Source: Balamuthia mandrillaris
Lineage: Eukaryota; Discosea; Longamoebia; Balamuthiidae
Direction: 5' to 3'
DNA: 64,000 nucleotides
NCBI GenBank assembly: GCA_031835245.1
Contig: JAVKOQ010000026.1
Location: 272,501 to 336,500 of the forward strand
Shown: in pieces, positions 1 to 64,000 of the stretch
How the letters are laid out: each line of letters starts with the position of its first letter
Position numbering within the stretch: position 1 is the first letter of the stretch
Program-made: the position numbers and the translations under genes
Notes under the pieces: generated by a model
Databases searched by the model: none
The model's input: only the letters and a program-made list of their open reading frames with translations
Told to the model about the DNA's origin: nothing

Positions 1-610
1 CAACTTCACTTTGTGCTGTCAGCACAAATAAAAGAAAATACAGAGACGTAGAGAGGCACACACCGACATACAGAAGCAAGGAGAAAAGGAATAACAAAGG
101 AGCTGAACAAGAAAAGGGGTAGCAAGCGTAACTCCGTATGGAAAAACGGTCTGCCTCTGATCTTTTGTTCCAAAGAGTCCCTACCACGCACCCGGATCAT
201 GACCACCCTCGGAAGGAATCGCTTCACTGCCTCCACGGGGCCTTCCTCCACCCCCCTCGCCGTGCCCTTCATCGCTTCGATCAAAGCAACGCTTTCTCTA
301 GTCTTCTGCTGGAGACTTCTTCCTGACTCTCCATTATGACGTCAGCCTTGGCGCCAGTTCGAATCCATGCCTTCGCCATTTTGTTTTATGTATTTGGAAT
401 GTTTGGTATGACGAATTTTTGTCATTGCTATCATTCCACATGCGAATGTGTGGCATGCAAAGAATGTGCATAATTTACATACCTGAGAAGAAAGAAAGAA
501 AGCAGAAGCAAGCGGAGAAGAAGCGAGAAGCGCCGAAAAAGAGAGAGAAGAGGAAGCTCCTCCGTTGAAGTGACAAAAGTTATTTCTTCTTCTTTTGCGC
601 AAAAAAAAAA
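1..610. other. Left-edge intergenic region upstream of UTP21
   Basis: No recognisable gene. A minus-strand frame is open from about 345 to 6 and includes the stretch RGVEEGPVEAVKRFLPRVV near 250-190, which could be the first exon of a gene running off the left edge, but I recognise no family and see no convincing start or splice site. A perfect CRE-like palindrome TGACGTCA sits at 337-344, about 270 bp before the UTP21 start. The DNA just before 611 is purine- and A-rich, like the 5' leaders of other genes here. Confidence 0.4.
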
Positions 611-3600
611 ATGTTGTCGCAAGGCAGTCAGGTCTTCAAAGGGTACCGCGCGCTGGGTTTGGTGAGCGACCGGATCCCCTTCACCCTGCAACACTTTGGA
701 ACGGAAACGTTTGTCACTGTTAGCATCGGCAAATCCTTCCAGACCTACAACGTAAGCAGCTACTGTTTTGTTATTCTTATTTATTTATTTTTTTTTTTGG
801 TGGGGTGCTGAAAAACAACTTTTCTCCGCTTTAACACACACAAGTGCAAGAAGTTGAACTTGTTGTTCGTCGGTGCCGCCCATGAAAGCAGGATTCGTGC
901 CATGGTCATGTACAAGCTGTTCACCATAACCGCTGCTGGAAATTTCATATATGTCTGGAAGCGTGGTGCTTTGGTTCGTTCTCCTGGTCCTTGCTCTCTT
1001 TTTTTTTTTTTTTTGCTGTTGCTTCTTCCTCTTCCTCTCTTCCTCTCCCCATTCTTGCTCCCTCTCCTCTCCACCATTCTTGCTTCTTCCTTCATTCTCC
1101 AATTTATCATTCACCCTCGTCTTTCGTTTAACAGCAAAGCAAATGGAGTGCTCACACAGAGAATGTGCAACTGTTGTCCGTATTTGGAGATCATCTCATC
1201 TCAGTAGGTGGGGATGGCCGCTTAAAGCTCTGGGACCTGTCCTCTCTCTCCAAGTCGGGCACTGCCAAACAACCCCTCCGCCCTTTCACTTTCCTTCCTT
1301 CTTCTCAGGACCAAGACAACAACAAGCCAAAGAACAATGCAAAACTGCAAGCGCAACAAGAATCAACAGAAGAGATTAACCTCGGAGACAGCTTTCACAC
1401 CACCGCTCTCCTCCATCCGGACACTTACCTCAACAAAGTGCTGCTGGGCAGCGAGGAAGGCTCTCTTCAACTGTGGAACATCAAGACCAGGACCTTGATC
1501 TACAGCTTTGCCGGGTGGGGTTCCCCGGTGACCTGTTTGGAGCAGTCTCCTGCCGTGGATGTGGTGGCCATTGGCCTTGCTGATGGCCGCATCCTCCTCC
1601 ACAACCTTCGCTTCGATCGCACTCTGGTCACCTTCTCCCAGGAAGGAGGCAAGGTTACCTCCCTTTCCTTCCGCAAAGATGGCCACCCGATCCTTGCCTC
1701 CGCCATGACCTCTGGTCGCGTGGCCCTTTGGGACTTGGAAAAGAAGAAGTTGATCACCATTGTGAAGAAAGTGCATTCTGGACCCATCCTGCGCATTGCC
1801 TTTTTCCCTGATGAACCGATTTTGCTTACGTCTGGGATTGACAACTCTATCAAGGTTATTCTTCCTTTCTTCTTTCTTTCTTTTCCAAATTCTTATTCTA
1901 TCCGTCATCATTACAGATGTGGTTGTTCGATCAGCCGTACGCAGAGCCAAGGCTGTTGCGAGAGAGAAGCGGCCACAAGTCTCCTCCAACAAAAGTAAGA
2001 TTCTACGGCGATAGTGGCTATTATTTGCTCTCCTGTGGCGTGGACCGCTCCCTCCGTTTCTTCTGTACGGTGCAAGATGCACGCAGCCAAGAGTTCTCGC
2101 AGGGCCACATTCAAAAAAAAGCAAAGAGAATGCGTGTGTCTGAAGAGAGCTTGAAACTTCGTCCTATTGTTGACTTTGCTGCATGTGCGTTTTTTAATTA
2201 TTATTGCAGAACGAAAGCGAAACTAACCTTTTTTTTTTGTTTGGTTTGAACAACATTACAGCATCCGTAAAAGAAAGAGAATGGGACAACGTCATAAGTT
2301 GTCACGAAGGCAGTTCACATACTCAAACGTGGAACTTGGAGCATCGTGCCATCGGAAAACATGCCCTACATATCAAATACGGTGAACATATGCCCATTAA
2401 GGTGAAGTGTTTACTCTTTCGCACCTGTTATCCATTTCCTCTCATTCTTTCTTTTTAAACAGAGTGTGGCAATAAGCACATGTGGAAACTTTGGCATAGC
2501 GGGCACTGTTGGCGGCCCTATTCACAAGTTCAACTTGCAGTCAGGGCGTCATCGCGGTTCATTTATCGGTACACGCCTTTTTTGATGGATAGCGCAATTA
2601 TAAGTGGCTTTACTTATCATCTGTATTCTTTCGTGTGTGTTTTTTTCTCGTTTATAGGGCATTCAGCAGCCATTCAGGGTCTTGCTGTAGACTTTTTGAA
2701 TAAGTTGCTCATAAGCGCTAGTTTGGATGGAACACTTAAGGTATGTTGCTTTTCGTCATCTTCTCTATCTCTTTCTTCGTCTGTCTCTGCCTTCAAATCA
2801 AGGATGTCTTACATGTTGCTCTTAGTTCTGGGACTTTATGGCAGAAACTTTGCTGGATACGTTGACAGTAGGTTCTCCTATTACACGCATAATGCTGCAC
2901 AAGGAAAGCTCTTTGCTGGCAACAGCTTCTGATGACCTTGTCATCAGGATTTTCGACGTGGACACACGTCGTCTGGTCAGACGCTTTGAGGGACACTCCA
3001 ATCAAATCACTGACATAGTACGTTGGTTTCTTTCGTATTTTCTTTGTCGCTGTTTCCTTAACCAACATATTCTTCAAAAAGGCGTTTAGTCCAGATGCGC
3101 GATGGCTTGTAACGAGCTCGTTGGATTGTACGGTGTGCGTGTGGGATTTGCCCAGCGGTATGAAGGTAGATTGGTTCCGTGTGGAAAAGGCGGTCACCTC
3201 TCTCTCATTCTCTCCCACTGGCGACTTTCTTGCCACTACTCACGTTAACAGCCGAGCCATATTTATGTGGTATGTTTCCTTTTCTTCTGTCTGTAACGTT
3301 GTTTCTGTCTCTTTCTTCCCAAACATATACTTCCTTCTTTTCAACGTCTTTGTGGTGCTAACATTTTTTAAAATAAAAAGGGCAAACCAAATGCACTTCA
3401 GTCGCGTGTTTTTGCAGCCAGTACCAGAAACACCGCCTTTGCTCAAACTTCCAAAGGTGCTAGTGCCTCCCTCCGAAGAACTGGATGCCAAGTCGGATGG
3501 CATGCTGTTGGTCGATGTCAAAACGGAAGAAGATGAAGAAGAGGAAGGAGAGGGAAAAGAAAAGGAAAAAGACGAAAACAGCATTAGCCCCACTACAAAC

Positions 3601-4567
3601 GGCTCTTCCTCCAAGTCGTCCACGACACCTTCTATTCCTTTGCCTGCTGGACTTGCACCGCCTCCTGAAACACCTCTTTCCAACGACATTGTAACGCTGT
3701 CCACTTTGCCGCGGCACCGGTGGGAAACCATCACTAACTTGGACATTATCAAAGTACGTTTCTTTTGTTTTTTTATTTGTGGATGCTTATTTGGGAACTG
3801 ATAACGGCATCTTTTTATCCAAAAAACAGAAACGAAACAAGCCCATCGAGCCACCCAAAAAACCAGAGGCAGCTCCTTTCTTCCTCACAACGCTGCCTGG
3901 CTTGGAGCCCAAGTTTGTTGCGGCCAGAAAGGAGGATGAGGAGGGAGAGGAAGACGAAGACGCCTCCTCCAGGATCGTTTCATTTAGCTCCATTCGTCCC
4001 CGGCCCAAGCTTGTTGTGCTCTTAGAGAAAAAACAATGTACTAATCTTTCTCTCTTTCGTTGCTATGATGGAATCTTTGCTCTCGCTCTTCTTCTAACTT
4101 AAAATAAAGATGTGGAAGCAATGGAACATTTGAAGGGCATGTCCCCATCTGCAGTGGACGTGGAGCTCCGATCGTTAGGCTTTGAAGAGGATGTATCCGA
4201 CCTTCACCTTATGCTCGACTTTTTCTGTCATCAGTTGGACAGCAACACCGACTTTGGCATCAGCCAAGCCTATCTCAACCTATTTCTCAAGGTTTTGCTC
4301 TTCTCCTTCTTTTCCTCATTTCTCTTTTCTCGTTTTTACTCTCTCTGTTGTTTAGTTCTTTCTTTTCCTCCATCTGCAAAGTAACTCACTGAACCCACTT
4401 TTTTTTGTTCTGAACAGATCTACGCCGATGTGTTGATCCAAAACAAGGAGCTGGCGGGCAAGGTGCAAGCGCTGAAGAACAAAGAGAAGGAGGGTTGGAC
4501 GAGGCTGCAGCACCTCTTCCACAACAACATTTGTCTCATCAAATTCTTCCAAGATCTCCACGCCTGA
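611..4567 (+). CDS. UTP21: UTP21/WDR36, WD40 protein of the small-subunit processome
   Basis: Nucleolar U3 snoRNP (UTP-B) component needed for 18S pre-rRNA processing. I read thirteen exons: 611-751, 845-973, 1135-1854, 1917-2184, 2262-2401, 2463-2568, 2658-2740, 2826-3017, 3082-3269, 3381-3753, 3830-4037, 4110-4291 and 4418-4567. Together they give about 959 aa, close to human WDR36. Exons 1-9 carry two sets of WD40 repeats, with motifs such as GDGRLKLWDLSS, SLDGTLKFWDF and LDCTVCVWDLPSG. Exons 10-13 carry the family-specific Utp21 C-terminal domain, with RHRWETITNLDIIK, EPPKKPEAAPFF, an acidic insert rich in EDEEEE, and DVELRSLGF. All junctions keep frame and match the family order. The start at 611 follows an A-rich leader. 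Exon 2-3 and 4-5 junctions were chosen by homology and are slightly less certain. Confidence 0.93.
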
Positions 4568-4879
4568 GGAGTTAATACATTTCTCCTTTTATGTCGACAA
4601 CACTTTATTGCTTGAGGAGTTGATTCATGAAAATTAAGGTGGACAAAATTTTTCGTGACCCCTCGTGCTTTCTTCTTTTCTTCTTTCTTTTTCTTTATTT
4701 TTATTTTGGTTTGCGAAGAAGGAAGAAAGAAAAAAAGGAACGCGTTTTCTCTTGTGGTGTCTTTTTTTTTTTGATTATTAATCGTTTGCCTTCACTGCAA
4801 AATCACTTCCTTCCGTAAAAACCGCTTTTAAAAGCAAAAAAAGTTGAACACACACAAACACAAAAAAAAACAATCAACC

Positions 4880-6442
4880 ATGAGCAAGAAGAAAGTGAAG
4901 GGTACCACGCTGAACTTGGGCGAGTTCTTGGCCTCTGACGTTGGTGGACCTGCTGTCACTAGCGACGCGCTTCCCTCTGGCCCTCGTCGCGACGAAGAGG
5001 AAGAGTTTGGAGAGGAGTACCACCGTGGAGGAGGCGATCGTTATGGCGATAGAGGAGGAGATCGCTATGAAAGGGGAGGAGGAGATCGCTACGAGCGAGG
5101 AGGTGGTGATCGTTATGAAAGGGGAGGAGGAGATCGCTACGAAAGAGGAGGTGGTGACAGATATGGTGGCGGTGATCGCTATGAACGAGGAGGGGACAGA
5201 TACGGAGACAGGGACCGCTATGGCAGCAGAGGAGGTGATCGCTATGAAAGAGGAGGCGGTGATCGCTATGAAAGAGGAGGTGGTGACAGGTATGGTGGCG
5301 GTGATCGCTACGAAAGAGGAGGTGGTGACAGGTATGGTGGCGGTGATCGCTATGAACGAGGAGGTGGTGACAGGTACGGTGGCGGAGGACGTGGTTATCG
5401 AGGTGGCGACCGCTATGGCGACAGAGACAGAGAAGAGCGCAGAGAGGACGCGGCCCCTCCCTCGGAGGACTTTCCTGCGTTGGGAGAGGAGAGCGATCGT
5501 GCTCCTTCCGCCGGAAGAAGAGAACCCTCTCCACGAAGAGAAGAGGAGGCGCCAAGGCCACAAAAGAAGAAGGCCTCCTTTGATCCCTTTGGTGGAGCCA
5601 AGCCACGCGAGCAGGTCATCCAAGAGAAGGGTATCCCCGACGTGGAGGAGGTGCTAGAGAAGAAAGGCGCCGCTGCTGCGGCTGTTCTCTCTGGTGGCAC
5701 CACTCCCAGCGGCACCACTCCCAGCGGCACGGACAGCGCCAGCAGCGGAGGAGGAGCAGCCCCCACAGCGGAGGAGCTGAGTGAGGGCGTGGATGCCCTC
5801 CATCTCTCCGAGAGAGAGGCGTCGGAGAGAGGCGACCGCGGCCGTGGTGCTGCCGGTAGACCACCGCGCGGCGAAGAAGAGGAAGGTGGAGATCGCTCGG
5901 AGCGAGCCGCTCGTTTCAGCACAGAGAGGACGGAAAGCAACTGGAGATCCCTGCCGAGAGGCGTTCCTCCAAAGAGATTCGAACGCGGCGGAGAGCGGGG
6001 AGGAGACAGATACGAACCTCGCCGAGGAGGTTATGGCGACAGAGGAGATAGAGGAGATAGATACGGCGATAGAGATCAAGATAGAGATAGCGGCTATGGC
6101 GGAAGGAGGGGAGGATATGGCGGCGATAGATATGGTGATAGGGACCGTTATGGCGACAGAGGAGATAGGTATGGTGGCGGCGAAGGACGCCGCGGAGGAG
6201 GTTATGGTGATAGGGGAGGAGATAGGTATGGTGGCGGCGAAGGACGCCGCGGAGGAGGCTACGGTGGTGACAGGGATCGTGGCTATGGCGGCGATAGATA
6301 TGGCGATAGAGATCGTGGCTATGGAAGAAGAGGAGGCGATCGCTATGAGGAGGAAGGATCCCGCCGAGAAAGGGCGGACAGCGGTAGCGAGCAACAGCCT
6401 CCTCGTCATGACGATGATGGTGAGGACAGAAGAGAGGACTAA
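4880..6442 (+). CDS. eIF4B-like RNA-binding protein with DRYGG/RGG repeats
   Basis: Single-exon gene of about 520 aa. The N-terminus ([20 protein letters not shown]) matches the opening of eIF4B, which stimulates the eIF4A helicase during mRNA scanning. Two long blocks are built of Arg/Gly/Asp/Tyr-rich repeats of the type [11 protein letters not shown] and RGGDRYG (about residues 55-190 and 375-500). Between them lie motifs typical of eIF4B/Tif3: [10 protein letters not shown], a Pro/Arg-rich stretch, and [12 protein letters not shown] see no RRM domain, which animal eIF4B has. The ATG at 4880 fits the eIF4B N-terminus; an in-frame upstream ATG at 4844 would add 12 residues. Long open frames on the other strands here are shadows of the GA-rich repeats. 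It could instead be a general DRYG-rich stress-granule protein, but the N-terminus argues for eIF4B. Confidence 0.78.
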
Positions 6443-6722
6443 ACGCGCTTTCGTCTTGTGTTGAGACATTTTCTGTTTCTTCTTCGAAAAAATAAGCAGC
6501 TAAAGATTGAAGAGAAGAAAATAGAGAGCGCTCGCAGAAGAGAGAGAGGAGCAAGTGTCATGCAATGGAGGATGTCTCTATACATTTAAAAAAAAAAAAG
6601 CAATCCACAGAAAGTGAAATTCTCTTTCACTTTCTGCAGCCAGGAGGGCCTGTTGTCGTCCATCTTCTCTTAAAAAGAAACGAAAGCAGAAGAAAAAAAC
6701 TTCAACAAACACGCTATTGCGT

Positions 6723-8279
6723 TCATTCTTGCTTGTTGAAATAATCGTCGGCAACGGCGTAGAGCTCCGGGTTAGCCAAGCTTTGGGCATAGGGCTTGGC
6801 GCCCGTCCACAAGGCTGTAAGCACCGCTCTCTTGCCATCCGCTTCCATCTTTCCGGGAACGCTTACATCTGGCTTACGCTTGCCGGTGACAATGTACGCC
6901 AGCGGATCCAAAATCATCTACAAAAGAGGAACGGTTAACAAGAAAAAAAGAGATAAATGATGGAATACTATGTACCTCTGGGTCTGCGCTGTACTTTTGG
7001 ATGATGGAGCCAACCAACGCTTCGAGCTTGTCGGCTTTCCAATCTTCCTCAGGCAACTTGAAGAGACTGAACAACATGTCGTGGATCATGTCCTCTGTTT
7101 AATCGTTAATGTTATTCTCCCGCAATCGAAACGCACTCGCAAAGAGGAGAGAAAGGAATGTACGTGTCTTGTAGACCGCCTTTCTGATGCTGTCAATGCA
7201 CAGAGGTTGCTCTTGGTTGACAAGATTGTTGACCCAACCAGGGATCCAGCCCATAGGGTTCAGCTGAACGAGGTATGTCAATTGGCTTCTGGGTTCCCCC
7301 TTTGGGCCGTTGGGCAGGGGCTTGATGACAAAGCCGCTGCAACGAAGCTCTCCCCTCACAAAGCCTTCCTGCTCTGGAATATCTGGGGTCTCGATAGAGT
7401 TTACCACAGAGACGAACACTCCATCGTCCTGTGAATAGCGGAAGGCAACATGATTTGGTAAGGAGAACATTAAATCAAAAACAAACAGATTAAGTGGAAG
7501 GAAAAGCGTACGTCCAGTGTTTCACCAGCAATGACCACAAAGTCTCTGTTAGTGACAGGCCAAGGAGCCTTGAACTTGTAGTACGTCACTCTGATGCTAG
7601 GTGTTACTTCGAGACTGAAGTTTGCCCCCAAAAACTTATTAAATAAAGAATAATAAAAATAACCCAACGAACATTGTTAACATGGCAAGAAAGAAAGAGA
7701 GAGAGAGAGAGAGGGAGCAAACCATGGGGTCCCAGTGACGACGGAGGTCCATTTGTACCAAGTGCAGTCTGAGAACCTCGGGAGTGGCGTTCACAATGCC
7801 AGTGCCACGGAAGCATCGAACAGGGTCGTCCGGAATGTCCTTGCACCACACCTTGACACCGTTGGTCTCTTTGCAGTACACCCAACCCTCCTCCGACTCA
7901 TACTCCTTTTGAAAATCGAAAGGGTTAGCGAGAGAGAGAGAGGGCACATAGAAGAAAAGAATTAAAAGAAAGGAGAGCAACAAACCTTACGCATGACACC
8001 GTAGCCCTCGTTCACGAGGTCAACGTACTTTGTGTAGAGTTCATCCTCCTTGGAGAGCTTGGGGATGGCGTTGTAAGGGTCGTCTGGGGAGCCCATTTCT
8101 CTGTGGTCCCACCAAGAGACATCAAAAGGATCATAGGCGGGCAGTTTGGAAGCGTCAGCAGCGGAGGACTCCATTATGTCTCGTCGGGAGTAGATCTTTG
8201 GTTTGGTTGGCTTGTCGTCCCTGTGAGAATGGTGGTGAGTACCCAACGCATGTTTCAACTTTGTTTTTGCTTTCTTCAT
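6723..8279 (-). CDS. START-domain lipid-binding protein
   Basis: Multi-exon gene read right to left, first exon 8279-7986, second 7905-7723, then exons near 7633-7513, 7435-7168, 7090-6975 and 6917-6723. The N-terminal ~80 residues are basic and low-complexity (KKAKTKLKHALG, THHHSHRDD). The rest is a START/StAR-related lipid-transfer fold: EEGWVYCKETNGVKVWCKDI, the LRRHWDPM segment, YYKFKAPWPVTNRDFVV, LTYLVQLNPMGWIPGWVNN and a C-terminal helix. These are hallmark START motifs (HWD, PWP.T.RDFV, P.G.IP.W..N). It has no transmembrane segment or signal peptide, so a cytosolic phospholipid/sterol carrier (PCTP/STARD-type) is the likeliest role; the ligand cannot be told. The stop at 6723 lies about 280 bp from the converging eIF4B-like gene. 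Confidence 0.85.
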
Positions 8280-8625
8280 GGATTAACGTAGTTTGGTTTG
8301 GGGTGAAAAGCACAAAGAAAGAACAGAAGAAAAAATGGAAGAAAAAGTGGAAAAAAAATCCCAAAAGGTTGCAGCAAAAAAAAAAGTACCCAAGCTAAAG
8401 AGATGTATTTGGTGTGCACACACACAAAGAAAGCAGAGGAAAAAACAAGAACAAACGACTGAAAAGCTAAAGTAAAAATCTCGAAAAAATTGTGGTAGAA
8501 GTGGCAAAAGTAGTAGTAGCAGGGAGTGACAGCCAACAACAACAATAACAAAAACAAAAACAAAAACACCCATCACAAAAATTACTCTTTCATGCACCAC
8601 CAACAAACAAATGAGGAGAGGACGA

Positions 8626-8675
<50 letters not shown>

Positions 8676-9066
8676 AAACGCACCAAGAACGTAGCAGGAA
8701 AGTAAGGGAACAGAGCAAACAGGGTAGCAAAGAGATCACCTGTCTTCTGTCCTTTTGGCCGTTTTCGTTGTTCCTGTCAAAAAGGAAGAGAGGGAGAGAA
8801 AAGAAAGAAGAGACAGGCGGCCAGGGAAAATAAAAAAAAAAAAATAAAGTCCGATTTTATGCCGACTTTTTTGGTCGACCCGTGAGAAGGATTTGTGCTG
8901 TCTTATCATGAGGGTTCGTGACTTATCACCTTGCTGAGGACAAAATGGGAACGACTTGTGTTGTGTTTTTGGGATATGCAACGAGGGGTCAAAACAAAAA
9001 AGGGTAGCGAGAAGAGAAGAGCAACAGCACCACCACTGGGGCCGACGGGGCTTGCTTGAGCGAGTG
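8280..9066. promoter_or_regulatory. Divergent intergenic region between START gene and FAM32A
   Basis: About 790 bp between two divergently transcribed start codons, so it must hold both promoters. It contains A-rich tracts at 8320-8460, a (GA)n microsatellite at about 8630-8671 and a run of A near 8830-8845. I see no gene, tRNA or structured RNA. Minus-strand frames here encode only low-complexity F/L-rich shadows. Confidence 0.5.
8630..8671. repeat. (GA)n microsatellite
   Basis: About 20 uninterrupted GA dinucleotides in the shared promoter between the START-domain gene and FAM32A. It is one of the few long arrays in the window lying outside an intron. Confidence 0.95.
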
Positions 9067-9673
9067 ATGTCGGACGACGCGTACCTCTATGTGCGGCCCA
9101 CGCGGCTGAAGTTGAAGGGAGACAACGAGAGCACGAGGTATCGTAGCATGCGTACGCTTCTTGGCTGAAATGATACCCACTTCTTCACTGTTTTTTTTTT
9201 TTTTTTTCGAAATACAGCAAGAGCAAAAAGAGAAAACGAAGGGAAAGAAAGGAGGAAGCCAAGCCACAAGTCAGTCGTGAGCAGGAAGAACAGGAAGAGT
9301 CGCAGGAGGGGCATGACATAATCGTGCCAAAGTTTGAAGAGGCCAAAACCGAGGCCGAAAGAAAGTTTGAAGAAGCACAGAAGAAAAGGGTACGTTACTC
9401 CTTTCCTTTCTGCGTTTGGTGTTTCATTCACACTTTGTCTGTTTCAGGAGAAACAAGTGGTGAAGAAACTGGCCACCAAGTCACACCGACAGAGAGTAGA
9501 AGAGTTTAACAAGCACCTTGAAGCCCTTCCCAACCACTTTGACATTCCAAAGGTAACCTTTGCCCGCACCCTCGCTTTTCCATTTTCTCCTGCCTCCCCC
9601 CCTTTCCTCACTAACCTCTGAACGCCCCCCTGCTTCCTCTGTCATATCTCATGGTCAGGTTGGTCCCGGATAA
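9067..9673 (+). CDS. FAM32A: FAM32A-family nuclear protein
   Basis: Small basic protein of 120 aa from four exons: 9067-9137, 9218-9389, 9448-9552 and a 15-nt last exon 9659-9673. It begins MSDDAYLYVRPTRLKLKGD, matching the family N-terminus around the LKLKG motif. A Lys/Arg/Glu-rich middle (KSKKRKRRERKEE) follows, then the conserved C-terminal helix KSHRQRVEEFNKHLEALP and FDIPKVGPG. The final GPG comes from the tiny last exon and is the family's normal C-terminus, which supports that splice. In animals FAM32A is a C*-complex spliceosome factor whose C-terminus reaches the catalytic centre, and the conserved tail suggests the same role here. Donors include GTACGT. Without the last splice the protein would run into a low-complexity tail, so the short exon is preferred. 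Confidence 0.9.
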
Positions 9674-9766
9674 CACAAAAAAAACACACAGCATCCCTTT
9701 CACCTATGTACGCCTGTTTTTTTTCTTTGCTGCCAAAGCGAAGTTGCCCTGCTTTAGTCATTTTCA

Positions 9767-9782
9767 TGTCGTCATGAATTTA
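9767..9782 (+). promoter_or_regulatory. Recurrent TGTCGTCATGA promoter motif
   Basis: TGTCGTCATGAATTTA lies about 140-155 bp before the start codon of the next gene. The same 16 bases occur at 23917-23932, and an 11-base core at 23848-23858, both between divergent PRPF6 and syntaxin. A shared upstream element is inferred; no factor is known from sequence alone. Confidence 0.3.
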
Positions 9783-9921
9783 CTTTGACGAACGCATTTT
9801 CAATATGAGGATGATGATGCGTATAAAACAAAAGAAGTAGCGCAAAAAATTAGCAGTAGTGGTTTTGCCGCACCGCAAAAAGAAAAAGGGGAAAAAAAAA
9901 GAGGGAGAGAAGAAAGCATCA

Positions 9922-10416
9922 ATGCAGGCTCTCAGGTCTCAGGGTAACAGAGTTGCGCTCACAGGAGTACGCGCACGCACCTTGTGGGGCGCTCGCCACT
10001 CCTTCTACTCGACCGCCGCCCCCACCACCACCTCGGCCCAGGTCGATCCCGTCGATCTCCTTCAGCACTACTCCAAGGCCAAGCCCGTCTCCGACGCGGA
10101 CCTCAAGGAGGTGCCCAAAGAACTCCTCGACGACGCCAGGCAACGCTATGCCGCTGAGAGGGAGGAGTTCCGTAAAGTCAGCGCTCCCATTCTGGCTGAG
10201 GCTCAAAAGTTGCTCTCCCCCGAGGAAGCTAGAGCTTTTGAGAAAGCGCAAAAGCTGATCGAGGACTCTCCCCTCACCAAAACCAAACACGAATTTTTAG
10301 CTCGCACTGTGCGTCTCTCCTCTCTCTCGCTCTCTCTTCGTGGCAGATTTTTTTGTTTATGATATGATGGAAGAAGTTTCGAGTGACGAAGTCAACTTAT
10401 TTTATTTGTTTCGTTC

Positions 10417-10463
<47 letters not shown>

Positions 10464-11450
10464 CTGTTCTTCCACTAACTGAAAGTAATCCAATATTAGG
10501 AAGCACTCAAAACCCCCAAGATCGAGGCCACTTGTGATGAACCTTTTGGTTCGTATGCTTCGGCTGTTTTGACAACGAAATTGTATTTTCTCCTCTTGAC
10601 ACTATTTTTTTTTCCCATTTTACAAACAAAAACAGACTCCAAAGACCATCCATTTGTAACGAACAAGGCATGGAGCCAAACCGTGAGTGGCCTAAATGCA
10701 GCCGTCAGACAAGCCGACGTGGAGGAGAGACAAAACCTTGGCCTCCTGGTGGAGTACCTACGCAAGCACCCCGACTTTGCCAAAGACCTTGAGGCCAACT
10801 CCGCTTTCCTGCCCAATCCTCTGGCAGGCAAGGCGTTGAGCTACCTCCTCAAACTCAAGACCAAACAGTTTGGCGCGGAGGGAGGCCGAAAAGCTTCCAT
10901 CACCAAGCAGCAGATCAAGGACTTGGAAGCGGAGGGAGCGTCGCCTGCCCTCCTGGAAAAGGTGCGGGCGGTAGCCGCCAAGGAGGACAGCCTCGATGAG
11001 GAGAAGTTGGCCAACAGGGACCCCACTGAGTTTGCCAAGGCAGAAGAGATGATGAGGGAGGCGCAGGACCTCGGCGTGCTGCTCTACCACCACTACAAGC
11101 AGATCTATGGCAGAAAGGACCGCACCGCGGAGGACTTCCTTCAATTGGGCAGGCAGCAGCTCAACAAGGTGGAGCTCCCTCCTCTGTCTCAGCGTGGCAT
11201 TTCTCGCGCGCTAGAGTACATCCCTCGTGACGAGGAGACCGATAAGCTTTTCCTCAGGCTCTTTGAGGCTGCTTTCGATGGCAGTAAGGTCGATGTCGGC
11301 CAGAACCTTCCTACCTACAACTTCCCCGACAACAACAAGGCCCACGCCCTTTTCACCGAGCTATCCCGTGCCTTCACTGAGATGCAGACTGCCAACAACC
11401 CCGAGGGTGCTTATGCTACCAAGCCCGCCACCCAAAAGGCAGCCCATTAA
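9922..11450 (+). CDS. Uncharacterised mitochondrial protein
   Basis: Three exons (9922-10308, 10500-10548, 10636-11450) give 416 aa with frame kept at both junctions. The N-terminus MQALRSQGNRVALTGVRART, followed by LWGARHSFYSTAAP, has the Arg/Ser-rich, acid-free character of a mitochondrial presequence, with a plausible cleavage before the STAAP region. The mature part is soluble, helical and charged (ELLDDARQRYAAEREEF, EARAFEKAQKLIED, TEFAKAEEMMREAQDLGVLL), with no transmembrane span or catalytic motif I recognise. Such lineage-specific matrix proteins are often extra subunits of the ATP synthase, respiratory complexes or mitoribosome, but I cannot assign one. Intron 1 contains a (CT)n array. 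The gene converges on SEC24, with about 220 bp between the stops. Confidence 0.75.
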
Positions 11451-11671
11451 ATCATCACCCTGTCCTGTTCTATTTTAAAAAGCCTGGTTTTTTTGTTTCT
11501 CTCTCGGAAGTGAATATTTTAAAAGAATAGTCTTGTTTCTTAAGGATGATCCTTATTCAAGCAGTCACCGCTCTTCGTTGCCTCTGCAAGGTGCCCCCAC
11601 TTAAGAATACTCCAACATAGCTTTCATCGCTTTCTGTGTTGTGTCGTCACTTTTGAATTAAAAAAAATTGT

Positions 11672-14600
11672 TTAGTGTGAGCCAGCACAGAAACCACAAA
11701 TGTTACAGAGAGAGAGGAGATACCCAGAAAGCTTGTTTTGAATGTGGCGGTGCAAATGACAGAGAAAGTCAGCATAGGACATCTGAGTGGCGGTCTTGTC
11801 CTCCACAAAATAAGAGACGAAGCGAGCTTCAAGGGGGCTGCCTCTTTGGATGACGTGGACGGCTTGCCCTTGGCCAGTCTGGTTGCGCAGGGTGCGCACC
11901 ACGCCGCATACCCTCGCGGACAGCGGGTTGTCCCTTTCTGTCAATTGCAACTTTATCACAAATATGTTAGCAGGAGGCAGGAGGAAGAGGAGGAGAGATG
12001 CGTACTTTGCTGCTATCAACGTCCATCAAAGATTCAACGCCAAACAGAGCAGATAAGGCTGAGGAAGGAGCAGAGCCCCCGATCCAGAGGAACATCTCTT
12101 GCCCATTATCCATCAAGTAAATTCCATCGTCTCTTAGAGATTCTCTTGAAAGACGGAGAGCGGGCGGCAGCGGACATTGCTCACCCTCGTCCCTGTTATC
12201 ATACTGTATAGGAAGTCAAGTGCGTTAGAACGTAGCAGTCGTCAAGGTGAAACGAGAGAGAAGTTATTACTTCTTCGGAGAGTTGAGTCAATTCGAAGAG
12301 ATGAGGATAGACAATAGTGGAAGCAGAGACGAGAGACATGATGTTAAAGGCCTGGAGAGCTTCGACTCTAAGATCTGGGTTGGCATCCTGCCCTATTCGC
12401 AGCAAGCCACTCTTGAGAAGAGATAGCGTGTAGATGGGAAGTAACTTAAGAGACTCAGGCAGAATGAGCTGGCTGGCGCCTGATGTTGCGCTTGCGCAGT
12501 GCTTGCGGTAGGCCGCCAGAGGGTCAACTGTGCTCTTTACGAGATTATTGCGTGCTTCAGCCAAGCTTGCATGGAACACGTGCCTCAATGCTGTATATAC
12601 CGTTGCGTTTGAGTTTTTGGAAACTAAGTTTAAGAGTAAAAAGGCAATCCGCACCTTTTCTAGCGTTAATATTGGCAATGGCGTAGAGGTCAGCCCCTCT
12701 GAACACGTTGTTGATGACAGAGGTACATCCTAATGAGATATTGTGGACTCGAATGCGGCGTTCTCCCTTGCTGGTCGTGTACCTATGTCGATGGAAATCA
12801 TTAAAACCAGGACGCATGACTTCAAAAATGAGAATGTAGTGCTTACAAGAGAGCACATTGCAAAACGGCCATTGACTTTTCGTCCAGAGACTCGTCATGT
12901 CGTAAGGAGGCAGCAATGCTTTTATCGCAATCAATAGCAGCAAGTTCCAAATCGGTAGAGTTGCGCATATGGAAGTGTCCTTGATAGCCATGCACAGAAA
13001 GACCTTGGCAGCGAAAGATAGCATGTTAATCATAGAGTGGAGGAGAAGGTTGGTGCGGTATTACCTGCACTGCAACGGATACGCATAACAGCTTCGAAGC
13101 CAGTAGGACGTAAGATATTATGCCGTAGATCTGCAACAAACTTGTGCTGTTCTCCAGGAATAGTAGCAAAGGAGGGATAGTGATAGATTTGTCCACCAGT
13201 AACACGAGATACCTCACCTTTACGACAAAGAAATGATGAGCAAGGAGGCTGAAAGAAGGTACAAGCAAGAACATGGATAAAAAAGAACAAGTAGAAAAGC
13301 CAAACCTATGGTGGCGGTGTCCACAAAAGAGGCAGAAAAGAGAAAAGTATCCACGGAAACCTGCTTCTCAGCGCATTTGACTCCCAGTTCAGTGTAATAG
13401 GAGCCTTGGGGCTTGTAAAGAGCACTTTCTTTGTCTGTGCCAATCAACTTGGGATCATCTCGTTTCTTTAGACGGCCGTTTCCTGCAACCGGAAGCGAGC
13501 ATTGGAAAATAAGAACCTTGCCGCCTGTCTCTTCCTGTATCATATTTGAGTATCAGTGCAATGATACCAGCGCGGTAGAGATGGAGAGAAGAGCGCACCA
13601 AAGCCATAGATGCGGCCTCCAGAGCAGAACCAAAGACAGATTCGTTGATGGTGGTGTTGGAAAACATTGATGGCAAGCGTGCTAAGAAAGTGTCAATGAT
13701 GTCCTTCGATTCGTTGTACTTGACCAAAAGGCCTTCCACCAACGGCACAAACATGTCCGTCACATCAGGTACAACCAACATTTTGGGTTGCTCAAGCACA
13801 GACTGTGGATAAAGCAAGACATTCAGGTGAGCGATAATAGCGAACAACAAGAGAATAAGCACAAGTACCTTCAGATTGTAGAAATGCACAGTTGTGTCAA
13901 AGGTAATGAACCCAACTTTGGCTTCCGAGTCTTCGGGTAGGCTTTGAAGAATGTGCTTAATGGCCCTCACAAAGCAGTCCAGGAGGTGAGCGTTGATTGA
14001 AATGCTGCTCACGTCTACAACAAAAAGATAGACAGGAGCATGAGGCTCTTTCCACATGTATTCTTTGGTGGCCACAAATTCCACGCTTCCTTTCGACAAC
14101 TCTGGGCGGCTCAACACGTCAGAACGCCTGCCAGTACCTTCCAATGGGCAAAAGTATTCGTGTGGCACTACAACCGATGCAAACAAGGGTGTAAGAGAGA
14201 AGATAAAATAATGAGAAGAGAAGAACGAGGGATCATATACCTTCGTTGACAAAACCGCACAGCGAGCACACATACTGGCGACCACCGTCCACGAATTTGA
14301 CGAAAGGATTGATGTAGCCTTTGCAACGATTGCAGCGAATAGGACCGGAGCTACCAAAGTCAACGATGGGGATGGGATCTTCTCCAGGGCCAGGCTCAGC
14401 CAGGGGTTGCACCACAGCACCAAGCGGCAGACAGGAGGTGTTGAGCAGGTCGGCGCTGCAAGGCACGTTGTAGAGGGACATGCGCATAAAGCGAGGGCTG
14501 CAGTTGCCCTCATCCAGCACAAAGTAACGGGAGGTGGGCGGAGGGGGCACCCTGTTGGTGTTTGTTCGAAAGTGAGTGAGCACGCCGGGAGCGCTGACAG

Positions 14601-15432
14601 GGCTGGGGATCTGTGAAGGGTCGATAGCGCCAGAGCTTCCAGGTGGCCCACCAGCACCAGAAGGACCGCCTCTACCAGAGATACCAAGGTTGGAGAATTG
14701 TTGGGCTAGCGGGCCTCCAGCGTAGGAAGAAGCCTGTTGCGGGTAACCGTAGGGGGAGGAGGCGGCCGAGCTACTGCCTCCCATCCATTGCGGCTGAGAG
14801 GCTGGTGTGAAAGTGGGAGGCCCTTGTTGAAAGTTGTGCTGAGAAGTCGGTGGGCTAAACATTTGCTGCTGCGTTTGTTGTTGTGGGGGCTGTTGGCCCA
14901 TAAACGGAGGAGGACCAGCTGGCGAAAACGTTTGGGATGGCTGCGGAGGATAATGCTGTTGTGGCTGTGGTTGCTGCTGATACTGCTGCGGTGAGTACTG
15001 TTGCTGTTGCGGCGGTGGTGACGAATACTGTTGTTGCTGTTGGAACTGAGGAGGTTGAGAGGAGGTTGGTGGTCCCATCGTTGAAGAGTATTGCTGTTGG
15101 TGAGAAGAAACAGCCGCAGCCGGAGAGAATAGAGAAGCAGTTGCAGGCTGGGCAGGAGTGAAGCCACCACCATGAGAGCCTGTTGTTGGTGGGCCTGCTG
15201 GTGGTTGATGTTGTTGGTAGCCACTCGTCGTCGTTGTTGCAGAGAGGCCATTGCTCAGCGGAGGAGGCCCCATCCTACTGGCTTGGGAGGGGGCCGCAGG
15301 GTTGAAGAAAGTCGAGGGGGTGGTTGGGGTGGCCCCAATCTGAGGAGGCAGCACAACACCTCCATAGGCCAACCCTTGCTGCTGTTGCTGTTGCTGGCCT
15401 TGCATATGTTGTTGAGTGTTAAAGGGATACAT
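11672..15432 (-). CDS. SEC24: SEC24, COPII coat cargo-adaptor subunit
   Basis: Subunit of the COPII inner coat that pairs with Sec23 and selects cargo at ER exit sites. The N-terminal ~260 residues are a Gln/Pro-rich linker (MYPFNTQQHMQG, poly-Q). Next come the gelsolin-like/zinc-finger part (CNRCKGYINPF and YVCSLCGF, four Cys), the trunk vWA-like domain (APVYLFVVDVS, KVGFITFDTTVHFYNLK), the beta-barrel (GGKVLIFQCSLP, GVKCAEKQVSVDTFLF, GGQIYHYPSF), the helical part (GHFHMRNSTDLELAAIDCD, SKGERRIRVHNISLG) and the C-terminal gelsolin fold (DGIYLMDNGQEMFLWIGG). About eight to ten exons, all in frame; several short exons around 13,000-12,000 needed frame changes resolved by family alignment. Ends in a normal TAA at 11672. 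The poly-Q tract makes the linker likely to vary in length. Confidence 0.93.
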
Positions 15433-15948
15433 TTTTTGCTTTTTTGGCTTCTTGCTGGTGTGCTCTTGCTTCTTTTTTGTTGTTTTCGTATCACAAAATT
15501 CGGTGCTCGCTGCCTGCTCAAGTTTTTTTTTTGTTGCTAAAGAAAAAGAAAAAGAAAAGAAAAGAAAAGCAGTGCTAACTAGTGAGAAAAGAGTGACAAG
15601 TGCTTTCAGCCAACACCACTCACACACAGGTGACTGAGAAGTAGTAGTAGTGCGTGCGTGCGCTCTCTCCCCCCTTTTTTTATATTTTGCTCTGTTTTTA
15701 CCAACAAGGGCAGCCCTTCCCTTCCCTTCCCCTCTCTCTCTGTTTGGCTTTTTTGTTTACGCGACAAACCACCGAAATGCCCCTTTTTTGGTTTCTGTTT
15801 TTTTTGCACCTCGACACGTCAGCGACTCCCCTGTGACGTGGCTGCCCTCTCTCTCTCTCTCACTCTCTCTCTCTCGTTTACCCTCGCTTTCGATGTAATA
15901 GGTTTTGCTTTGTTCTTTTTTGCTTTTTTATTTTCTTTTGTTGAAAGG

Positions 15949-18086
<2,138 letters not shown>

Positions 18087-18399
18087 GGGCGAACGTGGTA
18101 TTCCGCGAGTAGCAGCAGCCTACTTGCCCGAAGAAAAAAAAAAAAGGAGTGACGTAGAAGGAAAGTAAAAAAGAAGGCAACCCTGAAACAAGGACCCCCC
18201 GTTGTTGAAGAAAAAACCACCCGAGCCGCAACCAGTCTACCAAGCCCTGCCCCCCCCCTTCTTTCTTCTTTTCTTTTCTAAATTGCCTTAAAAAGTAAAT
18301 TCCCGGTGATTTTCGTGTCGACGTGGAACCATTATTCACCGTCGACCCGAGAATTGCTTTTGCTTGGCGGAGGAAGGGGGGGACAACAAAGAAACAAAG

Positions 18400-19674
18400 T
18401 TATTTTTTCTTGCTTTTGACTTGAAGAAAGAGGTGAACTTTGGTGTTGAAAATCTCTTGCAGCTCCAACTTTGCCCGCAAGTAGATTCGCTTGATGGCAT
18501 TCCCCGCCTTCCCCACCATCAATTTCTGATGCAGGATGAGCATCATCGAAAGTAAAATGAAAGACGGAGGAGGAAATCAAAGTAAGAAACGACGACAGAA
18601 ACAAGGGTTGATAGGGATGGTAACCTTTTGGTTAGGCCTTGGCACAATGATGTTCTGATGGATGATCAATTCACCCTTTGAGTTGGTCCGCCAGCCCACG
18701 TTTTCTTGCTCTACCAAATAGGGCACCTCTGCGTTAGTCCTGTTGTATATCTTCTCGCGAATAACTTCTGTGACTCGCTCCACGTCGCTCATGTTTGTTT
18801 TCTGAATGATCATAATGATAACATTACGTTAATAACAACACTTATAAGAGATAAAGAGAGGCTGATTAAGCGGAGTACCCAATCTTTAGGATACGTCCAG
18901 TCTCGAGGAGATGCCTTCGAAACAAGAAAACTCTATAAATTGTTTGAAAAAATGATAAGTATCTTTAAACGAATACGAAGTGTCATGGTAAAATGGAACG
19001 ACACTTACCTTTAGTGTGTCTACTCCGACTCCCTTCAATGCACTGATCCGAAAGACGCGTTCGAACAACTGTTGATCATTGAGCGGTTTGGTTAACACAG
19101 CAACTCGCTCTTTGAGCAAGTTTGCGTTTGACAATAAGTCCATCTGCAAACAAAAAAGTGTTAATCGCTTTTCTCTCATTCGCTCACGGATAGTATACCT
19201 TGTTCAATACAAGAACTATTTCCTTGGATTTAAAGTTTTGCCGCGATGCAGCCAATTTGTTTAGAATAAATAATGCTGCAGAGTCCACTTGGCGAGCTAT
19301 GTCAACAAGCACCAACACTATGGTAATGGTGAAACGCATCAACGAAAGTTTCGGTGTAACAATGCAGCCAGAATGAGAGCGTACATACCCACATCGGCCT
19401 TTTCAGCGACATCCCATCCCGTGGTTGTGATGGAACGTCCGTATCTACGTTGAGTGTTTTTATTTGAGAATCAGTAACTCTAGTCCTCCAGGGAGAGAGA
19501 GAAGAGAGACCTTTTGGAAAGGTTTGGGCTAACAACGCCAGGCGTATCCAAAAATACAAGCTGTGTATTGTCCACTGTGGTGATGCCCAATGTCCTTTGT
19601 CGCGTGGTTTGCGCCTTTCTGCACACTGGCGATACCTGCTCATGACAATACAATGGAGCGACCAAAAGAAGTGA

Positions 19675-19719
<45 letters not shown>

Positions 19720-20510
19720 CCCCAAACCTTTTCACCAACAATAGCATTGACTAAGGTGGATTTGCCGGCATTAGGCGGGCCAAGAAGGGCGATCTCACAG
19801 AGGCGCGGTTCAGCCGGCTGTTCAAAGAAGAGGGGAACCTCCTTGAGTTGTGCTTCAAGAGGAGGCGGCGGTCCTGTGGTCATCACGAGTCTTCGTCTTG
19901 GAGGGAGGGTTCCCTGCTTGGGAGAAGAAGATGCCGTTTGAACAGGAGGAGGTTGTCCGTCTGCTGTTGTTGTTGGCGCTGGGGCTTGGCCCTCCTCAAC
20001 GGCGTTGTTGGTGGACTTGTCTCCTCCTTCTCCTTTGTGCTTTGCTTCAGCTTGTGGTGTGTTGTGGCCTCGGTCACGAAGGTACAGCGGCAGTTCGGAC
20101 TGGAAGGAGGGAGCGGGAGGCCCCTGCCGCTCCGCCAGCAAGGGATGGGGCGGTGAGGAGATCTCCGCTTTTCCTTGGGAGGCCCCTCCCTTCTTCTTGT
20201 AGCGGGACATGATGGCGTAGCCACGAAAAGAGGGTCTTGTTGTTATCACCATCACTGTGCCCCTGTCGTTGCAGCTGCTGCCGGTGAGAGAAGCGGAGGG
20301 TGGAACGGTGCTTCTTGTGAAGAAAAGCAGAGGATGTGGTTGGCAGAGGTGGTTGTGGGGGGAGGCGAGCGGCCGAGAGGTGCTGGTTGCTGCTTGTCTT
20401 ACGCCACCAAAGACTGCCGCAGAGCCTCCTGCGTAGGAAGGCCGAGAGGGCAGCAGCCGCTGCCACACCATTTGCGAGCACTGCCGGGTGCTGCCCTTCC
20501 TGCTTGCCAT
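18400..20510 (-). CDS. ERAL1: ERA-like GTPase, predicted mitochondrial (ERAL1-type)
   Basis: GTPase that in bacteria and mitochondria binds the 3' end of small-subunit rRNA and assists ribosome assembly. A long low-complexity N-terminus with many Arg and Ser residues (MASRKGSTRQCSQMVWQRLL) fits a mitochondrial presequence. All GTPase motifs are present: G1 GPPNAGKST, G2 region TTRQRTLGI, G3 DTPGVV, G4 NKMD (split by an intron), G5 SALKG. The C-terminal KH domain has the GxxG loop as LMVGKAGNAIKRI, followed by KVHLFLQVKSKKK and stop. The EVPYLVEQE strand leads into KH as in ERA. Roughly eight exons; an intron has a (GA)n array at 19677-19716. An in-frame ATG at 20573 would add a short Lys/Ala-rich extension encoded by a CTG-type repeat; 20510 is preferred but not certain. 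Confidence 0.9.
19677..19716. repeat. (GA)n microsatellite in an ERA intron
   Basis: About 19 GA units between the exons carrying G1 and G2/G3; (CT)n on the gene's sense strand. Confidence 0.95.
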
Positions 20511-20864
20511 CGTATTCCACGCCGCTGCTGCTGCTGCTGCTGCTGCTACTCTTTTTCTTTTTTTCTTTTTCATTTTTCTTTTTTTTCTTTTTTTTTTCTT
20601 TTGTTTCTTACATCATTCCCCACCCAACGAGGGCTAGAGAGAGACGCTGCTGGGAGGAGAAAGAAGCGGCAAGGCCTCAACAAAGCCTGTAAGCCACAGC
20701 AACAACTTGGAAGAAGGTACGGAAGCACCATCTACAACAGGTGTTTTTTTTTTTCGAAAGAAACAAAAACAAGGCACAAAAAAAAAAAGAATGTGGCTGC
20801 AGAGGGGAGAGGGCAGGGGAAGAGAGGGAAGAGAAGTGCATACAAAGAAGGGAGGGAAACCAAA

Positions 20865-23734
20865 TCAAACCAAAGCAGCCACTTGCTTAAGGACGTCTTC
20901 CGTGGTGGCGGCCGCATTGCCCACACGCTTGGCCACGCTGCACCACACTCGCCCGTGATGCGGGTCAGCGTCCCTGCACCGCTTCAGCACCTGTTCGTGC
21001 CGCTTCTCCGCCTTGCCGTACTGCAGCTCAAACTTGTAATAGGCGGCCCAGGCATCCCCTAGGTCGGGGTTGAGCTTGACGGCCCGGTCGAACCAGTTGC
21101 GCGCCTTTTCCACTTTGCGATCCTGCCAAAAGATGCGGGCCACCGCCACGATAACGTGCGGGTCGTTGTCACAGCGCTTTAGCGCGTCCACGCTCTTGCT
21201 CTTCTGCTTGGGGCGGGGCTCCATGGCAATGGCCTTGGCCCACAGCATGCCCGAGGTGGGGCATTCCTGAAGGGCCTTGGCCAGCAAGTTCTCCGCGATC
21301 TTCTTGTTGTTGGCTCGTTCTTCCGCCTCGATGGCGGCCAGCCATAGGTCCGGCGTCTTGGGATTCTTCAGCCTGGCCTTCTCTAACAGGGAGCGAGCCT
21401 TGGCTGTAGATATCTTCTCCTCCAGCTGGGCAGCACATAGCCACAGAGGGATGCTATGAGGACAGTTCAGCAGTCCGCGTTGGTAAAACGCTCTGCCTTT
21501 CTCCCAGAGAGGGGTGGGATTTGCGCCATTCTCCTCCGCCCGTTGTTCCTCCAGCTGACCTCTCATCATCCACAGCTTATCGAATTGAGGGTATCTCTTC
21601 AGAGCCTCATCCAAGAGCTTTTCTGCCTCGTCTAAGTTACCGATTTCTCTTTCTAGCGCAGCGGACTTCATCCACACTCGCTCCGTGCCCGCTCTGTCCC
21701 TGGCCCTGCTCAACAGATCTCTCGCTCTGTCCTGTTCTTTGTTGGCGCTCTCCAGCTTAACGGCAGCCAGCCAGATCTGCTCGCTGTCGGGATTGGCCCT
21801 AAAGGCTTCAGCCAGCACCGCACGCGCTCCATCCACATCGCCAGTCAACCACTTCTCCTTGGCAGCCATGAGCCATAGGATCTCGGCACGAGGGCAGTAG
21901 GCCACTGCTTTCTTCAGCAATTGGTCCAGCGACTCAGCAGTTCCGTGGTTCTTCTCCAAGTAGGCTTCTCTGAGCCAGATGGACTTCTTTCCGGGGTAAA
22001 CGGTGAGAGCATGGGCGTAGATTGCTCTGGCCGTCTGAACTGACCCGTGAGCCAGACAACTTTCAGCATCTTCCATCCATACGTCCTTGCGATCGACGTC
22101 TTCCACACCAATACCAATGGTTTCTCGCACGATAGCCTGACAAGTGGCAGGAAAGCCGCTGTGCTCCGCGTTTTCCGCTTCCTTGATCCACTGCTCCCGA
22201 TCGATGACTACCTGATGAGCGGAAAGAGACTTGACAGCTCGTTTGATGATGTTGTTTACTCCATCTTCGTTGCCGTTGGCTTCCTCCAGCTTGGCAGCAG
22301 TAATCCAAATGCGAGGATCTGTAGGGATCGTCTCTCGTGCTTTGTTAAGAACTCTCCTGGCGTTCTCGTAGGTTTCTAACTTGGCTAACGCCAACCACAT
22401 GGTGACACTGTGAGGAACGCATTCCACTGCCCTAGACAACATGATGCGAGCGTCATCGGGATGCTCCAGCTCCACCGCCGCCTTCCACAACTTCACGCTA
22501 TTGGGAATGAACTCCAAGGCCTTGCGCAGCACGCGACGTTTGGCCTTAACGTCCTTTTCCAGATGAGCAGCCTGCAGCCATAGCTTCACAGAGTGAGGCA
22601 CGTGGCGAACGGCAGTGGCCAGAATGGCCTTAGCGTCGCTGGGCGTGTGCAAGCTGGCAGCCTCCAACCAAACATCTACGTTTTCTGGGCAGGCCGTGCA
22701 TCCCTTCTTGATCATCTTTCTGGCAGCCGCCAACTTGCCTGCCATCTTCTCGAGACGAGCAGCAGCAATCCAGCCAGGAGCATGCTTGGGATTGGTCGTG
22801 ATTACCGACTTGAGAAGGAGACGTGCCTTCTGTAAGTCGCCAATGTCCACATCCGCACCTGGCCCCAACGTGACACTGTTAAGGTCGGTGAGATAGCCTT
22901 TAGGGTCCACTACCGTCTGCCCAGACACAGAGTCCGAGACCTGATGCAGCTTCAAGTCTAGAACGGTCTTCCTAGCCGCTCCAATCTCGTGTAGGTCGGC
23001 TACCGTGGTGGAGCCATCAAGAGGTGTCTGGAAGCCCAGCGTGGGCATGGTGTTGGTGCTCCGCTCCTTGCTTGCCGTGTCCAGGACGATAGAGTCAGGG
23101 ACAGGCACGTACCGCTCCGGCCTAGCACGCTTGCCTCTGTGGCTGAGGTTGCCAACCTCGGGGAGGTTCTCCCACTCCTCTGCAGACACTTTGGATAGCT
23201 CTTTCTTGATGTCAGCAAAAGACTGTTGTATTTTGGGTCGGGTGGCACGGTACTTTTCCCTCTCGCTTTGTTCTCTGAGCTCTCTGCGCCGCCGCCGGCG
23301 AGAGTCCATGCGCTCATCCACCGAGTCATAGATCTCATCGGCCTCTTTGTCATCCTGCTCATAGGGGTCGCTCGCTCGGAAGATGCTGTGGCTGTAGCCG
23401 CCGAATTCATCAAAGTTGGAGTCTGAGTAGTCGTACCTGTCCTCCTTTTCCTCCACGTCCATCGGTTTGGCTGCCGCCACCGCCGCCGCTGCGGCTCCTG
23501 ACACCTCCTCTGGAGTCATACGAGCTGGACCGATGTCGGACCGTGTCGTGAAGCCAGTGGCTCTGCGTTGTGAGAAGAAGGGGAGAACAATGATGAACAT
23601 CAGTGCGAAGATTGAAAAAAACCCCAACAAGAGGGATTTTGTTTAAAAAAAAAACGAAGAGGAGGTACATACCCTCGTCCCAAGCCTGCTACATAGTTGG
23701 CAGGGGCTGGCGTTTCTACGAATCGTTTGGACAT
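20865..23734 (-). CDS. PRPF6: PRPF6/Prp6, U5/tri-snRNP splicing factor
   Basis: Two exons: 23734-23672 encoding MSKRFVETPAPANYVAGLGRG, and 23562-20865 beginning ATGFTTRSDIGPAR. Both match the start of the PRP1 N-terminal domain of PRPF6. Exon 2 continues with the acidic linker DSNFDEFGGYSHSIF, the REKYRATRPKIQQSFAD segment, EWENLPEVGNLSHR, and then about 19 HAT/TPR repeats to the end (for example PHSVKLWLQAAHLEKD, NPDSEQIWLAAVKLE, GRVWCSVAKRVGN). PRPF6 bridges U5 snRNP and U4/U6 in the tri-snRNP. The total is about 920 aa, the normal family length. The first exon is short, in frame, and split from exon 2 by a 109-nt GTATGT...CAG intron. GC-rich exon 2 gives several long antisense shadows, which are discarded. 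Confidence 0.95.
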
Positions 23735-24186
23735 GGTGCTCCTCCTTGTGTGCTTGCTTCCTCCTTGCCTCCCCTATGAGCCTAGTCCCACTTGAGCTCT
23801 TCCCTCTGCCTTGCTGCTGCTCTTCTCTTCTTTATTCTTCCGGCTTGTGTCGTCATGAGGGAAATGTTCGGCATTTTTGCTTGAGGAGGCAGAGACAAAT
23901 AAAGAGCCGCAGTTCGTGTCGTCATGAATTTAAGAGAAGTCCACAGCGAAATCTCCAAAGAAAAAAAAAATAGGAGAGGGGAAGGGGCAAAAGGAGAAGA
24001 GAGAAAGGGTCAGAAAGACGAAAGAAAGAAGTAGAGCCGCTCGCTTCCTTTTCGTTTCTTCTTCAAACTAAGTAGCCTACTGCTGCTGTTTCAGCTGCTT
24101 TAAGAATTACAGCATCTGTCACAAAGGGTGGATTGGTTTATCCAATTTGTTTTTCGTCTCAACCATAACACAACCATTTAAAAAAA
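23735..24186. promoter_or_regulatory. Divergent promoter region between PRPF6 and syntaxin
   Basis: 452 bp between two divergent start codons. It holds two copies of TGTCGTCATGA (23848-23858 and 23917-23927); the second is part of a 16-base identity with 9767-9782. No gene seen. Confidence 0.45.
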
Positions 24187-24672
24187 ATGTCGTTTGACGA
24201 CATAGAGAGAGGAAGGAGGGCGCCTGCCTGGGGCGCAAGCTACCAAGCTGGTGGTGGTGGCGGCGATGGCTTTGGAGGATTTGGTGGGGTAGGAACCACA
24301 GGTGCCTCCAACTACACGGGGCTGCGGGCTGGTGGAGCCGACCCCTACACCATCAGCAACAGCTCCGCCTCTGGCAGGAGCGGAGAGTTTGAACGCCTCA
24401 GCGACGCCATCTTCAACAATGTAAAACAGATCAACTTCAACGTGACGCAGATCACCCGCATGGTGGACGACATTGGCTCCGCTCGAGACAGCCAGGACCT
24501 CAGGCACAGACTGAGGGACATCATCGAGGCCACCAGAAAAACGGCCCTCGACACAAACGCTGAGTTTAAGGACATGGCTCGTTTACCTGGTATCAACTCT
24601 GGAGTACGTGCCTCTCCTCTTCTGATTTCCCCCATTTTTTCTTCATTATTTGTTCTCTCTCCCTCCCTCCCT

Positions 24673-24714
<42 letters not shown>

Positions 24715-25694
24715 TCGTGGCTTACTCTCAAAATAAACAAATAGGAATATAAGCGCAAACAAACCAAGTTGAAGACGGACTTCCAGACCTCCCTGGAACA
24801 CTTTCAGAAAATAAGCAAGCTGGCCAGCTCCAAGTCTTCTTCCACGGCACCACCCAAAGCTCCTTCTTTTTCTCCTGCTCAAAAAGGCAGACCTGCTCCG
24901 TACGTTCTGTTTTCCTTTTGTCTTTTCTTTTCTTTTCTTTTCTTTCTTTTCTTTTCTTTTCTTTTCTTTTCTTTTCTTTTCTTTTCTTTTCTTTCTTTTC
25001 TTTTCTTTTCTTTTCTTTTCTTCTTTTCTTTTCTTTTCTTTCTTTTCTTTTCTTTTCTTTTCTTTTCTTTTCTTTTCTTTTCTTTTCTTTTCTTTTCTTT
25101 TCTTTTCTTTTCTTTTCTTTTCTTTTCTTTTCTTTTCTTTTCTTGCCATGTTTTTGATGATTGTGAAGTTCTGTTTCAAGGATAAGAGCGTTAACCACTC
25201 CCATTTTTTAATATATTTTAAAACAAAGTGCGTTTGAATATGATGAAGAGGATGATCAGCAGAGTATGATTGAGGCACAAAGAAGACAGCAAATCCTACA
25301 ACTTGAAAATGACAGAGATTTTCAAAACGCATTGATAGAGGAGAGAGAGCAAGGCATACGAGAAATAGAATCCACCATCCAGGAAGTGAACGAAATATTT
25401 ATCGATCTCGCCAACCTTGTAAATGAACAAGCTCCAATGATTGGTTTGTATCTCTGGTCTTTTGCATACAGCACGTTTCCGTTGTGATAACAAGAGCTTA
25501 TAACGTTGTTCTCTTGTAGATAACATTGAAAGTCACATCGATTCCTCAGTTTCTTCGACATCAAGGGGCGTCGTGGAGCTTCGCAAAGCTGCCGCTTATC
25601 AGCGTTCTGCCCGAACCAAGCTATGCTTCCTTATTTTGCTAATTTTAGCAATAGTTGTTGCCGTTGTTGTTGTTTTGGTACACACGCTCTCTCG

Positions 25695-25739
<45 letters not shown>

Positions 25740-25832
25740 CCTCCCTCCCTCTCCTACCTAAAAGTATACTTTTCTCTTTGTACTTATCCATGTCTGTGTT
25801 TTTACCAGTTGCTGGCGCTTAAGCTCAAGTAG
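24187..25832 (+). CDS. Qa-SNARE syntaxin (endosomal Pep12/syntaxin-7-like)
   Basis: Tail-anchored membrane-fusion protein, roughly 285 aa from about five exons. The start MSFDDIERGRRAPAWG is followed by a Gly-rich stretch. The Habc three-helix domain runs from FERLSDAIFNNVKQINFNV to the exon starting EYKRKQTKLKTDFQTSLEHF, then a Ser/Pro linker. The SNARE helix (IEERE..., IQEVNEIFIDLANLVNEQ) carries the central zero-layer Gln in LVNEQ and continues into IDNIESHIDSS. A C-terminal hydrophobic anchor (LCFLILLILAIVVAVVVVL) precedes a short lumenal tail ending LALKLK and stop. Habc and SNARE features resemble endosomal/vacuolar syntaxins (Pep12, STX7/12). Two introns carry huge pyrimidine arrays, (TTTTC)n at 24919-25144 and (CT)n at about 24677-24712; a third carries CT/CCCT at 25690-25748. 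Confidence 0.9.
24919..25144. repeat. (TTTTC)n array in a syntaxin intron
   Basis: About 225 bp of imperfect TTTTC pentamers just after the exon ending in GRPAP. Pure pyrimidine on the sense strand. The long Lys/Glu-rich and Phe/Ser-rich ORFs over it are artefacts. Confidence 0.95.
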
Positions 25833-26041
25833 AATGATTGATCTTTAGAGATGAGTTTGCACTAGCGTTAGTTAGAAAGAATAAAGCTGATAAGGCAATG
25901 TTGGTGTTTCAGACGTAAGTTGTCAAGTTGCCGCTAAAGAAAGGATGAAGCTAGACAAGCGAAAGTGAGGAGAGCGTGACAGGAAAAGAACAACACAAAA
26001 TAAGTCGCAGAGGAAGCTTTATTCGCTTAATGAGAGCTTGT

Positions 26042-26599
26042 TCAGCTCATGAACGCTTCATACCGGATAAGGCGAGAGTTGGTATCACCAGGCATCCTGT
26101 TGTGAAAAGGGATTTTCATAATGAGGGAGCTATTCTTTCAAAGAAAACGTGGAAAGAAAGAGAAAAGGTACCTGTATTGAATCCTTCCTGCAAAGGTGAC
26201 GAGAGCTCTTGCCTTATCCCGCAGTGATTGCATTTCCTGTCAGCAAAGATACGTTAGCCAATCGCGGCTACGTTACACCCATGTGGTAGGAAGGCGTACC
26301 TGTTCCCTTCCGCCGTCCAAAGGCTGGGCGAAGCCTGTGCTCACAGCTGACTTTTTCATAGCGGTATACGTTTTATAGAGGATGGTCATCGCTGCAAGTA
26401 GAATGTCTGCAAAGTTCCTGCGAATAGCCTCGTCAATGTATCTGAACCTCTCCACTTTGTCTGTCATCTCTGACATATCAAATGGAATAATATCCATACT
26501 CATCAATATCTGCATCGGTAGACAAAGGATTAATACTCGAATTCCAACATAAAAGAATCAACCAAGCAGTAGCAGAGAGAGAGAGAGAGAGAGAAAGAA

Positions 26600-26642
<43 letters not shown>

Positions 26643-29468
26643 GGAAACGAAGAAGAAGAAGGGGGAGGGAAGAGAAAGAAAAGGGAGGAAAGAGAGCGAA
26701 AAGAGCAGACAAAAACCTCAAGAGCTTGCTCTCGGTGGCCAGCATTCAAATAATCGAAAAAGTCAAGAAGCGAAAGCAAAAGACCAAAGGTATTCCATAG
26801 TAGGTGGTCGTGGATTTTGGCTTGAAGCTGTTGACTGTCATAAACTTTGTAAATGGATTCGGCCAACCTCGATAGTCTTTGTCGCTCCGCGCTTTGTGAG
26901 GTGAGGACTTGTGAGAGAAGGCTGTTTATGATAGAGAGTACTTTGTCGTAGTTCTGAGAAAGGTGGTAAAGGTTGATAGCATCTTCATGATTGCCGTTGG
27001 CTTCGGAATCTCTGGCAGCAAGCTCCAGTATCTGTGATACTTTTTTTTCGTCTTGAATGAATTTTTGAATGTAGCCTTCTTTTTGCTTCAATCTTAATGC
27101 TGTGGCAGTGGATCAAAGGTCAGTAAATTATCGCCTTTAGGTGGCTGCAACACAGAGAGTGATTGAATGGAAGATAAATGGGAACATACTGTTTTGTTGG
27201 GAAAGAGGTGCACCAAGAAGAACCTCGAACTCGCGCGTTTCCAAGACAAGATCCTTGATACAACGGTGGCGAATGGCTTCATCGCTGATGAGGAGATAAT
27301 ATTCCAACGCAATTACTGGATCGGTTAGGCAGAAGGAACGCACATACTGCCGCAGCAGGCGCACGAAATTTATAAGACAACGGCCGCCCTGGTCCTCCAC
27401 AAAAACTAATGTATACCAAGAGTATTAATACCAGATATCATATTACTGCAAACTTCGGGTTGAATGTAAAAACGGAGCTACGTACAGGTTTCGTCTGCAG
27501 CAGGAACTTGATTCAAAACACCAAAGTGATGCAACGCAATGGCAAAGTGTACAGCCTCAACATGAAACTGTTCCTTTCTGAGATATTGAATAGCCTTTTG
27601 ATGATAAACCATGAATATAGGGACACTTGGAAAAAAGACCAGAAATATGCAAGTGACGGGAGTTGCTTTACCCGCTCGAATTGCTGAGTCATAAGCAAGA
27701 CCTGGAAGTAGAGTAAGGGATCTCTGCCTCTGCTGCTGAAGTGTGCTTCTCCATAGCTGCGCACCAACTCTTGCAACTGACGGAGGGTGCATTCTTGGCC
27801 AGTGCGTCCGCGTCTGGATCCTCCCTGTGGCTCGCCTTGTGGCTCTGTCTCATCGATTAGAGAAAGCTGTAACCATAACCAATCTTGGGTGGTAGAAAAT
27901 ACGGAGGGAAGGGATTTTTGAGGTTTGCATCTTCCTATGATGGTGTAGACAGCACGTTTGTAAACATCAGAGCTTGCCCGCACCACTCTTCTGCACTCGT
28001 TAAGATGTGCTGGATCCAGCACTCTGCAACAAGCAAAACAGTATTAGCTACACGCCTAAGTCTTCAGTAAACAAAGGAAGGAATGTAGAGGAATACCTTT
28101 GGTACTCAATATACTCTTGAAGAAGAGACGGAAAGTCGCCGAGCACGCGTGCAGCAGAGAGAGCAATCTCCAAGGCGCCCTGCAAGTCTCCGCATCTCAA
28201 CGCAAAGTAAACCTGTGGCCAGATAGGGTAGCCATCTACCACCTCCTCCAATTCTTTAGGCCAGTTATGCGGATCTGATCCGAATTGAGCCCTCCAGAAT
28301 GCCCGCACAAAGTTTTGAATGCCGGGCTCTCCTCCTAGTGCTGCCTGACGAGCGTTTCGTCGTATGAACAATGTTGCTATGTGCCTGTACCTTTAAAAAT
28401 AAAAAGCAAATATAATAAAGGTTTCAGCGAGTGGAGAAAAGTCAAGTGCCATTTGAGCGAAAGCCCAGATACGTACTGTTCCTCTAAGAAACTCTTTGCG
28501 CCAGAAATGAATGTCGCAGAGAATTGGGTCGAATCTCGTTGTAAAGCCCTTTGCAACAACTTCCAGCAATCCGCCACCTCCTCTCGCCTCTGCATCAATT
28601 GTTTGGGTGAGCAATTATTTTTTTTCAAAAAAGCAGCAAAACCTCGCGAATTGAGAAAGAGAAGGAGCACGTACAGCATCTGTCTCATCCACAGATAGAG
28701 CAGCTTCCGTGAAGCCAAGCAGCAGGTCATAAGGCTTGCCTGCAATGCGGTGCTCATGAAATAGATGTATGACACGAGCATAGGCCAACATCTTTGCGTC
28801 CATTTTGCCTTTCTTGCCACCAACGCCCACCAAAGCAGGTACCTCTCCCCAACCAACAGGACGAGCAGCCCCTCCCATGTATGCTCCTGCTGTAGAGGTC
28901 GGCGAAGCCATTCGTGGTCGCTCCCCGGCACGGCTGGCCGAGTGCTTGCCCAACGCCTCCAATAGGTCTGGTTTACTGTTCTCCCAATCCCGTTCCATGT
29001 TTCTGACATAGTTCTCTTTAAACCGAGTTATCGTCTTTCACAACAATGTCGTCAGCGGAAGGTAGGGTTGAAGGAATAGGAGTGAGAAAAAAATAAAGTG
29101 GAGCAAGTGCTAACCTCGTTCTTGGCTTCCTGTATGGCCGTCAGAATGATCATGTTGTGCTCGTGCTTGAGGTAACCCTCCACATCTGTTTCACTGAGTG
29201 GCTCCAAAGGGCCAAAAGTGGTCTTGAGGTTGATGGCGTTCAGACTACGGGCCAGCTTCTCGGCGTCGAACCTCTTCTCAGCCAACAGCGACTGACCCAT
29301 ATTTTTGGTAGCAGATTTATCTGCGCCGGAAACCTTGGCCAACAACCTCCGCGAGGTCTCGTTGATTTGTTCCACATTTCTGTGGATGAGATAGTCTTGA
29401 GTGTCCAAATGGGAGGTCAGTTGACGGGATTGCTCCAACAGCGCGGAGAAGTCAGTATGTCGTGACAT
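26042..29468 (-). CDS. NUP93: NUP93/NIC96, nuclear pore inner-ring scaffold
   Basis: Large helical nucleoporin that anchors the Nup62 channel complex to the pore scaffold. Starts MSRHTDFSALLEQSRQLTSH at 29468; the N-terminal coiled-coil includes NAINLKTTFGPLEPLSETD and DVEGYLKHEHN, which match NUP93's TTFEPLEP..DTD..GFLK. Later blocks are KMLAYARVIHLFHEHR, the WPQVYFALRCGDLQGALEIA block, YKRAVYTIIGRCKP, DWLWLQLSLIDE, SYGEAHFSSRGRDPLLYFQV, INFVRLLRQYVRSFCLTDP, DLVLETREFEVLLG and ILLAAMTILYKTY. The penultimate exon gives ALVTFAGRIQYR and the last MPGDTNSRLIRYEAFMS, matching the end of human NUP93 (GDTNARLVQMEVLMN). More than ten exons. An intron has a (GA)n array at 26576-26640. No membrane segment. 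Confidence 0.94.
26576..26640. repeat. (GA)n/GGAA microsatellite in a NUP93 intron
   Basis: Interrupted GA array of about 65 bp, (CT)n on the sense strand of NUP93. Confidence 0.92.
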
Positions 29469-30003
29469 GATGATGGAGGAAGGAGTATCTGTCGTGTAAG
29501 AGGTGCTGTTTGCCCTGCTCCGGCCGTAAGGAGAAAACCGCTGGCCACCACACCACCACCACCAGCACCCTTTTTGCTTTTTTCCTTGCTGCTTTCTCTC
29601 TCTCTTTCCCTCTTTTTTTGTTCCTGATCTGGCGCCAATCTTTGATCTAGATTTGATACAAATCTAATAGAGTAGATTTTTTCACCAACCTATTAGAATA
29701 GAGTAATTCTTGCAATCCCTCCCAACACACCAGCAAGCAAGCCAGCAGCAGGAGACTACAGGGGCAACCTCAACTCACTCACAAAAAACCTCAGAGCACG
29801 TGGAAGAGGATTGTGGTCCAGTGTCAACGCTGTAGAAACTTGTGCTTCCCTCATAAACAGCGGCAGCACAAAAAAAAAAAAAAGCAGAAGAACGACTACA
29901 AGGGTGTTTACTGTAGCAAAGGTGTTTTTTTTGGGGGAAGTAAAAAAGAGTTTTGGATACACTGGAAGAACAACATCAAAGCAGTCAATTCAGAAAGACA
30001 GGC
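29469..30003. other. Intergenic region, NUP93 promoter and ARPC4 3' flank
   Basis: 535 bp without a gene. It contains an AT-rich patch with the imperfect palindrome AGATTTGATACAAATCT at about 29650-29666, a repeat of TAGATTT and A-rich runs. ARPC4 ends at 30004 and NUP93 starts at 29468, both on the minus strand, so this is the NUP93 promoter plus the ARPC4 terminator. Confidence 0.5.
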
Positions 30004-30953
30004 TTAGACGAATTCCTTAAGATAAGACTGGGCAACAATACGAGCTCGCGTGTTGACGGCCAACTTCATCTCGCTGATTTCAGAATCAATGTCAGTCATG
30101 AATTGGACAATAAAGTCCACAATTTTGTGTTTGAACATGGACTCAGTGTGAAAGTTGGTGATGAGGAAGCTGATATCGTAGCCCTGTGCGGTATAACGAC
30201 AAGTGTTGTGATAAAGAGGTAACATTACACGAAGAAGAAGAACAGTATTAGTACCATTAAAACAACAACAAAAATCAAAGACAAGAAAGAGACACAAAAA
30301 AAGAGAAAGGAAGGAATCAACATAAAACACACACAAACCTCAATGGGTTTCCTCCTAAGAACAACGAAGTTCTCAGCACGCTGGGTCAAGAAGCGCATAA
30401 ACTTCTTGCAGAGAATGGTCTCCAGCTCGTCAGCCTGCTTAACGCAAATGCTGATTCTGAGAGAGTTGATCGAGCCTTCGATCAGCACCTTCTCGTTCTT
30501 GTTGCGGCTGATGACGACCGGGTTCAGCAAGAGCTCCTTGTTGGCTCTGTTAGATGGATACAAAAACGCAGCCAAGTCAGCAAAGTTTTTGATTGGAAAT
30601 GCGCTCCCCCCAAAGTATTTCTGTCGGTGCTGCATCTTTCTCTCTCTCGTCCAACAGATCTTCTGCTTACGCCTCTTTTCCTCCTACGTCTTTCATCTTT
30701 GGAACTGTGGAAAGGAGAATACTTGCCTGGCCTCAACCTCAGGCTTGTTGTGCCTCTCCACAACTTGGGACGCAAAGTTCTCCAAGCACATGGCGGCGGT
30801 AAGGGTTTGCCTGATGGCATTAAGGTAGGGCTCCAAAGTAGCAGACTGAAGAAGAACGAAATCAGCTGATTACCCACACACACATACACACACGCACTCA
30901 CTCAAAAAATAAATGCCGCCAAAGGGTAACGCAGAAGAGGGAAGCCGTACCAT
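30004..30953 (-). CDS. ARPC4: ARPC4, Arp2/3 complex subunit 4 (p20-ARC)
   Basis: Core subunit of the actin-nucleating Arp2/3 complex, about 168 aa. Highly conserved: [105 protein letters not shown] and [14 protein letters not shown] with stop at 30004. The start codon (30953-30951) is separated from the rest of the protein by an intron that begins right after ATG (ATG|GTACGG ... CAG|TCTGCT, exon 2 from 30845). The next intron, after EVEA, uses a GC donor (GCC AG|GCAAGT) and an AG acceptor; only this choice keeps the frame and the family sequence ([12 protein letters not shown]). The last intron splits RRKPIE from GYDIS. Confidence 0.97.
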
Positions 30954-31194
30954 GGCGTGACAAGCTCAAGCGTTGCTTATTTTTCTCTCTCTTTGGCGGT
31001 GGCGGCACCAAACCAAAATTAAAAACAAAGGGGGGGCGTAGGGCTGGGCGAGGGTCGCCCTATGCTGAAAATTGTCAATTTTATCGTGTCGACAAACTGG
31101 ATTCCCATTGGCCCTTTCGGAGTTTTAGCATATTGCACGAGGAGCAGTTTACAACAGAGTCCGTGTCGTCGTGGGTCGAATTGCTTCCTTACTT

Positions 31195-34100
31195 TTATTT
31201 GCGAGTACCCAGCGCAGCAAAAAAGTCATCATCATCATCCATCGCAGCAGGCCTTGCGGTGGTGGTGGTGGTGGTGGTGGAAGGTGTCACAAGCTTGGAC
31301 GAGGCAAACGAGGGAGAAGAAGGGGGCGTAGATCGTGAGGCAGCAAATGCTGCAAAGGGGTCCTCTTCTTCAAAGGCAGAAGCGGGTGCTTGCTTATGGG
31401 TGGCGAATGTTGCGGAAGCTGGGCGTTCCAAAGCGGCGAAGAAATCATCGTCGTCTTCCACCTTGCTCGTCATGCTGTTGTGCCCCATAGAGGAGCCATT
31501 TGAACGAGCTGCAGCCGATACTGCTGTTATTGTTTGGGATGGTTTTTGTGGCGTAGGGGGACGTTCCAGAGCCGCAAAGAAATCGTCGTCTTCCTCATTT
31601 GTCATGTCGTGATGCTGCTTTGAGGAACCGTTTGAGGAAGCTGCAGCTGGCATTGCTGTTGCTTTTTGGGGCTGTTTTTGCGGTGTGGGAGCCCGCTCCA
31701 AAGCCGCAAAGAAATCGTCATCGTCGTCTTTGCTTGTTGTGTTGTGCTGGTTTGAGGAACCATTTGAAGGGGCTGCAGCTGGCATTGCTGTTGCTTGGAG
31801 CTGTATTTGTGACGTAGGAGACCGTTCCGAAGATACAAAGAAATCATCAGCATCATCGTCTTCCTTGGTGGTTGGGTTGTGGTGCTGGTTTGAGGAAACA
31901 TTTGAAGGGGTTGTAGCTGTTTCTGCTGTTGCTGTTTGGGGCAGTTGTGGCGTGGACGACCGTTCCAAAGACACAAAGAAATCGTTGCCATCTTCCTCAT
32001 TTGTTGTGTTGTCGCGGTCCTCCGTTAAAGAAGCAGCTGCAGGTGGCACTGCTATTGCTGCTGGAGGCTGTTTTTGTTGCACAGGAGAGCTGGTAGGATC
32101 CCTACGTTCCAGCTCTGGTTCGATATTCATTTCTTCAATTTTTGGTGTCTCAGCCAAAGACCGAGCGGAATGTACTATTCTGTCATCAGGCTGCCACAGG
32201 GCAGAGGGCTGTAATGCTTCTCTCCATTGCTTGAACGAATCCCCAATAAACTTTTTCCACTCTTCATTTCCAGATAGTACATCGGCAAGCTCTTTTGAAC
32301 AGGTGGCGTCTTTCTGCAGTAGCAAAATGTTTTCAGTCATTGATACCAAGTGACCAATCGCACAGGAATGCTGCCCTATTGCTTTGCTTCTGCATGGATA
32401 TTTCGTTAGCGACTCAATATTCAATAATAAGATTACCCTCAGTTTTCTGAGGATGGGCGGCTTACTGTTGCTGTCCGAGCTGAGCAAATTTTGAGAGCAG
32501 CTTGTATTCTTTGCATAACTATAAAAGGAGAATTGAGTTAACAAATGCAACTTCTCGACCCGCTGCAACATAAAACATACGGGAATAAGCAGAGCTTCAT
32601 GAGTTATTAACATAGCATGAGTTAACATGACGCCGATCTGGTGATGGAGTACGTTGTGTCGGGGTTTGGCAAAGAATACGTCCTGCAAGAAAGAGAGAGA
32701 GAGAGAGTCATTAAACCTTCTGCAAGCACGACGAAGTTGGTACACACCAAACAAGCAGGAAGTACAGAGTTGTCCACAAAGGCTTGAATGAACTGTGGAT
32801 TGTTGGTTGCAAGCGCGCTTGCAAGAACCTCTAATACAGCTAGAGTAACCGTAGGGGAACCTTCGGCAAGTGAGCTTTGAAGAAGGTTTAGGAAGATAGG
32901 CAACTGTGACAGAATAGCATCAAACAAAGCGTTTAGTTCCACAACCAGGGACCGCATGGCCTTAACTTCCGGTGTTACATGCAAAGATAAATCGGCCTCA
33001 CTCGGGCTAGCAGAGTTAGGCTTGAGTGCATCTGGAAGGGTATCGCTTAACAAGTTACCACTATCAGAAGCGGTGCCATTTGTTGCTGCTATGTCTTTGT
33101 TTAAAGTAGATGCCCTCCTTTGTTTGCGCTGGCGAGTAATGCTCCAATCTAGCAACCGCCGTATGCACTCCAAACCGGCTACAAGTTTGAGCTGATGAAA
33201 AAGTGGCCAGTAAGGTAACAGTCATAAGCAAGGTAAAAGTGAACAGAATATCACAAACCGTCTGCTCTTTGACACTCTTCGAGGTAATAAGAGCTAACAG
33301 CTGGTCACAACGCTGTGCAACTTCCAGGATATCCAAGACCAGCGGTGACGTATCCGAAGAGACAGATATCAGTTGAGAAAGGAGTTGAAGGGCATTTGTC
33401 TGTACTGTGCTCACGTGAGAAGCACCAAGCCACTGAAACAGCTTTCCAATAAAGTCTTCTTCTGCAAGCCACTGTGTCAGTTCAGCTGCACTGTCAGCAT
33501 ATTTACTTGCTTACACCTTTTAACAAAAATGGGGTTCATACCTTAGCTACTCCAATTGGCGACACCAGCTCATCTTCAAAGAGGATCAACAGAGGCTCTG
33601 CCAAAGTCTGGCTTGACATAACTGCCTGCAATACAAGGCGATCTACGTAGCCTTTGTGCCCTTTCAGGCAATCAAACGTCTTTTGTGGTCAGTAGCAGAG
33701 AAAAGAGAAGCAAAAAGAGAACGATAGAAGAGAGGGGAGCAGAGAGCAGAGAGCAAAGAAGGGTTACCTGCTTTCTCCTCCGCTTTATCAGCCAAAGAAG
33801 GATCTTACTCATATGTTGACAAGAGAGGCTGTTCAAAGGAGGATCTCTGTCCAAAAAGTCAAGCATGTGATGCAGCAAGCCGGTAGCAGCAGCGTCGTCG
33901 TCGCTGCCCAAGAAGGCGTCCATGAGGGTGTCCACCTCCAGGCAAAACATTTCGCAACAAAGAAAGGCATACCTGCCGTTACATCAAGGAGAAGGTTACC
34001 GTAGGCATATATACATCGCTGCGTTTCATGGAACGCTAGGTCCTGCCTTTGGCAATGGAGAACACACACACGACAGCACGTACCTGAACCTCTGCTCCGG

Positions 34101-34472
34101 GGTGGTCAAGTTGTGGCCGCCTTCCTCCTCCGTGAAGCTTACCGTTTCATCGAACAAGGCAAGGTCAACAAGTTTTTCTCGCACGCCCCTCTCCAATATA
34201 CTTCACACACAAAGGGAGAGAGAGAGAGAGAGAGAGTTCATGAGCGGAGACAAAAGGAGGGATCAACCAAAGGCATATGACCTGCCTTAAACAGAAAAAA
34301 AAAAGGAGGAGAGGGCGACGTACAGAGAGAGCAGCTTCGGGTTTGGCAACTTCACCTGCGTCAAAAAGTCTTCCTCTTCCAAGAACTCCAGGGTAAAGTG
34401 GCTCTTCTGCTCTATCATGTCCTGCAGGTGCAGGCTCTCCCCCAAGGAGGCCAGCAGGTCGAAGGCGTTCAT
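31195..34472 (-). CDS. SAPS-domain protein, PP6 regulatory subunit-like
   Basis: Homologue of yeast SAP/animal PPP6R proteins, which bind and direct the Sit4/PP6 phosphatase. The N-terminus at 34472 (MNAFDLLASLGESLHLQDMI, then LEFLEEEDFLTQVKLPNPKL) matches PPP6R 'TLEELLDEEDVLQECK..N.KL'. Helical repeats follow: TPEQRFRYA, GLLHHMLDFLDRDPPLN, LKGHKGYVDRLVLQA, ISVSSDTSPLVLDIL and the ECIRRLLDW segment. The C-terminal ~330 residues are unlike other family members: six or so acidic repeats of the type DDDDFFAALER separated by Pro/Thr/Gln/Ala-rich spacers, plus one EEDPFAAFAA, a poly-Thr tract (31258-31280) and a final DDDDDFFAALGTRK. About ten exons. A short (GA)n array is intronic at about 32690-32708 and another at 34210-34237. 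Confidence 0.87.
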
Positions 34473-34782
34473 TCTTCCTTGAGGCGGTCTTTCTGCTGCT
34501 TCTTCTGCTGCTTCTTGGATGCCGCCGCCGCCGCCGCCGCTGTTCGCCTTTCTGGCGTCCGCCTTTTGGAGAAGTTGTCGACAAAAAGCACATACACTAA
34601 TAGGTTGGGTATACTTGGAAGGGAAAAGGCAAGACTACCCCTCAAGTCAGCGGTGTCGGCAAAAAGGCGGCCCCTTCCTCATTTCCCGTTCCACAAGAAA
34701 AAGCGACGACGAGCACAGCAGCACGCACCACAGAAGCTTGCCTCTGCCCCACCCTTGCACCCACACCTCACCAGCTACGAAC
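34473..34782. promoter_or_regulatory. Divergent promoter between SAPS gene and SUCLG1
   Basis: 310 bp between divergent start codons. The sequence CTAATAGGTTGG (34597-34608) also occurs, reversed, upstream of NUP93 at 29685-29696; a 12-base match can arise by chance in 64 kb, so no function is claimed. A CCG-type trinucleotide run lies near 34520-34545. Confidence 0.4.
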
Positions 34783-36473
34783 ATGCAAAGAGGCACTATT
34801 TTGATGATGAGACGGGGAACTCCTCTTGCTTCTTTCCCTTGCGGCGGCGGGCTGGAGGCACGCCCCGTGATGTTCAACGGCATGGCGAAGCGTTTCCAGT
34901 CTTCCTCCACTCAGCGCCCTGCCGTCCTCATCAACAAGCACACCAAGGTTATTTGCCAGGGCTTCACCGGTAAGCAGGTACGTGCTTTCTTCTCTTCGGC
35001 CGCCGGTTGTTTGTGGAAGCCAAGGGCCACGCACTTAATTCTCACGCCGCACTCTGGAATAAAAATAATAATAGGGCACTTTTCACAGCAAACAAGCCAT
35101 CGAGTACGGCACAAAGATGGTGGGTGGTGTTTCTCCTGGAAAGGGTGGCCAAACTCACTTGGACCTGCCTGTATTCAACTCTGTTGCTGAGGTCTATCCT
35201 TCTCCCTTTTTACCTGTCTCTCTCTCTCTCTCTGTTGGGTGTGCTCTGTACCTTTCCTTCTGTCTTTCTTTTCTTCACTGTGGGAGCAAGCACTCACTTG
35301 ACGTATTTCCTCGTTTTCTCTGTGTAACAGGCTAAGAAGCAGACCGACGCCAACGCTACAGTGATTTATGTGCCTCCTCCATTTGCGGCCAAGGCCATTG
35401 AGGAGGCCATTGACGCTGAGATGGAGCTGGCGGTTTGCATCACGGAGGGCATTCCCCAACAAGACATGGTGCGTGTGAAACAGAGACTGTTGTCGCCCAA
35501 CTGTAAGACCCGCCTCATTGGCCCCAACTGCCCTGGTATCATCAAACCTGGAGAGTGCAAGATTGGCATCATGCCTGGTCACATCCACACCCCCGGCAAG
35601 ATTGGTTTGTTTTTTTTTTCTCTCTTTTTGTTCTGTTCCCAGGGCCAACTTTCGTGCTTACTTTGCATGTTCGCTTTTTAACACAAAGGTATCGTTTCAA
35701 GGTCTGGCACACTGACCTACGAGGCTGTTGCTCAAACCACCGCTGTTGGTTTGGGTCAATCTACATGTGTTGGTATTGGTGGTGACCCTTTCAACGGTAC
35801 TGACTTTGTGGATATTTTGAAACTGTTTGCTAAGGATCCTGAAACGAAAGGTTTTATTCGCTTCACCTCCCATACCACTGGTTGCGTCTCACTTTTCTCT
35901 CCCCTCCTTCCTGTTCTTTCTCCGTCTGTGGTACACAAAAGGCATCATTTTGATTGGAGAAATCGGAGGCTCCGCTGAAGAGCAAGCCGCCCAGTACCTG
36001 AAGGAGAATCCCATTGGCAAGCCTGTCGTATCCTTCATTGCTGGTCTTACCGCTCCCCCTGGCCGTCGCATGGGTTTGTTCGCAAAACACAATCTGATCT
36101 CTCTCTCTCTTTCTCTTGCACTTCCGTCCTTTCTCTTTCTCTTTCTCTTTCTCTTTCTCTTTCTCTTTCTCTTTCTCTTTCTCTTTCTCTTTCTCTTTCT
36201 CTTTCTCTTTCTCTTTCTCTTTCTCTTTCTCTTTCTCTTTCTCTTTCTCTTTCTCTTTCTCTTTCTCTTTCTCTTTCTCTTTCTCTTTCTCTTTCTCTGC
36301 CACGCATCTTGTACTCATTTTGCTGTTAAAAAGGTCATGCTGGCGCTATCATCTCCGGAGGAAAGGGAACGGCAGCAGACAAGATCCATGCTCTCAGAGA
36401 GGCTGGTGTGATCATATCGGAGTCGCCAGCCAAGCTTGGCCAGACCATGCTTGCTGCCATGAACAAGCTGTGA
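34783..36473 (+). CDS. SUCLG1: Succinyl-CoA ligase alpha subunit, mitochondrial
   Basis: TCA-cycle enzyme subunit: succinyl-CoA + NDP + Pi to succinate + CoA + NTP, through a phospho-histidine. The presequence ([20 protein letters not shown], then ...[10 protein letters not shown]) is Arg/Ser-rich. The catalytic chain follows with [21 protein letters not shown], the CoA-site motif [112 protein letters not shown] (active-site His in GHAG) and KLGQTM before the stop at 36473. Six exons, all phase-consistent, donors GTACGT and similar. The intron splitting GRRM from GHAG carries a 168-bp (TTTCTC)n array. The partner beta subunit is not in the window. Confidence 0.97.
36131..36298. repeat. (TTTCTC)n array in the last SUCLG1 intron
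   Basis: 28 nearly perfect hexamers just upstream of the last exon. Pure pyrimidine on the sense strand, ending about 30 nt before the acceptor AG. Confidence 0.96.
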
Positions 36474-36578
36474 AAGCCATCGTAAACGCAAATCCACAAG
36501 CGTGGCCCTATTGTGCTTTTTCTTTTTTCCAAAACAAAAATTTACAGCATAAAAGAGAGGCAACAAGCAAGTACGCCG

Positions 36579-37023
36579 CTAAGAAGAGGATGCTTGGCTC
36601 ACAGTGATAAGAGGAGGGGCACATGGATGGAAATAGATAGTTTGGAGTGGTGCTTCTGTCAGCGAAAGAGATAGGCGCCATCGGTTGAGGCAATAGGTGG
36701 CCGCTGAAGGGAAACACACACACAATGTAAAGCAGGCCTCAGCAGCAGGAGCCAAGTTCTCCAAGGTTTGTGTGGCAGCTCCCTGCCAAAAATAGGCTCG
36801 ACTGGGGGGTTGCTTGCCCGGCCGCACAAACGCAGCTGTCTGTTGTGCAAAAAAGTGTTGTGGTGGTTGCTGGTGGTGATGGTGGGCGGAGGAGAAGGCA
36901 TCCTCGCCAGGTTCCAGGCTTTCCAACGTGGGACGCAATGTGCGGTGGATAGACATGTTTTTAACACTTACGCTCACCTCTACCACACATATTCTGCAGA
37001 GTTGGCGCATTTGGGTTGTTAGA

Positions 37024-37054
<31 letters not shown>

Positions 37055-39202
37055 CGTGGGGACAAACCCAAAGTTTTCAAAGTCATGGGCGACGTGTGTA
37101 GGGGCTTGCATTGAAAACCGAAGTAAGGCGGAGAGAGGAGGCTCGCTACGCTTTCTATCGATTGACTTGAAGAGAGAGTTTTGGAGAAGATGGGCAGAAC
37201 GGAGTGTAGGAACATGACAAAGCGGGGCCAAGCGGGGTTGCGCCACAAAGGGCACAGATAAGACGTTCTGCTGACCAATGTGTTGCCCGTTGGAAGTCTG
37301 CCAAAACACCACCATATCCACATATTGAGGTTTGACGGTGTTGCCGCCCGACTTAAATTCGGTGGAAACACTCCCACGCGGTGATACAGGAGAGATATCC
37401 TGTTCTACAGGGGTTCCCCAAGGATCAACCGCCTGCTCGGCTCTTCTGTGCTCGTAACGGGCTGTTTGCCACTCTCCTTTCAAAAAGTCAATATATGGGG
37501 TTGCGGTACTATCAACACCTTGTGTGTTCTGGTGGGTGGAGTGAATAATCAGTAAACATAAACTAGAGGGAGAGGGAGAGAACTAAATGAGAAAGAAAAG
37601 ACAGGCACGTACAAGACATAGATTGGTGTGAACTAAAACAGTTTCATCCGAGTCAGGCTTGGGAAGAGTACTGGGCAAAAGCCGGAAAAGCAAGGTTGTA
37701 GTTTGCTTGGGTCCAATGGTCATGTCCTGCATTACGCGCGTGGAATCCTCTTGCGAGGAGTCTCGCTGAGTGGTTAAGGATTGAGCAAGTGCATCCTCCT
37801 GGTAGGTCAAAGGCGTCAACGTCCAATAGGCAGAAATGAGGGAAATTTGAAGGCAACGAAAGAAGCAGGCCGTGCCGTCATTTACGTTGGCGAGATCCAG
37901 CCCAAGCACGTAGGAGTTCACATCGGCAACGCTTTCCTTGACAAAGGAAGTCAATTGCAGCGAGGGTTTGACTTGAAAGGTTTCCGAAACTTTGGCGAGA
38001 CGGTACTTCATTTCTGGGTTTTCCTTGATGGGTTCGTAGTAAAAGAGGAAGCGGAAGGCATGCCCTCCCGTGACTGCACCACGAACCCAAACAGGCACCG
38101 TAACGGTGGCCCCAGGAGCCAACCCTTGCAGATATGGTAGCTCTATAATGCTAGGGTCAGTCAGTTGCCCTACAATAGAGGGTCCATTAATACTTCCATC
38201 GGATCCTTCATTTCGCCCTGGCGTTGATAGCTTGTACTTGAAGGAGGGGTTGGGATGAAGCTGACTTTCTGTGGACGTGAAGCCATCCTCTTCTTGCTCC
38301 TCCTCTTCCTTCTTTGTCTTACCGGTAGTCCACACATCTCCAAAAGGTAGCAGAGGAAGTGATCCATTGCCATCTGCCTGACTGGTCGCGGTGGAGGCAG
38401 AAGAGGATGCTGCTGAACCAGAAACTACAGAGTCGTTTGGTGTGCCTAAAACAAAAAAGTGAGGGTGTGATAGCTTCACTTTGGCATTTTGCAGCGGCAT
38501 TTGGCCCTTGTTGCTGATTGTAAGGTCTAGCCGCCGCAGCTCTCCTTGTAGCATATAGTTGGGAAAGTGAGCAAAAGAAACCTGCAATAGTGGCATTGGC
38601 CGGGTCACCCGTATGCTCAACTGGTAACTTTCTCCGTCTGCACTAGAAGCTGAGGACTCAGCATTAGCTGCCCCCGAATTTTCCGTAGGAGAGGGTCCCG
38701 ATGTTGTTTGGGAGGCAGCCATGGCTATGTTGCGCCAGCTGCGGGGAAGTTTAAAGTATTGCTGTCCCCACACTAGACCGCACAGGTAGAATCCTATTCC
38801 TTTGATGTGTAGCGTCCCTCGCTTTAATGCTACCACCGGGAACAATAGCTACAACATTTAAATCATTTGGAAAAGAAAAATGTCGTGAGCGTTGACCACA
38901 AAGAGGGACAGGAATTAGTTGGCAGCACGTACCTTTTTCTTCTCTCCAGGTCGCAACACCAAGTCAAAAGGCTCAACCTCAAAGGCAACCTCGCCGCCAC
39001 TTTCCTCATCAGAGGGTTGCGCAGACGGAGTCGAGGGAAGTTCATGCTCGCATACCAATTGCAGCTGAGTAAATTGGATAGGCACCTGGAGAGGGTTTCT
39101 TACTTCTACTTCAACATAAATATATTCTACATTATAGTTGGGGTGGTATAATGGGTGGAGGCAAGAAGTTGGGGTGAGCACATGAAATGGTAATGTACAG
39201 AG

Positions 39203-39240
<38 letters not shown>

Positions 39241-41787
39241 TATGTAGGCACCTTCCACAACAGAAATGAGCTGACTGTCTAAAGAGGCCGAACCAGCAGC
39301 AGCAGCAAGAGCTTTCTTCCGTGCTTTTAGATCGCTACCAAATAGCAAGTCCTCAGTCATGGCCTGCCACTCACGAGTTTGAAGAGGCTGGTTGGCACTG
39401 TCAAAGTTGGTGAGGTAAACGCGGATAGAATTGCTGTTGATATAGGGGACGGGGAGATCAGATGCCGCCAAATGAGACTGTCCAGTTGTTGATGGTCCTG
39501 CGTGTGAAGAAGAAGAGGAAGAGAGAATAGTTGCATCAGATTGTTGGGAGGTAGTGGGAGCAGAGGTGGTAGTTTGCTTTGCCGCCATCAAGAACTGTTC
39601 TTGAAGGCGACGCCGTTCTAATGCTTCTTGGTATATGTGAAGAAACTCTCGGAGATAGGAGTTCTGTATGTGAGCTGGTTGATTGCTGTGCTGCAGTAGC
39701 CTTTTCATGAACGTAAGGGAATCTTCTACATCCCCTAATAGGAATTGATATCGCCCTAGCTTGAAATGAAGGGTATCTTCGATTAGACTCCATCCGCGTT
39801 CCTCGTAGACGCCGTAAGCTGTGTTACAACATCTCACCGCATGTTTCAGCTGTTGTACTGCTGCAAAATGTTCTGCTGCAGTTACCAAATGGTATGCAAA
39901 CCGCCGAAAGCTGTTCCCGTCATGCCGTCGTGTTTTGTTAAATTATTGGTTTAGAGAGATACAGAGAAAGAGAAACGACGAAAGAGAAAGAGAGAGTTAC
40001 CCTGGCGGTTGCGTGTAGAGGTGGCAAAAGGCAGCCTGTTCTTCCAAAAGGGCAGTACATAGATAAGTATTGTTGCTGTTGTAGGAGGACACCTGCTGCT
40101 GAGCCCAAGAGAGAGCATAATGCAGGGCCACGCAGCACCGCTTAAGGGTAAGAGAGGCATCATAGAAGGCCTGCTTACTCTTCAAAGTTTCAACAAGAAA
40201 AAGAGCACAGCGAACCATGTAAGGTCCTGCAATGTTGCAACGCTGATAACCAAGGAATGCCTGCTCCAAATTGCTTTCAACTTGCCTGGCTGTGGTTGTG
40301 TGTTGCATCTGAATACATAATGCGGTCATTTCGAGGACACCAGCATAACTGCGTTGCGCCAATGGGTCCTTCAAGGACTTGTACTCTATGCCCAATAGCT
40401 GTTTTTGGTGTAGTTTGGTAATGTTTAGTATTTTATGATTTCGAAATGAGGTGGAAAACGAATAGGGAACAGCGCAGGAAGCTAACCCGATAGTTTTCTT
40501 TGGCAAGGTCATACATGCCACACATGAACTGAAGGTCAGCTAGCTGGCGAACGGTCTTGTTGATGACATCCTGCTCCGTTTCAGCAGAGCCGGAGGAAGT
40601 ACCATGGCGAGTGGGTGGAGAAGCAGTCTTGGCTTTGGATCGTCCAAATTTGATGTTCAGAAGGGAGCTGACTTGAAAGCCAATACCTTTACGAGTCTGA
40701 GAGAGCTGCTCCTCGAGGCGCTGCATGACACCTTGCAAGTGCGGGACCACTGTTTTAATCGTGAGAGTGGAGACCCATTGTTGCAGTTCAGCCCAATCCT
40801 GCTGTGCCAGCAGAGTCCCATCCTCGTTTCTTTGTGCATCAGGCAATGAGTTCAGCTTCAGCAGATGACAATCTTTGCCAAAAGTTGTGCGAAGGTTGCT
40901 TATCGCTGTTTCTGCCCTGCACACATACGAGAATGGAATTAGAGATGGTAAGTATATAAAGACTGCGGTAGTGCCAAGATGTATAAAGTACGGACTGGCT
41001 TGTAGCAAAGTCTCTGGAGTCATGCAAAAGGAGATGAAACTTTGAGATGTTTGGATCACTAAATCCTCCTTGAAAGAGTGGTGGTGCTCCTTGTGGAGAG
41101 TACAGCTTCAGGAATGTGTTAGTGTGGTCCGCCTCCGCTGATGATATTGCGAAAACACCTTTTTCATACAGAATTGAGTAGGCCATGTTTAGTTCAGGGA
41201 GAGCAGAGAGAGCAGAGAAAGGAAAGAGAGCAGAGAAAGGACGAACAGGCAATAGGATAGTCGAAGTATTCATGGTGGTCGTGAAAACCGATCGAGTTAA
41301 GAAAGTGTTTACGGTAATTAATAAACCAAGGTGTTGGCTCCTGCCCTTTGCCGGCTGCATGCATCAGAATAGAGCATTGTAGCCGTGAGCAACAGCTTGT
41401 TAATAGAGAGTGAGAGAAAGAGAGAGAACCTTTGATAAAGAATGGCACATCAGTGCGATCCCTGATCTTGTAAAAGCTACCTTCGCCGTAGTGGTCAAGG
41501 TCAGCAGCACTTCTGTCGGCCACAATATCAAACAGCTCTTGAGCGATGACCTCTCTACTCTTGGAGTAGTGAGAGAGTTCGACGAAGCGGAACTGAAAGT
41601 CCCTGGGTTGGTAGACCTTATCGTTGGCGGCTTTGATGGAGGCTTGCAGGGGAGGGAACGGCACACAGTCCAACAGCTCCACGAGGGTGCGGTTGTTCCT
41701 GGCACACAGCTTCTCCGCTTCCTCGCTGCAAATCACCAGCACTACTGGCACAAAGGTCCTCCGTATGAGGTCGCACACTGGTTCCAT
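36579..41787 (-). CDS. TRAPPC8: TRAPPC8 (Trs85-like), TRAPPIII tethering complex subunit
   Basis: Large subunit specific to the TRAPPIII complex, which activates Rab1/Ypt1 in ER-Golgi traffic and autophagy. Starts MEPVCDLIRRTFVPVVLVIC at 41787, matching the family opening (IRDSFVP.V....S.EA); next CSEEAEKLCARNNRTLVELL and FQFRFVELSHYSKS. The middle TPR-like part includes NISKFHLLLHDSRD, HLQGVMQRLEEQL and QRSYAGVLEMTALC, then AFYDASLTLKRCCVALHYAL, CNTAYGVYEERGWSLIEDTL and VPYINSNSIRVYLTNF. The C-terminal Ig-like domains have VEVEVRNPLQVPIQFTQLQL, RVTRPMPLLQVSFAHFPNYM, TVPVWVRGAVTGGHAFRFLF and a divergent last segment (PPSRAYFWQGAATQTLENL). More than 12 exons; two introns have (GA)n arrays (37027-37054 and 39206-39235). 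The C-terminal ~150 residues were placed by weaker similarity. Confidence 0.9.
39206..39235. repeat. (GA)n microsatellite in a TRAPPC8 intron
   Basis: 15 GA units; (CT)n on the sense strand of the gene. A shorter one is at 37027-37054 in another intron of the same gene. Confidence 0.93.
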
Positions 41788-42215
41788 CGTTTCGGAAGTG
41801 TAGCTAAGCGCCTTCACCAAGCAAACAGGCAACCAACTAGTTCTTCGGTGGCACCAACAACTACCAAACACAGAGAAGGAAGAGCCGCGGTGGTTCGGTA
41901 GCAGAGGATCTAAGGCCAGAAAGAAAGAGGCGCCTCTTTCTTCACGCTTGCTTGCGCAAGTGTGTAGAACCTCTCTTCCCCCCCTTTTTTTTTTGTGTGT
42001 GTGCGTGGTTGGAGGAGATATGACCCCTCCAGCAGCAACCAAAAAAATGGCCAAACTCTTCTTTCTTTCTGGCCTTAGATCCTCTATCCTCTCTCTTCTC
42101 CGCCGCAGCAGCAATCATCGCGCTGCTGCTGCTGCTGCTGGAGAAACTTCAAAAAAGAAAGAAAGAAAGAAAGAACAAATAAGAGGTCAAAGACCTCATC
42201 TCATCACAACAACAC
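41788..42215. promoter_or_regulatory. Divergent promoter between TRAPPC8 and FNIP
   Basis: 428 bp between divergent starts. Contains a CTG/GCT trinucleotide run at about 42121-42139, a GAAA run at 42156-42174 and a T-tract at 41983-41993. No independent gene supported. Confidence 0.4.
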
Positions 42216-42432
42216 ATGTTGTCGCAGCTGTCTAACCTGCTGGGTCTGGAGCGAACGGGCTTACCACAACCAAAAACACACAGGTTCGTTGCTCTCTTGG
42301 GTTGTTGCTTGGCTTGCTTCGAGGTTTGACACTAATAGCCCTTCCTTTTCTTTTGGTTCACAACCCTCTGCTCAGCCTCTCTCCTTCTCTTTCTCGGTTA
42401 TCGGAGGAGCACGTGCGGGTCATCGTGCGTGT

Positions 42433-42467
<35 letters not shown>

Positions 42468-43276
42468 CTCGCTCTGCTGCTCCTCTCGCTGACGCCTGTG
42501 TGAACCTCTGCCGGTTTTTGCACCGGGTTGGCTGCATTTCTAACAACGCTGGCCATTCACACACAATGCAACTAAACAAACAGGTATATCAAGAAGGAGA
42601 CAGCAAAAACAACACGCTTCTCTTTGACTCTCACCAACAACAGACCACCACCGCCGACACCTCCCATAAAGACAAGTCACGGGGCAAGCCAACCGCCACC
42701 ACTTCGCATTCCTTTCCCTCTTTTCACGCTTATTCCCATGCTGTTTCTCCTTCTGCTCTGCCCTCCTCTCCTTCCCCTACCTCACATAAGGCCCGCCAAG
42801 CAAAGGTAATTCTCGTCTCTTCGTTGTTCTCCTCTTCTTTCTTGGCTATACTGTCTCTTCTCTCTCCCTTCCTAACCTCCTCGGTTCTGACGGGTGGTAT
42901 TTGTCATCTGAAGCTGCCCCCATGGTTGAGTGAAATGATGTTCGGAACAATGCCAATGGTATTCCTCGGCACTAACACGAAGTTGCATTTCATTTACAAC
43001 CCTCCTTCGCCAGATGCTACCTCTAGTTCCTCTTCCTCTGCTTCTTCTTCACGCTCTTCCTTTTCATCCTACGCTCCTCTTTCCACATCTACGATGCCAG
43101 GGCCGCAACCGCTCTCTCCCAGCAAGATATTGCTCACCAAAATAATCGCCTTTAGAGCTGCTGCTGCAACTGCTGCTGAGCCTCTTCATAACCACTCAGC
43201 TCAGCATCTCCACCAACATCGTTTACGCAGCCGAAGTGTACGTTTGCTTCTAACCGTTGAGTTTGGTTCAGCAAAA

Positions 43277-43307
<31 letters not shown>

Positions 43308-45538
43308 GAGAGAGAGAGAAGAGAAGAGAGAGAGAGAGAAGAGAGAGAGGAGAGAGAAGAGGAGAAGGGAGAGCACTGCAAAATGTTTGCTTGATTAAAT
43401 GCTCATTACTTGGAACCAGTTTCAACGCAGTGGCCACGGCGAAGAAAGGAGGAAGATCAAATTTTGTCTGGGAGTGTTCTTCTACATCCCAGAGGAGATT
43501 CCCTGTTTGAAGAGACTTATTTTGTCTCACTTTCCCATTTTGAACCATCACGCCAACAAACTGTTGAGTTCTCTGAAGGCCCGCTTGTGTGAGGAGGTCG
43601 CGAACGATTTTCGTCCTTTCAATAGTGAGGTATCAACATTTTACATTCTTATCACCCATTTGGTGTCTTAATTTTCCGGATCTGCAGAGTACGGGCAGTG
43701 GAGAAATATTGGTACCATCTGTCCCTCTGCTTGGGGTCTATGCTCTACAACAAGACCCAAAGATAACCTTCTCGGTCAGGTCTTACCAGCGGGCTTTCTG
43801 TGCACTGTTTGCCACCCCGCGGCTTCAAGTACCGTCGATAAATCTTTTCCCTCTCTTCTCTCTTCTCTCTTCTCTCTTCTCTCTTCTCTCTTCTCTCTTC
43901 TCTCTTCTCTCTTCTCTCTTCTCTCTCTTCTAACCACGCAATGAAGGATCCGTTATGGGCGGCCATCACAAGTCACAACGGTTGTGAGGAGCGGTTTAGT
44001 CAAAGCCTGGTGAAAGCCCTGCAAGAGCTGCACGACATGTGTGACAATTCCAAAAACAACTTCTTCCTCACCATGCTCATTACATCCCTGCTTTCAAACC
44101 ATCTTTCTTGGCTAACATCCATTTCCTCGCCCACTAGCCAAGCTCCCTCTCCCTCCTCACCTTCATCCCCAATCTTAACTCTGGAGTCACCACACAAGGA
44201 ATACGCCAACGGTACCATAGCTCATCAGCTCGACACTCTAAACGGTAGCTTTGGCAAGTGTACCAAGGCTACACGATTGATCATTGTGGGCAGTGATGAG
44301 CCTCTTATTAAGGCCCTCTTATTCGTGCTTACCTATTTTATTCGAGGCCACGACCTCACTGCTGTGTCGCGGCAACCTTGCTCTCCTACCTGCTTGTACT
44401 CCAACCGCAGCATCGAACACCTTTGCTCCTTATCTCCTTCTTCTCTTCCTCACCCTATAACCACCACAACTGCTACACCAACCTCTACCTCTCAAGAAAC
44501 TTCAGGAACAACATATAAGGGATTAAAAACCTGTGAATTAAGTGCGAATTGCAAGCTTGATGTGGTTCTAATGCCCGACAACGGAGGAGAGGACCACTTA
44601 TCCAATGGACACCAGAAAGCAGAAAGCAACAACACCAATGGCAACTCTAACAGAGGGAGGAGCAGTAGCGTCAGTGCTGCGAAGACAAAGCATCTACAGG
44701 ACGCTTCCTGCAGTTGTCTTTTTCGGTCTCTCTGTGCTGCCTACTCGAAACTAGGCTATTCCAGCGACTTTACATTGTTAGGTATTGCCGCAACCAAGAA
44801 TGAGGAGGCTCATGCCATCGCCTCTTCAGCTCAAATAGCAAAGGCTGATGCGAACTCGATGGACCATCACAGCTGGTTTCCAGCATTAGTAGACGACTTA
44901 AGGTCACAAGTTGCTCATCCTTTGCTGCCCTCCTCTCAAGCGCGAGCCACCGTTCGCTCCTCCTCCTGTATAATAGCCGACACTAACTCCTGGACCTGTA
45001 ACCTTGTAACTTATAATCCCTGGAATCTCACGAGGCAGCCCTTCAAATGGTTGTGGCCTCCCTCCTCTCCTCTCCCACGTTGCAGCCCATGACTTATAAC
45101 GATTGTCAAAGCAGGAAGGGCCGTGAATATAGGGGTGTGTTTGTTGACACAGTGGCCCACTCACAGTTTCTTCACTCTGTCATGTGGACCATCAGTGAGT
45201 TTCACAAAACAGGGTTATCCTCAGAGGCGTGTCTTCTCTACGTAGAAGACAAATTGCAGGAGCTATATGCGCATAGCAACGTGTTGTTGGAGTTCATTGG
45301 AAGCCAACAGTTACCAGAGACCTCATCTGCCCCTAGTGCCTCTGCCAGCGGCAGTATGAGTGGCGCGCCTCCAATGGTGACCTTGTCAGACATGTCAACA
45401 GCACTTGGCTTTGGGCTTGGTGACCTCATTCTTCTTCTTTCCATTGCTTGCACAAAAAACCCATCCATAGTGGACGCACTCCACCCTGTTGATATCTTGC
45501 GGGAGGGTACTCTCAACAACATCCTTCCTGTCTCTTGA
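42216..45538 (+). CDS. Folliculin-interacting protein (FNIP1/2-like, DENN-related)
   Basis: FNIP proteins partner folliculin at the lysosome in nutrient/TORC1-AMPK signalling. First exon starts MLSQLSNLLGLERTGLPQPK at 42216. A splice then joins EEHVRVI to VYQEGDSKNNTLLFDS, matching FNIP 'IRLIVYQD...NVLFDS'. Later family blocks are LSEMMFGTMPMVFLGTNTKL, SPSKILLTKII, RKIKFCLGVFFYIPEE, LILSHFPILNHHANKL, NSKNNFFLTMLITSLLSNHL, LFVLTYFIRGHD, SSCIIADTNSWTCNL, and the C-terminal FVDTVAHSQFLHSVMWTISE and CLLYVEDKLQELYAHSNVLL with LGDLILLLSIACTKNP. An 80-nt intron (45006-45085) with a clear pyrimidine tract joins the last two blocks in frame. Long Ser/Thr-rich inserts are lineage-specific. Introns hold (CT)n, GA-rich and (TTCTCTC)n arrays. 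No folliculin gene in the window. Confidence 0.88.
43279..43373. repeat. GA-rich microsatellite in an FNIP intron
   Basis: About 95 bp of GA/GAGAA repeats between the exons ending RSRS and starting with the RKIKFCLG block. It is the one intronic array in the window that is purine-rich on the sense strand. Confidence 0.9.
43862..43927. repeat. (TTCTCTC)n array in an FNIP intron
   Basis: Nine or so heptamers just before the acceptor of the exon starting DPLWAAITSHNG. Pyrimidine-rich on the sense strand. Confidence 0.93.
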
Positions 45539-45629
45539 ATAGATATTTTGTTAACAAAATAGCCGTAAAGGCCTATTTCTGTTGAGAGAGAGAGAGAGAG
45601 AGAGAGAGTGAGAAAGAGAACAAGCTGTT

Positions 45630-47275
<1,646 letters not shown>

Positions 47276-47536
47276 CTCTCCGACCTGCAGCAGAGAGAAA
47301 CCGGTGCAAAACGAAGCAGGTTTGTTTGTTTGTTTGGCAAAGAGGCACGCCGCAGCCCACAACAGGAGCCAGCATGACGTCATGCGTCAATGAGGGGCCA
47401 AACACCACCGTGTCCTTGTAGCAACCCCTCAGGCGTAAAAAGGGAAAAGCGCTAATACAAAAAAAAAAATACATTTCTCCGCTAATCGCCGCAGCAGCGC
47501 TCAACTCTCTTCTCTGCTGTTTTGTAGTTAGTTACG
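47276..47536. promoter_or_regulatory. Divergent promoter between AGC kinase and QCR8
   Basis: 261 bp between divergent start codons, with a perfect palindromic CRE-like TGACGTCA at 47375-47382, near its middle. Confidence 0.4.
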
Positions 47537-47809
47537 ATGGTAAGCACAGCCCTCCCCCTTCATCCTGGCGTGATGATTAACGAAGCCCCGCTAATACTCT
47601 TTCTTTATCAGGCGCGCTGGACCACATACTACCTTTCGCCATTCCGTCAGAGGCTCTTCCACGGGTTCTTTTCCACAATGTTGCCCCGCTACACAAAGAA
47701 GGTCAAGACGAACGCTCCCATCGTCGCTCCTGCCTTTATCACTGGTGTATACATCTACAACTGGGCGCTTTCGGCGAACAAGGAGTACCACCGGTCCCAC
47801 TGGTATTGA
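47537..47809 (+). CDS. QCR8: Cytochrome bc1 complex subunit 8 (QCR8/UQCRQ)
   Basis: Small single-span subunit of mitochondrial complex III, 66 aa after splicing. The ATG (47537-47539) is followed at once by an intron GTAAGC ... CAG (47540-47611). Exon 2 (47612-47809) gives ARWTTYYLSPFRQRLFHGFF, then PRYTKKVKTNAP, the membrane span IVAPAFITGVYIYNWALSAN and KEYHRSHWY. The SPFEQ-like motif (SPFRQ), the basic patch, and the membrane span ending Y..W match UQCRQ. The unspliced frame is also open (90 aa) because the intron is 72 nt long and lacks an in-frame stop, but the extra stretch matches nothing in the family. A CCTT-rich run lies downstream (47906-47983). Confidence 0.85.
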   Translation: MVSTALPLHPGVMINEAPLILFLYQARWTTYYLSPFRQRLFHGFFSTMLPRYTKKVKTNAPIVAPAFITGVYIYNWALSANKEYHRSHWY

Positions 47810-47905
47810 ACTAAGACGTTGGCAATTGTTTCCTTGTTCGTTGTGCTCTGCCACGTTTACACCCAACAAAAAAAAAGAATTTTTTTTTCAAAACCAAAAC
47901 GCACC

Positions 47906-47983
47906 CCTTCCTTCCTTCCTCCCTTCCTTCCTCCCTTCCTTCCGTTCTCCCTTCCCTCCCTCCCTCCCTTCCTTCCTTCCTTG
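47906..47983. repeat. CCTT/CCCT-rich low-complexity tract
   Basis: About 78 bp of interrupted CCTT and CCCT units between the QCR8 stop and ZFPL1; probably untranscribed spacer or 3' UTR. Confidence 0.85.
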
Positions 47984-48125
47984 ACAAAAAGAAGAAAGCT
48001 CTCTCTTGCGCCAATTAAAAACAAATTGAAAACCAGTAAACGACAGGGTGGGTGGGTGGGTGGGGGAAGAACAAAGACGCTTAGAGAGAAAAAAGAGCCA
48101 ACAACAGAAACTTGGAGAAGCAGGC

Positions 48126-50481
48126 ATGGGTCTTTGCAAGTGCAGAACAATCACAGACCTCTATTGCTTTGTGCACAAGAAAGCTGTGTGTGAGCATTGC
48201 GTTTTTCCTGAGCACAAAGTGGTACGTTGAAAGGGGAGACCAAAGAAAGCTCCACCCACCACGCCTACACCTTTCTTCTTCAGCTGAATGAGGCTTGCTT
48301 TCCATCACAGTGCGTCGTTGGTACCTATGTAGAATGGCTTCAAGATCCAGACTATGAACCTCCCACCTGTGCAGTATGTAAGGAAGAGCTCACAGAAGAC
48401 AACGTGCTTCGACTTCTCTGTCTTGGTTAGGGCCTTCCTCTACCTCGTTTTTGTCGCAACTCAGTAATCCCTTGCTTCCCCTACGTAGATATGTTTCACC
48501 CGGAATGCATTGATGTTCATGCTGCTTCCTTTCCCCCCAACACTGCACAAGCTGGCTTCACCTGTCCATCCTGCCTTGTACGTCTCTCTTTCTCTTCCTC
48601 TTTCCCTCTCTAACCAGTTCAGCCCCAAACAGAAAGGCATTATACCCTCCAGCAGTGCTGATTTATCTTCCCCTCTTGCCCAACAATTGCTGCGCCACCT
48701 CAACAACGCTCCTTGGTACAAGGGCAACAACTTGAGTTCCTTGGTAGTTGTCCTTTTTTTTTGTATTCCCTTCATCTCCTCTGTTCACTCCTCTCTCTCG
48801 CTCTCTTCTCTCTCCCTCCCCTGCTCTGCTCTCTGCTCTGCTCTCCACTCTCCTCTTCGTGTTCACCAACAACAAATTGCAGCCTTTACATGATGCTGGG
48901 GAGAGTGCCGTTGCTGAACATGACTCACTTCATGCGCCAGAAAGCAGCAACAGACAAGCAGCCATTCCCCTTCCTCCTGTTCGCCAGGACACTGCATTAG
49001 AAGTAACTACCAGTATGCCAGTGGCTAACACAGGTAAGTGACATGTCGTTTTTCTGTTTTGTTTCCCAAACTACTACCATACAAGCCCCATGGGGTTCCC
49101 TTGAAGTTTTCACGGCCCATGACACCAAATACTACTTGGTTCTCGGGGCTGTGTGAAAACTATTTAAGCAACCGCTCTGTTCCTTCCAGTCGTATCCCAC
49201 AGTCCCTTCATGTCACAAACCACTCCTACTAGCACTGCAACTACTGTCACTACCGCTACCAACACAGTTACCCCTCAAGCCTAGCCGATGTCACTGTAGA
49301 CCTTGTGCTTCGGGTAGGCTTCTCGCATACGCTCAACCTCAGGTTTGAGGTGCTCTCGTTGTCCATGACTGGAGACTCTACAGTGACATCGGCTCGGGCA
49401 TCAACTGGAAGCGCAAGGACTTTGTCACCCTTCTGGAACAGGTCCTTGCTGGACGTGTCGAGGAGGTTGTGGTTGCCCACAGGGACCGCCTCTGCCGGAT
49501 CGCCTTCGAGCTCGTCGAACACATCTTCCGTAAGTGTGGAACCCGTCTCCTGGTGCACCGTCCGGACGACGTCAGTGGCGACGACGATGACCCAGCAGAG
49601 CCAAGCTACGTCCTCGCCGACAAAAAGACCGCCAGAATGCTTTATTCCTGGGGCCATTACCGATTCCGCCAGTGGTTGCTGCATAAGGCGAGGGAGTGGG
49701 GCACCAAGGTCTACGTTCGATCGGAGGCCTGGACCAGCAAGACCTGCACCTGGTGCCTCCGTGTGACCCACGAGCAGAAGAAACCCAACCAGAGAGAGAG
49801 GATCTTCGAGTGCGGGCATAGGGACTGTGGGATACGACTGGATCGAGACATAAATGGAGCGCGCAACATTCTTCTACGGAACCTTGTTGCGTAGCGTTGC
49901 CCGATGGAGCCATATGGGGACGCGCTGATGGGAAAGTGGATGGGCGCTTCTGTAGCCCTCTAGCCCACCCCATCCCCGCATTCTCGCAAGAACTTTCATT
50001 TGTGGGTTTACTCACTTGTGTGACTTTTAATCCATCAGGGGTGGCCTCTCGGAAAGCTCAAAGGAGTAACTACGGGTTTCTGCGTGGGGCAGGTTCTCAG
50101 GTTGAGGATGACGATGATGATGACAAATACCGAAAGCATAGTATCATGCAACTTTTTCGTGGAATCTCGTACGTTGTTGCCCTTTCCTCCTTTTAAACAT
50201 GAAGAACAAGAACGGGCAGAAGGACAGAAAAGAAGAACTAGAAGAACCGATTGGCAAGAGCAAGAGAGGCAAATGAAAGGCGACAAGCTGCTAACCATGG
50301 AGATACTTTCACACCATCACCTAAAAGGCCAAAACAGGAACTATTGCCACTCTCCAGCAAACGGTCTCGTGCATTTAAGTGCACTACTCAGAAAGTACTA
50401 ATTGTGGTGGCGTTGCTTTCAACCCTCGCCACTGTTCTCTTTCTAAGCATGAAACTTAGAGTGGAACCCCTCAACGAATGA
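48126..50481 (+). CDS. ZFPL1: ZFPL1, Golgi membrane RING/B-box protein
   Basis: Integral cis-Golgi protein. Exon 1 (from 48126) gives MGLCKCRTITDLYCFVHKKA and CEHCVFPEHKV, the B-box-like zinc finger. Exon 2 gives CVVGTYVEWLQDPDYEPPTC and the first RING cysteines; exon 3 gives DMFHPECIDVHAASFPPNTA and CPSC. Next FSPKQKGI, LAQQLLRHLNNAPW and a low-complexity linker. After the long intron come VASRKAQRSNYGF and DDDDKYRKHSIMQLFRGIS, matching the ZFPL1 'DDDKYRRR' region. The last exon holds the C-terminal membrane anchor (QKVLIVVALLSTLATVLFLS, MKLRVEPLNE, stop 50481). The intron 49034-50038 (about 1 kb, phase 1) contains the IS607-type relic. A Thr-rich open stretch at 49190-49283 could be an extra exon. 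The acceptor of the last exon is uncertain. Confidence 0.88.
49283..49394. repeat. 18-bp perfect inverted repeat around the inverted fragment
   Basis: AGCCGATGTCACTGTAGA at 49283-49300 and its exact complement at 49377-49394, with a 76-bp spacer. Both arms derive from the recombinase codons for VYSDIG. The left arm marks the left edge of the relic. Confidence 0.95.
49284..49382 (-). pseudogene. Inverted N-terminal catalytic fragment of the IS607 serine recombinase
   Basis: Read on the minus strand, this 99-bp piece encodes RVSSHGQREHLKPEVERM then REAYPKHKVYSDIG and a stop. RVSS is the catalytic-serine motif of the small serine recombinases, and the stretch is exactly the part that should precede SGINWKRK on the plus strand. 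It is therefore the same gene's 5' part, turned around. Confidence 0.8.
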
Positions 50482-50696
50482 GCCAAAAGAAACAGAGAGT
50501 TGAATGAATTTGTACAGTTCAACGAAAAAAACAAATTAGTCCCTCCCTCCTTGACTATTATTTCATCGCCTGCCAGTAAGAAAGCGAGCAAGCAAGGAAC
50601 CTGGCCTGTTCTCGTTTATGAGACCAAGCAGCGCTTGCTCAAAATCGGAGAAGAGGTGCGCTAGTGGTGCTGGTTCACTCTAAAGATGTCACAACA

Positions 50697-53125
50697 TTAA
50701 TATGCAGGCTTATGATGCTCCAGAGGAGAACTGACCTTTAATAGAAGATAAGAAGCTGTTCCTGTGGAGGACGAAGCAGGACAGGCCGGTAGAACGCTAA
50801 AGCTCACGCCGCCTAAAAACGCGGCCGTGTGATCACAACACTGTCAGTCACTTAAAACTGAAAGAAAGAAGAGGGCAAGATGAAATACCTGGCAAAGAGG
50901 CTGGGTATAGTATACGCAAGAAAATGCTATAGAATGGGAAGTGATGGAGGCAATGCAGTGCCGTGTAGAACGAGAGGTAAATCGCTAGAACTGCTAAGCG
51001 TGCACCCGTAAAGTAGAGGTAGTAGGCAAATGTGGTAGGCAACAAAAAGAACATAGTGGTGAATAGCAGGGTGCCAAGAATGAGCTGATCAATGTCATAA
51101 GCATAAGAGTCGATGCGCTGCTTTAAAACATTGCGTTTTTTGCCTGCAATGGTCACATTTAGTGGAGCAAAGGAGAGGAGAAAGGGAAAACGAGAAAAAC
51201 TTGCCCCTGAATAGTTTCCATAAAGAAGAGAGGATGTGAAATTGGAAAGCATAGCAGCGCACAGATACTGATAGATTCAAAATAACACAGGTGAGAAATC
51301 CCACGCAATGAATGTTTTAGCAGAGAGTGTGGTCAAGCGACGGGACAATGAGGCTTTGAAACGCCCACCCATCGCCCACCACATCCCTGGCTCCATCGGG
51401 CAACGCTAAACTCCATATGCATTGGCCATGGAGAAATACGAAATTTCACGTACCTGTATAACAATAGAATATGTGGATATGCAGCAATGATAAGATATCT
51501 AACACGAAACTGATCATCATAGATAAGCCGAACAAGCCGCTTAAGGCCACACCTTTCAGCAGCATAGGTATTAGTGGTACTGCAGCCCGCATAACCACTG
51601 TGAAGCAACTGTGAAAAAGAGGTACAGGATTAAAAAAAAAGTGATGGGATACAAACCTTGCCAAGAGCTCAGGAGATAGAGGAAGATGGAACCAAAGAAA
51701 TGAGCAAGTGTATGGTTAAGTTTAATGCCTGCAGGCTTGCCCCCCATCAGCCATTCCACCCCAGCTCTCAGCCGTGAATCACTGAGATGTGACATTTGGT
51801 AAATGAAGTGACAGTCTACTGCTCCTCCCCATTCTTCAGAACTGGCGGATAAAATCTGGCTGTGATTCCAGAGCAACCAAGCCACCAAACAACCCAAAAA
51901 AAGGTCAACAATCAATGACCACACACGGTGATAGCAGCGTTGTTCCAACACTCTCCATGTAGGTGTAGAAGTATTACAGGCGCACAATTGCTTCCATTCC
52001 GTTTGCCAGCTCTGTAGAAAGCAGCGCCTCCGTGCCACCTCCTGGCCTGTCGAGCAACAATATTCATGCGTCAGACAGCAGCAGCAAACGGGTATACGGC
52101 CAGACAAAAGGGTGAGAACGTGGTAACATACCGATGGCGGTGAGGCTTAGTGCGGTGAGGGAAGGGCCGTTGGTGGGATTAGAGAACAAGGAAGGAAACG
52201 GAATGTTGAGTAAGTGCAGTAAAGGCACTGTTAAGGGCTGTAAGAGCCATCCTGCTGTCAACAACAACGAAAGGAAGATGGTCATGCAGCTCTTTCCTCT
52301 TCCGACGGATCTTTCAATGGAGGGATGGCGGGATCCCCTGCTGTTGCGTTGCAAAAATTCACGACAAGGCCAGAGGCTGCTATTAAGGAGGCGGAGAGAC
52401 TCGTCCAGTTGCAAGGAGGGAATTGAGGTTTCTTCTGGTGGGCCAACCACCTGTGGTGTAATCTTGTGGTGCCCAACCACCTGTCGCTGTTGGTGCTGGT
52501 TGGGATGAGCAAATGCTTCTCCTTCTCCAACGTTGTAGCAGGAGGAGGAGAGGGTAAGCGGTTGGGTGGTGTAGAGGGAGTGGTGAAGAGCCGTGGGGTC
52601 GTAGAACAGCACTCGTTGCACCTCCTCTGTTGAATCAACAGCACTTTCAGAAGCTATGTTATACATTGTCAAGCGTCTAAAACGCGGCAGAGAACAGCGT
52701 TGCTTGTCGAGTGGTTCATTCGCCAGAATGTGCAGCCAAGGCTGCTGCCTGTTGGTTGTTGTTGTTGTTGTTGTTGTTGTTGGAGGTGTCCTTTCTGCCT
52801 CCAGTTGAAGTTGGCCCAAAAGCTGAGCACGCTTGGCCAAAGGTTGTTGTTGTAACGTTAAAAGCGCCCTCATTTCAGGTTCAGCACACTGCAAACAAAG
52901 AAGAAGAAGAAGAAGAAGAACAGCAGCAACAGCAGCAGCGAAAAAAAAACATGAGCACTACTGGGAAGAACAAGCTGCACTAGCTTTGTACGAAAAGAGG
53001 AGGACCTGCGAATAAGGGACCACGGCTATCACACATACAAAGCGCGGTGGTACCATCCAGCCAACTAACCAACCTCCTGCTGTAATGTTGTCTGTGGGCA
53101 CATCGACTGGCCAGAAGACCTCCAT
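50697..53125 (-). CDS. PIGQ: PIGQ/GPI1, GPI-GlcNAc transferase subunit
   Basis: Membrane subunit of the ER complex that starts GPI-anchor synthesis (GlcNAc onto phosphatidylinositol). The start MEVFWPVDVPTDNITAGGWL (53125) with GWMVPPRFVCVIAVVPYS parallels the human N-terminus (LLVGRWVP..). A variable, low-complexity part with poly-Thr follows (52758-52783). The conserved membrane domain has VWSLIVDLFLGCLVAWLLW, GGKPAGIKLNHTLAHFFGSI, FVLDILSLLHIHIFYCYTG, GKKRNVLKQRIDSYAYDIDQ and LILGTLLFTTMFFLLPTTF with HHFPFYSIFLRILYPASLPG. The last exon reads GGVSFSVLPACPASSSTG and LLLKVSSPLEHHKPAY, ending at 50697; it parallels the PIGQ tail and corrects a shorter unspliced end. Six or seven exons, several hydrophobic helices. 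Confidence 0.9.
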
Positions 53126-53274
53126 CTACGCTTTCCTCCGTCTCGGAGACCCCTGTATTTTTTTTTGCTATTCTTTTCTTTTCTGTCGACACAGGGTAAC
53201 CGTTCAACCACACAACACCCGGAATGGAGATAGAGAGAGGTGGTTTTTTTTGTTGTCCTTAGTTCTTATGATCT

Positions 53275-55767
53275 TTGCGCCGCCTTAGGGTTAGGGTAAT
53301 CATCTGTGAGCCTTACCTTGGTGAAGCGTTGCAAAAAACAGCCAAGACCTTGAACAGCTCTTTGTTGGAAGAAAACGAGAAAATAACGCTTATGCAAGGG
53401 CCACGAGAAGAAGAAGGAAATAAAGGCACTAAGAGAAAGTTTAGAGAAGGAGGAACCAAACGTGATGAGGAAGACAAAGTGCTGACTAAAATGCAGAGAC
53501 AAACCACTTGTGAGCCACATACTGACCTGGAAACCACGCCACCGAGCCTCCTCAGGTATTTTGAACGCTAATTATTTTCTACTTATCTTGTTTTTACAAT
53601 CTTTAAAACAGTGTTGCCTCTACTACCGAACCGGAGGAACCATCCCTCGATGCAATCGCAGAATCGGCTCGTAAATTTTGCGGGCAGTTCCTCTTTTCTC
53701 CATGGTACTTTGGAGGGGAAGAAGTGGAGGAAGTATTTCAAAGAATTAAAATATGCCAGCAGGCGTGCTTGCAGCAACGCGAATTCATCGCACTGGTGCA
53801 AGCCACCATGATGGGTGCGTAGGTTATTTTGCCAATTAGAACATTTCAAACAAGAAAAATTATTCAGCAATAATCCAGAGGAACTCTGCACAATCAACCA
53901 AGACATTGACCTCTTCAACGCTTCCTTATTCCATGGCGGAAACAAATACGTTAATTGGATTTTCAACAGGGAGGTTGCCAAGGTATGGCAGGACGACCAG
54001 GAAGCTGTTTCGAAGGAGATCCAAAGTCGTCATGAAAAGCTGACAAAAGAGTTGAGTGCACCAACATTTGCACTAGACGAGTGCCATGTCCTTCTTTCGC
54101 AACCTCGTGAGGCCAAGGCTTTGCTCTTCCATTCTGACTATAAGAACCACGATCAAAATGACGTGCTGCAATGGCAACGCCACGAACGGTTTTCCCTGTG
54201 TTCAGACACCTACCCTTATCCGTGTGAAACGACTCTGTTCTCCGGCTTTCGCTGGGTACTGGAAGAATACCTGTTGAAGCTTGCTCCCCACCAGACTGCC
54301 ATATTCGCATCCACCTTCTTATCTGTTTGGGAACCTCTTATGGACGAAAACCTGTATTCGAGAGAGAAACCTAGCATTGCAAAGGTGATCCTGAAACACA
54401 CACTGACCTCATCCAACCTGATACAGGTACTTATGGAAATGGGGGAAGACACAAGCAAGCTCAACGAAGACCATCCCATCTTATCATTATGGTGCGGCCG
54501 CCCTGGGTTGTTCTTTGACTTTTTCCTGTTCGAATTTCTGGTTCTGCGTAAGTCGGTGCAGGCCTCACCCCTGCAAGACGTTCTTCAACAAACACATGCA
54601 AAGGCCGAGCAACATCTGTACGAGAAGGTTTTGGATCCAGCCTTGCGCAAACTGGAGAAGCTGGACAAGCTCCAAATGTCAAACCTGAGCTTCGGTGTCA
54701 CCGGCAAAGAACTATGTTACTTCCTCGTCTTCAGCTCACGTATCTGCGGTGGAAACATCTTATGCCAGGGGTCATCCGCTCTATCCGAGCTCGTGGCAAA
54801 TGGTTTGGTTATTGTGGAAACATTCAATCACAACCACAAGAGCATCGGTATGATCAAGGAACCCATGATAGAACGTTTTTTGTTGGTGAGAGCCACCAGG
54901 AAGGATGCCCACGCGGCCTGTGACCAGTTTATCGCTGAAAGGATGAATACCGCCACTGGAAGCAACTTTGGCAACGAGGCTGAATATGCAGTGGCCAACC
55001 AGATTCTTGCCTTCTCTGGGCACAGCTTACGGAGTTTGCTCACAAAGTGGGGCTGTGTGGCAGCCGATAAACACATCCCCGAGGGCTTTTATGTCCTTGC
55101 CCAGCGCTCTGCTGCGCTCAACGACCTTAGCGTTGAGTCAACCGAGCTCCTGGGCGACGGATCCCTCCTCAGAGTAACTAGACCACGTGATAGGATCATC
55201 CTGCCAGGTGCCTTGTTCTTTGCTTCTACCGATGACGTTACATTGTGTCTTGTTTCAGTGCAAGTAAAGTGTGTTTCAAACAGGCTCTCTGCTGAAGATT
55301 TTGACCATGCCATCCATAGCTTATGTAGGTACCCTGTCTGTTTATTGGCCTTCTCAACAGACTCCTCACGCCTCAGTGTTTTTTTTCTCAAGGTATCGAT
55401 AAGTTCCTTTATTCTGCAAGCAGCAAAGGTGCATCAAATCCCTACTTTGTTCAAGCTTGTCTTTGCATTGACAGCCCTTCTGTTTTAAAAAGGTCCCCAG
55501 GATACATTCCAGCAAAAGTGGAAAGAATTTGTTGAAACAGACAAGCAGGTCTCCTTTGTTCGAGTGTTGATATGCACTGCTGGGTGGACATATAAACAAA
55601 AACAATCCATTCACACTTATAACTTGCAACATTCAAACCAACCCATACTATTAGCAGGAGCAAAGAAACAAAAGGCTATTTTTGGCTCCCTGTGTGCAAA
55701 GGCTATAAAACAACATGTTCAGAAAGAAGGAACACACATCCACAAAAAAAAAAAGGAAAGCCAATAG
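53275..55767 (+). CDS. Uncharacterised protein, possible PD-(D/E)XK-like nuclease C-terminus
   Basis: Multi-exon gene of roughly 750 aa that I cannot assign to a family. Exon A is open from 53275 to the donor at about 53556; its true start is unknown (only in-frame ATG at 53392). Exon B (from about 53612, VASTTEPEEPSLDAIAESAR) ends in ATMM. A 25-nt gap (53815-53839) with GTGCGT...TTAG ends restores frame to the long exon C (EHFKQEKLFSNNPEELC onward). The last exon is 55500-55767 (DTFQQKWKEFVETDKQVSFV, RVLICTAGWTYKQKQ, Lys-rich end). Near the C-terminus NEAEYAVANQIL, then FFASTDD and VTLCLVSVQVKC could form the E...D...QxK core of a PD-(D/E)XK fold, as in Crinkler/RHS-type proteins; this is inference. 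No P-loop and no membrane segment seen. Confidence 0.6.
53286..53297 (+). repeat. Two TTAGGG telomere-type repeats (interstitial)
   Basis: TTAGGGTTAGGG followed by GTAATC, about 160 bp upstream of the PIGQ start and at the 5' end of the next open frame. Only two units, so chance is possible. Confidence 0.5.
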
Positions 55768-58700
55768 CAAAACTTGAGTGAGTTTTCATTTTTCAACAAA
55801 TAATGATTTTTCTGAAATTTAATTATTTTCATTGTTTTTCCTCTATTCTCTTGAATAAACTTCTTTCATTATCCAAGGTTTCACTAACAATATAAAGAAT
55901 ACTCCGATTTTCATTCATCTTCTTTTGTGATTGTACTATGTTAAAACAGATACAGATTGAAGGCAGCTATCCTTGCAATGGACTCAACATTTACAATTTG
56001 TTCACACTTCACTTTCAACACCTTTCTTCTTCCTAAAAACCGCCAATGTCTAGAGCAGAGTCAAAAGTGGTTGTTGTTACAACCTAGCTTTGGGTTATGT
56101 CAATTCCTCTCTCTTATAACCCTGCTCCTAGACATAAAAGATTGATGACAGCTGACATGAGATCGTCAACAGAAAAGAGAAAAGAATAAAGAAAGAAACG
56201 AAGAATGAAAGATCTACTTCATGTGTATATTTTTTCTCTTTAATTCTGTTATTTTCTCCTTTTTCCATGTTATTCCTACTCCTTTAGGAATACAATACAT
56301 AGACATCAGCTGGGCTTGCCTGCCATCATCACTGTCCTTGCCCATGCTGTTGTTATTGCTCTTGTCATATTGTCTTTGTCCTTGCTATTGCTGCTGTTGG
56401 CGAGTCTGCATTGCCATGTTAGAAAACCAACAATTTACTTCATTATGACTTCCTATTGACACTCTCCCTAGATATCCCAAATTTTCTCACCTTTTTTATT
56501 TTCCCTTTTCCTCATGATACATTCAAAGCACACATTGCTCCATACCTTTTTCCTGTGAATAAACCCAGAGTTGCTTATATGCCATCCCTTTCTTGATCCA
56601 CTGGGTTTATTCCCCATCATATGTATAAGGAAGTGACTTGACAAAAAGGAGTGATAACAGGAACAAACCCAGTTATTGTTTAATAGCACTGTGACACTTT
56701 TACTTTTGGTTAAAGCTATCTTTCTGGATAGTTCTCTGCTTGCCTTTGCCCCTTGCTTTGTTTACTTACCTTCATAACAGTGAAATTCCTAAATGAGATA
56801 ACTTCACAGCCCTCAGCAAGGGCTGGGTAGAGTTGTTCAATGTGTTTCTTATGCAGAACATTGATCTTACTTTTTGCTTTGTTATTTCTAAAAGTAATAG
56901 TAGATATGTTTTTATAGTGCAGAGTTGGTTTGTCAGCGAGTTTGATATTTTTTTTTTGATTTTACTTTTTTTCCCACATAGTGATTCATACTCTTCTGTC
57001 ACCTCTTTCTCAGGTAGAAAATGAGCTTAGAAGGTGAAACTACTTGTGCTTGATGTGCCATAGTTCAGAGTAGTAGTGGGTATATGTTCATAGAGTTAAG
57101 TTGGTCTACAAAAGAGTTCACTATTTTTTTCTGACTTTTTTTTCCCAGGTAGCAACCCACAGTCTTCTGTCACCTCTATCTTGGGTAGGGAATGAGCTCA
57201 GAAGGAAAAACTACTTGCATTTAATGCACCATGGTTCAGAGTAGCTGCGGGTATACTCTTATTGTGTTGTTGATTTGCAAGAGAGTTTGCTATTTCTTTT
57301 TGACCTTTCTTTTTTTTCTCACATAGTGACCTATGCTCTTCTGCAATGTCTATCTCAGGTTCTTAGAAGGTAAAACTAGTGTTGCATATACCATGCCTCA
57401 GAATATTGTGGGTATGTGTTCATGGAGTGTTGTCGGTTTTGTCACACAGCGCAATCTGGGTCTGATCAATAGGATGACATCAACCAGCCAATCAACGGAA
57501 TCTCTAAGTATTGCATTACCACGGGAGAAGGGAAAAGAGGGGAAAAAGGAGAGAATAACAGAATTAGAGAGAGAAAACTGTACACATGAAGCAGGTCTTT
57601 TTAATAAGAGCAAACCAAGAACCACTCCAATCTTATCTCTCCTTTGTGAGCATTGTGTGAGAGAGAGGGATTGGCATGACCCAAGGCCGGGTTGTAGCAG
57701 TTTGTAGGAGAGTTTGTTATTTCTTTTTGACCTTTCTGTGTGCTTTGAGTGTGTCGTGAGGAAAAAGGGAAAATAAAAAGGAGTGAGAGAATTTGGGGTA
57801 TCCAGGGAAAGTGTCGACAGGAAGTCAAAATGATGCGAATTGTTGGTTTTCCAACATACTCCTTTGGGCTTACACTATCTTAGGTGAAGAATGGAACAAT
57901 GAAAGTTTCAACAATAAGGACTACCTTTGTGACCTTTGTACAACAGACTTCCAACTTCAATGAAAACAATGTTTATTAAAATAATACAACAGTTTTTAGT
58001 TAGCTATTGATGCAGATTATGAGTAGCCACTATCAAAAACTGCTTCATTAAAAACAGCAGTTATGGAAAAGACGTCAAAAACTGTTGAAAACTGCCAAAA
58101 CCTGCTCATAGTAAAATAGCTATGATTTGTCCAGTATAGACTACTGATCACCTAAAACTGCCATGAGTGCAGTTTTTCAACACAACATATGGCAAAGACA
58201 GCTAATGTCAATGCTAATGTGAATGTCAGACATTAACAATGAAGATATATGAAACTGTGCTAAGTTTGTTGGTTGTGTTTTCCTAGGCAGGTTTATAGTT
58301 TCCATCATTTTACATGACAAAAATTGATGGTTTTTCCATCAACCACCAAAAATTGCCAATATAAAGATATATCTCTTTCACTTCTCCTTCACATGTGTCA
58401 CTCCCTTGTCATTCTTTTCTATATCACACTCAGTATTCTTGCCAAAGCTGCGACGCTGAGTAACACTTTGGCTGCATTTTTCACTAAAAAGATCAGCACT
58501 TTTCTTCCTTTTACACATAGTTGTAATACACAATAACACATGGGGCATTGCCTTTGACCCTGGCAAGCTATTAACTTAATGCTCAACCTCCAAACCCCTC
58601 TTTTGCAGACTCATATCCTTGAACATCCTACTTCTTTTCCTCTATCCTTTTACCTTTTCCTTTTTCTAAAAGGGGAAGTATATTCGTTAAATGACCAACA

Positions 58701-59978
58701 CTTATCTCCGGACTCCTCATGTTGGATCTGTACTGGACCCTTAGTTCTGCTTTCTTTAGTATTCCCTCATTTTTCCTTTCTCCCTTTTTCCTTTTTTCTT
58801 GGTATACTTTGAAGTAATATCAGAGATTTACTCTCATTGTCCTTCTTCTATTCTTTTAAATACACTTCTTGTCTTGTCATTGACTCTTTTTTTATTCCTG
58901 AGCTTGGATTCAATCAACATTTTCTTGACTTACATAAGGGATTCAAATCCCTTTTTACACTACACACACACATTATAGAAGCTTCAGCTGTTCTTAACAT
59001 CAGTGAACAGCTTTGCAAGGCCAACAAGATTACTTCTACATGCTTTGATGATCCTTTCAGCTTGAACTTGATATTCCCAGCTGTCCTGAGACTGAATATA
59101 TCACCAAAGAAGAAGAACAGTGCAAGTTAGACAAAGCCACAGAACACACTAAAAAGGCCAGGGAAAGTTACAACAATATATAGACAACTTGTTTTCCTCA
59201 TATCCACCTTGACCACACTAGGCAATGCTTTCATGTGCACAACCTTTCAGACATCAAGGCCACAACAATTGAGGCTGTCACCTTGTGAAGCCTAGTAAAA
59301 GCATTTATCAGCTCATTGATCAGTACTTCGTACTCTGTAATTGTCTTCCAAACACTACATAGCTACAAGGAACACCATTGAGAAATATCTCTAGGAGAAT
59401 GGCTCTACTGAGAGGACCTTCCTTTACCCTCCTAATGCAGTGCTCCATTTAAACACTGGAGATCACTCTTTTGTCTTTCACAACTAATACCTCATTTCAC
59501 ACCATTTAACACTTATAATCAATTTGTAAGTGGCAGAATGGCTGTACACCAGCATCATCATGCTTGTCCTATCTAACAGTCCCTGGAACTGGTCTTATAT
59601 GCAATGCCTTAACATCCTTTTATCTTGCTTTTTTTTCATTTTTGCTTCAAAGTACATCCAAAGAAAGAGAAAAGAGAAAGGGAAAAGAAAGAAGACTATG
59701 GAGTTGTATATGAGGAGTTTTGAGATAAGCGTTGGTGATTTTACCAAGCATTATCACTTCCAGGCACAAAGAATAAAACTCTTCATGTAGAATGCTACTC
59801 TCTAGTAGTAATAAGAAGTTCATTTGCTCTAAGAACAACACCAATCTATACACCAAAGGTAAGTATTGTACATATATAGTGTACTCTTACTTTTCTTACC
59901 CTCATCCTTAATGCCTTCCCAATTGTTTTTAGTTTACAAGTGAAAGGTGTTGAATAAATTTTCAAACTATCTTTGTAT
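55768..59978. other. AT-rich, gene-poor region
   Basis: About 4.2 kb with clearly lower GC than the rest and only short open frames broken by stops on both strands. I recognise no gene, tRNA or transposon domain. It contains the diverged tandem repeat at 56936-57738. At 58025-58180 there are several AAAACTGC/AACTGCC words and a small inverted pair (AAACTGC...GCAGTTT). Some short frames near 58840-59130 and 59250-59620 look like heavily decayed coding DNA, possibly older retroelement remains, but nothing is identifiable. Confidence 0.6.
56936..57738. repeat. Diverged tandem repeat, unit about 170-177 bp
   Basis: Units begin at about 56936, 57113 and 57281, with a partial one at 57708. Shared order inside each unit: GAG.GTTTG/TCACTATTT, a T-rich run ending in CACATAG or CCCAGGTAG, CTCTTCTG(T/C)CA..TCT..., AGAAGG..AAACTA, CAT(G)..TTCAGA, GTGGGTAT and GTTCAT. 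About 270 bp of unrelated sequence separates the third and the partial fourth unit. No coding potential. Confidence 0.75.
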
Positions 59979-60118
59979 TGTGATAAGGCCGGTAGGGGAA
60001 CAACCTAACAGACACCAACTCGATGGGCGTAAGGAAAAAGACCTTTAATGAAATGAAAGAAAGAGATATATATACAAGGAGAGATAGGGATAGGTATTAT
60101 GAGAGAGTGGTATAACAC
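59979..60118 (-). repeat. Putative 3' LTR (about 140 bp)
   Basis: On the minus strand a purine run (GGGAGGGGGAAG, 60119-60131) is the likely polypurine tract and is followed directly by TGTTATACC. The block ends near 59979 in TTATCACA, giving the TG...CA form. It includes a TATATATA stretch and ATTAAAG. The second LTR is not in the window, so limits are inferred. Confidence 0.55.
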
Positions 60119-60167
60119 TTCCCCCTCCCAGGCCAAAGTCATCTGTGATTGACTGTCAGGCCGATAA

Positions 60168-60345
60168 TCATGATACTGCTCTCCAATATGCCTGGACCAG
60201 GTCTGGCACATTGATAATGTTACGTTCAGGCTCCCAAGAGTTGTGGCAGTTGGAGAAACCTTTCCACTTCAACCTATATTCAAGTCCTCGACTGGTGTAG
60301 CGGTGATCTAAAACTTTCTCAACCTCATATTCGTCATTAGTGAGC
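60168..60345 (-). pseudogene. Chromodomain at the C-terminus of the retroelement Pol
   Basis: Minus-strand frame NDEYEVEKVLDHRYTSRG, then LEYRLKWKGFSNCHNSWEPE, ending at a TGA at 60168-60170. It fits the chromodomain pattern: first aromatic Tyr, (L/V)KWKG(Y/F), N(S/T)WEP. In chromoviruses this domain directs integration toward histone-marked chromatin. Confidence 0.88.
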
Positions 60346-60589
60346 TTTCTATCTTCATCGTTACATGGGATGAATCATTTGATGCGGTTTAGGTTTACCA
60401 CTTTATCCGTTTCAGGACCAGCAGTATTCTGCACCTTGATTGCCTGTGAAGAACAGCGCGGGCTTCTTCTGCAAGTTCACGCTGTGTCTCCTGCAGTTGC
60501 CTCACCCACGAATCATCGGACAGATGAGTAGTGTCCACCAAACTGGTACCATTGGACTTCCTCCCAAACATCAGCTCGTAAGGGGTAAA

Positions 60590-61332
60590 TCATCGTCCTG
60601 GCAGTGGCGCGTAGTGATAAGAATAAAGTAGCATTGGAAGGTACGCACTCCAGGCTTGTTGCCTGCCATCCACAAATTTGCGAAGCTGCTCCTTAAGGGT
60701 GCGGTTGTATGCCGTTTCCTTGGAGATGCTCTGCCATGACGTATTTACACTTGATGCCCAGAAGAGTTGAAAGCTCATTGTTGAGTTTGTTAATGAACTC
60801 TCTTCCTTGATCAGACAGAAGCTCCTTCGGGAGGTCCATGCTCGCGAAGATCTCAAGTAAGGCCTTCACCACTTCCTTTGCTTGTTTCGTCTTCAATGGA
60901 CGAATGTCCGGCCAACACGTGAAGACGTCAATGGTGACCAAGGTGTATCAGTACCCTTCAGCCATCAAGGGCAACTCACCAATCAGGTCCATGCAGACCA
61001 ACTCGCCTGGCTCATTTGCAATAATGTGACCCAACGGCCCGTCAGCTTTCTTCCACGGAGCCTTCGCCTCCTGGCATTCCACAGCCCTTGACCCAATGTT
61101 CCACATCTTTGTGAATACCAGGCTACCAGTACTGCATGATGAGGCGGGAGTACATCTTTGTAAGGCCGAAATGCTCACCTGTAGGAACATCATGGAACTG
61201 ATGAAGTATCTCATTCCTAAGCTCCTTGGGCACGATTTGTTGGATGGTAGCTTGTTTGACCTTGGCTTTATCAGGCCAAATCACATGTAAAAGTTGTCCG
61301 TCTTGGAGGAAGCACTGCTCCATGAGTGCCAA
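60590..61332 (-). pseudogene. Integrase remnant of the retroelement
   Basis: Pieces of integrase are spread over different minus-strand frames. HQFHDVPTGEHFGLTKMY carries the His-His half of the zinc-binding domain. VCMDLIGELPLMAEGY has the first catalytic Asp, and VTIDVFTCWPD follows in another frame. LLSDQGREFINKLN has the second Asp. The region expected to hold the catalytic Glu is disrupted. Frame changes near 61150, 60945 and 60700 show decay. Confidence 0.82.
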
Positions 61333-61656
61333 CTGATGGGGTGTCTTACATTGACATGCCTCCTCGTTGCCTTCAATGGCTTAGATGATCCATGAAAATT
61401 CATCATCATTATGCAGCAGCTCAAGCCATGAGTCAGAATCCAACTCCATATCCGGTAAAACCTGCAGGGAGCCACTTTCTTGTGACTGTATCTGATGGTC
61501 ATCTTCATCATCTGACTGGCTGCCTTCCCCTCCATCTGCAAAAGTAACCTGTTTGCAGTTCTTTGGACAAGTAACAGTGTTAACTGCACCAAGAGCGAAT
61601 GGTTCATGGCTGAGACTATCAGCATTTAAATGTTCTTTCCCTGGTCGGTGGGAAAC

Positions 61657-63156
61657 TCAGACGTGGCCAAATTCCTGCAGCTTGGCAATCCACCTCACCA
61701 ACTTGCCCGAAGGGTTTTTCTGGGAGAACAGCCATTGCAGCGCTGAGTGGTCCGTGACGACACATTCAAGCTGCTGAAGAACATAATGTCTCCAATGCTG
61801 CAAGAAGACAATGGCGTAAGCCTCCTTCTCCGTAGCACTCCAATTGAGCTGCGGACCAGAAAGCTTCTTGCAGTAGGCTACAATGTGGTATAGCCCATCC
61901 TCTCCTTTCTGCTCCAGAGTTCTCCCAATGGTGTAATCACTGGCATCACAGCAGATCTGAAAGTCTTTTTCAGCATCGGGATAGGCAAGGACAGGAGAAC
62001 TGATAAGAGCCTCCTTTATCCCTTGGAAAGCCTGTTCCTGCTCATCGCTCCACACGAACTTCGTTTTGGGGCTCATGAAGTCGGTGAGGGGCTTCACCAT
62101 CTCAGCGAGATGATGAATGAACTTGCGATAGTAGTTTGCAAGTCCAAGGAAGCTTTGTAGTTGCTTCCTAGTGGTAGGGCGAGGGCAATCTTGCACCACC
62201 TTGACCTTGCTCTGCATGGGACTAATTCTGTCACTAGACACCATGTGTCCAAGGTACTCCATTATCTTCTTTACGAAGGTGCATTTGTTAATCTTCACAT
62301 AGAGTTGATACTCATGGAGATGCTCAAAGACCTTGTGTAAGTGAATGAGGTGGTCCTCAAATGTCTTGGAAAAAATGATGAGGTCATCAATGTGACACCA
62401 AGAAAATTTCCGCTTGAATTCGCTGAAGATCTCGTCCATTCCTCATTGGAACATAGCCGGAGTGTTGATAGGTCCGAAGGGCATAACTACAGGCTCAAAC
62501 TGGCCGGATTTCATAATGAAGGCTCACATATTTGCAATACGCTCCTCCATCAGGAAGTGCCAAAAACCACACGCTAGGTCAAACTTGGACCGGAACTTGG
62601 AGCCGTGGAGGCAATTCAGTCCGTCCTCAATGTTTGGCATAGGATAGGAGTCCTTCACTGTCTGTTTGTTTAGCTCTTTGTAATCAATACAGAAACATGG
62701 TTTTCTGTCCTTCTTAATGACGATGATTACTGAGTGTGCCCATTTGCTGACAGATTTGCGAATGACGCCCATGAGGAGCATGTCATCCGTGGCAGTGTCA
62801 ATGGTCTCCTGAACCTTGGTGCTTACCTTGTGAGGCTTCACACGGATGGGGGTATAATCTGTTAGGACTATCTTGTGGGGAGGAAGTTTAACACTTCTCG
62901 GCTCAGGAAGCTTGTAGCAAAAGACATCCTTGAATTCAAGGGCCAGCTCTAGAAGCTGTGCTTTCTGCCTGATATCCAGGTCCGTGTCATTCATGAGCTC
63001 TCTCAAGCCCATCATTGCCTCTTCCTTGGTGGAAAGCTCCACCAGGTAATTAACGTCCATGATGTCATGGGTCTCCTTTGTGACTGAGGTGCACACTTGG
63101 TCGTCATCAGAGTTGCAAGATGAACCTTCCACAGATTTGCTCTCAGTGAGAAGCAA
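61657..63156 (-). pseudogene. Reverse transcriptase-RNase H remnant with two in-frame TGA stops
   Basis: One frame covers RT and RNase H apart from two TGA codons at 62524-62526 and 62440-62442, 28 codons apart. RT motifs upstream include WAHSVIIVIKKDR, FCIDYKELNKQT and YPMPNIEDGLN. The catalytic motif is CHIDDLIIFS (usually Y-x-D-D, here H-I-D-D). Then LGLANYYRKFIHHLAEM and, in RNase H, FQICCDASDYTIG (first Asp), LNWSATEKEAYAIV (Glu) and VVTDHSALQWLFSQ (Asp). Members of Ty3/Gypsy have this exact layout. Confidence 0.92.
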
Positions 63157-63251
63157 CCAGTGTTGTCATACTTCCAATGGCCAGTGGCACTTCTCCACAT
63201 ATCTCCATTATGTAGGCTACTCATTTTAACTTCTTTAGGTAGAAGTGTTTC

Positions 63252-64000
63252 TCAAACAAAGCTATTGGTGGCACAGGAATCCAGCGCGGCCTTGACTGTC
63301 TTTCTTCCAGAGATCCTCAATGTCATCCTCGGCAGACAATGTGTGTTCTTGACGACAATATTCATTGATCCTGTCCTTCCACCAGCACTGTCCTTCTGGG
63401 CTGGCGCCTGGCTTTGGCTTCCAGACTTGCCCTTTGTGTCCCGCAAAGCACCGCCAAAAGTATCCTTCTTCTTGCTTTGGTCAACACGTTTCTTTTCCAA
63501 GCACTCTCTTGTCCAGTGCTCTCTCAACTTGCAGTTGTAGCAAAAGGGTCTCTTTTTCCTCCTGTCATTGCCTGAACTGCTGTTATTGTTGTTCTTCTCC
63601 CACCTTGAGCTCTTTGACTGATGGTCCAAGCTCCGTTTCGCATGCTTGCGTCCTTCCAGTCTTTAGCGAGGTTCAGGGCATCAGCCATATTAGCGATATC
63701 TTCCTGCTGAAGGAATTTCTCCTTCAGGTCTGGAACAGCGCCTGTGACAAACTTCTCCAAGACCTGAGTCTCGCTGAAAACCGTGAGGAAAGCCTCTCAC
63801 AGTGCTGTACGCACTCACAAGTTCCAGGTGTCTACAGACTCATCAACATTCATCTGGAGGTTACCAAGCTTTATGATCTTAGCAGTTGCTCAGTCACAAT
63901 GCTGGAAGCAGTTGAGGAGCTGTGTTTTCGCCTCCATGGAGGTTAGTAGGACTCCACCTTTCGTTTGTTCTTGCTCAAGGAAGCAGTGAACAACATCAGT
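63252..64000 (-). pseudogene. Gag/protease remnant with CCHC zinc knuckle
   Basis: The frame 63629-63252 has CYNCKLREHWTREC, a perfect CX2CX4HX4C knuckle, then a Lys/Ser-rich linker and VKAALDSCATNSFV, where the protease active site D-S/T-G is changed to D-S-C. An upstream frame (63760-63524) holds LKEKFLQQEDIANMADAL, typical of the end of the Gag capsid. The rest of Gag continues past the right edge. Confidence 0.82.

Follow-up and report, generated by a model that had tools for sequence, protein, structure and literature searches.

A ZFPL1 intron of Balamuthia mandrillaris that is probably an internally deleted member of an IS607/Fanzor2 introner family

The stretch of Balamuthia mandrillaris DNA analysed here (the window; 64,000 nucleotides) contains the gene for zinc finger protein-like 1 (ZFPL1), and one intron of this gene consists, from its first base to its last, of a transposon-like element. 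We interpret this element as a non-autonomous, internally deleted copy of an introner, the autonomous members of the family being IS607-type elements with genes for TnpA (a serine recombinase) and a Fanzor2-type RNA-guided nuclease, and we put the probability of this reading at roughly 80%. The ends of the element are GT and AG, and its excision on paper gives a gapless empty site. Filled sites in this genome read CAG[GT...ATCAG]exon, most empty sites hold the triplet once, and copies that carry tnpA and tnpB are placed within genes just as the others are. That the elements are spliced, and that TnpA is active, we infer from sequence.

The limits of the ZFPL1 element were fixed with a deposited protein, P0241 ('Zinc finger protein-like 1 [Balamuthia mandrillaris]'), which is continuous over 49034-50038 (..SMPVANT-GVASRK..). 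From the protein by itself the junction is uncertain by 2 nt, and the sole canonical cut is GT 49034 / AG 50038. Position 49034 is therefore the splice donor (CAG/GTAAGTG, the slash marking the edge of the element) and 50038 the last base of the acceptor (ATCAG/). By the same mapping the five other ZFPL1 introns measure about 55-159 nt, in agreement with the initial annotation, which had remarked on an intron of about 1 kb among short neighbours; none of these five, all in the window, has CAG before its donor. Three ZFPL1 exon pieces scanned singly gave no Pfam match, and the gene was named through the protein search.

Table 1. Features of the ZFPL1 element, its flanking exons and a second family member in the window
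Feature	Positions	Strand	Remarks
ZFPL1 exon 5	48883..49033	+	ends in target ..AACACAG
Whole element, equal to the whole ZFPL1 intron	49034..50038	+	1005 bp; similarity to genomic copies begins at 49034 and stops at 50038
Left end GTAAGTG.., also 5' splice site	49034..49060	+	preceded by exonic CAG
23-nt arm, reverse complement of 49820-49842	49185..49207	+	perfect; lies before tnpA
TnpA N-terminus remnant (MSQTTPTSTATT...)	49210..49281	+	start shared with tnpA of other copies
Inverted TnpA segment	49280..49384	-	positions 548-444 of the full-length C73 copy
TnpA serine-recombinase segment	49377..49620	+	C73 positions 528-762; Pfam Resolvase; 88% to C73 copy
TnpB/Fanzor2 C terminus with zinc finger	49618..49894	+	Pfam TNB; alignment with relatives
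Second 23-nt arm	49820..49842	+	inside TnpB end, near RuvC-III coding sequence
Right end ACTCACTTGTGTGACTTTTAATCCATCAG, also 3' splice site	50010..50038	+	genome-wide end matches
ZFPL1 exon 6	50039..50169	+	begins GGGTGG; 3' end within 1 nt
186-bp family member, GPI1/PIG-Q intron	51268..51453	-	joined exons match Pfam Gpi1 over junction, E 1.2e-17

The internal structure of the element was read against a well-kept 2371-bp copy on contig C73. Window positions 49034-49223 correspond to 1-183 of that copy and 49618-50038 to 1952-2371; about 1.19 kb of tnpA/tnpB has been lost between the TnpA piece and the TnpB end, and the two matches overlap by 3 nt. A single open frame (49349-49894) fuses the serine-recombinase piece to the TnpB end, and Pfam places both parts above its curated cut-offs (Resolvase at residues 3-66, E 2e-7; Cas12f1-like TNB at residues 99-170, E 1e-16). 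Codon positions locate the alternative RuvC-II Glu at 49724-49726 (ExxxxxxCxxC) and the RuvC-III Asp at 49847-49849, and alignment indicates that RuvC-I is deleted in this copy. On all of these points, namely the fusion of an IS607-type TnpA piece to a TnpB/Fanzor C terminus, the loss of internal sequence and the survival of two of the three RuvC motifs, the initial annotation was right. It had also looked for the right end within 49895-50030, which was close, the actual end being 50038. Its reader had missed that the ends are splice sites and that the genome holds 98 right ends, as well as the inverted TnpA segment (49280-49384) and the TnpA start at 49210, where the TnpA-type sequence MSQTT is still present. 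The two 23-nt complementary arms listed in Table 1 have counterparts at positions 145-168 and 2154-2176 of the full-length C73 copy, and may perhaps serve in the pairing of intron ends or in antisense control.

The element is not the lone relic that it was first taken for. Genome-wide scans allowing up to 3 mismatches found 98 right ends (41 + 57) and 32 left ends; since the backwards control gave 0 in both scans, a chance origin of these matches is unlikely. The left-end pattern is stricter than the right-end pattern, which may explain part of the excess of about 3:1, and duplicate contigs among the matches mean that independent copies are fewer than 98 and 32. Contigs C39 and C43, for example, are identical over the compared 5 kb, with the same coordinates, and are probably an assembly duplicate. 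In most copies the aligned left ends read (C)AG/GTAAGTGAAATTTCGTTTTTC and the right ends TTTGTGAGTTTACTCACTTGTGTGAYTTTTAATCCATCAG/, with unrelated flanks. Near-identical introns thus lie at unrelated gene positions, with similarity stopping at the intron edges, as is expected of introners. The search for full-length relatives in the same genome that the initial annotation had proposed was successful: near-full-length copies with open tnpA/tnpB frames are present, and tnpB lies beside tnpA in the C73, C11, C598, C718 and C39 copies.

For detailed study we used 57 of the 98 right ends, all different from one another in sequence. Both ends were counted as intact in 29 of these 57 copies, and the 29 span 59-2371 bp. 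The left flank is CAG in all 29, position -4 is a purine in 28 and position +2 is A or T in 27. The complete copies were chosen by the likeness of their left ends to GTAAGTGAAATTTCG.. (GTAAGTG), so that the presence of GT in 29/29 is partly built in; CAG was part of the search string for three of them (L061, L012, L015) and absent from the string for the other 26. Copies with altered left junctions were left uncounted (C145, AAG/ATAAGT; C718, CTC/TCTCC; C770, TTTA/GTTAAAC), as were the C39/C43 copies, in which the right end is rearranged, and L060, which lies on a duplicate contig of L054. A near-full-length copy with an altered left end (L011, C718:7000-16590) is nested in the tnpB of another copy.

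We then took 28 of the 29 complete-copy sites and compared their joined flanks with the same genome. Exon insertion with an empty orthologous or allelic counterpart, without a gap at the junction, was found for 19 of the 28 (6/12 + 13/16), and the genome therefore holds the same genes in a filled and an empty version, whether as alleles or as homologous copies. ZFPL1 is empty, with neither element nor intron, on contigs C556 and C128, with 0/140 mismatches in the flanks. The 19 include a 2371-bp copy in RICTOR and a 2347-bp copy in a phosphomannomutase gene. At one site (L059) the two sequences agree well to the right of a point about 20 bases left of the junction, and badly to the left of it. 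At 16 of the 19 empty sites the triplet is CAG; the other three have CAA, CCG and CGG, for which later change and a different target are indistinguishable. None of the 19 revealed a target duplication beyond the shared core, and the CAG common to both ends would look the same as a 3-bp duplication or as a recombination core. For nine of the 28 sites no empty version was found in the same genome (L048, L015, L032, L037, L073, L045, L054, L078 and the GPI1 copy at 51268-51453). The GPI1/PIG-Q copy is filled on all three contigs found with that site, and its insertion is for this reason probably older than that in ZFPL1.

The host genes were examined by removing the element and joining the flanks. 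An open sense frame of at least 20 codons then runs on both sides in 24/27 cases, compared with 68.5% of displaced junctions and 16/27 in antisense; for at least 40 codons the figures are 17/27, 32% and 5/27. Pfam was run on 26 joined frames (those of the 29 complete copies minus L066, L080 and the window copy), of which 15 gave a match at E 0.01 or better and 11 gave none at that threshold. In 10 of the 26 the match was above the curated cut-off and covered the junction, the domains being Prp18, GCP C-terminal, RICTOR_M, RasGEF_N_2 (RICTOR), Gpi1, PROPPIN, Thioredoxin_15, ECH_2, HGTP_anticodon2 and phosphomannomutase; ECH_2 (L074) covers it by only about 2 residues. In two further frames (L045, kinase; L073, TPT) the match spans the junction below the curated cut-off, and in three (L061, L062, L078) it lies beside the junction. 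The Prp18 frame aligns 140 residues on 140 model positions across an 88-bp copy (E 2e-61), and the phosphomannomutase frame 43 on 43 across the junction. A deposited protein, P0121 ('Pre-mRNA-splicing factor 18'), is 98% identical to the filled-site frame with the 88-bp copy removed, and is encoded on a 20747-bp contig, apparently C660, where the site is empty. RICTOR holds two insertions, of 443 bp and 2371 bp, and the larger of these, like the phosphomannomutase copy, carries both tnpA and tnpB.

Full-length TnpA matches Pfam Resolvase (E 5e-16), with a MerR-like region at E 3e-4, under the MerR cut-off. It aligns with the catalytic domains of IS607-type TnpA proteins in the PDB through its YxRVSS and DRLxR motifs, which we take to be the catalytic motifs of the recombinase. 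As judged from these matches, the protein appears to fit the IS607 layout of a MerR-like HTH followed by a serine-recombinase domain, of which the ZFPL1 copy retains only pieces. Full-length TnpB contains VALDPGVR (DPG at RuvC-I) and E-AWTSKT-C, in which the Glu stands six residues ahead of the zinc finger; DPG and the alternative Glu are given as two Fanzor hallmarks in the text of Yoon 2023 (PMC10711439). Neither varies among the query and eight chosen relatives, Naegleria, Lipomyces and Phormidium proteins included, that were taken from the 120 matches listed. The best PDB match of TnpB is the TnpB-like protein L79, presumably a mimivirus protein. TnpB is in a different frame from TnpA and has no clear ATG, and a deposited model (P0001) seems to join the two via a predicted intron. 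Comparison of the C73 and C598 tnpB genes gave a dN/dS of 0.11; other tnpB pairs ranged from 0.18 to 0.48, values based on a small number of changes or on the C770 frame, which is broken, and tnpA pairs from 0.35 to 0.55.

The initial annotation had proposed that the element came from bacteria or a giant virus, and our searches name no such donor. The 120 tnpB matches listed, of 651, include two Balamuthia proteins and, besides these, a fragment on a 1656-bp contig (P0003) that is 57% identical; identities are otherwise 27-43%, with named non-Balamuthia proteins among the listed matches at 32-43%. Viral contigs contributed 30 TnpB-relative loci at 27-41% identity. In the search for a guide-RNA structure, an alignment of 14 right ends yielded 26 pairs, only 1 of which has a two-sided pair-keeping change.

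In published descriptions IS607 exchanges at an identical dinucleotide, GG, without target duplication and presumably through a circle intermediate, and a GG core is reported for IS607 and ISXfa1. No GG core was found here, and the corresponding core would be the AG in CAG. We propose that TnpA would recombine the joined element ends at this 2-bp core with an AG in the target, as IS607 does at GG, such that a joint of the form ..ATC-AG-GTAAGT.. meeting XXC-AG-YYY would give XXCAG[GTAAGT...ATC]AGYYY. The AG core would close the acceptor and the upstream exon alike, GTAAGT would act as donor, and splicing would restore XXCAGYYY. Because the AG core is shared and the element starts with GTAAGT, a sense insertion into an exon would be a ready-made spliceosomal intron; splicing would hide the insertion by restoring the target sequence. 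Fanzor, with a guide RNA derived from the right flank, would probably cut empty alleles, with CAG as its target motif, and so favour refilling or retention. The ZFPL1 copy has lost most of both genes and kept both ends, and since the ends are kept it could move in trans; the deposited model still treats it as an intron.

Some observations sit uneasily with this proposal. Many copies lack a left end, three left junctions are altered, and the proportion of open sense frames on both sides (24/27) exceeds what would seem to be expected of DNA insertion that is free to occur in either orientation, unless other copies soon disappear. With such a sense-frame bias, reverse splicing is conceivable. Spread through RNA is accordingly the main rival: the excised intron would reverse-splice into a transcript or into DNA and be copied by a host reverse transcriptase, with TnpA and TnpB as passengers. 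Such a route would suit complete insertions with precise GT and AG limits, most of them within open sense frames, the preponderance of right over left ends (98 versus 32, though the left pattern is stricter) and the existence of 5'-truncated copies with target duplications; it is also a reading already given for fungal introners in section 8 of PMC9860276. The target signature, however, extends past the splice site (purine at -4, A/T at +2), selection on tnpB appears to be purifying, and five related IS607-like loci with non-AG right ends have multiplied in this genome too. Moreover, YxRVSS and DRLxR motifs are present in the recombinase that the element encodes. We therefore regard spread through RNA as unlikely, while treating it as the alternative to be taken most seriously.

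The truncated copies deserve separate consideration. In six of the 57 right-end copies the left part is missing and the copy lies between exact target duplications of 11-15 nt; the duplication begins at CAG in five (L034, L055, L077, L027, L021) and in GAG in L072; three 6-nt matches were treated as chance, and the counts were made without a shuffled control. IS607 exchange alone does not predict these copies. They fit either Fanzor cut-and-repair at CAG or the priming of reverse transcription, and the two are not separable here. In L034 and L072, both of which look coding by eye, the duplicated target begins with GT, and the exon would once more be restored if a donor from the duplication were used with the acceptor of the element. 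Introner donors taken from a target duplication are known (PMC9860276, Fig. 2B). Two other truncated copies, L028 on C23 and L040 on C28, are flanked by an inverted, not a direct, copy of the downstream flank.

A bolder extension of the IS607/Fanzor2 reading, which we offer tentatively and think rather doubtful, is that these elements are spliceosomal introns that home under RNA guidance. CAG would then act in recombination as the core, for Fanzor as the target motif and in splicing as the exon side of the junction, the downstream exon would supply the guide, and repair of the break would copy the intron into its own empty allele; the truncated, right-anchored copies in which CAG plus 8 to 12 nt is duplicated would mark places where such repair stopped half-way.

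The remaining explanations fare much worse. According to the initial annotation, an IS607 element landed in an older ZFPL1 intron and then decayed, and an intron of 1 kb that holds decayed genes is what this would leave behind. The element, however, is the intron end to end, with no intron sequence outside it, and at this place both empty ZFPL1 copies lack an intron, as is likewise the case at 18 other sites; we consider a pre-existing intron very improbable. Least credible of all is bacterial contamination or an assembly chimera, named at the outset as grounds for rejection: phage records do hold relatives of the proteins, but the copies lie in conserved eukaryotic host genes on many contigs and are accompanied by empty counterparts and a deposited gene model.

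The elements share features with several known systems. Introners as described by Gozashti 2022 (PMC9860276) are likewise many near-identical introns at new positions, usually leave mRNA length unchanged and have splice sites that are element-borne or recruited from the target; that paper derives them, however, from non-autonomous elements, whereas here the copies with recombinase and Fanzor2 are themselves introns. Most non-fungal introner families in that account have inverted repeats or target duplications, and its main text contains neither 'IS607' nor 'recombinase'. The IS607-type Fanzor2 elements of protists and giant viruses (Bao and Jurka 2013, PMC3627910; Yoon 2023, PMC10711439) resemble ours in combining TnpA with a TnpB that has DPG and the alternative Glu, and in lacking target duplication, but they have a GG core, while here the ends are splice sites and the core would be CAG/AG; the word 'intron' is absent from the main text of both papers. 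Group B IStrons, which unite IS607 with a group I intron (PMC4227781), also render an IS607 transposon within a gene harmless through splicing. They are bacterial and self-splice by a group I ribozyme, whereas the host spliceosome would do so here; complete copies of 59-73 bp with GT-AG ends leave little room for such a ribozyme. The shintrons of mirusviruses (PMC12768974) are spliceosomal introns with a nuclease gene for which homing has been proposed, as here, but their nucleases are of the HNH, GIY-YIG, VSR-like and PD-(D/E)XK types and they lie in viral genes; transposase, TnpB, Fanzor and IS607 go unmentioned in the main text of that paper.

An IS607 or Fanzor introner is absent from the main text of PMC9860276 (supplement aside), from PMC7789003 and from PMC12730881 in the portions available, and no description was found in the introner, IS607, Fanzor or Balamuthia literature, in which subscription journals were thinly covered; nor was any paper found that pairs fanzor with introner. 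Introner, IS607 and Fanzor2 are thus each known, and what we did not find described is their combination in a gene-bearing transposon with splice-site ends, of which a single genome holds filled and empty versions of the same sites.

Introners are held to account for bursts of intron gain, but how precisely they work is called obscure in PMC9860276. In the Balamuthia family the mover and the intron would be one element, and because filled and empty versions stand side by side in one genome, intron gain could be tested directly. Ends that double as splice sites would let Fanzor2/IS607 elements live in genes unnoticed, as a spliceosomal counterpart of bacterial IStrons, and insertions of this kind would explain the origin of some new introns; the element also suggests that ordinary introns might home under RNA guidance.

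Further TnpB-bearing sequences occur in this genome. A second IS607-like group (L022-L026, on C622, C774, C57, C27 and C71) has TnpA- and TnpB-like frames, and was considered as a set of introners and rejected, the right ends being ..TTTAATGTAGGCGA, not ..AG. Another TnpB group, found on C12, C48, C101 and other contigs, is about 48% identical at the C terminus and comprises dozens of matches, with many open frames of about 580-600 aa.
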